A stretch of DNA of 64,000 bases. Origin: Hylemonella gracilis ATCC 19624. Its GTDB lineage: Bacteria > Pseudomonadota > Gammaproteobacteria > Burkholderiales > Burkholderiaceae_C. Of this stretch, positions 1 through 64,000 are shown piece after piece (the stretch's first letter is position 1; each line of letters begins with the position of its first letter). The stretch covers positions 62,001-126,000 of the forward strand of contig NZ_AEGR01000029.1 of the NCBI RefSeq assembly GCF_000211835.1, written 5' to 3'. Made by a program: the position numbers and the translations under genes. The notes under the pieces are model-generated. The model ran no database searches. It saw only the letters and a program-made list of their open reading frames with translations, and was not told the DNA's origin.

Positions 1-1
1 A

Positions 2-322
2 ACGGTGATGGCAACGCTGGACGATAACCCGACGGCACGGGACTTCGCTGCTCTGCTTCCGCTGACTTTGCAGCTTGAAGACTACGCATCCACGGAGAAG
101 ATCAGCGATTTGCCGAAAAGGCTGACACGGGATGGTGCACCCAGTGCGTCCACGGGTAACGTGGGCGACATTTCGCTCTATGCCCCCTGGGGAAATCTCG
201 CCATCTTTTATCGACAAGGTCCCCACGCGCCAGGACTCATACGGATAGGGCGGATCACATCTGGAATTGAGGTGCTGAGCCATCCAGGGTCCATGCGTGC
301 AACGATTTCTCGGGTCGACTGA
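2..322 (+). CDS. Cyclophilin-like fold protein, 5' end outside window
   Basis: The reading frame is open to the left edge, so this is the C-terminal ~106 residues of a protein that begins upstream. Segments such as LPLTLQLEDY, EKISDLPKRL and YAPWGNLAIFYR are typical of the small bacterial cyclophilin-like fold family (often called Cyclophil_like2), whose members are ~110-150 residues and frequently carry a signal peptide. Met codons at 8 and a GTG at 5 are inside the conserved region and are probably not the true start. The family's function is not established; it resembles cyclophilin in fold, and peptidyl-prolyl isomerase activity should not be assumed. Confidence 0.7.
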   Translation, partial: TVMATLDDNPTARDFAALLPLTLQLEDYASTEKISDLPKRLTRDGAPSASTGNVGDISLYAPWGNLAIFYRQGPHAPGLIRIGRITSGIEVLSHPGSMRATISRVD

Positions 323-434
323 CTGCCGAGATCGAATGCATGACCTTCATGAAATCTGAACGAATCAGAGCGATTTTCAATGTTCGCTTTATGGTGTCTT
401 GAGCAACACAGCACATCCAGGAGAGAACCCCAAC

Positions 435-908
435 ATGACAACCATCACCATCAACGGAAAAGCGCGGTCGGTCAGTTCCGCGGCGGAAACCCCATTGCTA
501 TGGGTCTTGCGAGACGAACTCGGGATGACGGGAACCAAGTTCGGCTGCGGCATGGCGTTGTGCGGTGCCTGCACCGTGCATCTGGACGGTGCACCCACAC
601 GGTCCTGCGTCCTGCCGATTTCGGCCCTCAGCGGGATTGCAGTCACGACGATCGAGTCTCTCGCGGCGGACCGGGTGGGCAGGACGGTGCAGCAAGCCTG
701 GGTCGAACTGGATGTGGCGCAATGCGGCTACTGTCAAGGCGGTCAGATCATGTCTGCGGTGGGTCTGCTGAAAACGACGTCCAAGCCCAGTGAGCAGCAG
801 ATCGACGACGCCATGAACGGCAATCTGTGTCGCTGCGGCACCTACCCGCGCATCCGCGCTGCCATCAAGCTGGCAGCCAACCGTCTGGCAACAGGAGCAA
901 AACCGTGA
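435..908 (+). CDS. iorA: (2Fe-2S)-binding subunit of xanthine-oxidase-family oxidoreductase (IorA-like)
   Basis: The 157-residue protein is the electron-transfer subunit of a molybdenum hydroxylase. A plant-ferredoxin-like N-terminal domain carries Cys38, Cys43, Cys46 and Cys58 ([17 protein letters not shown]); the helical second cluster domain carries Cys97, Cys100, Cys132 and Cys134 (CGYCQGGQ and NLCRCGTY). The ATG at 435 is chosen because AGGAG lies at 419-423 and the family begins at this point; an upstream in-frame ATG at 399 adds 12 unrelated residues. The stop overlaps the next start (TGATG), indicating translational coupling with the large subunit. It has no signal peptide, so export would have to be by hitchhiking with its partner. 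The substrate is unknown: family members oxidise isoquinoline, aldehydes or N-heterocycles. Confidence 0.88.
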
Positions 909-3181
909 TGACGCAGGCAGCAACAATTTCTCGCCGCACTTTCCTTCAGGGCAGCGTGGGCGCATTGACGCTGGCAGTTACCGCGACCGGCGAAGTCTGG
1001 GCGCAATCGGCTCGTAAGTACGGCGCGGACACCATGCCCGGTGGCACGGTGGACGACCCCTTGGTTTTTGTCTCGATCGCCCAGGATGGGACCGTGACCA
1101 TCGTGGCCCATCGCGTTGAAATGGGGACTGGGATTCGCACCAGCTTGCCCATGGTCGTCGCCGACGAAATGGAGGCGCGCTGGGATCAGGTGAAAGTCGT
1201 GCAGGCGGAAGCCAACGAGGCGCGCTATGGCAGCCAAAACGTGGATGGCTCTCGCAGCATGCGCCATTTCCTGATGCCGATGCGTCGCGTCGGCGCCGCA
1301 GCCCGTCAGATGTTGGAGGTCACGGCCGCCGCGCGTTGGTCGGTTCCGGTGTCCCAGGTGCGAGCGGTCCAGCACCAGGTCATACACCAGCCCAGCGGTC
1401 GTCGCCTGGGGTACGGCGAGCTGGCCGCGGATGCCGCGAAGCTGACCGTACCCAAAGGTGAAGCACTGAAGCTGAAGTCGCAGAAGGAGTTTCGCTATAT
1501 CGGCAAAGGCAAGATCCACATCGCCGACGCTGAAGCCATCACCCAGGGCCGAGCCACTTACGGCATGGACACCTGGATGCCCAATATGGTGTTTGCCGTG
1601 GTTGCACGTGCTCCCGTACTCGGTGCCAAGGTGCGGACCGTCCGGAGCGAAAAGGCGCTGGCCGTGCCAGGCGTGCTCAAGCTTGTCGAGATTCCCGCTT
1701 TTGCGGGGGCGCCAGCTTTCCAGCCCTTGGGTGGTGTGGCCGTGGTTGCGCGCAATACCTGGGCAGCCATTCAGGGACGAGCCGCACTGGAAATTGAATG
1801 GGACGAAGGGCCGAATCGCAGCTACGACTCGGTGGCTTATCGCAACACGCTGGAAGCCGCGGTCAGCGCGCCAGGCAAGCCGCTGCGCGATCAAGGAAAT
1901 GTGCAGGCTACTTGGGCCACCGCCCCCGCCGCCAAAAAATTCGATGCACTTTATTACCTGCCTCATCTTGCCCATGCCAGCATGGAACCACCCGTCGCCA
2001 CGGCGTTGGTGAAGGGCGATCGCTGCGAAATTTGGGCTTCGGTTCAAGCTCCACAAGGTGCATTAGAGCTGGCCGCTGCCGTTTTGGGCTACACGCCAGA
2101 GCAAGTCAAGCTCAACCCGTTGTTGCTGGGGGGTGGGTTTGGCCGCAAGTCGAAGCCGGACTACGTGGCCGAGGCTGCTCACGTAGCCAAGACCATGCCC
2201 GGTACGCCGGTCAAGTTGGTCTGGACGCGCGAGGACGATATTCATCACGACTACCTGCACACTGTTTCAGCCGAACGCCTCCAGGCCGTGTTGAATGACC
2301 ATGGGCTGCCGGACTCCTGGCTACATCGCACCGCCGCGCCCACGATCGCATCCTTATTTGTACAGGGTGCCAAAGAACAACAACCCTTCGAAGTGGGGAT
2401 GTCCGCCATCAACATCCCTTTCGATATTCGCGACGTGCGAATTGAAGTTGCGGAGGTGGAGGCGCGCACGCGCATCGGCTGGTTCCGCTCGGTGTCGAAC
2501 ATTCCGCATGCCTTCGCCGTGCAAAGCTTCATTGCCGAGCTGGCGCATCGCGCGGGCAAAGACCACAAGCAATATGCGCTTGAGCTGTTGGGGCCGTCTC
2601 GCAAGATCAACCCGGGTGAATTGTCGGATCAGACCAACTACTCAGAGTCCCCGACGCTCTATCCGGTGGATACGGCACGTTATCGTGGTGTGATCGAGGC
2701 GGCCACCCGCGGCGCCGGATGGGGGCGCAAGCTGCCACCAGGTCATGGCCTGGGACTGGCGTTTGCCTACAGCTTCCTTTCCTATACGGCGACGGTGGTT
2801 GAGGTTGCCATAGATGCACAGGGCAATGTGCAGATCGTGGCCGTTGACATGGCCATGGACTGCGGTCCGCAGATCAACCCTGAGCGTGTTCGTTCGCAAA
2901 TGGAGGGTGGTGCCATCATGGGATTGAGCTTGGCACTGACGGGTGAGATCAGCTTCGAGAACGGTCGGGTCAAGCAGAGCAATTTCCACGATTACGAAGT
3001 GCTGCGTCATGCCGCTTCGCCGCGGGTGATTCGCACGCATCTCGTGAACAACGATTTTTCCCTTCCGCCTGGCGGCGTGGGAGAGCCGCCCGTTCCGCCC
3101 GTTGCCCCTGCGCTGTGCAATGCCATTTTTGCCGCCACTGGAAAGCGCATACGCGCGCTTCCGATCCGAACCGTGGCTTGA
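908..3181 (+). CDS. iorB: Molybdopterin-binding subunit of xanthine-oxidase-family oxidoreductase (IorB-like)
   Basis: A 757-residue single-chain molybdenum subunit of the isoquinoline 1-oxidoreductase beta type. The N-terminus ISRRTFLQG (Arg9-Arg10) followed by a hydrophobic stretch ending VWAQ is a twin-arginine signal, so the folded cofactor-loaded enzyme is predicted to be periplasmic. The molybdopterin-contact loop GGGFGRK lies near residues 408-414, and the catalytic-glutamate region GVGEPP is near residue 726. Start chosen at ATG 908, overlapping the stop of the Fe-S subunit by one base; GTG at 905 is the alternative. No c-type cytochrome subunit or XdhC-type maturation gene follows, so the electron acceptor and chaperone are encoded elsewhere or lie upstream of the window. 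Confidence 0.88.
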   Translation: MTQAATISRRTFLQGSVGALTLAVTATGEVWAQSARKYGADTMPGGTVDDPLVFVSIAQDGTVTIVAHRVEMGTGIRTSLPMVVADEMEARWDQVKVVQAEANEARYGSQNVDGSRSMRHFLMPMRRVGAAARQMLEVTAAARWSVPVSQVRAVQHQVIHQPSGRRLGYGELAADAAKLTVPKGEALKLKSQKEFRYIGKGKIHIADAEAITQGRATYGMDTWMPNMVFAVVARAPVLGAKVRTVRSEKALAVPGVLKLVEIPAFAGAPAFQPLGGVAVVARNTWAAIQGRAALEIEWDEGPNRSYDSVAYRNTLEAAVSAPGKPLRDQGNVQATWATAPAAKKFDALYYLPHLAHASMEPPVATALVKGDRCEIWASVQAPQGALELAAAVLGYTPEQVKLNPLLLGGGFGRKSKPDYVAEAAHVAKTMPGTPVKLVWTREDDIHHDYLHTVSAERLQAVLNDHGLPDSWLHRTAAPTIASLFVQGAKEQQPFEVGMSAINIPFDIRDVRIEVAEVEARTRIGWFRSVSNIPHAFAVQSFIAELAHRAGKDHKQYALELLGPSRKINPGELSDQTNYSESPTLYPVDTARYRGVIEAATRGAGWGRKLPPGHGLGLAFAYSFLSYTATVVEVAIDAQGNVQIVAVDMAMDCGPQINPERVRSQMEGGAIMGLSLALTGEISFENGRVKQSNFHDYEVLRHAASPRVIRTHLVNNDFSLPPGGVGEPPVPPVAPALCNAIFAATGKRIRALPIRTVA

Positions 3182-3347
3182 TCCCTCGCCATGCTGGCAG
3201 GCCAGGGTTTTCGGATTGAACCTCCGCAGGGACCTGCACCGGCCTCGCGCTGACTGGCTGGAGCCGAGGCTGTCCTGCGAGGCGCGGCTTTGATGTGCCC
3301 TGCGAATTGCGTTCTCGACGAGCTCTCTTTCGGTCGCTGTTCTCAGT

Positions 3348-4943
3348 TCAGGTGATCGGCGCCGGATTGAACAGCACGAGCGAGTTATGCAGCTTCCACT
3401 GCTCGGCCCAGGTCTTCTTGCCGCTGGCCACGTCGAGCAGCAGGCGGAACAGTTCCCAGCCCGCTTCTTCGATGGTGAGTTCGCCGTCGGCCACGCGGCC
3501 CGCGTTGACGTCCATCAAGTCGTGCCAGCGTTTGGCGAGTTCGGTGCGCGTGGCCACCTTGACCACCGGGCATTCGGCCAGGCCATAAGGTGTGCCACGG
3601 CCGGTGGTGAAGACGTGCAGGTTCATGCCCGCCGCGAGCTGCAGCGTGCCGCAGATGAAGTCGGAGGCAGGGGTGGCCGCGTAGACCAGACCACGTTGCT
3701 CACGACTCAGCTTGTTGCCGGGCGAGAGCACGTGCGCGATGGGGGCCGTGCCGCTCTTGATGATGGAGCCCATGGCCTTCTCGACGATGTTGGAGAGGCC
3801 ACCGGCCTTGTTGCCGGGCGTGGTGTTGGCCGCGCGGTCCACGCGACCGCGCTCCAGGTACTGGTCGTACCAGCCCAGTTCGCGCACGATTTCCTCGGCC
3901 ACGGCGGGCGTGGCGGCGCGGCTGGTGAGCTGCTCCACCGCATCGCGCACCTCGGTGTTCTCGCTGAACATGATGGTGGCGCCCGCGCGCACCAGCAGGT
4001 CGGCCATGTAACCCACGGCGGGGTTGGCGGTGACACCGCTGAAGGCATCGCTGCCGCCGCACTGCACGCCCACCACCAGCTCGCTGGCCGGCACGGTTTC
4101 GCGCCGCCGCGCATTCAGGCGTTCCAGATGCCTCTTGGCCGTGACCATGATGTCGTCGATCATGCTCATGAAGCCGATGTGCGCGCTGTCTTGCAGGCAG
4201 ACCACGTCGAGCTTGTCGTCGTTCTGTTCACTGGCCGAGCTGCCGGACTCACCGGGTTGGCGGATCGGGATGTTGCGAAAACTGCCGGGCGGCAGCAGGC
4301 GGTCCGGCTGCAGTTTCTCGCAGCCCAGGCTGACCACCATGACCTCACCGCCGAAGTTGGGGTTGAGGCTGATGTTGCGCAGCGTGCGGATCGGGATCGG
4401 CGCTTCCGGCGCGTCGATGGCGACACCGCAGCCGTAGGTGTGTTCCAGGCCGACAACGCCGTCGACATTCGGGTACTTCGGCAGCAGCTCCTTGCGGATG
4501 CGTTCCACCGCCACGTCCACCACCCCGGCCACGCACTGCACCGTGGTCGTGATGGCCAGCAGGTTGCGCGTGCCTACCGAGCCGTCCGGGTTGCGATAGC
4601 CCTCGAAGGTGTAGCCCGTCAAAGGCTCGGGCGTGGGGCGTTTGACGGTGGCCATCGGCAGGCCCTGCAACTCGCGCGCGGCCGGCATGTCCAGCAGGCG
4701 CTCATGCACCCAGCTGCCGGCCGGGATGTCGGCCTTGGCGTAGCCGATGGGCACGCCGTAGCGCAGCACGGCCGCGCCTTGGGGGATGTCGACCAGCGCG
4801 ACTTTGTGCGCCTGCGGCACTTTCTCGCGCAGCGTGAGGTCACCATGCGGGGCGCCCAGCGCGGTGCCCGCGGGCAGGCCCCCTTCGTTGGCGACGATGG
4901 CCACGTTGTCGGTGGCCTGCATGCGGATGATGATGGCGTGCAT
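3348..4943 (-). CDS. garD: Galactarate dehydratase
   Basis: A UxaA/GarD-family dehydratase of 531 residues that removes water from galactarate (mucate) to give 5-keto-4-deoxy-glucarate. The small N-terminal SAF-like domain ([16 protein letters not shown]) precedes the large catalytic domain with [20 protein letters not shown] and [20 protein letters not shown], which are close to GarD rather than to altronate dehydratase UxaA. The cysteines in YGCG and LGCE are candidate metal ligands in this family. The start MHAIIIRMQ at 4943 leaves 22 bases after the lactonase stop; an upstream ATG at 4979 would overlap that gene and adds 12 residues not expected in the family. It is the last gene of the leftward uronate operon and is followed by 166 bases with no clear terminator. 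Confidence 0.9.
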
Positions 4944-4965
4944 GGATTTCTGCGAGAAGGAGGGG

Positions 4966-6048
4966 TCAGGGGCGATCAACGATCTCGATCCAGTTGGGCC
5001 CCTTGCCCACGGGGACGCGTTGGGCTTGGCTCAAGCGGCCGTTGTCTGGGTCGATGCGGTACAGCGTCACGGAATGCGAGAGCTGGCCGGCTGCCATCAG
5101 CCACTGGCCGGAGCTGTCGATCTGAAAACCGCGCGGTTGCTGCTCGGTCGCCTGGTGTCCGACCAGGGTCAGTGCGCCGCTGCCTGCGTCAACCCGCCAG
5201 ATCGCCAGGGTGCTGGAGGTGCGTTCACTGGTGTAGAGGAAGCGACCATCCGGGGTCAGATGCAAATCGGCTGCCCAGGGCTTGCCCGTGAAACCAGCCG
5301 GGAGTGTGGACCAATGTTGCTTGCGGCTCAATTGGCCTTTGGCGGCGTCAACCTCGAGCAGCTCGACGCTGGCGTCCAGCTCGCCGAGCAAATAGGCGTG
5401 TCGACCGTTCGGATGAAACACCAAGTGGCGTGGGCCGCTGCCAGGGCGCGCGGCCATGGCCGGCGGATCGTTGGGCGTGAGCTGGCCGGTGGCGGCGTCA
5501 AAGCGCCACTGCAGCACCTGGTCGGTGCCCAGGCTGGTGATGTACACGTTGCGGTTGGCCGCATCTGGAATGGCGGCGTGCGCGTTCTTGCCATTGGGCA
5601 CGATCTGCACGGCGGCGGCAGGCTTGCCAGCGGCATCGATGGGCGAGACGCTGGCGCGATGGCCGCCGTAGGATGCGGCGAAAAGCCAGCGCCCGCTGCG
5701 GTCCGTCGCGATGTTGGCCATGCTGTCGGGCAGCGCGGCACTGCCGAGCGGGCTCAGCTGTCCCGTGGTTGCATCGATCGTGAAGGCGGCGGCCGTGTAG
5801 GGCTCAGAGCGCAGGGCGACGTAGAGCTTCTTCTGGTCTGGGCTCAAGGCCAGCGGCATGGCGGTCCCGCCGACAGACACGGTTTGCAATGAACGCAGCG
5901 TGCCCTCACGCTTGTTCAACTCAAGCACGCTGATCTCGCGGCTGTCGGCGTTGCTGACATAAGCCGTGGCGGTGGTGGAAGTGGCGCAACCTTGCAGCAT
6001 CAGGCAAACCGCCGCGGCGGCTCCGCAGAAGAGTTTAGGGAAGGACAT
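4966..6048 (-). CDS. Lactonase-family beta-propeller lipoprotein, putative aldarolactonase
   Basis: A 360-residue protein of the 6-phosphogluconolactonase/carboxymuconate-cyclase seven-bladed propeller family, with repeated blade signatures such as [26 protein letters not shown] and [13 protein letters not shown]. In this operon the natural role is opening of the galactaro- or glucaro-lactone produced by uronate dehydrogenase. The N-terminus [20 protein letters not shown] followed by Cys21 looks like a lipoprotein signal with lipobox LMLQGC, which predicts membrane anchoring in the periplasm. That is unexpected for an enzyme acting on a cytoplasmic product. Located between a Bug receptor and garD. 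The family assignment is firm; the substrate is inferred from context. Confidence 0.75.
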
Positions 6049-6136
6049 GGAACAAGACTCCAGGTGGTCATCGTTGCAATCGTTTCAGAGAATTCAGCTC
6101 GGCGATTGGGAGGCCGTGCTCGGCCCTCCAAATCGC

Positions 6137-7144
6137 TCAGTCCGCCTTGATGCCCGCCGCCTTGATCACCTGGGCCCACTTCGCAACTTCCGCTTTCTGG
6201 TAGTCGGCAAGCTGGGCCGGCGTCATGGTGGACGAGACCATGCCAAAGCTCTTCAGGCGCGCCTGAATGTCCGGCGTGGCGATGATCTTCATGATTTCAG
6301 CGTGCAGTCGATCCACGATGGGTTTGGGCGTGCCGGCCGGCGCGAACACGGCTTGCCAGGAGCCCATGTCGAAGCCCTTCTGACCGGCTTCTGAAATGGT
6401 CGGCACATTGGGCAGCGAATCCAGTCGCTTGGAGCTGGTGACGGCGATGGGACGCAGCTTGCCGGACTCGATGTGCGGTCCCACGATCAGCGTGGTGTCG
6501 AACATCATGTCCACTTGACCTCCGATCACGTCCTGCACGGCTGGGCCGCTGCCCTTGTAGGGCACGTGGGTGAACTTCACGCCGGACTGGAATGCCAGCA
6601 GCTCCAGCGCCATGTGCATGGAGGTGCCCGTGCCCGCTGAGGCTGCCGACAGGCCGCCTGAGCGGGCCTTGCTGGCGGCCATCACGTCGGCCAGTGTCTT
6701 GTAGGGGCTGGATGAGGGAACCACCAACACCAGCGGCCCAGAGCCGAGCATGGCCACGGGCGTGAAAGACTTGATGGGGTCGTAGTCGATCTTGGCGTAC
6801 ATGCTCACATTGATGGCGTGCGAGCTGATGGTGCCGCCCAGGATGGTGTAGCCATCCGCAGGCGCTCGGGCCGCGATCGCGGAGCCCACGCTGCCGCCCG
6901 CGCCGCCCTTGTTGTCGATGATCACCGGCGTGCCCAAGGCCGTGCTCAAGGCTGGGGCAATCAGGCGAGCCAGCGTGTCGGTATTGCCACCAGGTGCGAA
7001 AGGCACCATGTAGGTGATGGCCTTGCCCGTGGGCCAGCTGCCCTGCGCGGCGGCGGGCAAGGCAGCGAACAAGCTGGCGCAGGCGCCACTCAGTAGCAGG
7101 GTGCTGGCAGCCAGAGAACGGCGGATCAGGTTGCGGCGTTGCAT
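6137..7144 (-). CDS. Bug/TctC-family tripartite tricarboxylate transporter receptor
   Basis: A 335-residue periplasmic solute receptor. The signal peptide starts MQRRNLIRRSLAASTLLLSG and probably ends at PAAAQG. The family's ligand-loop motif PFAPGGNTDTLARL and the second motif VPYKGSGPAVQDVIGGQVD are present. The start at 7144 is supported by GGAGA about 8 bases upstream; an in-frame ATG 38 codons further upstream lacks family similarity. It sits in the leftward operon between the glucarate-dehydratase-like gene and the lactonase. No TctA or TctB membrane genes are in the window. Ligand unknown; an aldarate or uronate is a reasonable guess from context. Arginine pairs (RR) near the N-terminus might also suit Tat export, but the motif is weak. 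Confidence 0.87.
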   Translation of the reverse strand: MQRRNLIRRSLAASTLLLSGACASLFAALPAAAQGSWPTGKAITYMVPFAPGGNTDTLARLIAPALSTALGTPVIIDNKGGAGGSVGSAIAARAPADGYTILGGTISSHAINVSMYAKIDYDPIKSFTPVAMLGSGPLVLVVPSSSPYKTLADVMAASKARSGGLSAASAGTGTSMHMALELLAFQSGVKFTHVPYKGSGPAVQDVIGGQVDMMFDTTLIVGPHIESGKLRPIAVTSSKRLDSLPNVPTISEAGQKGFDMGSWQAVFAPAGTPKPIVDRLHAEIMKIIATPDIQARLKSFGMVSSTMTPAQLADYQKAEVAKWAQVIKAAGIKAD

Positions 7145-7269
7145 GATTGTCTCCTTGTCGACGTGGTTGAAAGCATGGGGTCCGGGCGTATCACGACCGC
7201 TTCGGGTGACGGTCTTGGGTGGCACGCTGAGTGTGGCATCTGTGGGAATCAGCGTCACGGGATTGGGGC

Positions 7270-8565
7270 TCAGAAGCGCGGCTGCACTCCCGTGAAGGCC
7301 GGGTCGTACTTCTTCATCTGTCCAAGGTCATCCCGGTTGCGGATGCCGCAGCGCAGGTAGTTGTCGTGCAGGCGGGCCAGGGCCTCGCGGTCAATGGTCA
7401 CACCCAGGCCCGGGCCAGTGGGCACGCGCAGGCTGCCGTTCTCGAACTTCAGACGGCCCCCCGTGACGATCTCCTCGTCCTGCCAGGGGTAGTGCGTGTC
7501 GCAGGCGTAGGTCAGCAGCGGCACGCTGGCGCAGAGGTGCGTCATGGCCACCAGGCTGATGCCCAGGTGCGAGTTGCTGTGCATGGACAGCCCCAGGTCG
7601 AAGGTGCGGCAGAGCATCGACAACTGCTGCGTGGCGCGCAGGCCGCCCCAGTAGTGGTGGTCGCTCAACACGATCTTCACCGGGCAGCCCATGTCGGCGT
7701 TGCGGCGGAATTCCGCGAAATCGGTCACGACCATGTTGGTGGCCAGGGGCACGTCACATTCGCGCGCCACGGCAGCCATGCCGTCCAGGCGAGGCGCCGG
7801 ATCTTCGTAGTACTCCAGCACGCCGTGCAGCTGCTGCACGATCTTCAGGCTCGTTTCGACGGTCCAATTGCCGTTGGGGTCGATGCGCAGCGGCGTGCCG
7901 GGGAAGGCCTGCGCCAGCGCGAGGATGCCCGCGGCCTCCTGCTCGGGCGGCAGCGCGCCCGCCTTGAGCTTGATGCTCTGGAAGCCGTATTGGTCGATCA
8001 TGCGCCGCGCTTGCGCGACGAGCTGCTCAGGCTTCAGCGCCTCGCCCCAGGCATCGGGCGCATAGGGCTTTTCGATGTGCTCGGCGTACTTGTAGAACAG
8101 GTAGGCCGAGTAGGGCACGCGGTCACGCGCCGCGCCGCCCAGCAAATCCACCACGGGCGCGTTCGCCATCTGGCCTTGCAGGTCCATCATGGCCACTTCG
8201 AAGGCGCTGATCACCTTGGCCACGGTCTTGGAGACATGCGTGCCGGGCGCCAGCGAGACCTGTTGCGTCAGGAACTCCGAGGTGGTTTGCTTCGGGGGCG
8301 TGACCAGGGCACGCACGCGCGCTTCCATCTCGTTCAGCGACCAGGGGGACAAACCTTGGAGCGCGGGCGCGGCCTTGGCCAGCGCCTCCAGCATGGGCAG
8401 ATCGCCGTAGCTTTCGTTGATGCCGACCAGACCAGCGGCTGTCTCGATTTCGATGATCGAGCGCAGCGCCCAGGGTTCGTGGATGCCCGCCGCGTTCAGC
8501 AGCGGCGGGTCGCGGAAGGCGATGGGCGTGATGCGGACATGCCGGATGGCGTGCGAGGTACTCAT
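7270..8565 (-). CDS. Enolase-superfamily glucarate dehydratase-like protein
   Basis: A 431-residue mandelate-racemase/glucarate-dehydratase subgroup enzyme. The expected catalytic pattern is visible: KxK (Lys199, Lys201 in SIKLKAG), metal ligands Asp229 (RIDPNG), Glu254 (YYEDPA) and Asn277 in ATNM, and the general base His329 (SMHSNSHLG), with Asp302 nearby. It therefore looks active. It is clearly divergent from the canonical GudD encoded at 16572-17906 and resembles the GudX-like or related acid-sugar dehydratases. Its likely reaction is dehydration of an aldarate (glucarate, idarate or galactarate) to a keto-deoxy acid. The gene is 34 bases downstream of dctM in the leftward operon. The exact substrate cannot be read from sequence. 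Confidence 0.82.
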   Translation of the reverse strand: MSTSHAIRHVRITPIAFRDPPLLNAAGIHEPWALRSIIEIETAAGLVGINESYGDLPMLEALAKAAPALQGLSPWSLNEMEARVRALVTPPKQTTSEFLTQQVSLAPGTHVSKTVAKVISAFEVAMMDLQGQMANAPVVDLLGGAARDRVPYSAYLFYKYAEHIEKPYAPDAWGEALKPEQLVAQARRMIDQYGFQSIKLKAGALPPEQEAAGILALAQAFPGTPLRIDPNGNWTVETSLKIVQQLHGVLEYYEDPAPRLDGMAAVARECDVPLATNMVVTDFAEFRRNADMGCPVKIVLSDHHYWGGLRATQQLSMLCRTFDLGLSMHSNSHLGISLVAMTHLCASVPLLTYACDTHYPWQDEEIVTGGRLKFENGSLRVPTGPGLGVTIDREALARLHDNYLRCGIRNRDDLGQMKKYDPAFTGVQPRF

Positions 8566-8599
8566 GAAGCGCGGAAAACGTGAAGGATGTTCTGGGGGC

Positions 8600-9892
8600 T
8601 CACTTGATCAGCATGTGCGGTAGCCACAGCGAGAAGCCCGGCACGTAGGTCACCAGCATCAGACACACCGTGAGCGCGCCGTAGAAGGGCAGGATGGAGC
8701 GCATCACCTGCCCGACCGATATCTCGCCAATCGCACAGCCGACAAACTGCGTCACCCCCACCGGCGGGGTGTTCAAACCCAGCGCGCAGTTGATCAGCAT
8801 GACGATGCCGAACTGCACCGGGTCCATGCCGAACTGAACCGCGATGGGCAGAAAAATGGGCGTGCAGACCAGGATGGTGGCGGCCATGTCGAGGAAGGTG
8901 CCGAGCAGGAACAGCAAGATGTTGATCATCAGGAAGATCACCCAGGGCTCGCTGCTGATGCTCTGCATCAGCTCGCCGGTCTTCTGCGGCACTTCGTACA
9001 GGGCCATGAAGTAGCCGAAGGCCGAGGAGATGCCGATCAGCAGCAACACCACGCCCGTGGTCTTGCAGGCTTTCGCGCAGGCCTTCATGAAGTCCTGCCA
9101 ATTGAGCGAGCGGTACACCAAGGCCGTGACCAGCAAGGCCCACAGCACCGCGACCGACGCCGACTCGGCGGGCGTGAAGATGCCTGAGAGAATGCCCGCC
9201 AAGATGATGACGACGATCAGCAGGCCCGGAGCGGCGGCCAACGCGGTGCGCAGTACTTCGCGCCAGCCGGGGAACTTGCCGCGGGTGGCATAGCCGCGCT
9301 TGACCGCGACGTAATAGGCCGCGCCCAGATTGCACAGCGTCAGCAAGATGGCGGGGATGATGCCGGCCAGGATCATGGCGAGCACGCTGACCGAGGCGAT
9401 GCCCGTGGTGGCCAGCGTGAAGATGATGATGTTGTGCGAGGTGGGCATCAGCACGCCGACCAGGGCGGCGTGGGTGGTGACGTTGACGGCGTAGTCGGCG
9501 TCGTAACCCTCCTTCTTCATCAGCGGAATCATCACCGAGCCCATGGCGGACACGTCTGCCAAGGCGGACCCCGAGACACCGCCGAACAGCGTGCAGCCGA
9601 CGACGTTGCTCATGCCCAGGCCACCGCGCACGTGGCCCACGAGGCTGTTGGCGAAGCGCACGATGCGGTCGGCGATGCCGCCGTAGAGCATGAGCTCACC
9701 GGCGAACACGAAGAAAGGGATCGCCATGAAGGAGAACACCTGCATGCCGCCGACCATCTTTTGGAAGACGATGGGTACCGGCACGCCCGCGTAGAGCACG
9801 GTGGCGACCGAGGCCAGGCCGATCGAGAACGCCACGGGCACGCCGACGAGCAGCAGGGCAATGAATGTGATTGAGAGTACGGCCAGTTCCAT
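8600..9892 (-). CDS. dctM: TRAP transporter large permease subunit
   Basis: A 430-residue, almost entirely hydrophobic protein of the DctM family, the Na+-coupled transport channel of a tripartite ATP-independent periplasmic transporter. About 11-12 transmembrane helices can be picked out, with the family signatures FGGVSGSALADVSAMGSVMI and LGLNTPPVGVTQF. It lies between the small subunit (65 bases upstream on its strand) and the glucarate-dehydratase-like gene, in the order dctP-dctQ-dctM. With uronate dehydrogenase as the first gene of the same operon, import of hexuronates such as D-galacturonate or D-glucuronate is the most likely role; this is inference from context. Confidence 0.92.
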   Translation of the reverse strand: MELAVLSITFIALLLVGVPVAFSIGLASVATVLYAGVPVPIVFQKMVGGMQVFSFMAIPFFVFAGELMLYGGIADRIVRFANSLVGHVRGGLGMSNVVGCTLFGGVSGSALADVSAMGSVMIPLMKKEGYDADYAVNVTTHAALVGVLMPTSHNIIIFTLATTGIASVSVLAMILAGIIPAILLTLCNLGAAYYVAVKRGYATRGKFPGWREVLRTALAAAPGLLIVVIILAGILSGIFTPAESASVAVLWALLVTALVYRSLNWQDFMKACAKACKTTGVVLLLIGISSAFGYFMALYEVPQKTGELMQSISSEPWVIFLMINILLFLLGTFLDMAATILVCTPIFLPIAVQFGMDPVQFGIVMLINCALGLNTPPVGVTQFVGCAIGEISVGQVMRSILPFYGALTVCLMLVTYVPGFSLWLPHMLIK

Positions 9893-9957
9893 GAAGAGCG
9901 CCTTGTCGGGAAAATTTCAGTGCAGCAATCGATTGCGTGATTCGCCGATGCCGCGAA

Positions 9958-10497
9958 TCAGTACCAGGCGGGCTCGACTTCTTCGCCGCGCAGCAGGGCC
10001 AGGATGTGTTCGAAGGAGAACATCACGATCAGCACGCCGGCGATGACCAGCGCAAGGTAGTCGAGTCCCGCGGGCACGCCCAGCAGGGGATCGAGTTCGT
10101 CCCACTTGAGACGGGTCCAGAGCCAGCCGCTAGAGACCATGATGGCGCCGAACAGGGCGATCAGGGCGTGAATCAGCACCTCCACTTTCAGGCGCATTGA
10201 TTCGGGCAGCAGCGTGACCAGCGATTCCAGGCCAATGTGGCCCGCGTCGCGCACGCCCACGGCCACGGCCAGGGCCGTGATGTAGAGCACCAGCTCTAAC
10301 GCCAGCGCTTCGGTCCAGGTGGGGGTGTCATTGAAGATGTAGCGGCCGATCACCTGGGTCTGCACCGACAAGATCAGCATGATCAGGCCCACGATGGCCA
10401 GAATCAGACTCGTCTTGCTGAGCAAGGCACAGAATCGGGTGTAGAGGTGTTTGGCTGGCGGGCGATGGGGCGAGCCAGCGTTGGGCGTGAAAGTCAT
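9958..10497 (-). CDS. dctQ: TRAP transporter small permease subunit
   Basis: A 179-residue DctQ-family membrane protein with four predicted helices, starting after a ~25-residue cytoplasmic N-terminus. The segment TQVIGRYIFNDTPTWTEALA matches the conserved region between helices 1 and 2 of this family. It pairs with the large permease to form the membrane complex that receives ligand from the DctP receptor. It is separated from dctM by 65 bases and from dctP by 95 bases, all on the same strand. The last residues, RGEEVEPAWY, form a short charged tail. Confidence 0.9.
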   Translation of the reverse strand: MTFTPNAGSPHRPPAKHLYTRFCALLSKTSLILAIVGLIMLILSVQTQVIGRYIFNDTPTWTEALALELVLYITALAVAVGVRDAGHIGLESLVTLLPESMRLKVEVLIHALIALFGAIMVSSGWLWTRLKWDELDPLLGVPAGLDYLALVIAGVLIVMFSFEHILALLRGEEVEPAWY

Positions 10498-10592
10498 GGG
10501 GGCGTCGTCGGAAGGACGGAGAGGGAAACAGGCGCACGTCCTGTGCAGCTACGGCTGCGTGGGACGTGCGCCTTGAGTCGCAGTCTTGGGGG

Positions 10593-11570
10593 TTACTTGG
10601 TGTCCTGGACAGCCTTCACCAGGCGCTGCAGGTCAGGCGTGGTGATGAACTTGTCGTAGACCGGCTTCATGGCGTTCTGGAACTCGGCCTTGTTCACGTC
10701 CTTGACGAGCGTGGCGCCGGCCTTGGTCACGATGTCGATGGCCTTGGCGGTCTGCTCGTCCCACTTTTGACGTTGGAACTTCACCGATTCCTTGGCGGTT
10801 TCACGGAACAGGGCTTGGTCAGCGGGCGACAGCTTGTCGAAGAAGGCCTTGGAGATCACCAGCATTTCCGGGGCCATCGAGTGCTCGGTGTACGAGTAGA
10901 ACTTCACCGCTTCGTAGTGCTTGAAGCCTTCGTAGGAGGGCTCGTTGTTCTCGGCAGCGTCGATCACGCCGGTCTTGAGGGCCGTGTAGACCTCGGCGGT
11001 GGGCATGGGCGTGGCGTTGGCGCCCATGGCGCTGGCCACGGCCACCCACAGGTCCGACGGTTGCACGCGGATCTTCATGCCCTTGACGTCGGCGAGGGTG
11101 CGCACCGGCTTCTTGGAGTAGATGGAGCGCGCGCCGCTGTCATAGAAGGCCAGGCCGACCAGCCCCTGGTGTTCGCAACCCTTGAGGATTTCCTCGCCGA
11201 TCGGGCCGTCCAGCGACTTGCGCATGTGCGAGATCGAACGGAACAGGAAGGGCATGGTGGGCACCAGGCTCTTGGGGCAGATGGCGTTGAGCGAGCTGAT
11301 GTTGACGCGGTTCATTTCCAGCGCGCCGATCTTCACCTGGTCCAGGGTTTCCTTCTCGGAACCGAGGGCGCTCTTGTTGAAGACCTTGATCTTGTACTTG
11401 CCGCCGCTGCGCTTGTCGAGCTGTTCGCTCATGTAGCGCACGGCCGCGACGGTGGGGTAGTCGTCGCTGTTGTGCACGTCAGCCGAGCGCAGCTCGACGG
11501 CGGACGCCGCGCCGGCCAGGCCGATGGCGGCCAGCAGCGCGACGAGGGGACGCAAGGATTTCTTCATCAT
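10593..11570 (-). CDS. dctP: TRAP transporter periplasmic solute receptor
   Basis: A 325-residue DctP-family binding protein with a Sec signal peptide ([20 protein letters not shown], cleavage near ASA). The conserved core includes [20 protein letters not shown], with the arginine that typically salt-bridges the carboxylate of the ligand, followed by [20 protein letters not shown]. The start at 11570 is supported by AGGAGA a few bases upstream (11577-11582); the upstream ATG at 11648 would run into the 3' end of the udh gene. It is the second gene of the operon behind uronate dehydrogenase. TRAP receptors in this genomic setting commonly bind glucuronate/galacturonate; that is the favoured assignment here but is not proved. 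Confidence 0.92.
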
Positions 11571-11610
11571 GGTTGTCTCCTGGTTGGTTGTGAGTGGAGG
11601 GAAGGGAAAC

Positions 11611-12438
11611 TCAGGTCTTGTCGAAGGGGCCTTGCTTGACAAAGCCACCGCCGTGGTGGATCAGGCCAGCGTCCTTCGTGTCGATCACGGGCTGGCGGGC
11701 TTCGACGGCGGCGCGGAAACGCTCCGAGCTGTCTTGCGGGCGATAGCCGATGTGCCGCGCCTTGCTGTTGTCATACCAAGCGGTGGCGTTGTCGCTGATG
11801 CCATAAATCACGCTGTGGCCGACCACTGGTGCGGTCAGCGAGGACACGACCAGGCGTTCCAGGTCGTCGTAGCTCATCCAAGTGCCGAGCATGCGGCGGT
11901 CGCGCGGCTCAGGGAAGGACGAACCAATGCGCATGGACACGGTCTCGATGCCGTAGCGGTCCCAGTAGAACTGGGCCAAGTTCTCGCCGAACGCCTTGGA
12001 CAGGCCGTAGTAGCCGTCGGGGCGCATGGGGACGTCGGTACCGACCACTTCGTCTTGGCGGTAGAAGCCCGTGACGTGGTTGGAGCTGGCGAAGACGATG
12101 CGCTTGACGCCATGGCGGCGCGCGCCTTCGTAGACGTTGAAAGTGCCCGTGATGTTGGCGGGCAGAATTTCTTCGAAGGAATGCTCGGTCGAGATGCCGC
12201 CAAGGTGCACCACGGCGCTGACGTCCTTGAGCAGAGCGTCCACGGCGGCCTTGTTTTCCAGGGCCACGGGCATGACTTCCTCCCCAGGTCCGGCGGCACC
12301 CAGGTCCGCGATGTCGGACAGGCGCAGCACGTCGCAGTAGGCCTTGAGGCGGCGACGCAACTCCCGGCCCAGGCCGCCGGCGGCACCGGTCAACAGCAGG
12401 CGAGGAAAGCGCAGGGAAGTGGAATGGGCAGCGGACAT
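11611..12438 (-). CDS. udh: Uronate dehydrogenase (NAD-dependent)
   Basis: A 275-residue short extended SDR protein. The Rossmann glycine motif [14 protein letters not shown] is at residues ~14-27; the catalytic Tyr-Lys pair lies in [13 protein letters not shown] (YxxxK), with the serine of [11 protein letters not shown] upstream. These features match bacterial uronate dehydrogenases, which oxidise D-galacturonate and D-glucuronate to the corresponding aldaro-lactones with NAD+. The rest of the locus supplies lactonase, aldarate dehydratases and the steps to 2-oxoglutarate, supporting the call. It is the first gene of the leftward operon, divergent from the GntR regulator across a 123-base region that holds promoters and an operator-like palindrome. 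No strong ribosome-binding site is visible before the ATG. Confidence 0.88.
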
Positions 12439-12480
12439 AAGGGGAAGCGAGGGGATGTGGCGGTTTAAAGCGCAGGATGG

Positions 12481-12509
12481 ATCAGATAAAGTCGCGTGAC
12501 AACTTGCAA
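12481..12509 (-). promoter_or_regulatory. Putative promoter of the leftward udh operon
   Basis: Reading leftward, a TTGCAA hexamer (12509-12504) is followed after 17 bases by TCTGAT (12486-12481), each matching sigma-70 consensus at four of six positions. Transcription would begin about 36 bases before the udh start codon. TTGCAA is self-complementary, so the same hexamer can act as the -35 of the divergent gntR promoter. The prediction is by eye only. Confidence 0.4.
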
Positions 12510-12532
12510 TTTGTTATCAGTTGTCGTACAAC
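12504..12532 (+). promoter_or_regulatory. Putative gntR promoter
   Basis: TTGCAA (12504-12509), a 17-base spacer and TACAAC (12527-12532) form a plausible sigma-70 promoter ~30 bases ahead of the gntR start. The -10 element lies entirely inside the operator-like sequence at 12514-12532, a geometry suited to autorepression. Confidence 0.5.
12514..12532 (+). promoter_or_regulatory. Putative operator for the FadR-type regulator (site 1)
   Basis: The 19-base sequence TTATCAGTTGTCGTACAAC lies between udh and gntR. It contains the imperfect palindrome TTGTCGTACAA and recurs, in inverted orientation with 17 of 19 bases identical, at 13411-13429 before kdgD. FadR-subfamily regulators typically bind short palindromes with a TnGTnnnACnA-like core, which fits TTGTCGTACAA. 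The regulator encoded at 12562 is the obvious candidate to bind it. Confidence 0.6.
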
Positions 12533-12561
12533 AATCTTCGTGCCTCACAGAAGGCTTGTCA

Positions 12562-13326
12562 ATGCCAAGTAACTCAGGGGAATCCCCAGTGCACACTGCT
12601 TTCCGTCGTCGTCCCCGAACCTTGGCCCTGGAGTTGGTCGAGTCGCTCGGCGACCGCATCCGCGACGGTCGCATCGCTTCCGGTGACAAGCTACCGACCG
12701 AGGCGGCCATCATGGCCGAGTTCGGTGTCAGCCGCACGGTGGTGCGCGAAGCCATTTCCAAGATGCAGGCGGCCGGCTTGGTGGAGACCCGGCATGGCAT
12801 CGGCACTTTCGTGGTCGGTTTGGGGGACAGCGCGGCCTTTCGCATCGCGCCGGAGCAACTGGGCACGCTGCGCGACGTGATCGCCGTGCTGGAGCTGCGC
12901 ATCGGCATCGAGACCGAGGCGGCGGCGCTGGCGGCCACCCGCCGCACCCAGCGCAATCTTGAGGAAATGCGGTCCTCGCTGGATGCCTTCGCGGCGGCCT
13001 TGGTCGAAGGGCGCGACGCCGTGGGGCCCGATTTCCAGTTTCATCTGGAAATCGCGCGCGCCACGCAAAACCCGCATTTCGCTGAATTCATGGGCACCTT
13101 GGGGGCCATGATCATCCCGCGGGCGCGTCTGGGTGCGGGGGAGGACGCGCAGGAGGAGGCGTTGCGCTATCTGCGGCGCGCCAACGGCGAGCACGAGAAC
13201 ATCTACGACGCCATCGTCAGCCAAGACCCGGAAGCGGCCCGCGCCGCGATGCGCACCCACTTGGCCAACAGCCGGGAGCGCCGCCGCCGCGTGGCCCAGC
13301 TGTCCGGGGAATCTGGCGCTAAATAA
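12562..13326 (+). CDS. FadR-subfamily GntR transcriptional regulator of uronate/aldarate catabolism
   Basis: A 254-residue regulator. The winged helix-turn-helix is at ~residues 20-85, with SGDKLPTEAAIMAEFGVSRT and VVREAISKMQAAGLVETRHG typical of GntR proteins; the all-helical FCD ligand domain follows (residues ~100-240), with the metal-binding Asp/His pattern probably involving FQFHLEIARAT and ANGEHENIYDAI. The start at 12562 (MPSNSGESP) is preferred because the upstream ATG at 12496 lies inside the promoter. The gene sits between the two arms of the catabolic locus, and paired operator-like sequences lie before it and before kdgD. It is most likely a repressor released by a uronate, an aldarate or a keto-deoxy intermediate. 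Confidence 0.85.
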   Translation: MPSNSGESPVHTAFRRRPRTLALELVESLGDRIRDGRIASGDKLPTEAAIMAEFGVSRTVVREAISKMQAAGLVETRHGIGTFVVGLGDSAAFRIAPEQLGTLRDVIAVLELRIGIETEAAALAATRRTQRNLEEMRSSLDAFAAALVEGRDAVGPDFQFHLEIARATQNPHFAEFMGTLGAMIIPRARLGAGEDAQEEALRYLRRANGEHENIYDAIVSQDPEAARAAMRTHLANSRERRRRVAQLSGESGAK

Positions 13327-13392
13327 GAGAAAAAGACCGGGTGCCAGCCGGTTCAAGGGGTGCTCGGTGCTTGCCCGAGGGTTTGCCTGAGG

Positions 13393-13420
13393 TTGACAGA
13401 TGGTGTTCATGTTGTACGAT
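13393..13420 (+). promoter_or_regulatory. Putative kdgD operon promoter
   Basis: A perfect -35 TTGACA (13393-13398) is followed after 16 bases by TACGAT (13415-13420, four of six consensus bases). The -10 falls within the operator-like sequence at 13411-13429. Transcription would start ~13427, giving a ~90-base leader before kdgD. Confidence 0.55.
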
Positions 13421-13429
13421 GACTGATAA
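13411..13429 (-). promoter_or_regulatory. Putative operator for the FadR-type regulator (site 2)
   Basis: Read on the minus strand this is TTATCAGTCATCGTACAAC, matching the sequence at 12514-12532 at 17 of 19 positions. It overlaps the predicted -10 of the kdgD promoter. A further half-site-like TCGTACAA occurs at 13499-13506, next to the kdgD ribosome-binding site, and may be chance. Confidence 0.6.
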
Positions 13430-13519
13430 GTTGTGCGTTCTATCGCACATCCCGTCTCGCATTCCCCATTCCTCACCGCTCGCGTACCTCGCGGGCATTC
13501 GTACAAGCTCAGGAGTCCC

Positions 13520-14431
13520 ATGAATCCGCAAGAACTCAAATCCATCATGTCTCACGGCCTGTTGTCGTTCCCGATCACGGACTTCGACGCGCAGGGTGAG
13601 TTCCGCCCCAAGACCTACATCGAGCGCCTGGAGTGGCTGGCCCCGTACGGCGCGAGCGCGCTGTTCGCCGCCGGTGGCACGGGTGAGTATTTCTCGCTGT
13701 CCGGTCCCGAGTACGGCCAGGTCATCAAGACCGCCGTGGACACCTGCCGCGGCAAGGTGCCGATCATCGCTGGCGCTGGCGGCCCGACCCGCACCGCCAT
13801 CGCCCATGCACAGGAAGCCGAGCGCCTGGGCGCGCACGGCATCCTGCTGCTGCCGCACTACCTGACGGAAGCGGGGCAGGAGGGCTTGATCGCCCACGTG
13901 GAGGCCGTCTGCAAGAGCGTGAAGTTCGGCGTCATCGTCTACAACCGCGACCGCACCCGCCTCACGCCCAACTCGCTGGCCATCTTGGCTGAGCGTTGCC
14001 CCAACCTGATCGGCTTCAAGGACGGCGTGGGCAACATCGAGATCATGTCCTCCATCTACATGAAGATGGGTGACCGCTTCGCCTACCTGGGTGGCCTGCC
14101 GACCGCGGAGGTCTATGCCGCGGCCTACAAGGCGCTGGGCACGCCGGTGTATTCGTCGGCTGTGTTCAATTTCATTCCCAAGACCGCGATGGAGTTCTAC
14201 AAGGCCGTGGCCGCCGACGACATGGCGACCCAGCATCGCCTGTTGAAGGATTTCTTCATGCCCTACCTGAACATCCGCAACCGCGTTGAGGGTTATGGCG
14301 TCAGCATCATCAAGGCCGGAGCCAAGATCGTGGGTCACGACGGCGGTCCGGTGCGCGCGCCCTTGACCGACCTCACGCCGGCCGAGATGGAAGAACTCGC
14401 CGCGCTGATCAAGAAGCTCGGCCCGCAATAA
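13520..14431 (+). CDS. kdgD: 5-dehydro-4-deoxyglucarate dehydratase
   Basis: A 303-residue class I aldolase/DHDPS-family enzyme that dehydrates and decarboxylates 5-keto-4-deoxy-glucarate to 2,5-dioxovalerate (2-oxoglutarate semialdehyde). The Schiff-base lysine is Lys167 (IGFKDGVGN), the catalytic tyrosine is Tyr141 (IVYNRD), and the carboxylate-binding GGTGEYFSL is at 52-60. Its length equals that usual for KdgD. The start at ATG 13520 has AGGAG 4 bases upstream; the long open frame upstream is not part of the protein. It is the first structural gene of the rightward unit after the regulator and joins the products of both garD and gudD. Confidence 0.93.
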
Positions 14432-14439
14432 GCCAGGGT

Positions 14440-14458
14440 GGGGCGGTTCATCCGCCCC
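14440..14458 (+). terminator. GC-rich hairpin after kdgD
   Basis: GGGGCGG (14440-14446) pairs with CCGCCCC (14452-14458) around a five-base loop, nine bases beyond the kdgD stop. No T-run follows, so it is more likely an attenuating or mRNA-stabilising hairpin than a full intrinsic terminator. Confidence 0.35.
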
Positions 14459-14550
14459 CCCTCGGCCGTGCTTGATCGCGCTGGATCCAGCCGCGGTCAG
14501 AGCCGCCGCGCCAACCATCGCCTCAGACAAAGACAAGGAGACAAGCCATC

Positions 14551-15525
14551 ATGAAGAAACGTGCATTCCTGTTCGGCCTGTTCACCGCGCTGGCCTTGGC
14601 CGGCGCATCGGTGTTCGCGCAGCCGACTGCTTACCCCAGCAAGGCGATCCGCATCGTCGTGCCATTTCCCGCTGGAGGCACCTCGGACGTGCTGGCCCGT
14701 CTGATCGGCGTCAAAATGAGCGAGAAGTTCGGCCAGCCCGTGATCGTCGAGAACCGCCCGGGCAGCGCGGGCAACCTGGGTGCCGATCTGGTGGCCAAGT
14801 CGCCAGCCGATGGGCACACCTTTGTGCTGATGGACGTGGGCAACCTGACCATCAGCCCCGCGCTGTACAAACTGCCCTTTGACGTGCTGCGCGACTTCGC
14901 GCCCGTGGCCATGGTCGGTTATTCGCCCCACTTGCTGGTGGTGAGCACCCAAGTGCCTGCTGACAACCTCGCTGACTTCGTCAAGTACGCCAAGGCCAAT
15001 CCCGGCAAGCTCAATTTCGCCGCGGCAGCGGGCATGGGCAGCGCCACCCACTTGGCGGGCGTGCAGTTCGCCCGCCGCCTGGGCATTGATTGGAGCTATG
15101 TGCCTTACAAGGGCGGTGCCCAGGCCATGACCGATCTGGTGGGGGGGCACATGGACGTGACCTTCAACGGCATGGTCGCCACCTACCCGCACGTCAAGTC
15201 CGGCAAGCTCAAGCTGCTGGCCGTTTCCAGTGCCAAGCGTTGGAGTGAACTGCCCACCGTGCCCGCGGTGGCCGAGAGCCTGCCTGGTTTCCTGACCGGC
15301 AGCTGGCAGGGCCTGCTGGCACCCGCGGGTACGCCGCCTGCCGTGATCCGCGCGGTGCACGACGAAGTGCTGCGCATCACGGCCTTGCCCGAAATCCGTG
15401 AAAAACTCCAGACCCTGGGTTTCGAGCCCTCGCAGATGAGTCCCGCCGAGTTCGGCACCTGGCTCAAGGCCGAGATTCCGGCCATGGCCAAGATCGTGAA
15501 CGACGAGAAAATCACTGTCGAATGA
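14551..15525 (+). CDS. Bug/TctC-family tripartite tricarboxylate transporter receptor
   Basis: A 324-residue periplasmic receptor with signal peptide MKKRAFLFGLFTALALAGAS, cleaved near VFAQ. The Bug motifs PFPAGGTSDVLARL (ligand loop) and VPYKGGAQAMTDLVGGHMDV are intact. An AAGGAGA element precedes the start. Followed after 31 bases by a second Bug receptor; the two are similar in length but clearly different, so this is an old duplication rather than a recent one. Its position between kdgD and gudD suggests that it binds an aldarate such as glucarate or galactarate, but Bug receptors are often orphaned from their permeases and substrate prediction is weak. Confidence 0.88.
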   Translation: MKKRAFLFGLFTALALAGASVFAQPTAYPSKAIRIVVPFPAGGTSDVLARLIGVKMSEKFGQPVIVENRPGSAGNLGADLVAKSPADGHTFVLMDVGNLTISPALYKLPFDVLRDFAPVAMVGYSPHLLVVSTQVPADNLADFVKYAKANPGKLNFAAAAGMGSATHLAGVQFARRLGIDWSYVPYKGGAQAMTDLVGGHMDVTFNGMVATYPHVKSGKLKLLAVSSAKRWSELPTVPAVAESLPGFLTGSWQGLLAPAGTPPAVIRAVHDEVLRITALPEIREKLQTLGFEPSQMSPAEFGTWLKAEIPAMAKIVNDEKITVE

Positions 15526-15556
15526 AGCGGCCCTGGCGCTCAACCGGAGAAACACC

Positions 15557-16513
15557 ATGAAAAAGACGTTGTTGACTTTTCTGTTGGCGATCAGCGCGAG
15601 TGTTGGCGCCTGGGCCTGGCCTGACAAGCCGGTCACCCTGCTGGTGCCGTTCCCGCCGGGAGGCTCCACCGACCTGATCGCGCGCACGCTCGCGGCCAAG
15701 TTGCAAGAAAAGCTCGGCGGCACGTTCATCGTGGACAACAAGGCCGGAGCCACTGGCACCATCGGTGCCGCCCAGGTCGCGCGTTCAGCGCCGGACGGCC
15801 ACACCATCTTGGTGGCTTCGCTCGGCCCGTATGTGATCGCTCCGCACCTCCTGGCCAAGGTGCCGTATGACGCGCTCACGGACTTCGACTACATCACGGT
15901 CGCCGTGCAGGCCCCCAATGTGCTCGTGGTGCCGGCGGTTTCGCCGCACAATTCCCTGAAGGATGTGCTGTCCTATCTGCGCGCCAATCCGGACAAGATG
16001 ACCTTCGCGTCGTCCGGCAGCGGCAGCAGTGACCACCTGACTGCCGAGCTCTTCTGGCAGCAGACCAAAACCTCCGGCGTGCACGTGCCCTACAAGGGCG
16101 GTGGCCCGGTGATGACGGACCTGCTGGGCGCCCAGGTGGACTCGTCCTTCATGAACATCAACACCGCCATGCCGCAGATCAAGGCGGGCAAGCTCAAGGC
16201 CTTGGCCATCACCAGCGCCAAGCGCTCTCCGCTGCTGCCCGAGGTACCCACCCTGGAAGAATCGGGCATCAAGGATGCCAATGTCTATTCTTGGCAGGCC
16301 ATCGCAGCGCCCAAGGGTTTGCCCGCCGCGATCAAGACCAAGTTGCATGCGGCCATCGTGGCGGCGCTCAACGAGCCGGATGTCAAACCCAAGTTGCTGG
16401 AGTTGGGCTTTGAGATCGTGGGCAACACGCCCGCCCAATTCACTGCTTACCAAGCCGCCGAGTTCGCTCGCTGGAAGAAGCTGATCGCGGATCGCAAGAT
16501 CACGGCCAACTGA
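15557..16513 (+). CDS. Bug/TctC-family tripartite tricarboxylate transporter receptor
   Basis: A 318-residue periplasmic receptor, second of a tandem pair. The signal peptide [20 protein letters not shown] is followed by [20 protein letters not shown], the family's N-terminal strand and ligand loop; [19 protein letters not shown] is the second loop. A GGAGAAA sequence precedes the ATG. It lies 58 bases ahead of gudD. No TctA/TctB membrane partner is in the window, so the membrane part must be elsewhere if it transports; some Bug proteins act instead as sensors. The ligand is inferred only from neighbours. Confidence 0.88.
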
Positions 16514-16571
16514 TTTCCTTGTCCATCACCACGGTTTTTTTCGAATCGCCCTGGATCCCATTGTCGAACCC

Positions 16572-17906
16572 ATGTCCAAGCACTCCACTCCCGTCATCAC
16601 CGAATTGCGCGCCGTGCCCGTCGCAGGGCAGGACAGCATGTTGCTCAACCTGTCGGGCGCGCACGCACCGTATTTCACGCGCAACCTGCTGATCCTGCGC
16701 GACAGCGCGGGTCGCACGGGCGTGGGCGAGGTGCCCGGGGGCGAGAAGATCCGCCAGACTTTGGAAGACGCCGCGGAATTGGTGGTCGGCCAGCCGCTGG
16801 GTGATGTGCAGGCGGTGCTCAACGCCATGCGCGCGCGTTTCGCCGACCGCGACGCGGGTGGGCGCGGACTGCAGACTTTCGATCTGCGCACCACCATCCA
16901 CGCCGTGACCGCGGTGGAAAGCGCCATGCTGGATTTGCTGGGGCAGCACCTGAACGTGCCCCTGGCCGCCTTGCTGGGCGAGGGCCAGCAGCGCGCCTCG
17001 GTGGAGATGCTGGGTTACCTGTTTTTCCTCGGTGACCGGCGCAAGACCGACCTGCCCTACCGCGAGGAGTCGCGTTCAGATGACGCTTGGTTCCGTCTGC
17101 GCAATGAAGTCGCGATGACGCCCGAGGCCGTGGTGCGACTGGCCGAGGCCGCGCACGCCAAGTACGGCTTCAATGACTTCAAGCTCAAGGGCGGTGTGCT
17201 GCGTGGCGACGAAGAGGTCGAAGCGGTGATTGCCTTGCACGAGCGTTTCCCGCAGGCCCGCGTGACGCTGGACCCGAACGGCGGCTGGTTGCTCAAGGAT
17301 GCGATCCGGCTGGGTCAGCGCATGCGCGGCGTGGTGGCCTACGCTGAAGATCCCTGTGGCGCGGAAGAGGGTTTCAGTGGCCGTGAGGTCATGGCCGAGT
17401 TCCGACGCGCCACGGGCTTGCCCACGGCCACCAACATGGTGGCGACCGATTGGCGCCAGATGGTGCACGCGCTTTCGCTGCAAAGTGTTGATATTCCCTT
17501 GGCCGACCCCCATTTCTGGACCATGGCCGGCTCCGTGCGCGTGGCCCAGACCTGCCGCGATTGGGGCTTGACCTGGGGCTCGCATTCCAACAACCACTTC
17601 GACGTCTCGCTGGCGATGTTCACGCACGTGGCTGCCGCGGCGCCGGGCAAGGTCACGGCCATCGACACGCACTGGATCTGGCAGGACGGCCAGCGCTTGA
17701 CGAAGAACCCGCTGCAGATCGTTGGGGGCCATGTGCGCGTGCCCTCGAAGCCGGGATTGGGCGTCGAGTTGGACATGGCCGAAGTCGAAAAGGCGCACCA
17801 GCTCTACCTGCAACATGGTTTGGGCGCGCGCGACGACGCCGTGGCCATGCAGTACCTGGTTCCTGGCTGGAAGTTCGACAATAAGCGTCCCTGCCTCGTG
17901 CGCTGA
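16572..17906 (+). CDS. gudD: D-glucarate dehydratase
   Basis: A 444-residue enolase-superfamily enzyme converting D-glucarate (and often L-idarate) to 5-keto-4-deoxy-glucarate. It tracks E. coli GudD very closely over its length, for example [38 protein letters not shown] and [10 protein letters not shown]. Catalytic residues are in place: Lys204 and Lys206 (FKLKGG), the metal-binding DPNGGW and AEDPCG loops, ATNM, and His338 in WGSHSNNH. The start at 16572 follows a weak ribosome-binding site. Its product is the same as that of GarD and feeds KdgD. A second, divergent family member is encoded at 7270-8565. Confidence 0.95.
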
Positions 17907-17971
17907 TTGCCGGTTCGCGACAACGATGCACATTCCCGCGGCCTGACTGCCGCGTTTTTCCTGGACTTCTC

Positions 17972-19465
17972 ATGAGCACCACTTTCTCCTCTTACAACGC
18001 TCGCACCGGTGAGGTGCTGTCCACCCTGAATGCCTCCACGGCGCAGGACATCGACGCTGCCTGCACGGCCGCCGCCGCGGCTTTCCCGCTCTGGCAAGCC
18101 AGCAGCGGCGCGCAGCGCGCCACCTTGCTGCGCGCCTTGGCCCAGGGGCTAGAGACCGAACGCGAGGCCCTGATCGCACTGGCCGACCAGGAGACTGCGC
18201 TGGGACTGCCGCGCCTGTCGGGTGAGCTGGACCGCACGGCCTTCCAACTGCGCCGTTTCGCCGACATCGCCGAGCGTGGCGTGCCTTTCGAGTTCGTGGA
18301 CGACCCCGCCGTAGCCGGCGCTCCGCCGGCGGGCCATCCGGCCATGCAACGCTGGAGCGTGCCGCTGGGTCCGGTGGCCATGTATGCGGCCAGCAATTTC
18401 CCCTTCGCTTTCTCGGTACTGGGTGGCGACACGGCCTCGGCCCTGGCGGCGGGTTGCCCCGTCGTGGTCAAGGCGCATCCGGGCCATCCGCGGCTCTCGC
18501 GCCAGGTGTTCGACATCATCCAGCGCACGCTGAGCGCTCAGGGCTTGCCGGCAGGTCTCGTGGGGATGGTGCAGGGCATCAGCAACGAAGTGGGCGTGCA
18601 ACTGGTGCGCCACCCCGCGATCGCTGCAGCCGCCTTCACCGGGTCCACGCGCGGCGGCGCTGCCTTGTCCGCCGAGGCTGCGGCCCGTCCGCGCCCGATT
18701 CCCTTCTACGGTGAACTGGGCTCGATCAACCCGGTCATCGCCTTGCCGGCCGAGCTCCAGGCCAAGGGCGCCGACCTGGCGACCGCCTTGGCCGGTTCCA
18801 TCGCCCTGGGCTCGGGCCAGTTTTGCACCAACCCCGGCGTTATCGTGTTGATCGATGGCCTCTTGCCCGATGGCAAGTCCATCAACGACGGCTTTGTCGC
18901 TCAGCTGGCCCAGGCTTTGGGCGGGCAAAAGCCCCATGCCATGCTGACGCAGGGCATGCGCAAGAACTTCGCCGCAGGTGTGGAACATTGGGCCGAGGCG
19001 GGCGCCACCCTGGTGTTGCACCAGCCCGCGCCGCTGGAGCAACCGCCCCATCCAGAATTGGCGCAGGTCACTGCCGCGCAGTTCATCGCCAAGTCCGTGC
19101 TGCGCGAGGAAGTCTTTGGCCCCAGCAGCCTGGTGGTGCGCGCGGCCAGCGCGGCCGAGGCTTTGCAAGTGTTGCAAGCCGTCGGCGGTAGCCTGACCGT
19201 GACCGTCTGGGGCGCGCAGGCTGAAAGCGCCGAGGTGCAGAGCCTGGTCCGTGGCGCGATGGCGATTGCGGGCCGCGTGCTGTTCGCGGGCGTGCCGACG
19301 GGCGTGGCCGTGACGGCAGCGCAGCAGCATGGTGGCCCCTGGCCCAGCAGCAGCCGCCCCGAGAGCACCTCGGTCGGTGACGCGGCACTGGCGCGCTTCC
19401 TGCGTCCGGTGGCTCTGCAGGACGCACCCGCTTGGCTCACGGCACGGCAGGGTCGGCCTCTCTGA
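17972..19465 (+). CDS. 2,5-dioxovalerate (alpha-ketoglutarate semialdehyde) dehydrogenase
   Basis: A 497-residue aldehyde dehydrogenase. The catalytic cysteine is Cys285 in GSGQFCTNPG and the general base is Glu248 in YGELGSINPV; both contexts are those of the ketoglutarate-semialdehyde dehydrogenase group rather than of betaine or succinate-semialdehyde dehydrogenases. It oxidises 2,5-dioxovalerate, the KdgD product, to 2-oxoglutarate, usually with NADP+. This completes the route from uronates to the TCA cycle. It is 65 bases after gudD and is the last gene of the rightward unit, which is closed by two tandem intrinsic terminators. Confidence 0.9.
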   Translation: MSTTFSSYNARTGEVLSTLNASTAQDIDAACTAAAAAFPLWQASSGAQRATLLRALAQGLETEREALIALADQETALGLPRLSGELDRTAFQLRRFADIAERGVPFEFVDDPAVAGAPPAGHPAMQRWSVPLGPVAMYAASNFPFAFSVLGGDTASALAAGCPVVVKAHPGHPRLSRQVFDIIQRTLSAQGLPAGLVGMVQGISNEVGVQLVRHPAIAAAAFTGSTRGGAALSAEAAARPRPIPFYGELGSINPVIALPAELQAKGADLATALAGSIALGSGQFCTNPGVIVLIDGLLPDGKSINDGFVAQLAQALGGQKPHAMLTQGMRKNFAAGVEHWAEAGATLVLHQPAPLEQPPHPELAQVTAAQFIAKSVLREEVFGPSSLVVRAASAAEALQVLQAVGGSLTVTVWGAQAESAEVQSLVRGAMAIAGRVLFAGVPTGVAVTAAQQHGGPWPSSSRPESTSVGDAALARFLRPVALQDAPAWLTARQGRPL

Positions 19466-19497
19466 GCGAGAGGCCCCCACCGCTGTATCCAACACGA

Positions 19498-19523
19498 CCG
19501 CCACCTGACGGTGGCGGACTTTT
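19498..19523 (+). terminator. Intrinsic terminator 1 of the rightward aldarate operon
   Basis: CCGCCACC (19498-19505) pairs perfectly with GGTGGCGG (19510-19517) across a TGAC loop and is followed by ACTTTTTT. This is a textbook rho-independent terminator 33 bases after the aldehyde dehydrogenase stop. Confidence 0.92.
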
Positions 19524-19531
19524 TTCCGATC

Positions 19532-19562
19532 CGGCCACCGACATGGTGGCCGTTTGTTTTTC
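19532..19562 (+). terminator. Intrinsic terminator 2, tandem
   Basis: CGGCCACC (19532-19539) pairs with GGTGGCCG (19545-19552) around GACAT and is followed by TTTGTTTTT. It lies just 14 bases beyond the first terminator and gives a fail-safe stop before the convergent GatB/YqeY gene. Confidence 0.9.
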
Positions 19563-19588
19563 CCGGACCCTGGGGTAGGACAGGCGGC

Positions 19589-20035
19589 TCAGCCGTTGAG
19601 CGCGGCCTTCACGGCGGCGCTGACTTGGCCCATCTCGGCCTTGCCGGCGAGTTTGGTCTTGACCGCGCCCATGACTTTGCCCATGTCGCCTGGCCCCTTG
19701 GCTCCGAGTTCCGCGACGATGGCCTTGACCTCGGCGGCCACTTCTTCGGCGGACAGGCGCGCGGGCAGGTAGGCTTGGAGCACCGTCACCTCGGCTTTTT
19801 CCTTGTCCGCCAGGTCTTGGCGTGCGGCTTTCTCGAAGGCTTCGATGCTGTCCTTGCGCTGCTTGAGCAGTTTGTCCACGACCGCGACGACCGCGGCGTC
19901 ATCGAGCGTGATGCGTTCGTCGACTTCCTTCTGCTTGATCGCGGCCGTCAGCAGGCGGATGGTGCCCAGGCGCTCCATGTCCTTGGCGCGCATGGCGCTC
20001 TTCATGTCTTCGTTGATCTGGTCCTTGAGGCTCAT
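19589..20035 (-). CDS. GatB/YqeY domain-containing protein
   Basis: A 148-residue YqeY-family protein, related to the tRNA-binding tail domain of the GatB amidotransferase subunit. It begins MSLKDQINEDMKSAMRAKD, the canonical family start, and has the usual all-helical pattern ending KVMGAVKTKLAGKAEMGQVS. The start at 20035 has GGAG 6 bases upstream; an in-frame ATG four codons earlier is less likely. Its gene lies directly downstream of rpsU on the same strand, a linkage common in proteobacteria. A strong terminator between the two suggests that much of the rpsU transcript stops before it. Molecular function is not established. Confidence 0.9.
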   Translation of the reverse strand: MSLKDQINEDMKSAMRAKDMERLGTIRLLTAAIKQKEVDERITLDDAAVVAVVDKLLKQRKDSIEAFEKAARQDLADKEKAEVTVLQAYLPARLSAEEVAAEVKAIVAELGAKGPGDMGKVMGAVKTKLAGKAEMGQVSAAVKAALNG

Positions 20036-20069
20036 GGTCATCTCCATCTGGAAAGGAAAGGGAAGCCGG

Positions 20070-20109
20070 AAAAAACAAAACCCACGCCAAGCGTCCCCGG
20101 CGCGGGTTT
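20070..20109 (-). terminator. Intrinsic terminator after rpsU
   Basis: On the minus strand AAACCCGCGCC (20109-20099) pairs with GGCGTGGGTTT (20088-20078), an 11-bp stem with one G-U pair and a ten-base loop, followed by TGTTTTTT. It lies 45 bases after the rpsU stop. Confidence 0.9.
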
Positions 20110-20153
20110 CATGGGACTGTAGGCCTGGCGGCGTTCAGTCCTGCCGTACCGAA

Positions 20154-20366
20154 TCAATACAGCTTCTTGGGCAACTGCATCGAGCGGATGCGCTTGTAGT
20201 TGCGCTTGACGGCGGCGGCCTTCTTGCGCTTGCGCTCGGCGGTGGGCTTTTCATAGAACTCGCGGGCGCGCAGGTCGGTCAGCAGGCCCAGCTTTTCGAT
20301 GGTGCGCTTGAAGCGGCGCAGGGCCACGTCAAACGGCTCGTTTTCTTTGACACGGATGGTGGTCAT
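20154..20366 (-). CDS. rpsU: 30S ribosomal protein S21
   Basis: A 70-residue, strongly basic protein that starts [20 protein letters not shown] and has the [16 protein letters not shown] core and the KKLY C-terminus of betaproteobacterial S21. S21 binds the small-subunit platform near the anti-Shine-Dalgarno region of 16S rRNA and helps initiation. Preceded by a well-formed sigma-70 promoter and a ~125-base leader, and followed by a strong terminator, so it can be expressed as a single-gene unit. Many betaproteobacteria have more than one rpsU copy; whether this is the only one cannot be told here. Confidence 0.97.
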
Positions 20367-20498
20367 TCAATCGTTCCGAAATGTGCGGTCAGAGGGAAGG
20401 CAGGAAGATCGGGCCTGTCAGCCATGCACCGCGAAGAGTCCCCCGTCTATGGTCTTAACTAGTATTTGGCCGACGGGGTTATGCCAGCAAAGCCGCTA

Positions 20499-20526
20499 AT
20501 TATAGCCGGTTTGCCATGCGCGACAA
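20499..20526 (-). promoter_or_regulatory. Sigma-70 promoter of rpsU
   Basis: Reading leftward: TTGTCG (20526-20521), a 16-base spacer, and a consensus TATAAT (20504-20499). The predicted start is near 20492, ~125 bases before the rpsU ATG. The 293-base region between rpsU and the flavoprotein gene otherwise contains nothing I can recognise. Confidence 0.7.
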
Positions 20527-20659
20527 GTTGGATTCGGCCAAACCAGCGCCTTGCAGTCCCATCCAGGGTGGCTGGACCTATCGCTCGAACCATGGGTTGG
20601 GTCGGCGCCGTCCATCGGGCGCGGGCGCATCGGTTCGGACGTGCATGCCGCCTCCGTGC

Positions 20660-21973
20660 TCAACGTGGCCCCGGCGTCAGGGCCATTGCGCAGGCATGGG
20701 CGCTGGCCCAGGCCCATTGGAAGTTGTAGCCCCCAAGCCAGCCCGTCACATCCACCACTTCACCGATGAAATACAGGCCGGCCTGGGCACGAGCCTCCAA
20801 GGTCTGGCTGCTCAGTTCGCGGGTGTCCACGCCACCGGCGGTCACCTCAGCCTTGGCATACCCCTCGCTGCCGGCGGGGGTGAGCGTCCAGCGCCTCAAG
20901 CGCTCGGCGAGGGCGGAGAGGGCCTTGTCACTGGTTTCGGCCACGGGCCGCTGCCATGCGGGGTCTTGCGCGGTCCAGGTTTCGGCCAAACGGGTTGGCA
21001 GGAGATGGGCCAGTTCCTTGGAGAGCAGCTTGCGCGACTGCTGTTTGGCCTCGGCGAGGTGGGCGGCGATGTCCTGCCCTGGCAGCAGGTCGATGTGCAA
21101 AGGCGTGCCCTCTTGCCAATAGCTCGATATCTGCAGAACCGCGGGACCCGAAAGGCCTCGGTGGGTGAACAGCAGGTCTTCCAGAAATGCCATGCCGGTG
21201 TGTTGGCTCTTGCCGCGAGGACGCTTTGGGGCGCCGTCCGCAGTGTCGCCTGCTGGGGCTGGGGCTGGGGCTGGGGCTGCGGCTGGCGGTTCGGCCTCGA
21301 TCTTCACGGGCAGGGCCAGGCCGGCCAGTTCGGCGTAAGGCGCCCAAGCCGAGCTGTCAAAGGTCAAGGGCACCAGGGCTGGGCGCGGTGTGACGACGCG
21401 CAGGCCGAACTGCCGCGCGAGGCGATGCCCGAAGTCCGTGGCGCCAATCTTGGGAATGGACAAGCCGCCCGTGGCGACCACGAGGGAATGGCTTTGCACC
21501 GGGCCGCGTTCGGTGTCCAGCTCATAGGTCGTCCCCCCGGCAAGGCTTGCAACGTGCCGCACCGCCCGCACCGCGCAGGGTTGCCAGTGCGTCACCCCGC
21601 CAGCCGCGCATTCGCGCAGCAGCAGTTGGACGACGTCGTCGGCCGAGCGATCACAGAACAGCTGGCCCTTGTGCTTTTCATGCCAGGGAATTCCCGCGCC
21701 TTGCAGCAGGTTGATGAAGTCTGCCGGTGTGTAGCGTGCCAGCGCGGACCGGCAGAACTCCGGGTTTTCACCGAGGTAATGCTTGTGGGGGGCGCGCGGG
21801 TCCAGGTCGCGATTGGTGAAGTTGCAACGCCCGCCGCCAGAGATGCGGATTTTTTCGGCCACCTTGACCGCGTGGTCAATGAGCAAGACTTTGAGGCCAC
21901 GTTGTCCCGCGACGCCCGCGCAAAACAGGCCGGCCGCACCTGCCCCGATCACCACCACATCGAATTGCTGCAT
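20660..21973 (-). CDS. BaiN/HI0933-family NAD(P)/FAD-dependent oxidoreductase
   Basis: A 437-residue flavoprotein of the HI0933/YhiN family. The FAD-binding Rossmann motif VVVIGAGAAGLFCAG is at residues 6-20; KIRISGGGRCNFTN is the family hallmark just after it, and GGVDTRELSSQTLEARAQAG with DVTGWLGGYNFQWAWASA near the C-terminus completes the set. A ~30-residue low-complexity Ala-Pro insertion (APAPAPAPAG and flanks) is present in the middle domain around residues 230-260. Family members are poorly characterised; the gut BaiN proteins act on bile-acid intermediates, so the name should not be taken as a function here. Single gene, divergent from the HD-GYP-like gene across 269 bases with no obvious signal. 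Confidence 0.88.
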   Translation of the reverse strand: MQQFDVVVIGAGAAGLFCAGVAGQRGLKVLLIDHAVKVAEKIRISGGGRCNFTNRDLDPRAPHKHYLGENPEFCRSALARYTPADFINLLQGAGIPWHEKHKGQLFCDRSADDVVQLLLRECAAGGVTHWQPCAVRAVRHVASLAGGTTYELDTERGPVQSHSLVVATGGLSIPKIGATDFGHRLARQFGLRVVTPRPALVPLTFDSSAWAPYAELAGLALPVKIEAEPPAAAPAPAPAPAGDTADGAPKRPRGKSQHTGMAFLEDLLFTHRGLSGPAVLQISSYWQEGTPLHIDLLPGQDIAAHLAEAKQQSRKLLSKELAHLLPTRLAETWTAQDPAWQRPVAETSDKALSALAERLRRWTLTPAGSEGYAKAEVTAGGVDTRELSSQTLEARAQAGLYFIGEVVDVTGWLGGYNFQWAWASAHACAMALTPGPR

Positions 21974-22242
21974 GGGGCGGCAGTGTAAGTGCCATGCTCC
22001 TTCGCACTCGCGACGCCAAGGAATGGACGTAGGTCGACGTTGTTGATCGGTGTCGGCCGACCGAAGGAGCTAAAAAAATGATTTCGGTGTTACCGTCAAT
22101 CTGATTACGATTGGCGATTGATTTGTCTCATCTTGCCCGCCAGGTCCTGTAAGCGCCTTGATGTATTCTTTTCGCCCAAAAAACGTGCGAGCTGATCGAG
22201 ACATGGGCAAAGGGATCGGCACATAAGAAAGGTCTGGACACG

Positions 22243-23382
22243 ATGGCTGCAGAGAAAGCATTGGTTCCCGTGAATATCTCGGGAATCCGGGAGGGTGAGC
22301 CTTTGCCCTTTCACCTTCGCAACGAAGATGGCCAGATCTTGGCTTACCGGGGGCAGTTGGCGCAGCGCGACGTCTTGGAGCGCCTGATTTTTCGCGGTAG
22401 ACAGCTGTTCATCGACGCGGCGGAGGACTATTCCGGCGCCTGGGACGAATCGAGCGGCAACGGCCCGATCTTGCGGCCGCGCGGGCAGAACTGGTATGAC
22501 TACCAGGAGGAAGCCAACGTCCTGCTGCGGCTGCCCGAGGATCCCCGCTTCTTGGCGAGGCTGACTCGTTTCCACGACCACCTGCGCGAACTCGCCATCG
22601 CCAACCCTGACGCGGCCTTGCTGGCGCTTTTTTATCTGTCGACCATCGAGGTGCGCTTCTACAGCGCGACGCACGCCATGTTGGTCAGTGTGATGTGTGG
22701 CCTGGCGGCTCGCAATGTGTTGAACTGGCCCGAGGACAAGGAGCGCACGCTGAGCCTCGCGGCCCTGTCCATGAACGTCGGCATGACAGAGCTGCAGGAC
22801 ACCCTCGCACGCCAGACCACCGTGCTGGCGCCGGATCAAAAAGTGCTGGTGGCCAACCACTCGTCGCGGTCGATGAGCCTGTTGCACCGCGCGGGAGTGA
22901 CCGACCCGGAGTGGCTGGAAGCCGTGCGCATGCACCACGCCACGTTCTCCGGTGGCCTGGGCGCCGAAGTGCCATGGGCCGAGCGCATGGCGCACCTGAT
23001 CCAGCGCGCGGATTCCTTTGGGGCGCGTCGAGCGCCCCGCGCCACGCGCGCGCCCCTCGTCGCCGCGCGCGCCATGCAGTCCATTTATTTTGATCAGAAC
23101 AAGCAGATCGATCCGGCGGGTGCGGCCCTCATCAAAGCCGTGGGCATCCATACGCCCGGGTCTTTCGTTCAGCTGGAGACCGGGGAAGTGGCCATCGTGG
23201 TCAAGCGTGGGCAGATCACGACCACGCCCAAGGTGCTGGTCCTGACCAATGGCGATGGCGTCGCCCTTTCCCGGTTCATTGCGCGAGACACCGCGCTGCC
23301 TGGACAGCGGGTGGCTCGCGCGGTGGAGCGCAGCGAGATCAAGATCAGCATCAACCTCGAGAAAATCCTCGCATTCGCTTGA
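22243..23382 (+). CDS. HD-GYP-related signalling protein with degenerate catalytic motif
   Basis: A 379-residue cytoplasmic protein. The middle region (residues ~140-270) follows the layout of HD-GYP cyclic-di-GMP phosphodiesterases: His144 in SATHAML, His206 in ANHSSRS, paired His231-His232 in [11 protein letters not shown] and [19 protein letters not shown]. However, the eponymous His-Asp of the HD motif is replaced ([12 protein letters not shown] at residues 173-184, where AALLHDIGK would be expected), and GYP is FSGGLG. It is therefore probably catalytically weak or a pure sensor. The N-terminal ~90 residues and C-terminal ~80 residues are not recognisable. A ribosome-binding AAGAAAGG lies upstream. 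It is 38 bases ahead of tsaD. Confidence 0.7.
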
Positions 23383-23420
23383 GTCCGCGCGGGTTTGGGG
23401 GAGGGCCTACACTGCGCGCC

Positions 23421-24530
23421 ATGCCTGACCACCCCCTTTCCTCGTCGCCTGATGCTGTCACGCGCATCCTTGGCATCGAATCCTCTTGTGATGAGACCGG
23501 CGTGGCCTTGGTCGAAACCCGCGACCAGGCCGCGCCGCGACTGCTGGCCCACGCGCTGCACAGCCAGATCGCCATGCACCAGGCCTATGGGGGCGTGGTG
23601 CCCGAATTGGCCAGTCGCGACCACATCCGCCGGGTACTGCCGCTGACGGCGCAGGTGATGCGCGAAGCGGGTCATGTGCTGGCCGACATTGACGTGGTGG
23701 CCTACACGCGCGGCCCTGGCCTCGCTGGCGCCCTGCTGGTGGGGGCAGGCGTGGCCTGCGCGCTGGGCGCGGCCCTGGGCAAGCCGGTGCTGGGCGTGCA
23801 CCACCTCGAAGGGCATCTGCTGTCGCCGTTCCTGAGTGCCGACCCTCCGGAGTTCCCCTTCGTGGCCTTGCTGGTCTCGGGCGGACACACTCAGCTGATG
23901 CGCGTGGATGGGGTGGGGCAATACCAGCTGCTGGGCGAAACCATCGATGATGCAGCGGGCGAGGCCTTCGACAAGTCGGCCAAGTTGATGGGCTTGGGTT
24001 ACCCGGGCGGGCCGGCTTTGGCGAAACTGGCAGAGCAAGGTGACCCCGCGGCCTTCAAGCTGCCGCGCCCTTTGCTGCACAGTGGCGACCTGGACTTTTC
24101 CTTCGCGGGTTTGAAGACGGCGGTGCTCACGCAATCGCAGCGCCTGCGGCAGGTCTCCGACGAGGAATTCGAGGCGCGCAAGGCCGATCTGGCGGCGTCG
24201 ACACAGGCGGCCATCGTGGACGTGCTGGTGAAGAAGTCACTGGCCGCTCTGGAAACCACCGGGCTCAAGCGCCTGGTCGTGGCCGGTGGCGTGGGGGCCA
24301 ACAAGGCACTGCGCGCGCAACTCAACGCAGCCTGTGCCAACCCCCGCCGCAGGGGGGGGGTGGTGCGCGTGCATTACCCCGAATTGCACCTGTGCACCGA
24401 CAACGGCGCCATGATCGCCTTGGCTGCCGCCATGCGTTTGCAATCTGGTCAGCAGCGGGCGCTGCCTGCCGCCAGCTTCGAGGTCAAGCCACGCTGGCCG
24501 CTCGACGCAATCACCGTCGCCACGGCCTGA
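23421..24530 (+). CDS. tsaD: tRNA N6-adenosine threonylcarbamoyltransferase
   Basis: A 369-residue Kae1/TsaD protein that transfers the threonylcarbamoyl group to A37 of ANN-decoding tRNAs together with TsaB and TsaE. ASKHA-fold signatures are clear: [15 protein letters not shown] at residues 16-30, metal-ligand histidines in GVHHLEGH (127, 128, 132), [42 protein letters not shown] and the final ligand Asp in [10 protein letters not shown]. The start at ATG 23421 was chosen over the upstream ATG at 23379, which overlaps the previous gene. A run of nine G residues (24352-24360) occurs in a loop-coding segment. Essential in most bacteria. Confidence 0.95.
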
Positions 24531-24627
24531 GCCACTCGTGCGGCTCAGGGCCAGTGGACTGGCGAATGACGGTGCGTCAGCAAAAACGCCCTATCGGACA
24601 CGGTGAGGTGCTGCATCGCAACACTCG

Positions 24628-24647
24628 CCTGGGCTGGCGGGCCCAGG
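24628..24647 (-). terminator. Possible hairpin terminator of the Hsp20 gene
   Basis: CCTGGGC and GCCCAGG (7 bp, six-base loop) form a perfect hairpin eight bases beyond the hsp20 stop, between convergent tsaD and hsp20. It has no T-run on either strand, so termination is uncertain. Confidence 0.3.
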
Positions 24648-24654
24648 GGCGTCT

Positions 24655-25038
24655 TCAGTTGACCGTCAGCTTGACGCTGCGGTCTTGGGGCTGCACCTTG
24701 GCGAGTTTCAGCGTGAGTACGCCATGCTCGAGCTTGGCTTCGCTGGCGCTGGCGTCGATGTCCTGGGCCAGTTCGTAGACAGCCTTGTACTGCCGCTTGG
24801 CTTCGGCCAGCGTCTCGATGCGCACGACATTGCCTTCGATGCCGATGGACAGCTGTTCGCGAGAGACGCCAGGCATGTCGAAGGTCAGTTCGATGAACTT
24901 GTCGTCTTGCGTGGCCTCGGCGGCTTCGCCGAAGAAGCGGCCGCGCGCGGCATGGTCGAATACCCGATCAAGCGAGCGGTCAAAAGCGCGCAGAGAGGGA
25001 ACGAAGGTGGAACGACGCAGAGCGGGAACGAACAACAT
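24655..25038 (-). CDS. Hsp20/alpha-crystallin family small heat-shock protein
   Basis: A 127-residue ATP-independent chaperone that holds unfolding proteins in oligomers. After an N-terminal segment (MLFVPALRRSTFVPSLRAFD), the alpha-crystallin domain covers residues ~35-125, with FIELTFDMPGVSREQLSIGI, NVVRIE and the family's conserved LEHGVLTLKLAK near the C-terminus. The C-terminal IxI/V-type tail is short (SVKLTVN). The start at 25038 has AGGAG seven bases upstream; the in-frame ATG at 25095 adds an unrelated extension. No convincing sigma-32 promoter is visible upstream, though TTGAAA occurs at ~25120 on this strand. Confidence 0.9.
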   Translation of the reverse strand: MLFVPALRRSTFVPSLRAFDRSLDRVFDHAARGRFFGEAAEATQDDKFIELTFDMPGVSREQLSIGIEGNVVRIETLAEAKRQYKAVYELAQDIDASASEAKLEHGVLTLKLAKVQPQDRSVKLTVN

Positions 25039-25191
25039 GGTCAACTCCTGAGTTGAAAATCGGCGGGCTACGGCACGCGACTCGCGTGCTTGCAACCCTT
25101 ACACTGCGCGGCTTTCAACCACGATTGCCGCTTGGTCCACATCTGTTGGCGCGGCCCTGTTTTTCAAGAGAGCTCCTCCGTGCACCACCGC

Positions 25192-26490
25192 ATGTTTTCC
25201 CGGGTCTTGAAGCTGGCCATCGCGGCCCTATCTGTCGCGGTTTCGGCATACGCCCAAATCGCCGCGCCAGCGCCTCAGGCCGCGCAGGCATCTGCCGCGC
25301 AGCCCGTCCGCATCGCCATGATCGAAGGCTTGAGCGGGCCACTGGGCAATGCGGGTGAGGCGGTGCACCGCAATCTGGTGTGGGCCATCGAGCGGGTGAA
25401 TGCTCGGGGCGGTCTGCAGTTGGATCTGCGTCGTTACGACAGCAAGGGCCAGACCGAGGAGGCCTTGGCCGCCCTGCGCGCCGCGATCGACGATGGCGCG
25501 CGCTTCATCATGCAGGGCAACAGCTCTTCCGTGGCGGCGGCTCTGATCGACGCCATCGACAAGCACAACGAGCGCGATCCGGCGCGGCGCGTGCTCTTCC
25601 TCAATTACTCGGCGGTCGACCCCATTCTCACCAACGAGAAATGCAGCTTCTGGCACTTTCGTTTTGACGCGCATGCCGACATGCGCATGGCCGCGCTGAT
25701 GCGGGTGCTGCAGGAAGACCGCACCGTGCGCTCGGTCTACCTGATAGGTCAGGACTACAGCTTCGGCCAGGCGGTGCTGCGCGAGGCTCGGCGTCAACTC
25801 GGCGCCTTGCGGCCCGATATTCAGATCGTGGGCGAGGAGCTTCATCCCATCGGACGAGTGAAGGACTTCCTGCCCTACGCGCAGAAGATCAAGGCCAGGA
25901 CGGCTGAAGTGCGTGGCACTTCGGCCGTGATCACGGGCAATTGGGGCAATGACCTCACCCTCTTGATCAAGGCAGCCCGCGAGGCAGGCTATGACGGCAA
26001 GTTCTACACCTTCTACGGCAATGCCCTCGGCGCGCCTGCCGCCCTTGGCGCGGCCGGTGTCGGGCAGGTCGTGGCCGTGGCGGATTGGTTGCCCAATGTG
26101 CCAGGCGCTCAGAGTGAGGTCTTCTACCGCGCCTTCCGCGAGCGCTTCCCCCGGCCCGAGGACGACTATGTGCACATGCGCATGCAGTTGATGATGGAAA
26201 CCCTGGCGCAAGCCATCCAAAAGGCGGGTTCCACGGACGCGACGGCGGTGGCCCGTGCCTTGGAGCAGGCGGACGTGACCCTGTCCGGCCAACGAGGCCG
26301 CATGCGCGCGGGCGATCATCAATTCCAGCAGCCCTTGGTGGTGGGGGTGATGGCACGTCAGGCTGGTGATGGCGAGAAGGATGGCGTGAAGTTCGACGTG
26401 GAAGGCTCGGGTTATGGTTTCCGCGTGATCCGCCAGTTGAAGGCGGAACAGGCCGAGCAGCCGACGACCTGTCAGATGGTGCGGCCCTGA
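25192..26490 (+). CDS. Branched-chain amino acid-type ABC transporter substrate-binding protein
   Basis: A 432-residue periplasmic receptor of the LivK/Leu-Ile-Val class (type I periplasmic binding fold). The signal peptide MFSRVLKLAIAALSVAVSAY ends near AYAQ, followed by an Ala-rich linker, then VRIAMIEGLSGPLGNAGEAV, typical of the first strand and ligand loop. The ligand-pocket segments GNSSSVAAALIDAI and QDYSFGQAVLREAR are also recognisable. The start at 25192 is the ATG directly before the signal peptide; a longer frame from 25090 lacks a signal. No permease or ATPase gene is adjacent, so it is an orphan receptor whose ligand cannot be told. Confidence 0.85.
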   Translation: MFSRVLKLAIAALSVAVSAYAQIAAPAPQAAQASAAQPVRIAMIEGLSGPLGNAGEAVHRNLVWAIERVNARGGLQLDLRRYDSKGQTEEALAALRAAIDDGARFIMQGNSSSVAAALIDAIDKHNERDPARRVLFLNYSAVDPILTNEKCSFWHFRFDAHADMRMAALMRVLQEDRTVRSVYLIGQDYSFGQAVLREARRQLGALRPDIQIVGEELHPIGRVKDFLPYAQKIKARTAEVRGTSAVITGNWGNDLTLLIKAAREAGYDGKFYTFYGNALGAPAALGAAGVGQVVAVADWLPNVPGAQSEVFYRAFRERFPRPEDDYVHMRMQLMMETLAQAIQKAGSTDATAVARALEQADVTLSGQRGRMRAGDHQFQQPLVVGVMARQAGDGEKDGVKFDVEGSGYGFRVIRQLKAEQAEQPTTCQMVRP

Positions 26491-26574
26491 CCCTTTACGC
26501 TTCGCTCCGCGCGCCTGAGTTCCCTTTCTTCACGTTCCTTTGTTTCAACAACCGCTCTAGCACCGTGGTCGACC

Positions 26575-27750
26575 ATGCGACGCATCATCCGAAATCTTGA
26601 AGAATCCAAAATTCGCGAAGTGGCCAACGCCGGTCTGGGGCGCGCTGATCTCCTGACGTTCTGGTTTGGAGAGAGTGACGAAACCCCGCCAGACTTCGTG
26701 CGCCAAGCGGCCGTCAACTCGCTGGAAAAAGGGGAGGTCTTCTACACGCATAACCTGGGCTTGCCCGAGCTGCGCCAGGGGTTGGCTGGGCATCTGAGTC
26801 GCCTGCACGGCGCGGTCAGCGCCGACCGCATCGCCGTGACCTCGGGGGGCGTCAATGCCCTCATGATCGCCATGCAAGCCCTGCTGGACGCGGGCGATGA
26901 GGTGGTCATCGTCACGCCGGTTTGGCCCAATTTGGTGGCTCAGCCGCAGATATTGGGCGCCAAACTCAAGCCCGTGCCGCTGCGGCCCAGCGATGGCGCC
27001 TGGATGCTCGACATGGACGCGCTGCTGGCGGCGGTGACGCCCGCGACCAAGCTGCTCGTGGTCAACGCGCCGTCCAACCCCACGGGGTGGGCGCTCACGC
27101 GGGCCGAGCAGCAGCGCATCTTGGCGCATTGTCGTCAAACCGGCACCTGGATCCTGGCCGACGAGGTGTATTCGCAGCTCTATTACGACGCTGAAGGTGG
27201 CGGGCCGCGAGGCGCTGCGCCCAGCTTTCTGGACATTGCCTCCCCGGAGGACCGGCTGATGGTCGTGGGCAGTTTCTCCAAGGCCTTCCTGATGACGGGC
27301 TGGCGCCTGGGCTGGCTGGTGCTGCCGCCGTCCTGCACGCATGACGTGGGCAAGCTCATCGAGTTCAACACCTCGTGTGCCAGCGTCTTCACTCAGCGCG
27401 CGGCCATCACCGCCCTGGAGCGCGCTGACGAGATCACGCCTCGCGTGGTGGCGCATTTGAAGCAATGCCGCGACACCTTGGTGCCGCTCCTGCAGGCGGT
27501 GCCGGGCGTTGAACTGGCCATGCCGCGGGCAGGCATGTACGCCTTCTTCCGCATCGCGGGCGGCGCGGGCGAGTTCGCGGATGGCGTGGCTCTGGCCAAG
27601 CGCCTGGTGGCCGAGGCAGGATTGGGCTTGGCACCGGGGGAGGCCTTCGGCCCGGAGTCCGCGGGGTGGCTGCGCTGGTGCTTTGCCTCACGAGACCTGG
27701 CGCGCTTGTCGCAAGGCGTGGGGCGTCTTCAGGATTGGATGAAGGCCTGA
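26575..27750 (+). CDS. Class I/II pyridoxal-phosphate-dependent aminotransferase
   Basis: A 391-residue fold-type I aminotransferase. The PLP lysine is Lys236 in SFSKAFLMTGWRLGW; VNAPSNPTGWAL carries the conserved Asn of the NPTG motif, ILADEVYSQLYYD the Asp that binds the pyridine nitrogen, and the C-terminal WLRWCFA the arginine that grips the substrate carboxylate. The overall pattern is that of aspartate/alanine/aromatic aminotransferase-like proteins; the substrate cannot be fixed. It is 84 bases after the orphan ABC receptor on the same strand, which could hint at amino acid use, and is followed by the rpsO promoter region. Confidence 0.88.
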   Translation: MRRIIRNLEESKIREVANAGLGRADLLTFWFGESDETPPDFVRQAAVNSLEKGEVFYTHNLGLPELRQGLAGHLSRLHGAVSADRIAVTSGGVNALMIAMQALLDAGDEVVIVTPVWPNLVAQPQILGAKLKPVPLRPSDGAWMLDMDALLAAVTPATKLLVVNAPSNPTGWALTRAEQQRILAHCRQTGTWILADEVYSQLYYDAEGGGPRGAAPSFLDIASPEDRLMVVGSFSKAFLMTGWRLGWLVLPPSCTHDVGKLIEFNTSCASVFTQRAAITALERADEITPRVVAHLKQCRDTLVPLLQAVPGVELAMPRAGMYAFFRIAGGAGEFADGVALAKRLVAEAGLGLAPGEAFGPESAGWLRWCFASRDLARLSQGVGRLQDWMKA

Positions 27751-27809
27751 GCGTGGCTCGGTCTGGGGCTCGTCCATGGCTCCGTCGCAGACTGCCATGA
27801 GGTTTTCGC

Positions 27810-27815
27810 TATAAT
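27810..27815 (+). promoter_or_regulatory. -10 element of a putative rpsO promoter
   Basis: A consensus TATAAT lies 176 bases upstream of the rpsO start in the aminotransferase-rpsO gap. No good -35 hexamer is found at 16-18 bases, so the element may rely on another feature. The leader between it and rpsO (about 170 bases) is GC-rich and may carry the regulatory fold by which S15 controls its own translation, but I cannot draw that fold reliably. Confidence 0.45.
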
Positions 27816-27991
27816 TGGCCGGTTTTGCATGTCGGGAAGCCTTGGAAGCAGGGCGGTCAGGCGTGCTGAACGCACGCCGGCAAGCAGTTCCAGCCGCTGG
27901 CGCAAGTTGAAACCCGGGACGTTGTGGTCAGGCTCTCCGATTGTTGGCGAGTACCGCCTGCGCTTCGTCCATTCCGCTCAAAGGAAAGAAA

Positions 27992-28258
27992 ATGATTGCA
28001 TCCAATGTCAAGGCCGAAGTCGTCAAGGCCAATGCCCGTGCCGCCAATGACACCGGCAGCCCCGAAGTCCAGGTTGCCCTGCTGACCGCTCGCATCAACG
28101 AGCTGACCCCGCACTTCAAGACCCACGCCAAGGATCACCACGGTCGCCGTGGCCTGCTGCGCATGGTGAGCCGTCGCCGCAAGCTGTTGGACTACCTGAA
28201 GTCCAAGGATGCCGCGCGCTACACTGCGCTGATCACCAAGCTGGGTCTGCGCAAGTAA
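27992..28258 (+). CDS. rpsO: 30S ribosomal protein S15
   Basis: An 88-residue protein that binds the central domain of 16S rRNA early in 30S assembly. It starts [20 protein letters not shown] and has the conserved [18 protein letters not shown] and [20 protein letters not shown] segments. Start ATG 27992 has AAGGAAAG upstream; the in-frame ATG at 27941 lies in the leader. It precedes pnp in the ancestral rpsO-pnp arrangement, with a structured intergenic region that in other proteobacteria is the site of RNase III/RNase E processing. Confidence 0.97.
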
Positions 28259-28268
28259 GACCAGATCA

Positions 28269-28332
28269 TGAACAACGACGCCTGAGTTGGTGCCCATCCG
28301 CAAAGATGGTCTGCTGATTCAGGCGTTGTTCA
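28269..28332 (+). promoter_or_regulatory. Long rpsO-pnp intercistronic hairpin (RNase III-type)
   Basis: TGAACAAC (28269-28276) pairs with GTTGTTCA (28325-28332), and GCCTGA (28280-28285) with TCAGGC (28319-28324), giving a 14-bp stem with a 3-base bulge. A nested hairpin CCATC/GATGG (28294-28298 with 28305-28309) caps it. In E. coli the pnp leader stem is cut by RNase III and then used by PNPase to autoregulate; this structure is in the equivalent position. Confidence 0.7.
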
Positions 28333-28366
28333 CTTCGGAGCCTGCAAGCACAGAGCGAAGCTGTGT

Positions 28367-28407
28367 CATTCCAAAGCCCCTCCCTGCGGGGGAGTCGCTC
28401 TGGAATG
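28367..28407 (+). promoter_or_regulatory. Second pnp leader hairpin
   Basis: CATTCCA (28367-28373) pairs with TGGAATG (28401-28407); an inner C-rich/G-rich arm (28377-28384 with 28388-28394) can also pair. No T-run follows, so it is probably a leader structure, not a terminator. Confidence 0.5.
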
Positions 28408-28453
28408 GCATCGTGTTCTGTGAGGCCTGCTTCGAGCCATGCGGGGGAGTCGC
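28386..28453 (+). repeat. Short direct repeat in the pnp leader
   Basis: The 13-mer GCGGGGGAGTCGC occurs at 28386-28398 and again at 28441-28453, 55 bases apart, both inside the rpsO-pnp leader. It may reflect a duplicated structural element or chance in G-rich DNA. Confidence 0.5.
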
Positions 28454-28513
28454 CCTCCGTTCACTGAAAGCGGAAAGAGCATTTCTTTCACGCTCAACCT
28501 AAAGGAGCAGCAC

Positions 28514-30667
28514 ATGAGCATGTTCAACAAAATCACCAAGACCTTCCAGTGGGGTCAGCACACCGTCACCATGGAAACCGGCGAAATCGCTCGCCAGTCC
28601 AGCGGCGCGGTGCTCGTCAACGTCGATGACACCGTGGTGCTGGCCACTGTGGTGGCATCCAAGTCCGCCAAGCCCGGTCAGGACTTCTTCCCACTCACCG
28701 TGGACTACTTGGAAAAGAGCTACGCGGCGGGCAAGATCCCTGGCAGCTTTTTCAAGCGCGAAGGCCGCCCCAGCGAGTACGAAACGCTGACCAGCCGCCT
28801 GATCGACCGTCCGATCCGCCCGCTGTTCCCCGAGGGCTTCTTCAACGAAGTCCAGGTGGTGATCCACACGGTCTCGCTGAACCCCGAAGTCGATGCCGAC
28901 ATCCCGGCCATGATCGCGACCAGCGCGGCCCTGGCCATCAGTGGCATTCCCTTCAACGGCCCGATTGGTGCCGCACGCGTGGGTTACATCAATGGTGAAT
29001 ATGTCCTGAACCCGGGTCAGACCCAGCGCAAGGACAGCCAGATGGACCTGGTGGTTGCCGGCACCGAAACCGCCGTGCTGATGGTGGAATCCGAGGCGCT
29101 GCAGCTGTCGGAAGAAATCATGCTGGGTGCCGTGGTCTTCGGCCACGACCAAGGCAAGATTGCCATCAACGCGATCCATGATCTGGTGCGCGACGCTGGC
29201 AAGCCGGCCTGGGACTGGAAGGCCCCGGCCAAGGACGAGGCCTTGATCGCCAAGGTGGTCGCGCTGGGCGAGGAAAAGCTGCGCGCCGCCTACCAGATTC
29301 GCAACAAGCAAAGCCGCACCCAGGCTTGCCGCGAGGCTTATGCCGCCGTCAAGGCGGGCCTGGCCGAGCAGGGTGTGGAGTTCGATGACGTCAAGGTCGA
29401 AGGCCTGCTGTTCGACATCGAGGCGCGCACCGTGCGCGGCCAGATCCTGGCCGGCGAGCCGCGCATCGACGGTCGCGACACCCGCACCGTGCGCCCCATC
29501 GAAATTCGCGACAGCGTGCTGCCGCGTACCCACGGTTCCGCGCTCTTCACGCGCGGCGAAACCCAAGCCCTGGTGATCACGACCTTGGGCACCGAACGCG
29601 ATGCCCAGCGCATCGATGCGCTGGCGGGCGAGTTCGAAGACCGCTTCATGCTGCACTACAACATGCCTCCCTTCGCCACCGGCGAGACGGGTCGCGTGGG
29701 CACCCCCAAGCGTCGTGAAATCGGTCATGGGCGCTTGGCCAAGCGTGCCCTGGTCGCGGTGCTGCCGACCAAGGAAGAATTCCCGTACACCATGCGCGTG
29801 GTGTCGGAGATCACCGAGTCCAACGGTTCCTCGTCCATGGCCTCCGTGTGCGGCGGCTGCCTCTCGCTGATGAATGCGGGCGTGCCCCTGAAGGCGCACG
29901 TGGCTGGCATCGCCATGGGCCTGATCAAGGAAGACAACAAGTTCGCCGTGTTGACCGACATCCTGGGCGACGAGGACCACCTTGGCGACATGGACTTCAA
30001 GGTCGCGGGTACCACCAATGGCATCACGGCCCTGCAGATGGACATCAAGATCCAGGGCATCACGCGCGAGATCATGCAGGTCGCCCTGGCCCAGGCCAAG
30101 GAAGCGCGCATGCACATCCTGGGCAAGATGCAGGCCGCCGTGGGCGAGGCCAAGGCCGAGGTGAGCCAGTTCGCGCCGCGCCTGTACACGATGAAGATCA
30201 ACCCCGAGAAGATCCGTGACGTGATCGGCAAGGGCGGCGCGACCATCCGCGCCCTGACCGAAGAGACCGGCACCCAGATCGACATCGCGGAAGACGGCAC
30301 CATCACCATCGCCTCGACTGAGTCCGCCAAGGCCGAGGAGGCCAAGCGCCGCATCGAGCAGATCACCGCTGAAGTTGAAATCGGCAAGGTCTATGAAGGC
30401 CCGATCACCAAGATCCTGGACTTCGGCGCCCTGGTCAACCTGCTGCCCGGCAAGGACGGCCTGCTGCACATCAGCCAGATCGCGCATGAGCGCGTCGAGA
30501 AGGTCACGGACTACCTGTCCGAGGGCCAGATCGTCAAGGTCAAGGTGCTGGAGACCGACGAAAAGGGTCGCGTCAAGCTGTCCATGAAGGCGCTGCTGGA
30601 GCGTCCGGAGCAGCCGCAACGCGCGGAGCGCGCCGAAGCCCCCGCGAACGGCGGCGAACAAGGCTGA
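28514..30667 (+). CDS. pnp: Polyribonucleotide nucleotidyltransferase (PNPase)
   Basis: A 717-residue 3'-5' phosphorolytic exoribonuclease and degradosome component. The order is RNase PH domain 1 (~1-140), a helical linker, catalytic RNase PH domain 2 (~315-545, with [17 protein letters not shown] and the [19 protein letters not shown] active-site region), a KH domain (~555-615, containing [12 protein letters not shown]) and an S1 domain (~620-690, starting [18 protein letters not shown]). The start at 28514 has AAAGGAG at 28501-28507; the open frame upstream is the leader. It lies 255 bases after rpsO, behind two leader hairpins, consistent with autoregulation. Confidence 0.97.
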
Positions 30668-30686
30668 GGCCTGAGGCGGTGCGGGC

Positions 30687-31676
30687 ATGAAGGCCGTTGA
30701 AATCACGCGTTATGGCGAGCCCGAGGTGCTGGTGCTGGGCGAGCGCCCAGACCCGGTGCCTGCCGCTGGCGAGTTGCTGATCCGTGTCGCGGCCAGTGGC
30801 ATCAACCGGCCCGACGTGTTCCAGCGTCAAGGCAACTACCCGGTGCCTCCGGGAGCGTCCGACATCCCGGGCCTGGAGGTGGCGGGCCAGATCGTTGGCG
30901 GCGATGCCAAGGAACTCGCGGCGGCCGGTTTGAAGCTGGGTGACAAAGTGTGTGCCTTGGTGGCTGGTGGTGGCTACGCCGAGTTGTGCACCGCCCCGAT
31001 CGCGCAGTGCCTGCCGTATCCGAAGGGGTTGAGCGATGTTGAGGCGGCCTCGCTACCCGAGACATTCTTCACGGTCTGGAGCAATGTCTTCGACCGTGGA
31101 CGCCTGCAACCGGGTGAGACCCTGCTGATTCAAGGCGGATCCAGCGGCATCGGCGTCACGGCCATCCAATTGGCGAAAGCCTGGGGCGCGACCGTCATCG
31201 TGACGGCCGGGAGCGACGACAAATGCGCGGCCTGTCTGGACTTGGGTGCTGATCACGCCATCAACTACAAGGCGCAGGACTTCAAGGAAGAAGTCAAGCG
31301 GCTGACCGATGGCAAGGGCGTGGATGTGATCCTCGACATGGTGGGGGGTGAATACGTCGCCCGCGAGGTCGAGAGCCTGGCCGAGGATGGCCGCATCGTC
31401 ATCATCGCGGTCCAGGGCGGTACCAAGAGTAGCTTCAACGCTGGCCTGGTGCTGCGCAAGCGCTTGACCATCACCGGTTCCACGCTGCGTCCGCGCCCCG
31501 TGGCCTTCAAGGCCGCCATCGCTCAAGCCTGCCGTCAGCATGCTTGGCCGCTGATCGAGGCTGGCAAGATCAAACCCGTGATTCACAGCACGTTCCCGCC
31601 CGCGCAAGCTGCCCAGGCCCACGCGTTGATGGAGTCGAACCAGCACATCGGCAAGATCGTGCTGACATGGAATTGA
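30687..31676 (+). CDS. NAD(P)H quinone oxidoreductase, zeta-crystallin/PIG3 type
   Basis: A 329-residue medium-chain dehydrogenase/reductase without the zinc ligands of alcohol dehydrogenases. The N-terminal GroES-like domain ([20 protein letters not shown]) is followed by a Rossmann domain with [20 protein letters not shown], the nucleotide-binding signature of the quinone-reductase branch. The family reduces quinones or enones with NADPH; the exact substrate is unknown. It is 19 bases after pnp and 7 bases before tpiA, so it is probably in one transcript with them. Confidence 0.88.
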
Positions 31677-31683
31677 ATCGGCC

Positions 31684-32427
31684 ATGACGAGCAAGTTGAT
31701 TGCTGGCAATTGGAAGATGAACGGCAGCTTGGCTGCGAATGCGGCCTTGCTTCAGACCATCCTGTCGGGCGTGCGGCAGCCAGCCTGTGCTGTGGCGGTA
31801 TGTGTGCCCGCGCCCTATCTGGCGCAATGCCAGGCTTTGCTCTCGGAAACCTCGGTTGAACTGGGCGCGCAGGATGTGTCGGCGCACGAAGCCGGTGCCT
31901 ACACGGGCGAGGTCTCCGCACTGATGCTGCGCGACTTCGGTGTGCGTTACGCCATCGTGGGGCACTCCGAACGTCGCCAGTACCATGGCGAGACGGACTT
32001 GGTCGTCGCCGAGAAGGCTCAGCGCGCCCTGGCCACCGGTATCACGCCCATCGTCTGCGTCGGAGAGACCTTGGCGCAGCGCGACGCCGGCTTGACCGAA
32101 GAGGTTGTCAAGCGCCAGCTGGCGGCCGTCATCCATCTCAATGGCCATTGCATCAGCGAGATCGTTGTCGCCTATGAGCCCGTCTGGGCCATCGGCACGG
32201 GCAAGACCGCCACACCGGAGCAGGCCCAGGCTGTGCACGCGGTGCTGCGTGCACAGCTGCAGGCCGCCTCGACCCAAGCCGGACGCATCCGCATCCTCTA
32301 CGGCGGCAGCATGAATGCCGCCAACGCGGCCAGCCTGCTGGCGCAGCCCGACATCGACGGCGGCCTGATCGGCGGCGCGTCGCTCAAGGCGACGGATTTT
32401 CTTTCCATCATCAACGCGGCGAGCTGA
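31684..32427 (+). CDS. tpiA: Triose-phosphate isomerase
   Basis: A 247-residue TIM-barrel enzyme interconverting dihydroxyacetone phosphate and glyceraldehyde 3-phosphate. Active-site residues are visible: Asn-Lys in GNWKMNGS (residues 8-15), His in VGHSERRQY, and the catalytic Glu with mobile loop 6 in [29 protein letters not shown] near the C-terminus is the phosphate-binding loop. It precedes secG by ~70 bases, an order common in many bacteria. Confidence 0.97.
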
Positions 32428-32498
32428 GCGACACCGTTCGGCGCCGCATCCAAGCTCTCAGTCTCACGACATTTGTCTCGAATTCAGGAGTTCATCGC

Positions 32499-32915
32499 AT
32501 GAGTTTCATCGTCACCCTACTCGTCACGGTGCAGATCATCACGGCCTTGGTCATGATCGGTCTCGTGCTGATCCAGCACGGCAAGGGCGCCGACATGGGC
32601 GCGGCTTTCGGCAGCGGCTCGTCGGGCAGTCTTTTCGGCGCCAGTGGCAGCGCGAATTTTCTCTCGCGAACGACTGCGGTGCTGGCCACCGTGTTCTTCG
32701 CTGTGACGCTGGCCCTCGCGTACTTCGGCAATGCGCGGCCGACGAGCTCGGGCAGCGTGCTGGAAGGTCCGGCTGCGGTGGTGCCTGCTTCGTCCGAGAA
32801 CGCCGCGCAGATTCCGGGAGGCGCGCCTGCCGCGTCCGCTGAGAGTCAGGTTGCGCCAGTGAAGAAGGATGCGGCGCCCGCCGCGGGTGGCGCCGCGCAG
32901 ATTCCTGCGCAATAA
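32499..32915 (+). CDS. secG: Preprotein translocase subunit SecG
   Basis: A 138-residue inner-membrane protein of the Sec translocon. Two transmembrane helices (residues ~2-23 and ~55-75) flank the conserved cytoplasmic stretch IQHGKGADMGAAFGSGSSGS and LFGASGSANFLSR. The tail after residue 80 is Ala/Pro-rich and variable, longer than in E. coli SecG (110 residues), as is usual in this group. Start ATG 32499 with AGGAG at 32486-32490. Followed by 233 bases without a gene before the tRNA. Confidence 0.95.
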   Translation: MSFIVTLLVTVQIITALVMIGLVLIQHGKGADMGAAFGSGSSGSLFGASGSANFLSRTTAVLATVFFAVTLALAYFGNARPTSSGSVLEGPAAVVPASSENAAQIPGGAPAASAESQVAPVKKDAAPAAGGAAQIPAQ

Positions 32916-33148
32916 CTCAGCGAGGGACGCGAGCGTCCTGCTGAGCGAGCGTTGTCGCGTGAGCTTGTCCTGTCCGCGGGTGGGCAGCATCACTCACGCG
33001 AGCAGGATCGTCGGGTCCAGACGCCCCTTGTCCAGAATCAAGTTTTCATAACTTCTCTGTTTGCCGTCCCCGGAAGTGGGGGAATTCCGGGTAAACTTCC
33101 AGCTGCTGGTCGAACGCAACTCCTCATGCAAGTCCGGCAGACAAATCA

Positions 33149-33233
33149 GCCGTCGTGGTGAAATTGGTAGACACGCTATCTTGAGGGGGTAGTGGCGAAA
33201 GCTGTGCGAGTTCGAGTCTCGCCGACGGCACCA
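33149..33233 (+). tRNA. tRNA-Leu(GAG)
   Basis: An 85-base class II tRNA. The acceptor stem GCCGTCG (33149-33155) pairs with CGACGGC (33223-33229), followed by discriminator A and an encoded CCA (33231-33233). The anticodon stem CTATC/GGTAG encloses the loop TTGAGGG, giving anticodon GAG (33183-33185) that reads CUC/CUU. A long variable arm and a T-arm with GTTCGAGTC are present. It lies between secG and nuoA, an arrangement common in betaproteobacteria. Confidence 0.97.
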
Positions 33234-33319
33234 AACAGAAGTCGGCCTGGCCCGCGGCCCTCGCGCGGTGCTGGTCGAATGCGTGACCTAACCCAGAGCA
33301 GCAGAGGCAGAGCAGCAAG

Positions 33320-33679
33320 ATGAGCCTTGACCAGTACCTTCCCGTTCTGTTGTTCATCTTGGTCGGTCTTGCCGTGGGCGTTCTGCCCCAGGTCATCGGC
33401 TATGTGCTCGGGCCCAATCGCCCCGACGCGGCCAAGAACTCCCCCTACGAATGCGGCTTTGAAGCTTTCGAGGACGCGCGCATGAAGTTCGACGTGCGTT
33501 ATTACCTCGTCGCCATCCTGTTCATTCTTTTCGATCTCGAGATCGCCTTCCTCTTTCCGTGGGCTGTCGCGCTCAAGGATGTTGGGGCGGTCGGTTTTTG
33601 GGCGGCGATGGTGTTCATCGCCATCCTCGTCGTGGGTTTTGTCTACGAGTGGAAGAAGGGTGCTCTCGACTGGGAGTAA
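33320..33679 (+). CDS. nuoA: NADH-quinone oxidoreductase subunit A
   Basis: A 119-residue, three-helix membrane subunit at the hinge between the peripheral and membrane arms of complex I. The strongly conserved loop [20 protein letters not shown] and the helix [20 protein letters not shown] with the functional acidic residues are intact. It starts 87 bases after tRNA-Leu and opens the 14-gene nuo operon; I cannot identify a convincing promoter in this gap, so the operon may be partly read through from the tRNA. Confidence 0.96.
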
Positions 33680-33742
33680 CGTTCCGCAGCCAGGCCACCG
33701 GACACGACGCGGGACAACTGATTCTTTGCAAGGAACGCAGCC

Positions 33743-34222
33743 ATGATTGAAGGCGTGTTGAAAGAAGGCTTCGTCACCACCAGCTACGACACCGTGGTGA
33801 ATTGGGCCAAGACGGGTTCGTTGTGGCCCATGACCTTCGGTCTGGCTTGCTGCGCCGTGGAGATGATGCACGCTGCTGCGGCGCGCTACGACATCGCGCG
33901 TTTCGGTTCCGAGGTGTTTCGCGCCAGCCCGCGTCAGTCCGATTTGATGATCGTCGCCGGCACGTTGTGCAACAAAATGGCTCCCGCCTTGCGCAAGGTC
34001 TACGACCAAATGAGTGAGCCGCGCTGGGTCATTTCCATGGGGTCCTGTGCCAATGGCGGTGGTTATTACCACTACAGCTATTCCGTGGTTCGCGGCTGTG
34101 ACCGTATCGTGCCGGTGGACGTCTACGTGCCGGGCTGTCCGCCCACGGCCGAGGCGTTGATCTACGGCATCATCCAGCTGCAGCAGAAGGTCCGCCGCAC
34201 GCAGACCATTGCGCGCGTCTGA
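33743..34222 (+). CDS. nuoB: NADH-quinone oxidoreductase subunit B
   Basis: A 159-residue peripheral-arm subunit that holds the terminal [4Fe-4S] cluster N2, the immediate electron donor to quinone. Cluster cysteines are in [29 protein letters not shown] and [14 protein letters not shown]. The vicinal Cys-Cys pair typical of N2 is present. Start ATG 33743 with AAGGA upstream. Confidence 0.97.
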
Positions 34223-34259
34223 GTCGCCTTGTACAAGGCCCGCGCCTGAAGGAAAACAA

Positions 34260-34868
34260 ATGACCGCTGTCGCCGTGAACCCCGAGGCTCTCAAAAACGC
34301 CGTGACCGCCGCGCTGGGCGAGCTGGTGCGCCGCATTGAGGTGCGCCTGGACGAAGTCACCGTGGAAGTTGCTCCCAAGGACTACCGTACGGCCGCCATG
34401 CTGCTGCGTGACGCGCCGGGTTGTCAATTCGAGCAGCTCATCGATCTGTGCGGCGTGGACTATTCCGCTTATGGTGACGGCGCCTGGGAAGGTGCTCGTT
34501 ACGCCGTGGTGTCGCACCTTCTCTCCGTCAGCTTGAATCAGCGCGTACGCCTGAAGGTCTATGCCACGGACGACGAATTCCCCGTGTTGGACTCCTTGAC
34601 CAGTGTCTGGGCGGCGGCCAATTGGTACGAGCGAGAAGCCTTCGATCTGTTCGGCATCGTCTTTGAGGGGCATGATGACCTGCGCCGCATCCTGACGGAC
34701 TATGGTTTCATCGGTCATCCGTTCCGCAAGGACTTCCCGCTCTCCGGGCATGTCGAGATGCGCTACGACGCCGAATTGCAGCGCGTGGTCTACCAGCCCG
34801 TGAGCATTGAGCCGCGCGAGATCACGCCGCGCATCATCCGTGAAGACAACTACGGTGGCCTGAAGTAA
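34260..34868 (+). CDS. nuoC: NADH-quinone oxidoreductase subunit C
   Basis: A 202-residue 30-kDa-type subunit that packs on NuoD and NuoB near the quinone site. The family signature [20 protein letters not shown] and [20 protein letters not shown] are intact. It is a separate gene, not fused to nuoD as in E. coli. The start at ATG 34260 has AAGGAAAA upstream; an in-frame ATG at 34209 overlaps the nuoB end and is unlikely. Confidence 0.96.
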
Positions 34869-34881
34869 GGCGAGACGGCAT

Positions 34882-36135
34882 ATGGCAGAAATCAAGAATT
34901 ACACGCTGAACTTCGGTCCCCAGCACCCGGCTGCGCACGGCGTGCTGCGCTTGGTGCTGGAGTTGGACGGTGAGGTCGTGCAACGCGCTGACCCGCACAT
35001 CGGCCTGCTGCACCGCGCCACCGAGAAGCTGGCCGAAAGCAAGACCTACATCCAGTCCTTGCCGTACATGGACCGCTTGGACTACGTCTCGATGATGTGC
35101 AATGAGCAGGCCTACTGCCTGGCCATCGAGAAGATGCTGGGCATCGAAGTGCCGCTGCGCGCCAAGTACATCCGCACCATGTTCGGCGAGATCACGCGCC
35201 TGCTCAACCACCTGATGTGGCTGGGCTCGCACGGCAACGACTGTGGCAGTTCGACCATCCTGATCTACACCTTCCGTGAGCGCGAAGATCTGTTCGACAT
35301 GTACGAGGCGGTGTCAGGCGCGCGCATGCACGCGGCCTATTTCCGTCCGGGCGGCGTCTACCGTGACCTTCCCGACAGCATGCCCCAGCACCAGGCCAGC
35401 AAGGTGCGCAGCAACCGTTCCTTGGCGGATCTCAACGCCAAGCGCCAGGGCTCACTGCTGGACTTCATTGACGACTTCACGCAGCGTTTTCCGAAATGCG
35501 TGGACGAGTACGAGACCCTGCTGACCGACAACCGCATCTGGAAGCAACGCACGGTGGGCATCGGCGTGGTCACGCCCGAGCGCGCGCTCAACCTGGGCAT
35601 GACCGGCCCCATGCTGCGCGGTTGCGGCATCGCCTGGGACTTGCGCAAGCAGCAGCCCTACGACGCCTATGACCGCGTGGACTTCGACATCCCCGTTGGC
35701 AAGACCGGCGACAGCTACGACCGTTATCTCGTGCGCGTGGCCGAGATGCGCGAGTCGAACAAGATCATCAAGCAGTGCGTGGACTGGCTGCGCGCCAACC
35801 CCGGCCCGGTGATCACGGACAACCACAAGGTCGCGCCGCCCTCGCGCGAGGCCATGAAGTCCAACATGGAAGAGCTGATCCACCACTTCAAGCTCTTCAC
35901 CGAGGGCTTCCGCGTGCCGGCCGGCGAGGCCTACGCGGCGGTGGAACATCCCAAGGGCGAGTTCGGCATCTACCTCGTCAGCGATGGCGCGAACAAGCCC
36001 TATCGCCTGAAGATTCGTGCCCCTGGCTTCGCGCATCTGGCCACGCTGGACGAACTGGCGCGCGGGCACATGCTGGCCGATGCGGTGGCCATCATCGGCA
36101 CGCTGGACATTGTTTTTGGAGAAATCGACCGATGA
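34882..36135 (+). CDS. nuoD: NADH-quinone oxidoreductase subunit D
   Basis: A 417-residue 49-kDa subunit that, with NuoB, forms the quinone-binding cavity; it is related to the large subunit of NiFe hydrogenases without their metal ligands. Typical segments are [20 protein letters not shown] (residues ~10-29, with the quinone-contact His), [14 protein letters not shown] and [20 protein letters not shown]. Its stop overlaps the nuoE start (ATGA at 36132-36135). Confidence 0.97.
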
Positions 36136-36673
36136 TTTCCGACGCGACCAAAGCACGCACGTCGCCGCTGTCGGCGGCGACCCTTGCCCGATTCAGCAAG
36201 GAAGTGGCGAAGTACCCCGCAGAGCAAAAGCAGTCCGCCGTGATGGCCTGCCTGTCCATCGTGCAGCAGGAGCAAGGTTGGGTGAGCAGCGAGGCCGAGG
36301 CCGAGATCGCCGCCTACCTGGGCATGCCTGCCATGGCGGTGCACGAGGTCACGACCTTCTACAACATGTACAACCAGCGGCCGGTGGGCAAGTTCAAGCT
36401 CAACGTCTGCACCAACCTGCCGTGCCAGCTGCGCGATGGTCAAAAGGCGCTGAACCATCTGGCCGCCAAGCTGGGCATCTCCAAGGGCGAGACGACGGCC
36501 GACGGCCTGTTCACCCTTCAGGAAAGCGAGTGCCTGGGTGCCTGCGCCGACGCGCCCGTGATGCTGGTCAACGACCGCACCATGTGCAGCTTCATGAGTG
36601 GTGACAAGCTGGATCAGCTGATCGACGGGCTGAAAGGAGTGGCTGGTGGCAGCGACTCCAAAGGAGTCGTGGC

Positions 36674-36677
<4 letters not shown>
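36132..36677 (+). CDS. nuoE: NADH-quinone oxidoreductase subunit E
   Basis: A 181-residue thioredoxin-like subunit of the NADH-oxidising module with a [2Fe-2S] cluster (N1a). Ligand cysteines are in [11 protein letters not shown] and [12 protein letters not shown]. The correct start is ATG 36132, overlapping nuoD by four bases; a longer frame beginning at 35775 is a shadow of nuoD. The stop overlaps the nuoF start in the same ATGA fashion, so nuoD, E and F are likely translationally coupled. Confidence 0.96.
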
Positions 36678-38017
<1,340 letters not shown>

Positions 38018-38025
38018 AAGTAGCT

Positions 38026-40152
38026 ATGGTTGAAATCGAACTCGACGGCAAGAAGGTGGAGGTGGTCGAAGGTAGCATGGTCATGCATGCCGCCGAGAAG
38101 GCCGGAACCTACATCCCCCATTTCTGCTATCACAAGAAACTCAGCATCGCCGCCAACTGCCGCATGTGCTTGGTGGATGTGGAGAAGGTGCCCAAGCCGG
38201 TGCCGGCCTGTGCCACCCCCGTGACCCAGGGCATGATCGTGCGCACCAAGAGCGACCGCGCCATCAAGGCCCAGCAGTCGGTCATGGAGTTCCTGCTGAT
38301 CAACCACCCGCTGGATTGCCCGATCTGCGATCAGGGCGGTGAGTGCCAGTTGCAGGATCTGGCCGTTGGTTATGGCGCCTCGGCCTCGCGCTACGAGGAA
38401 GAAAAGCGCGTGGTCTTCCACAAGGATGTGGGCCCGCTCATCAGCATGGAAGAGATGAGCCGCTGTATCCACTGCACCCGCTGCGTGCGCTTCGGCCAGG
38501 AAGTGGCCGGCGTGATGGAGCTGGGCATGAGCCACCGCGGCGAGCATTCCGAGATCGAAACCTTCGTCGGCAAGTCGGTGGATTCCGAGTTGTCCGGCAA
38601 CATGATCGACATTTGCCCCGTCGGCGCGCTGACGAGCAAGCCCTTCCGCTACAGCGCCCGCACCTGGGAGCTGTCGCGTCGCAAGTCGGTCAGTCCGCAC
38701 GACAGCACGGGTGCCAACCTGATCGTGCAGGTCAAGAACAACCAGGTCATGCGAGTCGTTCCGCTGGAGAACGACGCGGTCAACGAATGCTGGATCGCCG
38801 ACCGCGACCGTTATTCCTACGAAGCCCTGAACGGCCCGGACCGCCTGACCATGCCCATGCTCAAGCAGGGCGGTGAATGGAAAGAAGTCGACTGGCAGAC
38901 CGCGCTCGAGTACGTGGCCACCGGCCTGCGTGACGTCAAGGCTCAGCATGGCGCCAACAGCATTGGCGCCCTGGTCAGTCCGCACAGCACGCTGGAAGAG
39001 TTGTTCCTGGCCACGAATCTGGTGCGTGGCCTGGGCGGCGACAGCATCGACCATCGCCTGCGCCATGCCGAGTTCACGAAGAGCGAGGGCGTGCGCCACC
39101 TGGGTCTGCCCATCGCTGCATTGAGCCAGCTCCAACGGGTGTTGGTTGTGGGCAGCAACCTGCGCAAGGACCATCCTCTGTTCGCCCAGCGCATCCGCCA
39201 GGCCGCGCGCCATGGTGCACAGGTCAGCGCCATCACCTCGGCCAAGCTCTACAAGAGCGCGGACGCCTGGGCTCTGCCCGTCGCGAACGCATTGGTGACC
39301 GAGGCCGGGCAATGGGCGCAGGCCCTGGCCGCCGTGGCTGCCGCCGTCGCGGCGGACAAGGGCGTCGCCGCACCGGTGTCGGTGCAGGCCACGCCCGAGG
39401 CGACGGCCATCGCCAAGTCCCTGCTGGGTGGCGAGCGCAAGGCGGTGCTGGTGGGCAACGCTGCCGCGCACGCGGCCAATGCCTCGACGCTGCTGGCCCT
39501 GGCGAATTGGATCGGCGCCCAGACGGGTGCTTCCGTGGGTTACCTGACCGAGGCGGCCAACACCGTGGGCGCGCAGTGGGTCGGCGCGCAGCCTCAGGGC
39601 GCGGGCCTGAACGCGGCGCAGATCCTGGCCGGCCAAAGCAAGGCCGTCGTGCTGTTGAACGTCGAACCCGAGGACACCGTGGCGGGGCCTGTGGCCGCGA
39701 TGGGTCTGGGCAAGGCCGAGATGGTCGTGACCTTGTCGCCGTTCAAGACCAACCTTGCTTTCAGTGACGTGCTGCTGCCGATCGCGCCATTCAGCGAAAC
39801 CTCGGGCAGCTTCGTCAACGCCGAAGGCCGTGTGCAGAGTTTCCACGCCGTGGTCAAGCCTCTGGGCGAGACGCGTCCGGCCTGGAAGGTGCTGCGTGTG
39901 CTGGGCAATCTGCTGGAGCTGCCGGGTTTCGATTTCAATACGTCGCAGGACGTGTTGGCGGTAGCCACGGCCAAGCCTGCGCCTCTGTCGAACGCCACCG
40001 GCGCTGCCATCAACCTGTCCGCGTCCGCCGGTGAACCGGTCAGCGCGGCGATTTATCAACTGGATGGGCTTGTGCGCCGCGCCACGTCGCTGCAACTGAC
40101 GGCCGATGCCAAAGCCAGCCAACAACGCGCGAACGAGGGAGCCGCCGCATGA
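38026..40152 (+). CDS. nuoG: NADH-quinone oxidoreductase subunit G
   Basis: A 708-residue subunit of the molybdopterin-oxidoreductase superfamily that carries the chain of Fe-S clusters. The N-terminal ferredoxin domain has [15 protein letters not shown] for the [2Fe-2S] cluster; the next [4Fe-4S] site is [14 protein letters not shown] preceded by the usual His ligand; a third is [17 protein letters not shown] together with [11 protein letters not shown]. The remaining two thirds are the molybdopterin-fold domain, which has no cofactor in complex I. Confidence 0.96.
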
Positions 40153-41225
40153 TAGACGCGCTCTACAACGGCGGCCTGAACCTGATCGCCGCGGGCTGGT
40201 GGGGCGACATCGCCTGGCCTGTGATCTGGACACTGATCAAAATCGTCTGCGTGCTGCTCCCGGTGCTGATCGCCGTGGCCTACCTCACGTTGTGGGAACG
40301 TCGCCTGCTGGGTTTCATGCAGGTGCGCCTGGGTCCGAACCGTGTCGGCCCTTTTGGTCTGTTCCAGCCGTTTGCCGATGCGCTCAAGCTGCTGACCAAG
40401 GAAATCATCCAGCCGACGGCGGCGGCCAAGGGCCTGTTTGTACTCGGTCCCATGCTGGCCATCATGCCGGCCCTGGCGGCCTGGGTGGCGATCCCCTTCG
40501 GACCGGATGTCGCGCTGACCAATGTCAACGTCGGCCTGATGCTGATCATGGCCATCACCTCCATCGAGGTCTATGGCGTCATCATCGCCGGTTGGGCTTC
40601 CAACTCCAAATACGCCTTCCTGGGCGCGCTGCGTGCCTCGGCGCAGATGGTCAGCTATGAGATCGCGATGGGCTTCTGCTTCCTCGTCGTTCTCATGGTC
40701 ACGGGCAGCATGAACCTGACCGACATCGTGCAGGCGCAGGAGCAGGGCCAGTTCGCCGCGATGGGCCTGAACTTCCTGTCCTGGAACTGGCTGCCGCTGC
40801 TGCCCATCTTCGTGGTTTACCTCATCTCCTCCGTGGCCGAGACCAACCGCCATCCTTTCGATGTGGTGGAAGGCGAAGCCGAGATCGTGGCCGGTCACAT
40901 GGTCGAGTACTCGGGCATGGGCTTCGCCATCTTCTTCCTGGCGGAATACGCCAGCATGTGGCTGGTGTCCATCCTGGCGGTGGTCATGTTCCTGGGCGGC
41001 TGGTCCGCGCCAGTGGCCGCGCTGGATTTCATCCCCGGCTGGATTTGGCTGGGTCTGAAGACCTTCTTCATCGTCTCTTGCTTCATCTGGATTCGCGCGA
41101 CTTTCCCGCGCTTCCGGTACGACCAGATCATGCGTCTGGGCTGGAAAATCTTCATCCCGGTCACCTTGGTGTGGCTGCTCGTCGTCGGCATCTGGATGCA
41201 GACGCCCTGGAACATCTGGAATTAA
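40149..41225 (+). CDS. nuoH: NADH-quinone oxidoreductase subunit H
   Basis: A 358-residue, eight-helix membrane subunit that links the quinone chamber to the proton-pumping arm. The conserved loops [20 protein letters not shown] and [20 protein letters not shown], with the acidic residues on the quinone side, are intact. The start overlaps the nuoG stop (ATGA). Confidence 0.97.
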
Positions 41226-41234
41226 GGAGTGGTC

Positions 41235-41777
41235 ATGCAAGCCTCCGCTGCGACAACTTCCGCAGCCGCCTCGCCGGCCGCCGTGCGCGCCTTCTCGGTC
41301 AAGGATTTCTTCAAGAGCTTCATGCTCGTGGAACTCCTGAAGGGCATGGCGCTGACTGGGCGCTACACCTTCGCGCGCAAGGTCACGCTGCAGTACCCCG
41401 AGGAGAAGACGCCGCTGTCCCCGCGCTTCCGTGGCCTGCACGCGCAGCGCCGCTACGAGAACGGTGAGGAGCGCTGCATTGCCTGCAAGCTCTGCGAGGC
41501 GGTCTGCCCGGCGATGGCCATCACCATCGAGAGCGATGCGCGCGCCGACGGCACGCGTCGCACCACGCGCTACGACATCGACCTGACCAAGTGCATCTTC
41601 TGCGGCTTCTGCGAGGAAGCCTGCCCGGTGGATGCCATCGTCGAGACGCACATCCTTGAATACCACGGCGAGAAGCGCGGTGATCTGTACTTCACCAAGG
41701 ACATGCTGCTGGCCGTGGGCGACCGTTACGAAAAGGAAATCGCCGCGGCCAAGGCGGCGGACGCCAAATACCGCTGA
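41235..41777 (+). CDS. nuoI: NADH-quinone oxidoreductase subunit I
   Basis: A 180-residue ferredoxin-type subunit with two [4Fe-4S] clusters (N6a/N6b): [16 protein letters not shown] and [16 protein letters not shown]. The start ATG 41235 has AAGGAG at 41224-41229; a GTG at 41229 overlaps that ribosome-binding site and is not used. The N-terminal ~20 residues are Ala/Ser-rich and not conserved. Confidence 0.95.
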
Positions 41778-41870
41778 GGAAACTCGTGCGCTTGGCGTTA
41801 GGCGTCACGCGGACACCCCCGACACGCCCAACCTTTCAGGCCTGAAACGCAACGGATCATTCCAACGACC

Positions 41871-42524
41871 ATGGACGTCAAAACCGGTTTCTTCTTTCTG
41901 TTCTCGGCGGTGCTGCTGATCGCGGCGCTGCGCGTCGTCACGGCGCGCAACCCGGTGCACGCCGTGCTCTTCTTGATGCTCGCCTTCTCGCAAGCCTCCG
42001 CCATCTGGCTGTTGTTGCAGGCCGAGTTCCTGGCCGTGGCCTTGGTGCTCGTTTACCTGGGCGCGGTGATGGTGTTGTTCTTGTTCGTGGTCATGATGCT
42101 GGACATTCGCATCGACCAGCTGCGACAGGGTTTCTGGAAGCACCTCCCGCTGGCCCTGCTGCTGGGCGGCATCGTGGTCGTCGAAATGGCCGCGGTGCTG
42201 CTGACTGGTTTTGACATGGTCGATCCGCAGGTGGCTGCTCAGCTGCCCGCTGGCGTGGCCGAGGAGTCGAATGCCAAGGCGCTGGGTATCCTGCTCTACA
42301 CCCGTTATGTGTGGCCGATCCAGATCGCCGCCGCCATCTTGCTGGTGGCGATGATCGCCGCCATCGCGCTGACGCTGCGTGCCCGCAAGGACAGCAAGGC
42401 GATTGATCCATCCATCCAGGTGCGCGTGCGCGCCGCCGACCGGTTGCAACTCGTCAAGGTGGAGCCCACGCGCCCCGCGGAGCCCATGGCCGATGCGGCC
42501 GCGACGGAGGAGAAAAAAGCATGA
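41871..42524 (+). CDS. nuoJ: NADH-quinone oxidoreductase subunit J
   Basis: A 217-residue membrane subunit with five helices in the first ~170 residues, including the conserved [20 protein letters not shown] and [16 protein letters not shown] segments (helix 3 with its pi-bulge region). The last ~45 residues are a charged hydrophilic tail. A 93-base gap after nuoI is the longest but one within the operon. Its stop overlaps nuoK (ATGA). Confidence 0.95.
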
Positions 42525-42829
42525 CATTGACGCTGGGTCACTACCTCACGCTGGGTGCCGCGCTGTTCGCGATCGCGGTGGTCGGCATCTTCATGAACCG
42601 CAAGAACCTCATCGTTCTGCTCATGGCCATCGAGTTGATGCTGCTGGCCGTGAACACGAACTTCGTGGCCTTCTCGCATTACCTGGGCGACATGCATGGC
42701 CAGGTCTTCGTGTTCTTCATCCTGACCGTCGCCGCGGCCGAGTCCGCCATCGGCCTGGCCATTTTGGTGCTGTTGTTCCGCAACAAGAGCAGCATCAACG
42801 TGGAAGAACTGAACGAGCTGAAGGGCTGA
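42521..42829 (+). CDS. nuoK: NADH-quinone oxidoreductase subunit K
   Basis: A 102-residue, three-helix MrpC-like subunit. The membrane-embedded glutamates needed for proton transfer are in helix 2 ([20 protein letters not shown]) and helix 3 ([18 protein letters not shown]). Full family length. Confidence 0.97.
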
Positions 42830-42863
42830 CAGGCCAACGGGGCAAGAAAAAGGCAAGAACGAC

Positions 42864-44945
42864 ATGAGTGCAACCCTGAACGCATCCACCCTGCTGGCCG
42901 TGCCGCTCGCGCCGCTGGTCGGCGCCGCGCTGGCCGGCATCTTCGGCACCAAGCTCGGCGGCAATCTGTTGGGCCGCCGCGCATCGCATTGCGTCACCAT
43001 CCTTGGCGTGCTGGTGGCCTTCATCCTGTCGGCGCTCACGCTGAAGAGCGTGGCGCTGGATGGCGCACGCTTCAACGCCACCCTCTACGAGTGGATGGTT
43101 GTGGGCGGCCTGAAGATGGAGGTGGGCTTCCTGGTGGATGGTCTGACCGCCATGATGATGTGCGTGGTGACCTTCGTCTCCCTGATGGTCCACCTCTACA
43201 CCATCGGCTACATGGAGGAAGATGAGGGCTACAACCGCTTCTTCTCCTACATCTCGCTGTTCACGTTCTCGATGCTCATGCTGGTCATGAGCAACAACCT
43301 GCTGCAGCTGTTCTTCGGCTGGGAGGCGGTGGGCCTGGTGTCCTACCTGCTGATCGGCTTCTGGTACAACAAGCCCACGGCCATCTTCGCCAACATGAAG
43401 GCCTTCCTGGTCAACCGCGTGGGCGACTTTGGCTTCATCCTCGGCATCGGCCTCATCGCCGCTTACGCCGGCACCCTGAACTACAGCGAAGTCTTCGCCA
43501 AGGCGAACCAGCTGGGCGCTATCGAGTTCCCCTGGTACATCCTGGGTCAGGACGCCATGCTGATCACCGTGATCTGCATTTGCCTCTTCATCGGCGCCAT
43601 GGGCAAGAGCGCGCAGTTCCCGCTGCACGTCTGGTTGCCGGATTCGATGGAAGGCCCGACCCCGATCTCCGCGCTGATTCACGCCGCCACCATGGTGACG
43701 GCTGGCATCTTCATGGTCGCGCGCATGTCCCCGCTGTACGAGCTGTCCGACACGGCCTTGAGCTTCATCATGGTCATCGGGGCCATCACGGCGCTGTTCA
43801 TGGGTTTCCTGGGCATCATCCAAAACGACATCAAGCGCGTCGTGGCGTATTCGACGCTGTCGCAGCTGGGTTACATGACGGTGGCGCTGGGCGCATCGGC
43901 CTATTCCGTGGCGGTGTTCCACCTGATGACGCATGCGTTCTTCAAGGCGCTGTTGTTCCTGGGTGCGGGCTCGGTCATCATGGGCATGCACCACAACCAG
44001 GACATCCGCTGGATGGGCGGCGTGCGCAAGTACATGCCCATCACCTGGATCACTTCTCTGTTGGGTTCTTTGGCGCTGATCGGCACGCCGCTGTTCTCGG
44101 GCTTCTATTCCAAGGACAGCATCATCGAGGCCGTGCATGAGAGCCATCTCTGGGGTAGCGGTTTCGCCAGTTTCGCGGTGCTGGCCGGTGTGTTTGTCAC
44201 GGCTTTCTATTCCTTCCGCATGTATTTCCTGGTGTTCCACGGCAAGGAGCGCTACGACCAAAACCCCGATGCGCACCATGATGACCACGCGGCGCATGGG
44301 CATGACGATCATCACGATGACCATGGGCACGGTCATGACGCCAAACCGCACGAATCGCCTTGGGTGGTGACCGTGCCGCTGGTTCTGCTGGCCATCCCCT
44401 CGGTGCTGATCGGCTACTTCACCATCGAGCCGCTGCTTTACGGTGACTTCTTCAAGGATGCCATCTTTGTCGACGCGGCCAAGCACCCGGTGATGGAAGA
44501 GCTGCGCGCGATCTTCCACGGGCCCGCGGCCATGGCGAGCCATGCCCTCAGCACCGCGCCCCTGTGGCTGGCGCTGGCCGGCGTGGTGACGGCCTGGGTC
44601 TTTTACATGCTGGCGCCGGCCATTCCGGCTGCTCTTGACCGCGTTTTCAAGCCGCTGCGTGTCGTGCTGGAAAACAAGTACTACATGGACTGGATCAACG
44701 AGAACATCCTCGCGCGCGCAGCGCGGGGTCTGGGCCTGGGCCTATGGAAGGGCGGAGACCAGGGCGTGATCGAGACTGGCGTGGTCAATGCCAGCTGGAA
44801 GCTGGTGGGCAAGGTGGCTGGCGTCGTGCGCTGGCTGCAGTCCGGCTATCTGTACCACTACGTGCTGCTCATGATTGTCGGTATCGTCGTGTTGATGTCG
44901 TACTTCGTGACCTGGCCCACGCTGCGCGTCATGTTCGGCCTCTGA
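42864..44945 (+). CDS. nuoL: NADH-quinone oxidoreductase subunit L
   Basis: A 693-residue antiporter-like subunit at the distal end of the membrane arm, with the long lateral helix at its C-terminus. Conserved features are FFGWEAVGLVSYLLIGFWY, LHVWLPDSMEGPTPISALIH (with the key Lys before it) and TLSQLGYMTVALG. A strikingly His/Asp-rich loop occupies residues ~466-495 (nucleotides ~44260-44350), in a hydrophilic connection before helix 14 or so. Confidence 0.97.
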   Translation: MSATLNASTLLAVPLAPLVGAALAGIFGTKLGGNLLGRRASHCVTILGVLVAFILSALTLKSVALDGARFNATLYEWMVVGGLKMEVGFLVDGLTAMMMCVVTFVSLMVHLYTIGYMEEDEGYNRFFSYISLFTFSMLMLVMSNNLLQLFFGWEAVGLVSYLLIGFWYNKPTAIFANMKAFLVNRVGDFGFILGIGLIAAYAGTLNYSEVFAKANQLGAIEFPWYILGQDAMLITVICICLFIGAMGKSAQFPLHVWLPDSMEGPTPISALIHAATMVTAGIFMVARMSPLYELSDTALSFIMVIGAITALFMGFLGIIQNDIKRVVAYSTLSQLGYMTVALGASAYSVAVFHLMTHAFFKALLFLGAGSVIMGMHHNQDIRWMGGVRKYMPITWITSLLGSLALIGTPLFSGFYSKDSIIEAVHESHLWGSGFASFAVLAGVFVTAFYSFRMYFLVFHGKERYDQNPDAHHDDHAAHGHDDHHDDHGHGHDAKPHESPWVVTVPLVLLAIPSVLIGYFTIEPLLYGDFFKDAIFVDAAKHPVMEELRAIFHGPAAMASHALSTAPLWLALAGVVTAWVFYMLAPAIPAALDRVFKPLRVVLENKYYMDWINENILARAARGLGLGLWKGGDQGVIETGVVNASWKLVGKVAGVVRWLQSGYLYHYVLLMIVGIVVLMSYFVTWPTLRVMFGL

Positions 44946-44978
44946 GTCGTCGGCCTGGTATTACTGGAGAACAACAGA

Positions 44979-46478
44979 ATGGGTTTGCTGAGCCTGGCAA
45001 TTTGGTTGCCAATTGCTTTCGGCGTGCTGCTGCTCACGCTCGGGCGCGAGAGTCAAGCGCGCGCGGTGCGCTGGGTTGCCTTGATCGGCGCGTTGGCGAG
45101 CTTCCTGGTCACGCTGCCGCTGTGGGCTGGTTTTGACAACAGCACGGCAGCCATGCAGTTCGTCGAGCAGACGGTCTGGATGGCGCGTTTCAACGTCAAT
45201 TACCAGGTCGGCGTGGACGGCATCTCGCTGTGGTTCGTCCTGCTGACCGCCTTCATGACGGTGATCGTGGTGATCGCGGGCTGGGAAGTCATCACCGAGC
45301 GCGTGAACCAGTACATGGGCGCCTTCCTGATTCTCAGCGGCTTGATGATTGGCGTGTTCTCCGCGCTTGACGGACTGCTGTTCTATGTCTTCTTCGAGGC
45401 GACGCTGATCCCGATGTACCTCATCATCGGCATCTGGGGCGGCCCGAACAAGATTTACGCGGCCTTCAAGTTCTTCCTCTACACCTTGCTGGGCTCGCTG
45501 CTGTTGCTGATCGCGCTGATTTACCTGTACCTCGCCTCGGGTGGCAGCTTTGACATCGCGACCTGGCACCAACTGCCCTTGACAGGCACGGCGCAGACCT
45601 TGGTCTTTTTTGCCTTCTTCGCGGCCTTCGCGGTGAAGGTGCCGATGTGGCCGGTGCACACCTGGTTGCCCGACGTGCACGTCGAGGCGCCCACCGGCGG
45701 CTCCGCTGTGCTGGCCGCCATCATGCTCAAGCTGGGTGCCTACGGCTTCCTGCGCTTTTCGCTGCCGATCGCCCCTGATGCCGCGCACGAATGGTCCTGG
45801 CTGATGATCACGCTGTCGCTGGTCGCGGTGATCTACGTCGGCCTGGTGGCCCTCGTGCAGCAGGACATGAAGAAGCTGGTGGCCTACTCGTCCGTGGCGC
45901 ACATGGGTTTCGTGACCCTGGGCTTCTTCCTGTTCAATGACCTCGGCATCAGCGGGGGACTGGTTCAGATGATCGCCCACGGTTTCGTGTCGGGCGCCAT
46001 GTTCCTGTGCATCGGCGTGCTTTACGACCGGATGCACTCGCGTCAGATCGCGGACTACGGCGGCGTGATCAACACCATGCCCAGGTTCACGGCCTTTGCA
46101 CTGTTGTTCGCGATGGCGAACTGCGGCCTGCCGGCGACGGCGGGTTTCGTCGGCGAATGGATGGTCATCCTGGGTGCGGTCAAAGCCAACTTCTGGGTCG
46201 GCCTGCTGGCCGCCACCGCCCTGATCTTCGGCGCGGCTTACACGCTGTGGATGTTCAAGCGTGTCTACCTGGGCCCGGTGGCCAACGATCACGTCAAGGA
46301 GCTGACGGACATCAATGGGCGCGAGTTCTTGATGTTGACCGTGCTGGCCTTGGCCGTGCTCTGGATGGGCGTCGACCCCAAGCCCTTCACCGACGTGATG
46401 GATGCCTCGGTGGCCGAACTGCTCAAGCACGTGGCCGTTTCCAAGCTGCCATTGCCGGGCGGCGTGCTGGGCAATTGA
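44979..46478 (+). CDS. nuoM: NADH-quinone oxidoreductase subunit M
   Basis: A 499-residue antiporter-like proton-pumping subunit with ~14 helices. Signatures are FYVFFEATLIPMYLIIGIWG (with the key Glu), KVPMWPVHTWLPDVHVEAPT and SSVAHMGFVTLG. A ribosome-binding GGAGAA lies just before ATG 44979. Confidence 0.97.
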   Translation: MGLLSLAIWLPIAFGVLLLTLGRESQARAVRWVALIGALASFLVTLPLWAGFDNSTAAMQFVEQTVWMARFNVNYQVGVDGISLWFVLLTAFMTVIVVIAGWEVITERVNQYMGAFLILSGLMIGVFSALDGLLFYVFFEATLIPMYLIIGIWGGPNKIYAAFKFFLYTLLGSLLLLIALIYLYLASGGSFDIATWHQLPLTGTAQTLVFFAFFAAFAVKVPMWPVHTWLPDVHVEAPTGGSAVLAAIMLKLGAYGFLRFSLPIAPDAAHEWSWLMITLSLVAVIYVGLVALVQQDMKKLVAYSSVAHMGFVTLGFFLFNDLGISGGLVQMIAHGFVSGAMFLCIGVLYDRMHSRQIADYGGVINTMPRFTAFALLFAMANCGLPATAGFVGEWMVILGAVKANFWVGLLAATALIFGAAYTLWMFKRVYLGPVANDHVKELTDINGREFLMLTVLALAVLWMGVDPKPFTDVMDASVAELLKHVAVSKLPLPGGVLGN

Positions 46479-46533
46479 GCGCGTGCCCTCGACGCATTGA
46501 ACTACCGCATCAAAACGATTAGCGAGTACCCAA

Positions 46534-48033
46534 ATGATTGATGCCTTTAGCTGGATCGCGGTCTTTCCCGAGCTGGTCCTGCTCGTCATGGCTTGCGCCA
46601 TCACCTTGCTGGACCTGCTGGTCAAGAGCCGTCTGCGCACGGGCAGTTTCGCGCTGACCCTCATCACCCTGGGGGCCGTGGCCATCCTGCAGGCGTTTTA
46701 TGCCAACACGGGCGCCACCGTTTACGGCTTGTCCAACACGGTGGTCAGCGACCCCATGGGCAACTGGCTCAAGTGCTTCTCCGCCTTCGCCGTGATGATC
46801 ACGCTCATTTACGGCCGTGCTTACGCGGGTGACCGCGACATGTTGCGCGGCGGTGAGCTGTTCAGCCTGTCGTTGTTCGCGTTGCTGGGTATGTTCATCA
46901 TGATCGGTGGCAACAATTTCCTGATGATCTATCTGGGCCTGGAGTTGCTCACGCTGTCCAGCTATGCCCTCGTGGCCCTGCGCCGTGATCATGGGCAATC
47001 CACCGAGGCGGCGATGAAGTACTTCGTGCTCGGTTCGCTGGCTTCCGGCCTATTGCTTTATGGCCTGTCCATGATGTACGGCGCCACCGGCACGCTCAAC
47101 ATCAACGAGGTTTTTCGCGTCACCAACTCGGACTTGGTGAATCCCCAGGTCTTGACCTTCGGTGTCGTCTTCGTGGTCGCTGGCTTGGCCTTCAAGCTGG
47201 GTGTGGCCCCGTTCCACATGTGGATCCCGGATGTCTACCAAGGCGCACCCACCGCGGTCACGTTGATGATCGGCGGCGCGCCCAAGCTGGCGGCTTTTGC
47301 CATCGTCATCCGCCTGCTGGTCGAGGGCATGCTCCCGCTGTGGTTCGATTGGCAGCAGATGCTGATGATCCTCGCCGTGGCCTCGCTGCTGGTGGGCAAT
47401 TTCGCCGCCATCGCCCAGACCAACCTGAAGCGCATGCTGGCTTTCTCCACCATTGCGCAGATGGGCTTCGTGCTGCTGGGTCTGATGTCTGGCGTCGTGA
47501 ACGGCCATGCCGGTTTCGCCGCTAACGCTTACAGCTCGGCGATGTTCTACATCCTGAGTTATGTGCTGACAACCCTGGCCGCTTTCGGCATCATCCTGCT
47601 GCTGGCGCGCGAGGGCTTCGAGAGCGAAGAGATCGCCGATCTCTCCGGCCTGAACCAGCGCAGTCCTCTGTACGCGGCGGTGATGGCGATCTGCCTGTTC
47701 TCCTTGGCTGGCATTCCGCCCATGGTCGGCTTCTATGCCAAGCTGTCCGTGCTGCAAGCCTTGATTGCGTCGGGCAGCTTGGTTAACTTGGGCATTGCCA
47801 TTTTCGCGGTCATCATGTCCTTGATCGGCGCCTTCTACTATCTGCGCGTGGTCAAGGTCATGTACTTCGATGCCCCCGTGGCACAGGGCCCGGCGAGTGA
47901 AGGAGTGCGTGCGCCCTTCGGCACGCGCGCGGTGTTGACGGTCAACGGTCTGCTGGTGCTGGTGCTCGGCATCCTGCCCGGTGGTCTGATGATTCTCTGC
48001 GCCCGTGCGGTGGTACAGATGCTCAGCGCCTGA
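46534..48033 (+). CDS. nuoN: NADH-quinone oxidoreductase subunit N
   Basis: A 499-residue antiporter-like subunit, last of the complex I genes. Conserved segments are IYLGLELLTLSSYALVALRR, GVAPFHMWIPDVYQGAPTAV and FSTIAQMGFVLLG. It is followed closely by the DUF2818 gene without a terminator, so transcription probably continues. Confidence 0.97.
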   Translation: MIDAFSWIAVFPELVLLVMACAITLLDLLVKSRLRTGSFALTLITLGAVAILQAFYANTGATVYGLSNTVVSDPMGNWLKCFSAFAVMITLIYGRAYAGDRDMLRGGELFSLSLFALLGMFIMIGGNNFLMIYLGLELLTLSSYALVALRRDHGQSTEAAMKYFVLGSLASGLLLYGLSMMYGATGTLNINEVFRVTNSDLVNPQVLTFGVVFVVAGLAFKLGVAPFHMWIPDVYQGAPTAVTLMIGGAPKLAAFAIVIRLLVEGMLPLWFDWQQMLMILAVASLLVGNFAAIAQTNLKRMLAFSTIAQMGFVLLGLMSGVVNGHAGFAANAYSSAMFYILSYVLTTLAAFGIILLLAREGFESEEIADLSGLNQRSPLYAAVMAICLFSLAGIPPMVGFYAKLSVLQALIASGSLVNLGIAIFAVIMSLIGAFYYLRVVKVMYFDAPVAQGPASEGVRAPFGTRAVLTVNGLLVLVLGILPGGLMILCARAVVQMLSA

Positions 48034-48054
48034 CCGCGGTTGACCGGAAATTCA

Positions 48055-48366
48055 ATGAGCTCCTCCAGCGGCGCCATCTGGTTCCTGATCGTGCTCGCGC
48101 TGCTGGCGGCCAATCTGCCGTTCTTCACCGAGCGCCTGCTCGCCGTCCTGCCCTTGCCCACGGCCCTGGCCCCCAAGAATCTGGGCTTGCGCCTGCTGGA
48201 ACTGTTGCTGCTGTACTTTTTGGTCGGTGGCATCGGCCTTGGGTTGGAACAGCGCGCTGGCCGCATGGCTGAGCAGGGCTGGGAGTTCTATGCCGTCACG
48301 GCGACGCTTTTTCTGACCCTGGCGTTTCCGGGTTTCGTGTGGCGTTATCTCAGGAGGCGACCCTGA
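48055..48366 (+). CDS. DUF2818 family membrane protein
   Basis: A 103-residue protein with two to three hydrophobic helices (GAIWFLIVLALLAANLPFF; LLELLLLYFLVGGIGLGLE; FYAVTATLFLTLAFPGFVWR). DUF2818 proteins are found almost always directly behind nuoN in betaproteobacteria, which suggests an accessory or assembly role for complex I, but no function is established. The start at ATG 48055 is preferred to 48040, which lies closer to the nuoN stop and lacks conservation. Confidence 0.88.
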   Translation: MSSSSGAIWFLIVLALLAANLPFFTERLLAVLPLPTALAPKNLGLRLLELLLLYFLVGGIGLGLEQRAGRMAEQGWEFYAVTATLFLTLAFPGFVWRYLRRRP

Positions 48367-48448
48367 GTTGCCTGATCGGGCCGCACCTCAGTCGCCGACC
48401 TGGTCAAGAAAATGCCTTGTTTGCACGCATGCCCGCCCATCCATCACC

Positions 48449-49054
48449 ATGCCCCCGGTTGACCAGCACCTGATTGAGCGGCCGCTGGCCAGCGAGACGC
48501 TGTTTCGGGGCAATTTCCTCGATGCCCGCCGCGATACCGTGGCCCTGCCGGATGGCGGAACCGCCACCCGCGAGTACGTCGTTCACCCCGGTGCCGTGGT
48601 CATCGTGCCCCTGTTGGACGATGGCCGTGTGGTCATTGAGCGGCAGTTCCGTTACCCCGTGGACCGCGTGATGATCGAATTTCCCGCCGGCAAGCTGGAC
48701 GCTGGCGAGGATCCCCTGGTCTGCGCCCGGCGCGAATTGCTGGAGGAAACCGGTTATACCGCTCGCGAATGGGCCAAGGCGGGGCAGATGCATCTGGCGA
48801 TTGCCTATTCCACCGAAGTGCTGCACATTTACTTCGCGCGTGGCTTGCGGCAAGGCGAACGCAAGCTCGACGAGGGCGAATTCCTCGACGTGTCCACCGC
48901 CACCCCCGCCCAGCTGCTGGATTGGAGTCGCAGCGGCGAACTCACCGACGCCAAGAGTCTGAGTTGCTTGCTCTGGCTGCAAAACGTGCTGTCGGGGGCC
49001 TGGGGCCTCGATTGGCAAGCCTTTCCTGGCAACGCCCCCACGCCGGCAGGATGA
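48449..49054 (+). CDS. NUDIX hydrolase, ADP-ribose pyrophosphatase type
   Basis: A 201-residue NUDIX protein. The box is perfect: GKLDAGEDPLVCARRELLEE followed by TGY, fitting Gx5Ex7REUxEExGU. The N-terminal strand pattern VVIVPLLDDGRVVIERQFRY is that of the NudF/ADP-ribose group, which hydrolyse ADP-ribose to AMP and ribose 5-phosphate. Start ATG 48449 begins the conserved part; the frame extends upstream to 48368 without similarity. Confidence 0.88.
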   Translation: MPPVDQHLIERPLASETLFRGNFLDARRDTVALPDGGTATREYVVHPGAVVIVPLLDDGRVVIERQFRYPVDRVMIEFPAGKLDAGEDPLVCARRELLEETGYTAREWAKAGQMHLAIAYSTEVLHIYFARGLRQGERKLDEGEFLDVSTATPAQLLDWSRSGELTDAKSLSCLLWLQNVLSGAWGLDWQAFPGNAPTPAG

Positions 49055-49079
49055 ACGGGAACGCTGGAGAATCCCGTTC

Positions 49080-49580
49080 ATGAAAGTCCTCAACTTGCGC
49101 TGTGGCGCGAACCATGCCTTCGAGGGCTGGTTCGCCTCGGAGGAGGACTACGCCAGTCAAACCGAGCGCGGCCTGCTCGCATGCCCGGTCTGCGGTGACC
49201 ACGCCGTGCACAAATTGCCGAGCGCTCCCCGCCTCAACCTCGGTGCCAAGCCGACGGCAGCGGCCGATGACAGCCCGGCGCGTGCCGACACCGAAGGCAA
49301 AGACGCCACGAACAAGGGCGAAGTCAGCAGCGCGGACCCCTTACAGGCCATGCAGGCCATGCAGGCGGCGTATTTGCAGTTTGCCCGTCACGTGGCCCAG
49401 CACACCGAGGACGTGGGTGAACGCTTCGCCGAGGAGGCGCGCAAGATCCACTATGGGGAAAGCGAGGAGCGGGGCATACGCGGCAAGACCTCGCCCAAGG
49501 AAGCCGAGGCCTTGCTGGAGGAGGGCATCAGCGTGATGCCCTTGTTCCTGCCCGAGGGCATCGAAGGCCCGCTGCAGTGA
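49080..49580 (+). CDS. DUF1178 family protein
   Basis: A 166-residue cytoplasmic protein that starts MKVLNLRCGANHAFEGWFAS, the typical DUF1178 beginning, with paired cysteines (LACPVCGDHAVHKL) that probably bind zinc, and ends with KEAEALLEEGISVMPLFLP, also a hallmark. The middle ~35 residues are Ala/Asp-rich and variable. The family has no known function. Located 25 bases after the NUDIX gene. Confidence 0.9.
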   Translation: MKVLNLRCGANHAFEGWFASEEDYASQTERGLLACPVCGDHAVHKLPSAPRLNLGAKPTAAADDSPARADTEGKDATNKGEVSSADPLQAMQAMQAAYLQFARHVAQHTEDVGERFAEEARKIHYGESEERGIRGKTSPKEAEALLEEGISVMPLFLPEGIEGPLQ

Positions 49581-49596
49581 GCAGCGCAGCCCTCGC

Positions 49597-50118
49597 TCAG
49601 AACAGCAGCGTGGGATTGTTCCGCCACACCGACCAGGTGAGGGCCGAGGCAAAACCCACCCAGGCCAGATAGGGCAGCAAGAGCAGTCCCGCCAAGCGGT
49701 GGATGCGCCAGAACAGGGTCATCGTTCCCGCGACCAGCGCGAGCAGCAGCAGCGCGTCCAAGAAGGCCCAGGCGCCCAGGTGCCAGACGAAAAACAGCCA
49801 TGACCAGAGCGCGTTGACGATCAGCTGCGCGACGAACATGCCCAGTGCAAGGCCCAGCCGCGCGGCGCCTCGTTCCCGCCAGGCCAGCCAGGCGGCCACT
49901 CCCATCATCAGGTAAAGCACGGTCCAGACTGGCCCGAACGCCGAGGCGGGCGGCGCCCATTCGGGGCGCAGCAACTGGCGGTAGAAACTGCCGGCTTCGA
50001 CCGAGGCGACCGCGCCCACGGCCGCCGTCGTGAAGGCCAGCGCCAGCCAAGCCATCAGGCCAAGAACTTGTGCGGGGAGTGAGCGTCGTGGCATGGATCT
50101 TTGAGTTGGGTGTCGCAT
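49597..50118 (-). CDS. TspO/MBR family tryptophan-rich sensory protein
   Basis: A 165-173-residue membrane protein with five helices. The family core is recognisable: YRQLLRPEWAPPASAFGPVW (LRPEWAPP), TVLYLMMGVAAWLAW and LIVNALWSWLFFVWHLG followed by YLAWVGFASALTWSVWRNNP. TspO proteins bind porphyrins and related ligands; bacterial members act as sensors or porphyrin-handling proteins. Two ATG codons are possible (50118 or 50094), neither with a clear ribosome-binding site. Confidence 0.88.
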   Translation of the reverse strand: MRHPTQRSMPRRSLPAQVLGLMAWLALAFTTAAVGAVASVEAGSFYRQLLRPEWAPPASAFGPVWTVLYLMMGVAAWLAWRERGAARLGLALGMFVAQLIVNALWSWLFFVWHLGAWAFLDALLLLALVAGTMTLFWRIHRLAGLLLLPYLAWVGFASALTWSVWRNNPTLLF

Positions 50119-50148
50119 GGAGGTGAAGCTTCCAAGGCTGGCGAGGTT

Positions 50149-51972
50149 CTAGGATTTGAATTGCAACGCCGCCAACCGCGCATACAGCCCGCCCGCTGCC
50201 GTCAGTTCCGCGTGCGTGCCTTGCTCGACGATGCGGCCTTGGTCGATCACCACGATGCGATCGGCTTTTTGCACGGTGGCGAGACGGTGGGCGATGACCA
50301 GGGTGGTGCGGTCGCGCATGGCGGATTCCAGCGCGGCTTGCACCATGCGCTCGCTCTCGGCGTCCAATGCGCTGGTCGCTTCATCCAGCAGCAGCAAGGG
50401 CGCGTTCTTGAGCATGGCGCGAGCGATGGCGATGCGCTGGCGCTGCCCTCCCGACAGGCGCACACCGCGCTCACCCAGGAAGGTGTCATAACCCTCGGGT
50501 AGGGCGCGGATGAAGTCGTCCGCGTGCGCCGCGTGCGCGGCGGCATGCACGTCCGCATCGCTCGCATCGGGGCGGCCGTAGCGGATGTTTTCGAGCGCGC
50601 TGGTCGAGAAGATCACCGGCTCCTGCGGCACCAGCGCCATGCGGTCGCGCAATGCTCGCAGGTTTGCGCTCGTGAGGGGTGTGCCGTCCAGCATGACACG
50701 GCCGGCCTGCGGGTCGTAGAAACGCAGCAGCAGTTGCAGCACCGTGCTCTTGCCCGCGCCGCTGGGGCCGACCAGGGCCACGGTCTCGCCAGGGCGGACT
50801 TCCAGCGTGAAGTCTCGCAAGGCCGCTTGCATGGGGCGTGAGGGGTAATGAAAGGTCACGGCTTCGAAACGCACGTGACTGGGGCCATCGGTCGGGGGCA
50901 AGGGCTGGGCTTGCGCGGGTGAGCGGATGGGGGAGCGCAGGTTCAGCAGTTCCATGAGTCGCTCGGTCGCACCCGCCGCGCGCAGCAGCTCACCATACAC
51001 CTCGCCCAGCACGGCGAAGGAACTGGCCAGCATGATCACGAAGACCACGGTCTGGCCCAGGTGCCCGGCGCTGATCTGCCCGGCCAGCACGGCCTGGGTG
51101 CCCTGGTACAGACCCCAGAGCAGAGCGGCCGAGGTGGCGATGATGATGAAGCCCATGAGCGTGGCGCGCGCCCGGACCCGCCGGCGGGCGGTCATGAAGG
51201 CGTTTTCGGTGGCGTCTGCGAAGCGGCGGGTTTCACGCGCCTCGGCGGTGTAGCCTTGAACCACGGGGATCGCATTCAGCACCTCGCCCGCGATGGCGCT
51301 GGAATCGGCCACGCGGTCCTGGCTGGCGCGTGACAGTCGCCGCACGCGGCGGCCAAACCAGACGCTGGGCAGCACCACCAGCACCAGCACGCCCAGCACC
51401 TGGGTCATGATCCACGGATTGGTCCAGATCAGCATGGCCAGCGCACCCAGGCCGGTCACGGCGCTGCGCAGGCCCATCGAGAAAGACGAGCCCACCACGG
51501 TTTGCACCAGGGTCGTGTCAGCGGTCAGGCGCGAGAGCACCTCACCGGTCTGCGTGGTTTCGAAGAACTCGGGACTTTGCCGCAGCACGTGGGCATAAAT
51601 GCCGTTGCGCAGGTCGGCGGTGACGCGCTCACCCAACCAGCTCATCAGGTAGAAACGCACGGCGGAGAACAGGCCCAGGGCCGCTGCCACGCCAAACAGC
51701 AGGGCGAAATGCTCGCGCAAGGCCAGCAATTGTTCGCCGCGGCCTTGCGCCGAGGCGGGGGAGCTCAGGCCTTGGTCAATCAGCGCACGCAGGGCGAGGG
51801 GAAAAGCCAGCGTGGCGGCCGCGGCCAAGGCGAGGAAGACCAGGGCCAACACGATGCGACCCCGGTAGGGCCGCAGAAATGGCCCGAGCCCACTCAAGGA
51901 CTGAGGGCGAGCGCGCGGCGGCTCAGAAGAGGAGGGGGTGGCGGAGGGCGGGGGCGTTGCGGTGTCGGGCAT
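50149..51972 (-). CDS. MsbA-like ABC exporter, fused permease and ATPase
   Basis: A 607-residue half-transporter: six transmembrane helices in residues ~40-330 and a nucleotide-binding domain from ~360. ATPase motifs are Walker A GPSGAGKST near residue 400, the signature VRLSGGQRQRIAIARAML, Walker B LLLLDEATSALD and the H-loop VIAHRLATV. This is the ABCB/multidrug-lipid exporter type and would act as a homodimer in the inner membrane. A Pro/Ser-rich N-terminal stretch (~30 residues) precedes the first helix. The substrate cannot be predicted; lipid A core is exported by MsbA, but this gene lacks the lpxK neighbour usual for MsbA. Confidence 0.9.
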   Translation of the reverse strand: MPDTATPPPSATPSSSEPPRARPQSLSGLGPFLRPYRGRIVLALVFLALAAAATLAFPLALRALIDQGLSSPASAQGRGEQLLALREHFALLFGVAAALGLFSAVRFYLMSWLGERVTADLRNGIYAHVLRQSPEFFETTQTGEVLSRLTADTTLVQTVVGSSFSMGLRSAVTGLGALAMLIWTNPWIMTQVLGVLVLVVLPSVWFGRRVRRLSRASQDRVADSSAIAGEVLNAIPVVQGYTAEARETRRFADATENAFMTARRRVRARATLMGFIIIATSAALLWGLYQGTQAVLAGQISAGHLGQTVVFVIMLASSFAVLGEVYGELLRAAGATERLMELLNLRSPIRSPAQAQPLPPTDGPSHVRFEAVTFHYPSRPMQAALRDFTLEVRPGETVALVGPSGAGKSTVLQLLLRFYDPQAGRVMLDGTPLTSANLRALRDRMALVPQEPVIFSTSALENIRYGRPDASDADVHAAAHAAHADDFIRALPEGYDTFLGERGVRLSGGQRQRIAIARAMLKNAPLLLLDEATSALDAESERMVQAALESAMRDRTTLVIAHRLATVQKADRIVVIDQGRIVEQGTHAELTAAGGLYARLAALQFKS

Positions 51973-52149
51973 GGCGGCAGAGCATAGCCGCCTGGCGTGA
52001 AATGTGTTGCGGGTAGACGTTGTGTCCGTGGCCGCGCACGGTTACGCGCGGGCTTGGCAGGTGCTTCGCGGCCACCGTGCCGCTTGTGTTGCCCCCGGCA
52101 GGGGCACCATCCGCCGATAGACCCCCACGCGCGGTCGGGAACGGCGTGC

Positions 52150-53115
52150 TCAGCGCTTGGCCAACACCTCGCGCAGCTTGTCCGCGAGTTCGTCGATGTC
52201 GAACTTGGTGATGTAGGCGTCCGCCCCCGCGCTCTTGGCCTGAATCTCGCTCGCGCTGCCCGTGAGCGAGGAGTGGATCACGACGGGGATGTCACTGAAC
52301 TGCGGGTTCGATTTCACCAGACGCGTCAGATTGAAACCGTCCAGTTCAGGCATTTCCAGGTCGGTCAGCAGCAGGGCGACTTTGTCCTTGGCGCGTTTGC
52401 CTTCCCGAGCCGCCTGGGCGGCCAAGACTTGCAGCTGTTCCCAGGCTTCCTTGCCGTTGTGGGTCATGACGCAGGGAACGCCCAGCGCCTCCATGCCCTT
52501 TTGGATCAGCTCGCAGGCCATGACGGAGTCGTCGGCGGCCAGCATCACCACGCCCGGCGGCAAGGCGATGCGGCCGCCCGTGGGCTGGTCAAACTTGGCG
52601 TGCTCAGGCTGGACGTCGTGCAGGATGCGCTCCACGTCGATGACCTGGGCCAGGCGGGAGTTTTCGGCATCGCCATCGACCCTTGCGATGCTGGTGACGA
52701 ACTGACCGCCGCGCCCGGCCGCGGTCAGCACATGCTTCCAGTCCACCTGCACGATTTCGGTCACCTCCTCCACCGCGAAGCCCTGGGTGGTGCGCGCGAA
52801 CTCGGTCACCAGCAGGATGCGGTCTTCCTTCTGCGGTTTGCAGCCCGTGAGCGCGGGCAGGTCAATCACCGAGATGATCTGCCCGCGGATGTTCGCCACA
52901 CCCAGCACATGGGGCGGCGCGCTCACCATCTTGGTCAGCGCGGGCATGGTCATGATCTCGCGCACCTTGAAGATGTTGATGCCAAACAGCTCGCGTCGAT
53001 CGCTGTCCGCGGCTTCTCCGAGGCGAAAGAGCAGCAGTTCGAAACGGTTGTTGCTCGACTGGCCCTGGTGTTGGCTTGGGTTCAAGGAGCCAGCAGATGC
53101 TGCGGGGGAGCTCAT
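52150..53115 (-). CDS. cheV: Chemotaxis protein CheV (CheW-receiver hybrid)
   Basis: A 321-residue protein with an N-terminal CheW domain (~residues 25-175, including GINIFKVREIM and GVANIRGQIISVIDLPAL) that couples receptors to CheA, and a C-terminal response-regulator domain (~187-320). Phosphorylation site is Asp252 in LLLTDLEMPELDG, with the acidic pair Asp195-Asp196 and Lys in AYITKFD. CheV tunes receptor-kinase output and adaptation. There are no other chemotaxis or flagellar genes in the window, so it is transcribed alone. Confidence 0.95.
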   Translation of the reverse strand: MSSPAASAGSLNPSQHQGQSSNNRFELLLFRLGEAADSDRRELFGINIFKVREIMTMPALTKMVSAPPHVLGVANIRGQIISVIDLPALTGCKPQKEDRILLVTEFARTTQGFAVEEVTEIVQVDWKHVLTAAGRGGQFVTSIARVDGDAENSRLAQVIDVERILHDVQPEHAKFDQPTGGRIALPPGVVMLAADDSVMACELIQKGMEALGVPCVMTHNGKEAWEQLQVLAAQAAREGKRAKDKVALLLTDLEMPELDGFNLTRLVKSNPQFSDIPVVIHSSLTGSASEIQAKSAGADAYITKFDIDELADKLREVLAKR

Positions 53116-53418
53116 GGGAGTGTCCTTTGCGGTTTGTTCTTGGCCTAGGAGCCTCGACGAGGCACCAGCCTAATACAACGGCAAGAGTTTAAGCAAGTTC
53201 AGAGCGGATAAATTGACACATCTGCATCAGAAACGGTGCGAAGGCGTCACTGCTTGCGCCTAAACCACTGTCCGAATCCGCGCAAGCCACGGCGTGAACG
53301 GCCAAACACCCGATCGGGGCATCGGTGCACAGGGCTGCGCGGTTCGTGTGCTTGATGCACCATCGACGCTGTTGGATTCTTGTCCCGCTCTTCAACCCGT
53401 TTTGACCATCCATACACC
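53116..53418. other. Gene-free divergent region between cheV and the Old Yellow Enzyme gene
   Basis: This 303-base stretch separates two divergent genes. It is less GC-rich near 53165-53230. I found no convincing promoter hexamers, palindrome or RNA fold; open frames here are short and have no similarity that I recognise. Confidence 0.5.
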
Positions 53419-54507
53419 ATGACCGCTGCTCTTTTTTCTCCCTTGCAAGTGGGCGCCTTGACCGTGCCCAACCGTGTCTTCATGGCGCCCCTGACCCGCG
53501 CCCGGGCCGGCGAGGCCCATCTGCCCAACGCCCTGATGGCCGAGCACTACGCTCAGCGTGCCAGCGGCGGCCTGCTGATCGCCGAGGCCACCATGGCCCT
53601 GGACGGCAACTCGGCCTTCTGGAAGGAGCCGGGCGTGCATTCCCAGGCCCAGGTCGAAGGCTGGCGGCTGGTGACTGACGCCGTCCACAAGGCGGGCGGG
53701 CGCATCTTCCTGCAAATCTGGCATGGTGGCCGCGCCTGCCACCCCGATCTGAATGGCGGTGCTCAGCCCGTGGCGCCCAGCGCGATTCCCATCACCAGCG
53801 ACATGGTGCACACCCCCAAGGGCAAGGTGGCCTACGCCACCCCGCGCGCGCTGCGTGATGATGAACTGCCTGGCATCGTGGAGGGATTCCGCCAGGCTGC
53901 CCGGAACGCCAAGACGGCGGGCTTTGACGGCGTGGAAGTGCATGGCGCCAACGGCTACCTGTTGGATGAGTTCCTGCGCGATGGTTCCAACCAGCGCACG
54001 GGCCCCTACGGCGGCTCGCGCGAGAACCGCGCCCGTCTCCTGTTCGAAGTGCTCGAGGCCACCATCGGCGTGTGGGGAGCCGACCGCGTGGGCCTGCGCC
54101 TGTCGCCCCTCAACAGCTTCAACAGCATGAAGGACAGCGACCCCGTGGGCCTCACAACCTGGCTGGCCGGAGAGTTGAACCGCTTCGGCCTGGCCTACCT
54201 GCACCTGATGCGGGGTGATTTCAAGGGCCTGCAAAAGGGCGACCTGATGACCCCGGCGCGTGCTGCCTACAAGGGCGTGCTGATCGGCAACATGGGTTAC
54301 AGCGGAGCGGAAGCCGCCCAGGCCATCGCCGAGGGCAAGCTCGACGCCGTGGCCTTCGGCACCGCCTACTTGGCCAACCCCGACCTGCCCGAGCGCCTGC
54401 GGGCTGGTGCTCCCCTCAACGCACCCCATCCCGCCACCTTCTACACCGAGGGCCCGGCGGGCTACACCGACTACCCGCGCTGGGACGGTGTGAGCCGGGC
54501 CGTCTGA
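53419..54507 (+). CDS. Old Yellow Enzyme-family alkene reductase (NemA-like)
   Basis: A 362-residue FMN-dependent TIM-barrel reductase of the N-ethylmaleimide reductase/OYE family, which reduces activated C=C bonds and some nitro compounds with NADPH. Conserved segments are NRVFMAPLTRARA, FLQIWHGGRACHPDLNGG (with the His-Asn-type substrate-binding pair region) and NQRTGPYGGSRENRAR (with the catalytic Tyr region upstream in HGANGYLLDEFLRDG). The start at ATG 53419 matches the family; the frame opens earlier at 53380. Alone in the neighbourhood. Confidence 0.92.
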   Translation: MTAALFSPLQVGALTVPNRVFMAPLTRARAGEAHLPNALMAEHYAQRASGGLLIAEATMALDGNSAFWKEPGVHSQAQVEGWRLVTDAVHKAGGRIFLQIWHGGRACHPDLNGGAQPVAPSAIPITSDMVHTPKGKVAYATPRALRDDELPGIVEGFRQAARNAKTAGFDGVEVHGANGYLLDEFLRDGSNQRTGPYGGSRENRARLLFEVLEATIGVWGADRVGLRLSPLNSFNSMKDSDPVGLTTWLAGELNRFGLAYLHLMRGDFKGLQKGDLMTPARAAYKGVLIGNMGYSGAEAAQAIAEGKLDAVAFGTAYLANPDLPERLRAGAPLNAPHPATFYTEGPAGYTDYPRWDGVSRAV

Positions 54508-54513
54508 AGGCGC

Positions 54514-55728
54514 TCACATGGCCGTGTAAGCCTTCTTGGCCTGCACGGCCTTCACGATGTAGCCGCGCGTCTCCTCGTAAGGCAGTTTCAGACGCAGGGC
54601 GTTGTAGACCGCGTCCGCGCGCATGGCATTGATGCGGTCGATGGCCTCGTCCTGCCGGGCCTTGCCAGCCTTCTCGCTGAAGGCACGGTACACATTGCCG
54701 GTGCCCGTGTTGTAGGCGGCGATCGCGCAGTATTCACGCGCGAGCGGGTCCCGGATGTCGTTCAAGGGGCTGTCATGGAGCAGCAGGCCGAGGTAGGTGG
54801 TGCCCAGCTCGATGTTGTTCTCGGGCACGAAGAGAAACTCCTTGCTGGGCGCCAAGTCCTCCCCGCGTGCCTTGCGGTAGGCGTCTCGACCGCCGCTGGA
54901 GGGCACGAGCTGCATCATCCCGTAAGCGGGCGCGCTGGAGACGGCGTAGGGGTTGAACGCGCTCTCGATGCGGATGATGGCGTAGATCAGGCTGCGGTTG
55001 ACTTCGTTCTTCTCCGAATGCTTGCGCACGACGCTGGCGTAGCGCAGCGCGCGCTGGTCGATGCTCGCGTTGACCATCTTCATCTGCACGTAGTGGACGG
55101 TCTTGGGCTTGCCATTGACATCAATCTGGCGCTGTTGGACGCTGCGGGTGCTCAGCCAATCGGCATAGGCTTCGGCTTCGCGGCGCGTGTCGATGACCGC
55201 GTTGTTCTGGTTGACCACCAAGCCCTGCAGATAAGGCGTGCCACTCAACACCACTTCCTTGTCGGAGAACAGGTCCACCGCGCCCGGATCACTGGGCGTG
55301 AGCAGGGCCACGACGCTGGCGCGCCGGAGTTTGTCGCGCACCTGGGGATCGTCCAGATGCTCGATCAGGAGGGTGCCTGCGTCGTAGTCGACCACCACGC
55401 GGCTTTTGTAGTCGTCCGTGTACTTGACGTAGCGCGTGCGACTGGGCAGCGTGTTCGATTCGCGCTCACCCCATTGCTTGCCGCTGTTCTTGCGCAAGGC
55501 CTCCATGAGCTTGTTGTACTCGGCTTGCGCGCGCTTGATGTCGGCCACCAGCAGTTCGGGGTTCGTCTTGTAGGCCTCGACCCGGTTTTCCGCCAGGGTC
55601 TGAAGCGCCGCCTTGGGGTCCTTGGCCATGGCGATGTTGAGTGCCTGCTGGGTGCTGCACCCCGAGAGGGCCAAGGTCACGCCCGCGGAGCCGGCCGCGC
55701 CCAGCAGCAGGCGACGGTGCCTGTTCAT
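54514..55728 (-). CDS. Membrane-bound lytic murein transglycosylase, MltC type
   Basis: A 404-residue lipoprotein ([20 protein letters not shown] followed by lipobox ALSGC) with an MltC-like N-terminal domain (DUF3393; ~residues 30-200) and a C-terminal lysozyme-like SLT domain. The catalytic glutamate is in [15 protein letters not shown], followed by [19 protein letters not shown] and [16 protein letters not shown], the three SLT motifs. It cleaves peptidoglycan glycan strands to anhydromuropeptides at the outer membrane. The start at 55728 overlaps the miaA stop by ATGA, which predicts coupling to miaA; the longer frame upstream is a shadow. Confidence 0.9.
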
Positions 55729-56876
55729 GCCGTTCTTCCTTCCATCGAGGGGTGGGATGGGCCGCGCGTCGCGACGAACTGTGTCGCCAACTCCAGCACG
55801 CGGGCTTGCGCATCCGGTGCATCGCAGGCCACCGCATGGCGCACGAGGCCATCTTGGGCCAGGCCGCGCAGCCAAGTGATCTGGCGCTTGGCCAGTTGGC
55901 GCGTGGCGGTGATGCCGCGTTCGCGCAGCTCGTCCAGCGGCGTCGCGGAGGCAGGCTTGCGCGGCCTGACCTGGGCCTGCCCGTGCGCGCCGTCGGTGTC
56001 TCGCGCGGCCCTCGCCTCATGGCTTAGCTGGGCGTCCAGGAATTCCCAAGCCTGACGGTAGCCCACGCAGCGCATGGAAGGCAGGTCGGGGTGCAGGTCC
56101 CCGCGCGCGCGCAAGGCCCGCACCTCGTCGAGCAAACCGGCTTGCAGCATGGTGTCGAAGCGTTGCGCGATGCGTTCGTGCAGCCAGGCCCGGTCTCGCG
56201 GTTCCAGCGCGATCAAGGTGATGGCCGTCGCGGGGGACGACGTGTCAGGTGGTGCGGGGCTCTCCGTGCGCGTGTGGAAACTCGACAAGGGGCGCCCCGT
56301 CAGACGCTGCACCTCCAGCGCGCGCTGAATGCGCTGCGTGTCACCCGGTGGCAGGCGCGCCGCGGTCACCGGGTCCACGCGACTCAGCTCCGCGTGCAAG
56401 GCGTTCCAACCCCGCGTCCGGGCTTCGGCCTCCAGAGCGGCGCGCACCGTGGCATCGGCCGGGGGCAGGTCGTCCAGGCCTTGCAGCAGGGCCTTGAAAT
56501 ACAGCATGGTGCCGCCGACCAGCAGGGGCAGATGGCCGCGCGCGTGGATGTCATGGATCAGCCGTGTCGCGTCGCGGACGAACTCCGCAGCGCTGTAGGC
56601 CTGCGAGGGGTCGAGGATGTCGATCAGGTGGTGCGGCGCCAGCGCCTGCTCCGCCGCGTCAGGTTTGGCCGTGCCGATGTCCATGCCGCGATACACCAAC
56701 GCCGAATCCACGCTGACGATTTCCACGGGGCAGGTGTCTGCCAGGGCCTGTGCGATGGCCAGCGCGGCCGCTGTCTTGCCGCTGGCGGTCGGGCCGGCGA
56801 TGGCCAGCGTGGCCGGCAGCGGGCTGCCCAAGTCGGTGCTGCGGAGCGGTGGCGAGTAAGGGCTGCGGGCGGACAT
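55725..56876 (-). CDS. miaA: tRNA dimethylallyltransferase
   Basis: A 383-residue enzyme that prenylates A37 of tRNAs reading UNN codons. The P-loop GPTASGKT is at residues 28-35, followed by [16 protein letters not shown] (with the catalytic Asp) and the tRNA-binding signature [13 protein letters not shown] ~35-residue insertion, probably disordered ([20 protein letters not shown] and the residues after it), interrupts the region between [14 protein letters not shown] and [19 protein letters not shown]. It follows the alpha/beta hydrolase gene in an mutL-abh-miaA-mltC run. Confidence 0.94.
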
Positions 56877-56932
56877 CGCCGCAAGGCTAGCAGATCAGCG
56901 GGTTCGCCCGGAGTCCGAAGCGGTGCTTGGAT

Positions 56933-57895
56933 TCAGCGGCTGGCTTGACGCGGCGAATGGAGCGTGCCGGAGTTGCTCACGGCGGCGCCCAGACCGAACA
57001 GCTCCGCCAGCGCCTCGCGGTAATACGGCCGACCGATGGTGTTGGTGTTGTGGTGGGTGCCGCCTTCGACCAGCACGAAGCGCTTCGGGCCGGTCGCGGC
57101 GTCGAACAACTGACGTCCGAGCGCGGGCGGGATTGTGCTGTCCTCGCTGCCATGCACCACCAGCAGGGGCGAGCCGATGTGGCCGACACGCTGGATGGCT
57201 TCCATCTTCTGGGTGATCAGCGCGCGGTCCAAGGGCCAGAACAGCAGCCAGCCCCATTTGTAGCTGCTCACCACGTCGGGGATGGAGGTGAAGGTGCCCT
57301 CGACGAGGGTGCCTCGCTCGTCGGGCACCTCGGCCGCCAGGTGGATGGCGATGGCGCCCCCGAGTGAGTGGCCGAAGATGTAGCGCGGCCGATCCGGGTA
57401 CTGGCGCGCCAGCCAGTCCCAGGCGGCACGCGCGTCCTCGTAGGCGCTCGCCTCGGACGGCAGGGCGGCCGTGCTTTTGCCAAAACCCCGGTAGTCGATC
57501 GCCAGCACCGAGAACCCCAGTTCTTGCATGTGACGCGCGCGCAGGGCCGAGCCCACCACGTTGTAGCGCGCGCCATGCAAGTAGAGCAACACGGGGGCTT
57601 CGTCGGGCTTGAGATGGCGTCGCGACAGATCGGGGTGGGCCAGCCAGAGTCCGTGCAGGCGGGCGGGTCGAGGCGTCCCGGCGTCATCGTCATGCTCCCG
57701 CGCCATGAAGTCGATCCAGACCTCGCTCATCCCTTCCGCGGCGCTTTCGCCACCCCACCAACTGCGGTCGGAAGGCTGGAAGATCCAGCCGCGTTGCTTT
57801 TCGTCGAGCGTGCCGCAGCCCGCGAGCAGCCCGAGAAACGTCAACAGCAGGAGCAGGGGCAGCAGGGGAATGAGCCAGAGTCGCCGGTTTTTCAT
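56933..57895 (-). CDS. Alpha/beta hydrolase lipoprotein
   Basis: A 320-residue serine hydrolase. The signal (RRLWLIPLLPLLLLLTFLGL, then LAGCGT) ends in a lipobox, so it is likely a membrane-tethered lipoprotein. The nucleophile elbow is GHSLGGAIAIH, the oxyanion region is YLHGARYNVVGS, the catalytic Asp is probably in VVHGSEDSTIP and the His in VEGGTHHNTN. It is related to the BEM46/ABHD13-type hydrolases; substrate unknown. It lies between mutL and miaA. Confidence 0.85.
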   Translation of the reverse strand: MKNRRLWLIPLLPLLLLLTFLGLLAGCGTLDEKQRGWIFQPSDRSWWGGESAAEGMSEVWIDFMAREHDDDAGTPRPARLHGLWLAHPDLSRRHLKPDEAPVLLYLHGARYNVVGSALRARHMQELGFSVLAIDYRGFGKSTAALPSEASAYEDARAAWDWLARQYPDRPRYIFGHSLGGAIAIHLAAEVPDERGTLVEGTFTSIPDVVSSYKWGWLLFWPLDRALITQKMEAIQRVGHIGSPLLVVHGSEDSTIPPALGRQLFDAATGPKRFVLVEGGTHHNTNTIGRPYYREALAELFGLGAAVSNSGTLHSPRQASR

Positions 57896-57949
57896 GGAGG
57901 CCGATGATGCATTGCCGGATGAGGAGCCTGCTGCCGTGGGGGCATCCGC

Positions 57950-59983
57950 TCAGCGTCCGCGCAGGAAGAGCGCGTCCAGGTCCTTGAGCGTGACCTGGCG
58001 CCAAGTCGGGCGACCATGGTTGCACTGGTCCGAGCGCTCGGTGCGCTCCATGTCGCGCAGCAGCGCGTTCATTTCCGCCAGGGTGAGCTGGCGGTGGGCG
58101 CGCACCGCACCGTGGCAGGCCATGGTGCCCAGGATCTCGTTGCGGGCGCGCTCGATCACCCGCGCGCCTTCGCCGTGGGGCAACTCGGCCAGCTCGGCCA
58201 GCACGCCGCGAGCCAACTCGACCGGGTCGCCCTGGGCCAGGGTGCTGGGCACGGCCCGCACCGCCAAGGTCTTGGGCGACAGGGCACTGACTTCCATGCC
58301 CAGGCTGTTCAGCGTGTCCGCGTGGGCCTCGGCCGTGGCCACTTCCTGGGGCGTGGCGGCGAAAGGCGCCGGGATCAGCAGGGGCTGGCTGGTCAGGGTG
58401 TGCAAGTCCAGCTGCTGCTTCAGCCGTTCGTAGACGATGCGCTCGTGCGCGGCGTGCATGTCGACGATGACCAAGCCCTGCGCGTTCTCGGCCAAGATGT
58501 AGACGCCCTGCAACTGCGCCAGGGCCTTGCCCAGGGGCCAGTCCGATCCGTCCGAGCCTTCTTGCGTGGAGCTGTCTCGCATCACCGCGGATGCCTGGGC
58601 GTCCGCGCCGATCGTACCGCCCGTGCTGTACACGTCGTTCGTCATCGCCTGTGCGTCGCCGATTGGCGTGGTGCGAACCGTGGACGGTTGCCAGAGCGCG
58701 GCCAGGTCCTGAATCGGGTGGCCACGGGGGGCGTCCGCACGCGCACCGCTCCAAGGAGCCCCGTAACTCCGGGGCGCGGCTTCGCGTGCCTCGGTGTCGG
58801 AGGCGTCGAAGCGCATGGCGGGTTGTGTCCAGGCCGGTGCGGGGGGCGACAGCGTCGCGCTCAGTTGCGCGTAGGCGGGAGCAATGTCCCCACTCACGGC
58901 GGCCTGCGCGCGCGGCGCGGCGAGTGCATCCTCCAGCGCATGGCGCACCGCCTGGTGCACCTCGCGGCTGTCGCGAAAGCGCACCTCGATCTTGGTGGGG
59001 TGCACGTTCACGTCCACCCGGGTTGGGTCGATCTCGATGTGCAGGGCGTAGACCGGCTGTCGCTGGCCGTGCAGCACGTCTTCGTAGGCACTGCGGGCCG
59101 CGTGGGTCAACACCTTGTCGCGCACATAACGGCCGTTGACGTAGCTGAACTGCTGGTCGGCGCGGCTGCGCGCGGTGTCGGGCACGCCGGCCCGACCGCG
59201 CACGCGGATCGCCCTGCCGCTGGCGTCGCGGCCCCGGTAGTCCACGGCGACGGAGGCGGTGATGAAGTCCGCGCCCAGGACGTCGGCCAGCCGTTGGTCG
59301 AAGGCCCGGCTGCCTGCGGCCTCGTCAGCGTCATCTGACGTCACCGTTCCATCCTTCCCGCAGGCGCGCCATTGCTCGACCAGCTTGCCCTCGTGCCAGA
59401 TCGCGAAGCCGACTTCGGGCCGTGCCAGCGCGTGGCGCCGCACGGCGTCGATGCAGTGGGCCAGCTCAGTGGCGTCCGTCTTGAGGAATTTGCGGCGTGC
59501 GGGCGTGCTGAAAAACAGTTCCTTCACCTCGACCGTGGTGCCGGGCCCGCGCGCCGCCGGCTGGATCTCGCCCGTGCGGCCATCGAGCATGAATGCAGTG
59601 GCTTGATCCGCCGAGCGCGAGAGCAGGGTGAGTTCGGCGACCGAATTGATGGCCGCCAAGGCCTCGCCCCGAAACCCCATGGTGGCGACCGATTCCAGTT
59701 CTTGCAGGCTGGCGATCTTGCTGGTGGCGTGGCGCTTCAGAGCAATCGCCAGTTCACCGGGCGGGATGCCTCCGCCGTCGTCCTCGACCGTGATCAGGCG
59801 CACACCCCCGGCCAGCAGGCGCACGGTGATCTGGTTCGCGCCCGCGTCCAGCGCGTTGTCCACCAGCTCGCGCACCACCGAGGCCGGTCGCTCCACGACC
59901 TCGCCCGCGGCGATCTGGCTGATGAGCTCATCGGGCAGTTCGCGGATGGGGCGTCGGGGTGGGGCGGAAAGGGGGGCGTTCAC
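57950..59983 (-). CDS. mutL: DNA mismatch repair endonuclease MutL
   Basis: A 677-residue protein. The N-terminal GHKL ATPase (~1-340) has ELVDNALDAGANQI, EDDGGGIPPGELA and GFRGEALAAINSV; the C-terminal dimerisation domain contains DMHAAHERIVYE, which fits the endonuclease metal motif DxHAx2Ex4E, and the CNHGRPT motif near the C-terminus. It is therefore predicted to nick DNA, unlike E. coli MutL. The start is assigned to a GTG at 59983 (VNAPLSAPP), because the family begins shortly after and the upstream frame (to 60220) overlaps the lysR gene; no strong ribosome-binding site is visible, so the start is provisional. Confidence 0.92.
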   Translation of the reverse strand: MNAPLSAPPRRPIRELPDELISQIAAGEVVERPASVVRELVDNALDAGANQITVRLLAGGVRLITVEDDGGGIPPGELAIALKRHATSKIASLQELESVATMGFRGEALAAINSVAELTLLSRSADQATAFMLDGRTGEIQPAARGPGTTVEVKELFFSTPARRKFLKTDATELAHCIDAVRRHALARPEVGFAIWHEGKLVEQWRACGKDGTVTSDDADEAAGSRAFDQRLADVLGADFITASVAVDYRGRDASGRAIRVRGRAGVPDTARSRADQQFSYVNGRYVRDKVLTHAARSAYEDVLHGQRQPVYALHIEIDPTRVDVNVHPTKIEVRFRDSREVHQAVRHALEDALAAPRAQAAVSGDIAPAYAQLSATLSPPAPAWTQPAMRFDASDTEAREAAPRSYGAPWSGARADAPRGHPIQDLAALWQPSTVRTTPIGDAQAMTNDVYSTGGTIGADAQASAVMRDSSTQEGSDGSDWPLGKALAQLQGVYILAENAQGLVIVDMHAAHERIVYERLKQQLDLHTLTSQPLLIPAPFAATPQEVATAEAHADTLNSLGMEVSALSPKTLAVRAVPSTLAQGDPVELARGVLAELAELPHGEGARVIERARNEILGTMACHGAVRAHRQLTLAEMNALLRDMERTERSDQCNHGRPTWRQVTLKDLDALFLRGR

Positions 59984-60042
59984 CAGCGGAATTGTAGGGC
60001 GATGGGCGCGGGCAGAAGGTGCAGGTGACTGGGCAAGTGCAC

Positions 60043-60975
60043 TCAGTGCTTGCGCTGCTCGCGTTCGAAGGCGGCGGCCACGAAGTCGATCAAGGCCTGG
60101 ATGCGCACGGAGGATTTGTGCCGCTGCGCGTAGACCGCGTAGATGTCGGCGTCCGGGGTGGTCCAAGGCCGCAGCAATTGAACCAGGCGCCCGCTGCGCA
60201 GGTAGCGGGCCACATCCCATTCGGCGCGCAGCAGGATGCCCCGGCCATCCAGCGCCCAGTTGACGGCGATCTCGCCGTCGTTGGTGGTGAGGTTGCCCCG
60301 GATCTTTACCTGCTTGCCACCACCGCTGGGGGTCTTGCTTGCCTTGGGGCTGCTGAAACGCCAGACGCCATAGGCTTCGTCACCTTGGCGAATGCCGATG
60401 CAGTTGTGCCGAACCAGGTCTTCTGGTGCGCGCGGCTCGCCGTGTTTGCGCAGATACGCGGGTGAGGCGACGACGATGCGTCGGTTCGGCGCGATCAGTC
60501 GAGCGATGACGCGGGAGTCGGGCGGGTGTCCGAAGCGGAAGCAGACGTCGCAGGCGTCGTCCGTGATCGGGGGTGGGTTCACGGAGAGCTGCAGCTGGAT
60601 GTCCACTTTGGGATTGCGTTCCACGAATGCGGAGATCAGGGGAGCGATGCGGATGCGGCCGAAGCCCAGCGTCGCGTTCACGCGCAGCAGCCCCTGCGGT
60701 TCGCTCTTCGCGCCCCTGAGCTGGTGCTCCAGATCGTCGATGTCGCCCAAGATGCGGCGCGCATGCTCCAGATACACCTCGCCCTCGGGGGTGAGGCTCA
60801 TCCGTCGGGTGGTCCGATTGATCAGGGTGAGGCCCAGGCGTGCCTCCATCTGAGCCAGATGCTTGCTCACGGCGGGTGTGGTGACGCCCAGTTCGCGGGC
60901 TGCGCCGCTCAGGCTGCCCGCCAGCACGAGCGTGGAAAAGAAGCTCAGATCAGCGGGATGAACACTTTGGGGCAT
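60043..60975 (-). CDS. LysR-family transcriptional regulator of the L-tartrate module (TtdR-like)
   Basis: A 310-residue LTTR. The winged helix-turn-helix covers residues ~10-65 (FSTLVLAGSLSGAARELGVT and PAVSKHLAQMEARLGLTLIN); the periplasmic-binding-like effector domain follows. It is divergent from a Bug receptor and the tartrate dehydratase genes, with a 132-base intergenic region that contains an AT-rich repeat typical of LTTR sites. In E. coli, TtdR activates ttdAB in response to tartrate; the same role is the best guess here. The last residues are a basic tail. Confidence 0.88.
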   Translation of the reverse strand: MPQSVHPADLSFFSTLVLAGSLSGAARELGVTTPAVSKHLAQMEARLGLTLINRTTRRMSLTPEGEVYLEHARRILGDIDDLEHQLRGAKSEPQGLLRVNATLGFGRIRIAPLISAFVERNPKVDIQLQLSVNPPPITDDACDVCFRFGHPPDSRVIARLIAPNRRIVVASPAYLRKHGEPRAPEDLVRHNCIGIRQGDEAYGVWRFSSPKASKTPSGGGKQVKIRGNLTTNDGEIAVNWALDGRGILLRAEWDVARYLRSGRLVQLLRPWTTPDADIYAVYAQRHKSSVRIQALIDFVAAAFEREQRKH

Positions 60976-60988
60976 CGATGGATTGTTG

Positions 60989-61008
60989 AATATTAGTTAT
61001 CAAATATT
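60989..61008. promoter_or_regulatory. Putative LysR binding site in the tartrate divergon
   Basis: AATATT (60989-60994) and AATATT (61003-61008) flank the 8-base AGTTATCA. AATATT is self-complementary, so this is both an inverted and a direct repeat. It lies in an AT-rich island 14 bases upstream of the lysR start and ~100 bases before the Bug receptor start, where an LTTR would act both on itself and on the divergent operon. Confidence 0.55.
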
Positions 61009-61052
61009 TTACTTTCGCGGTTAATTTTTATTTCCAGCGGTTCTAGAGTTCG

Positions 61053-61082
61053 AGCCAGCCCAAAGCCTGTGAACGGCTGGCT
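61053..61082 (+). promoter_or_regulatory. 5' leader hairpin of the tartrate Bug gene
   Basis: AGCCAGCC (61053-61060) and GGCTGGCT (61075-61082) form an 8-bp perfect stem with a 14-base loop, 25 bases ahead of the Bug start. There is an A-run but no T-run after it. The role is unknown; it may stabilise the mRNA end. Confidence 0.35.
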
Positions 61083-61107
61083 TCATAAAAAACCCGAGGA
61101 GATACCC

Positions 61108-62076
61108 ATGTTGAAGTGTTTTTTCAGAGGACTGGTCGCCGTTCAACTGGCTGCCGCGTCCTTCCTGGTCGCTGCACAAGGCTGGCCCGCCAAGACCGTG
61201 ACCATCGTCGTCCCCTTTCCCCCGGGCGGGACCACGGATGTGCTGGCCCGTGCCGTGGCGAACAAGTTGTCCCCCGTGCTCGGACAACCGGTGATCGTGG
61301 ACAACAAGCCGGGTGCTGGCGCCACGCTGGGCGCGTCCTTGGTGGCCAAGGCCCCCGCCGATGGCTACACCCTGCTCATGGGCGCGGTCCATCACACGAT
61401 CGCTCAAAGCGTGTTCAGGAAGTTGCCCTATGACTTCCAGAAGGATTTCGCCCCCATCACCACCGTGGCGATCGTCCCCAATGTCCTGGTGGTGAATGCG
61501 CAGAACCCCGCCGCCAACGTGCAGGATTTGGTGACCATCGCCAAGAGTGCCGCGAACAAGCTTTCTTACGGCTCCAATGGCAATGGCACCGCGCAACACA
61601 TGATCGGCACCCAGTTCCAGCAGATCACGGGCGCGCAAATCCTGCATGTGCCCTACAAGGGCAGCGCGCCTCTGACCACCGATCTGATCAGCGGTCAAGT
61701 CGACATGTCCTTCGACACGGTCACGCCGGTCCTGCCCTTCATCAAGGAAGGCCGCCTGCGTCCACTGGCCGTGACCACGGCCAAGCGTTCCTCGGCCTTG
61801 CCCGACGTGCCCACCTTGCAGGAGGCCGGGGTGCCCGGCATCGCCATCGGCACCTGGTTCGGCCTGCTGGCCCCGGCGGGTACTCCCGCGCGTGTGGTGA
61901 CGCGACTCAACGGCGAGCTGGTCAAGATCATTCAGTCGCCCGATTTCAAGAAGCAGATGTTCGACATCGGCGCCGAGCCGGTGGGCGACAAGCCCGAGGA
62001 GATGGCGCGTCAGATCAAGGAAGAAACCGCGAAGTTCGCCAGCCTGATCAAGGCCGCGAACATCACGCTGGATTGA
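61108..62076 (+). CDS. Bug/TctC-family tripartite tricarboxylate transporter receptor
   Basis: A 322-residue periplasmic receptor with a Sec signal ([20 protein letters not shown], cleaved near VAAQG) and the family motifs [14 protein letters not shown] and [20 protein letters not shown]. The start at 61108 has GAGGAG at 61097-61102. It precedes ttdA by 28 bases and is transcribed with it, so tartrate or a related hydroxy-dicarboxylate is the likely ligand. No membrane partner is nearby. Confidence 0.9.
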
Positions 62077-62104
62077 ATTTTTTTGCCCAATGCAGGAGTC
62101 TCTC

Positions 62105-63004
62105 GTGAACAAAGAAGCAGCGGTCGCTGACCTGACCCATCTCATGGCCAGATTCACGGCCTACATCGGCAAGCGCCTGCCGGTGGACGTGACGCACAAG
62201 CTGGGTGAGCTGCGCGCGCAGGAAGTGAATTTCCTGGCGAAGGAGGTCTATGAGTCCATGCGGGCGAATCAGGAAGCCGCTGACAAGCTGGACCGTCCGA
62301 GTTGCCAGGACACGGGCGTGATCCAGTACTTCCTCACCGCCGGCGCGCGCTTTCCGCTGCTGGGTGAGTTGGAGGACATCCTGCGCAACGCTACCTTGGG
62401 TGCCACCCGCGATGGCCCGCTGCGCCACAACGCGGTCGAGACCTTCGAGGAAAAGAACACGGGCACCAACACGGGCTCCAAGATTCCCTGGCTGGACTGG
62501 GACATCGTGCCCGACGACGACACGGTCACCATCGACGTCTACATGGCCGGTGGCGGCTGCACCCTGCCGGGCGCGGCCAAGGTGCTGATGCCGGGGCAGG
62601 GTTACGAGGGCGTGGCGGAGTTTGTGTTCGACGTCATCACCTCGCGCGGCGTCAACGCCTGCCCTCCGCTGCTGGTGGGTGTGGGGGTGTCGACCTCGGC
62701 CGAGACTGCCGCGCGCCTGTCGAAAAAGGCCATCCTGCGCCCCGTGACTTCGCGCAATGCCAATGACAACGCGGCCCTGATGGAAGAACTGCTGGCCGAG
62801 GGCCTCAACGAACTGGGTCTGGGTCCCCAGGGCCTGACCGGCAACGCTAGCGTGATGGGCGTGAACATCGAATCGTCGGCGCGCCATCCGTCCACCATCG
62901 GCGTCGCGGTGTCCACGGGCTGCTGGGCCCATCGCCGCGGCAAGATCAAGATCAAGTCCGACATCTCTTACGAAGTCATCTCGCACCAAGGATTCAAGCT
63001 GTGA
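62105..63004 (+). CDS. ttdA: L(+)-tartrate dehydratase subunit alpha
   Basis: A 299-residue class I fumarase-family alpha subunit that, with TtdB, dehydrates L-tartrate to oxaloacetate using an oxygen-labile [4Fe-4S] cluster. Probable cluster cysteines lie in [21 protein letters not shown] and STGCWAHRR; the pattern of the first ~140 residues and [17 protein letters not shown] closely resembles E. coli TtdA. GTG at 62105 is preferred because GGAG lies 6-9 bases upstream; ATG at 62090 would put the ribosome-binding site inside the gene. The stop overlaps the ttdB start. Confidence 0.93.
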
Positions 63005-63609
63005 AGAAAATCCTGACCACGCCCATCAAGGACGAGGACCTGGAGTCGCTCACTATTGGCGACGTCGTTTACCTGACAGGCACTCTGGTGACCTGCCGCG
63101 ACGTGGCGCACCGCCGCCTCATCGAACTGGGCCGCGAACTCCCCGTCGATCTCAAGGGCGGTGCCATCTTCCATGCGGGTCCCATCGTGCGCGACAAGGG
63201 CAATGGCGAGTATGAAATGGTGTCCATCGGCCCGACGACCAGCATGCGCATGGAGAAATTCGAGAAGGAGTTCATCCGGCAGACCGGCGTGAAGCTGATT
63301 GTCGGCAAGGGCGGCATGGGGCCGGAGACCCAGGAAGGCTGCGCCGAGAACAAGGCCGTGCACGCGATTTTTCCCGGCGGCTGCGCGGTGCTCGCGGCGA
63401 CCAAGGTGGAGAAGATCGAGGCGGCCGAGTGGAAAGACCTGGGCATGCCCGAGACACTGTGGGTCAACCGCGTGCGGGAGTTCGGTCCCCTGATCATTTC
63501 GATCGACACCCAGGGACGCAATCTGATCGAGGAAAACAAGAAGGTGTTCAACGAGAAGAAGAAACCGATCCTAGAGCGCATCAATGCGCAGGTGCGCTTC
63601 ATCAAGTGA
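63001..63609 (+). CDS. ttdB: L(+)-tartrate dehydratase subunit beta
   Basis: A 202-residue class I fumarase beta-subunit-type protein starting with GTG (63001), overlapping ttdA by four bases (GTGA). Segments [31 protein letters not shown] and [16 protein letters not shown] are typical of TtdB. With TtdA it forms an alpha2beta2 enzyme in the cytoplasm. Together with the Bug receptor and the LysR regulator it forms a self-contained tartrate module feeding oxaloacetate. Confidence 0.93.
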
Positions 63610-63615
63610 GCTCCA

Positions 63616-63638
63616 GGCGTGGGTTAAATCCCCACGCC
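63616..63638 (+). terminator. Possible terminator hairpin after ttdB
   Basis: GGCGTGGG (63616-63623) and CCCACGCC (63631-63638) form an 8-bp perfect stem around TTAAATC, seven bases after the ttdB stop. There is no T-run, so it may be a 3'-end protecting or rho-assisted hairpin rather than an intrinsic terminator. Confidence 0.4.
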
Positions 63639-63678
63639 ACATCGGGATGCCGTTGCATCGCCGGGGATAATCCCAGGC

Positions 63679-64000
63679 ATGGAATTCCTCTCTTTTCTGA
63701 TCGACTTCATCCTGCATGTCGACCAGCATCTCCAAGCCTTTGTTCAAGCCTACGGTGTCTGGGTCTACGCCCTGCTGTTCTTGATCGTGTTTGTCGAGAC
63801 GGGCGTGGTCGTCATGCCCTTTTTGCCGGGGGACTCCCTGCTGTTCGTGGTGGGGGCCCTGGCGGGCGCCGGCCTGATGAGCTACCCGGTCGCCGTCGCC
63901 GTGCTGCTGGCCGCGGCGATTCTGGGGGACCAGTGCAATTACACGATCGGTCGCTGGGTGGGGCCGCGGGTTTTCCAATGGGAGAACTCGCGCTTCTTCA
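63679..64000 (+). CDS. DedA family protein, 3' end outside window
   Basis: The frame begins at ATG 63679 and is open to the right edge (107 codons seen). It starts MEFLSFLIDFILHVDQHLQA, followed by YALLFLIVFVETGVVVMPFL, PGDSLLFVVGALAGAG and ILGDQCNYTIGRWVGPRVF, the hallmark segments of DedA/VTT-domain membrane proteins (ETG, PGDSLL and GDQ..Y.IGR). DedA proteins influence membrane lipid homeostasis and proton-motive force, and some flip undecaprenyl phosphate or phospholipids. It follows the ttd module by 69 bases but is probably a separate unit. Confidence 0.88.
   Translation, partial: MEFLSFLIDFILHVDQHLQAFVQAYGVWVYALLFLIVFVETGVVVMPFLPGDSLLFVVGALAGAGLMSYPVAVAVLLAAAILGDQCNYTIGRWVGPRVFQWENSRFF

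Follow-up and report, generated by a model that had tools for sequence, protein, structure and literature searches.

Conserved operator-like sites on both sides of a GntR-family regulator gene in a uronate/aldarate locus of Hylemonella gracilis, and a recurrent difference between them

Several bacterial regulators of sugar-acid and dicarboxylate metabolism have been described that resemble the system reported here. GguR is a GntR-family regulator of galactarate/glucarate and hexuronate genes that is clustered with TctABC, and its regulon in Halomonas HL-93 includes Udh and a hexuronate transporter (PMC5507952). DhdR of Achromobacter denitrificans represses a dicarboxylate pathway and has a footprinted 13-bp operator, GTTATCAGATAAC (PMC8651671), while DgoR of E. 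coli is a FadR-type repressor of a sugar-acid operon whose sites overlap the promoter (PMC12288454). The E. coli FCD regulator NanR recognises several direct half-sites, with three dimers on (GGTATA)3 (PMC8012715). Most sites of the FadR group are composed of boxes TKGT/ACMA with 3 nt between GT and AC, and weaker neighbouring boxes are already described for the GntR family, Suvorova et al. (2015) having placed them 7-12 nt from the operator centre (PMC4494728).

The window analysed here, a stretch of 64 kb from the Hylemonella gracilis genome, contains a gntR gene flanked by two arms of genes (Table 1), which from their strand and spacing probably form a left-arm and a right-arm operon. Together we take these genes to be the oxidative uronate/aldarate route. 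The cut-offs of the curated NCBIfam models were not reached by the udh product, and the gudD product (16572-17906) scores 866 bits with TIGR03247 against a cut-off of 829. The enolase-superfamily protein of the left arm (7270-8565, minus strand) has structure matches near "putative glucarate dehydratase" and scores 241, far below the cut-off of 829, with the glucarate dehydratase model; its activity is probably aldarate-related but other than that of the gudD product. The window also has an extra tctC (14551-15525) between kdgD and the second tctC, and in its nearest named relative, Hylemonella gracilis Niagara R (locus L001), where the regulator is 97% identical, the second tctC directly follows kdgD (5887-6005).

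Table 1. Coordinates, in the window, of the regulator gene, candidate operators, candidate promoter elements and pathway genes.
Feature	Position	Strand	Description
Operator 1 (udh/gntR side), candidate	12513-12532	+	GTTAT-CA-GTTGT-CGT-ACAAC; conserved upstream of gntR in relatives
Operator 1 parts	13-bp core 12520-12532; outer half-site 12513-12517	+	
Operator 2 (kdgD side), candidate	13411-13430	-	CTTAT-CA-GTCAT-CGT-ACAAC on the minus strand; conserved downstream of gntR
Operator 2 parts	core 13411-13423; outer half-site 13426-13430	-	first base of the outer half-site is C, not G
gntR, presumed binder of both operators	12562-13326	+	PF00392 and PF07729 above cut-off; conserved in relatives
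Candidate gntR -10, TAAAGT	12487-12492	+	33 nt before the operator 1 core
Candidate udh -35, TTGACA, weak	12558-12563	-	by eye; no good -10 at 16-18 nt
Predicted kdgD promoter	13393-13420	+	TTGACA (13393-13398), 16 nt, TACGAT (13415-13420); consensus match 10/12
udh, uronate dehydrogenase; first gene of the left arm	11611-12438	-	uronate dehydrogenase structures, E 4e-84 to 1e-78
Remaining left arm: dctP, dctQ, dctM, enolase-superfamily dehydratase, tctC, 7-bladed lactonase	4966-11570	-	
kdgD, 5-dehydro-4-deoxyglucarate dehydratase; first gene of the right arm	13520-14431	+	TIGR03249, 430 bits against a cut-off of 374
Remaining right arm: two tctC, gudD (glucarate dehydratase), aldehyde dehydrogenase	14551-19465	+	

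The gntR product combines an N-terminal GntR winged helix (PF00392, 75 bits against a cut-off of 27) with a C-terminal FCD effector domain (PF07729, 90 bits against 24). Residues D157, H161, H211 and H233, presumably the Asp and His residues of the FCD metal site, are invariant in 57 aligned sequences, comprising the window, 52 of 77 stop-free orthologues and 4 more distant sequences. Loci L021, L059 and L080 were omitted from this alignment on account of one or two stop codons within the matched stretch; a stop is also found inside the regulator match of some other regulator-bearing genomes of the family, and frameshift, decay or an alignment gap are all possible. The NCBIfam models for NanR (101 bits against a cut-off of 260), ExuR (87 against 396) and UxuR (70 against 442) did not reach their cut-offs. 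An initial examination of the DNA without database searches, hereafter the sequence-only reading, assigned the protein to the FadR subfamily, and this holds at the level of the FCD domain. Effector domains of the FadR type have seven C-terminal helices and those of the VanR type six; the structure model of the gntR product (pLDDT 79, pTM 0.57) has six, the first of them long enough for two, and its nearest folds include both FadR-type and VanR-type proteins. DhdR is the nearest solved relative by both sequence and fold (9jpj and others, DNA-bound DhdR), with modest full-length TM-scores of 0.44/0.52, and the effector domain alone fits well (9jpk, 2.5 A). NanR provides the second nearest distinct fold.

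As with GguR, the regulator clusters with galactarate/glucarate and hexuronate genes (PMC5507952), and on gene context it may be an orthologue of GguR. The DhdR operator shares the GTYRT-N3-AYRAC plan of the window's core, although the proteins are ~31% identical, the DhdR pathway is that of D-2-hydroxyglutarate and its operator is described as a single inverted repeat (PMC8651671). IR1 of DgoR contains ATTGTAGTACAAC, which is identical to GTTGTCGTACAAC at 11 of 13 positions, but DgoR has two close inverted repeats at one promoter, whereas the window has one composite site on each side of gntR (PMC12288454). In contrast to the NanR sites, the window's operators combine a direct half-site with a core inverted repeat. 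This extra half-site, centred 11 nt from the operator centre, is comparable with the weaker boxes of Suvorova et al., while an exchange of half-sites between arms and its link to a -10, as described below, are not mentioned in the available part of that survey (PMC4494728). Our literature search, which had subscription papers largely outside its scope, found no paper on this operator in Burkholderiales.

The sequence-only reading had reported two inverted copies of a 19-mer, TTATCAGTTGTCGTACAAC, flanking gntR. On searching the 64-kb window we recovered both at exactly the positions given, one on the plus strand without mismatches (12514-12532) and one on the minus strand with 2 mismatches, or 17/19 identity (13411-13429), and no third copy at up to 3 mismatches; 100 shuffles of the window gave zero copies, a chance expectation of 0. 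When the whole genome (3,618,708 bases in 115 contigs) was scanned with the degenerate pattern TYRTNNGTYRTCRTACAAS, exact matches were confined to the two places flanking gntR. Four more places appear at 2 mismatches, and these look like chance because the reversed control pattern gives 6; no further sites in this 3.6-Mb genome rise above chance.

Conservation beside gntR was assessed in the best 80 of 176 regulator relatives plus the window. One locus (L020) lacks the downstream region, leaving 81 upstream and 80 downstream regions, and identical flanks were collapsed before sites, half-sites, -35 and -10 elements were counted. In this set 58 of the 81 upstream regions contain a site within 4 mismatches of TCATCAGTTGTCGTACAAC (mean 0.1, maximum 2, for 20 letter-shuffled seeds), and 59 of the 80 downstream regions one within 4 mismatches of TTGTATGTCATCGTACAAC (0 for shuffled seeds). 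Orientation is nearly constant too: in the same set, when full flanks were required and as many as 7 mismatches allowed, 72/73 upstream sites are on the plus strand and 65/67 downstream sites on the minus strand. These counts are not independent because the genomes are related. A lack of conservation upstream of orthologous genes, the outcome that the sequence-only reading had said would speak against its proposal, was thus not what we observed. Among the best 80 of 176 relatives, the strict upstream core is present at all 46 loci with a divergent udh and at 22 of the 34 loci without a detected divergent udh (12 of 34 are without it), a distribution that fits autoregulation. The downstream site persists whether kdgD, gudD, either tctC or an aldehyde dehydrogenase gene follows. 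The strict form of the downstream core, which misses sites with GACAT instead of GTCAT, is absent from 10 of 32 kdgD-followed loci (best 80 of 176), 8 of these 10 having a variant site. Both cores are absent from the Sphaerotilus loci L006, L051, L052, L066 and L067, which encode a regulator 68-73% identical to that of the window and in which no divergent udh was found.

Judging by information content and by the offsets of the half-sites, we rejected the 19-mer as the natural unit and replaced it by a 13-bp core with one extra half-site. The core is an inverted repeat, GTYRT-CRT-AYAAC, with three bases between the boxes. Among the best 80 of 176 relatives plus the window, a third half-site, GTYRT, begins exactly 7 nt before this core in 47/63 upstream sites, with 8 nt in 9 more, and exactly 7 nt before it in 51/56 downstream sites; these counts and those of the half-site exchange below use the strict core, which passes over sites with GACAT for GTCAT. 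The core of operator 1, GTTGT-CGT-ACAAC, fits the TKGT/ACMA rule with 3 nt between GT and AC, while in operator 2 one box agrees well with this rule and the other, TCAT, weakly. The polarity and regular step of the half-sites are consistent with binding of more than one dimer per operator. We also considered a further, fourth half-site at 14 nt before the core, which is weak: in the same set of best 80 of 176 plus the window, GT is found there in 28/63 upstream and 3/56 downstream sites, and the shared flanks of the upstream sites give other GT peaks (20/63 at 29 nt and 15 at 34 nt).

The two operators differ from each other in a manner that recurs in the relatives. Among the sites of the best 80 of 176 relatives plus the window, the inner half-site is TTGT in 59/63 upstream as against 2/56 downstream sites, being TCAT in 53 of the latter, and the outer half-site is TTGT in 0/63 upstream as against 47/56 downstream sites. 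An inner TCAT changes TACGAC on the opposite strand to TACGAT, a usable -10, and such a -10 is possible within the core in 53/56 downstream and 1/63 upstream sites of this set. In the window itself the outer half-site is TTAT at both operators, and the exchange is visible in the inner half only. Judged by these counts, the two mismatches between the copies are a clade-wide signature and not noise, and the outer half-site may compensate for the inner one. The downstream sites of L042, L043, L047, L053, L054, L055, L062 and L073 keep TAYGAT on the promoter strand, but GACAT takes the place of GTCAT in their inner half-site, which gives the impression of a half-site decaying around a maintained -10.

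On the kdgD side, the overlap of the operator with a -10 that the sequence-only reading had proposed is confirmed as a consensus match, the TACGAT of the predicted promoter lying inside operator 2. A TTGACA-like -35 (at least 5/6) occurs at a spacing of 16 in 12/63 sites, no other spacing tried giving more than 2 (best 80 of 176 plus the window), and the -35 is not recognisable in most relatives. The equivalent overlap proposed for the gntR side is not confirmed, as no promoter of at least 9/12 overlaps operator 1 and the recurring -10-like hexamers lie outside it. These hexamers are found on the plus strand 32 or 33 nt before the core in 37/68 loci and on the minus strand 7 or 8 nt after it in 31/68, with a maximum of 7 of 68 at other offsets and both together in 19/69 (best 80 of 176 plus the window throughout), counts that are not independent because many of the loci are Acidovorax. 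The plus-strand hexamer alone is present in the window, where the minus-strand hexamer of the relatives was not found. We have moderate confidence that operator 1 is not placed on a -10 but has one of two face-to-face promoters on either side of it. A weaker reading is a gntR promoter TTGCAA-17-TACAAC, matching 8/12 by eye and reading into operator 1; TTG occurs at about the position of TTGCAA in several relatives.

The gntR product is probably a local, autoregulated, GguR-like repressor of the FadR type (GntR/FCD), and we consider it likely that this protein occupies the two sites, keeping gntR itself, the divergently transcribed udh operon and the kdgD operon repressed until an inducer is present. 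It would bind operators 1 and 2 through the FadR-type 13-bp repeat and the third half-site 7 bp away. At operator 2, on the kdgD -10, bound repressor would exclude RNA polymerase; at operator 1, between the face-to-face promoters, it would block both near their start points, and a uronate or aldarate, or a product of these, would release it. What we observe are the sequences, their conservation, their linkage to pathway genes and their co-occurrence with the regulator gene; binding by the gntR product, repression as opposed to activation, the effector, the start points and the operons are what we infer. The original proposal of one regulator governing both arms and itself has the backing of conserved sites and of regulator co-occurrence (see below), while its placement of site 1 on a -10 does not find support as stated and binding is a prediction. 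It is unlikely that the same regulator acts from these sites mainly as an activator, or activates one arm and represses the other. GntR-family regulators can activate and the udh/gntR-side promoters are weak by consensus, but operator 2 covers a -10, the fusion to a -10 in 53/56 downstream sites (best 80 of 176 plus the window) is a repressor position, and operator 1 is downstream of both candidate promoters.

A more elaborate version of the repressor model can be offered tentatively, as a possibility that we would not expect to hold in full. The operators might be polar arrays of GTYRT half-sites at 7-bp steps that end in one inverted half, share one orientation with respect to gntR and load more than one dimer. 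In such arrays the conserved TTGT/TCAT exchange would fuse the kdgD-side operator to its -10 and give the two arms different affinities. If this were true, udh/gntR and kdgD would respond at different inducer levels.

Motif and regulator are strongly associated across the family. The regulator (E up to 1e-50) was detected in 139 of 299 genomes and the exact motif in 93 of 299 (the reversed control had 5 matches in the same table), with the motif present in 92/139 regulator-bearing genomes versus 1/160 where no regulator was found (Fisher 3e-40, relatedness being ignored); this single genome, with the motif and no regulator match, is 76% complete. From the 47 of 139 regulator-bearing genomes without the exact motif we hand-picked a second set of 20, in which a core-like 13-mer is found upstream in 18, that of L165 being doubtful. 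GTYRT is located at 7 nt on the same side in 10 of these 18 sites and on the other side in 0, and the 40 flanks of this set contain 26 perfect GTYRT-N3-AYRAC cores against 0.1 expected. Representatives L152, L156, L164 and L165 resemble the GACAT-type sites.

Among the matches listed outside the window's own genome, 99/148 sites have a regulator match at a distance of at most 400 bp, and of the 78 regulator genes compared with the listed sites 29 are flanked by one on both sides. Relatives of the window's genes are present at 28 of the 29 loci L091-L119 of the family scan, all outside its own genome. The exception, L106, has its site (995-1013) directly before a gene encoding a family-28 glycosyl hydrolase, a family to which polygalacturonases belong. 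When 20 sites away from a regulator match, or without one nearby, were fetched, pathway genes were found within about 2 kb of 16, the other four being accompanied by a pectate lyase (1), an ABC-permease domain (2) or nothing recognised (1). The pectate lyase case is L135, where the motif (2037-2055) precedes the gene. The L106 and L135 sites suggest that the regulon there reaches pectin breakdown, and a regulon of uronate and pectin use across the relatives would be the natural reading of these placements.

In many motif-bearing genomes the regulator is only 48-58% identical to that of the window, and some carry two related regulators, which indicates that the motif belongs to a broader clade; in two-regulator genomes either protein may bind a given site. 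A class-wide search of 274 genomes (E up to 1e-40) identified two regulators besides the window's own (L121 and L122). In L121 GTTGT occurs three times in tandem, at 7-bp steps and leading into CAG-ACAAC (~1405-1431), before a regulator 56-58% identical to the window's, while L122 yielded just loose motif matches.

A regulator other than this gntR product might bind the sites, since binding by the gntR product is predicted from sequence and a second related regulator exists in some genomes. We give this still less credence than activation, as the motif accompanies this regulator in 92/139 genomes versus 1/160, 99/148 sites (among the matches listed) have a regulator match no more than 400 bp away, and the geometry of the core agrees with that of the regulator's family. 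An origin of the copies as a repeat by chance, or as the termini of a mobile element, which two inverted copies ~900 bp apart around one gene superficially resemble, is in practice excluded by the chance expectation of 0, by conservation over 80 loci with differing neighbours (best 80 of 176) and by the occurrence of sites singly and away from gntR at pathway genes.

Repression by the gntR product from both operators would make this locus a testable local regulon in which one regulator acts through two sites on two operons (of seven and five genes in our reading) that run from uronate dehydrogenase to aldehyde dehydrogenase and include transporters. The paired-operator switch is of an ordinary type, and the conserved difference between the copies is its notable part, which looks like a natural case of a promoter hexamer displacing one operator half-site, with the adjacent half-site staying strong. 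Across the family, the motif can aid the annotation of genes for uronate and pectin use, and aldarate biosensors could be built with the sites.
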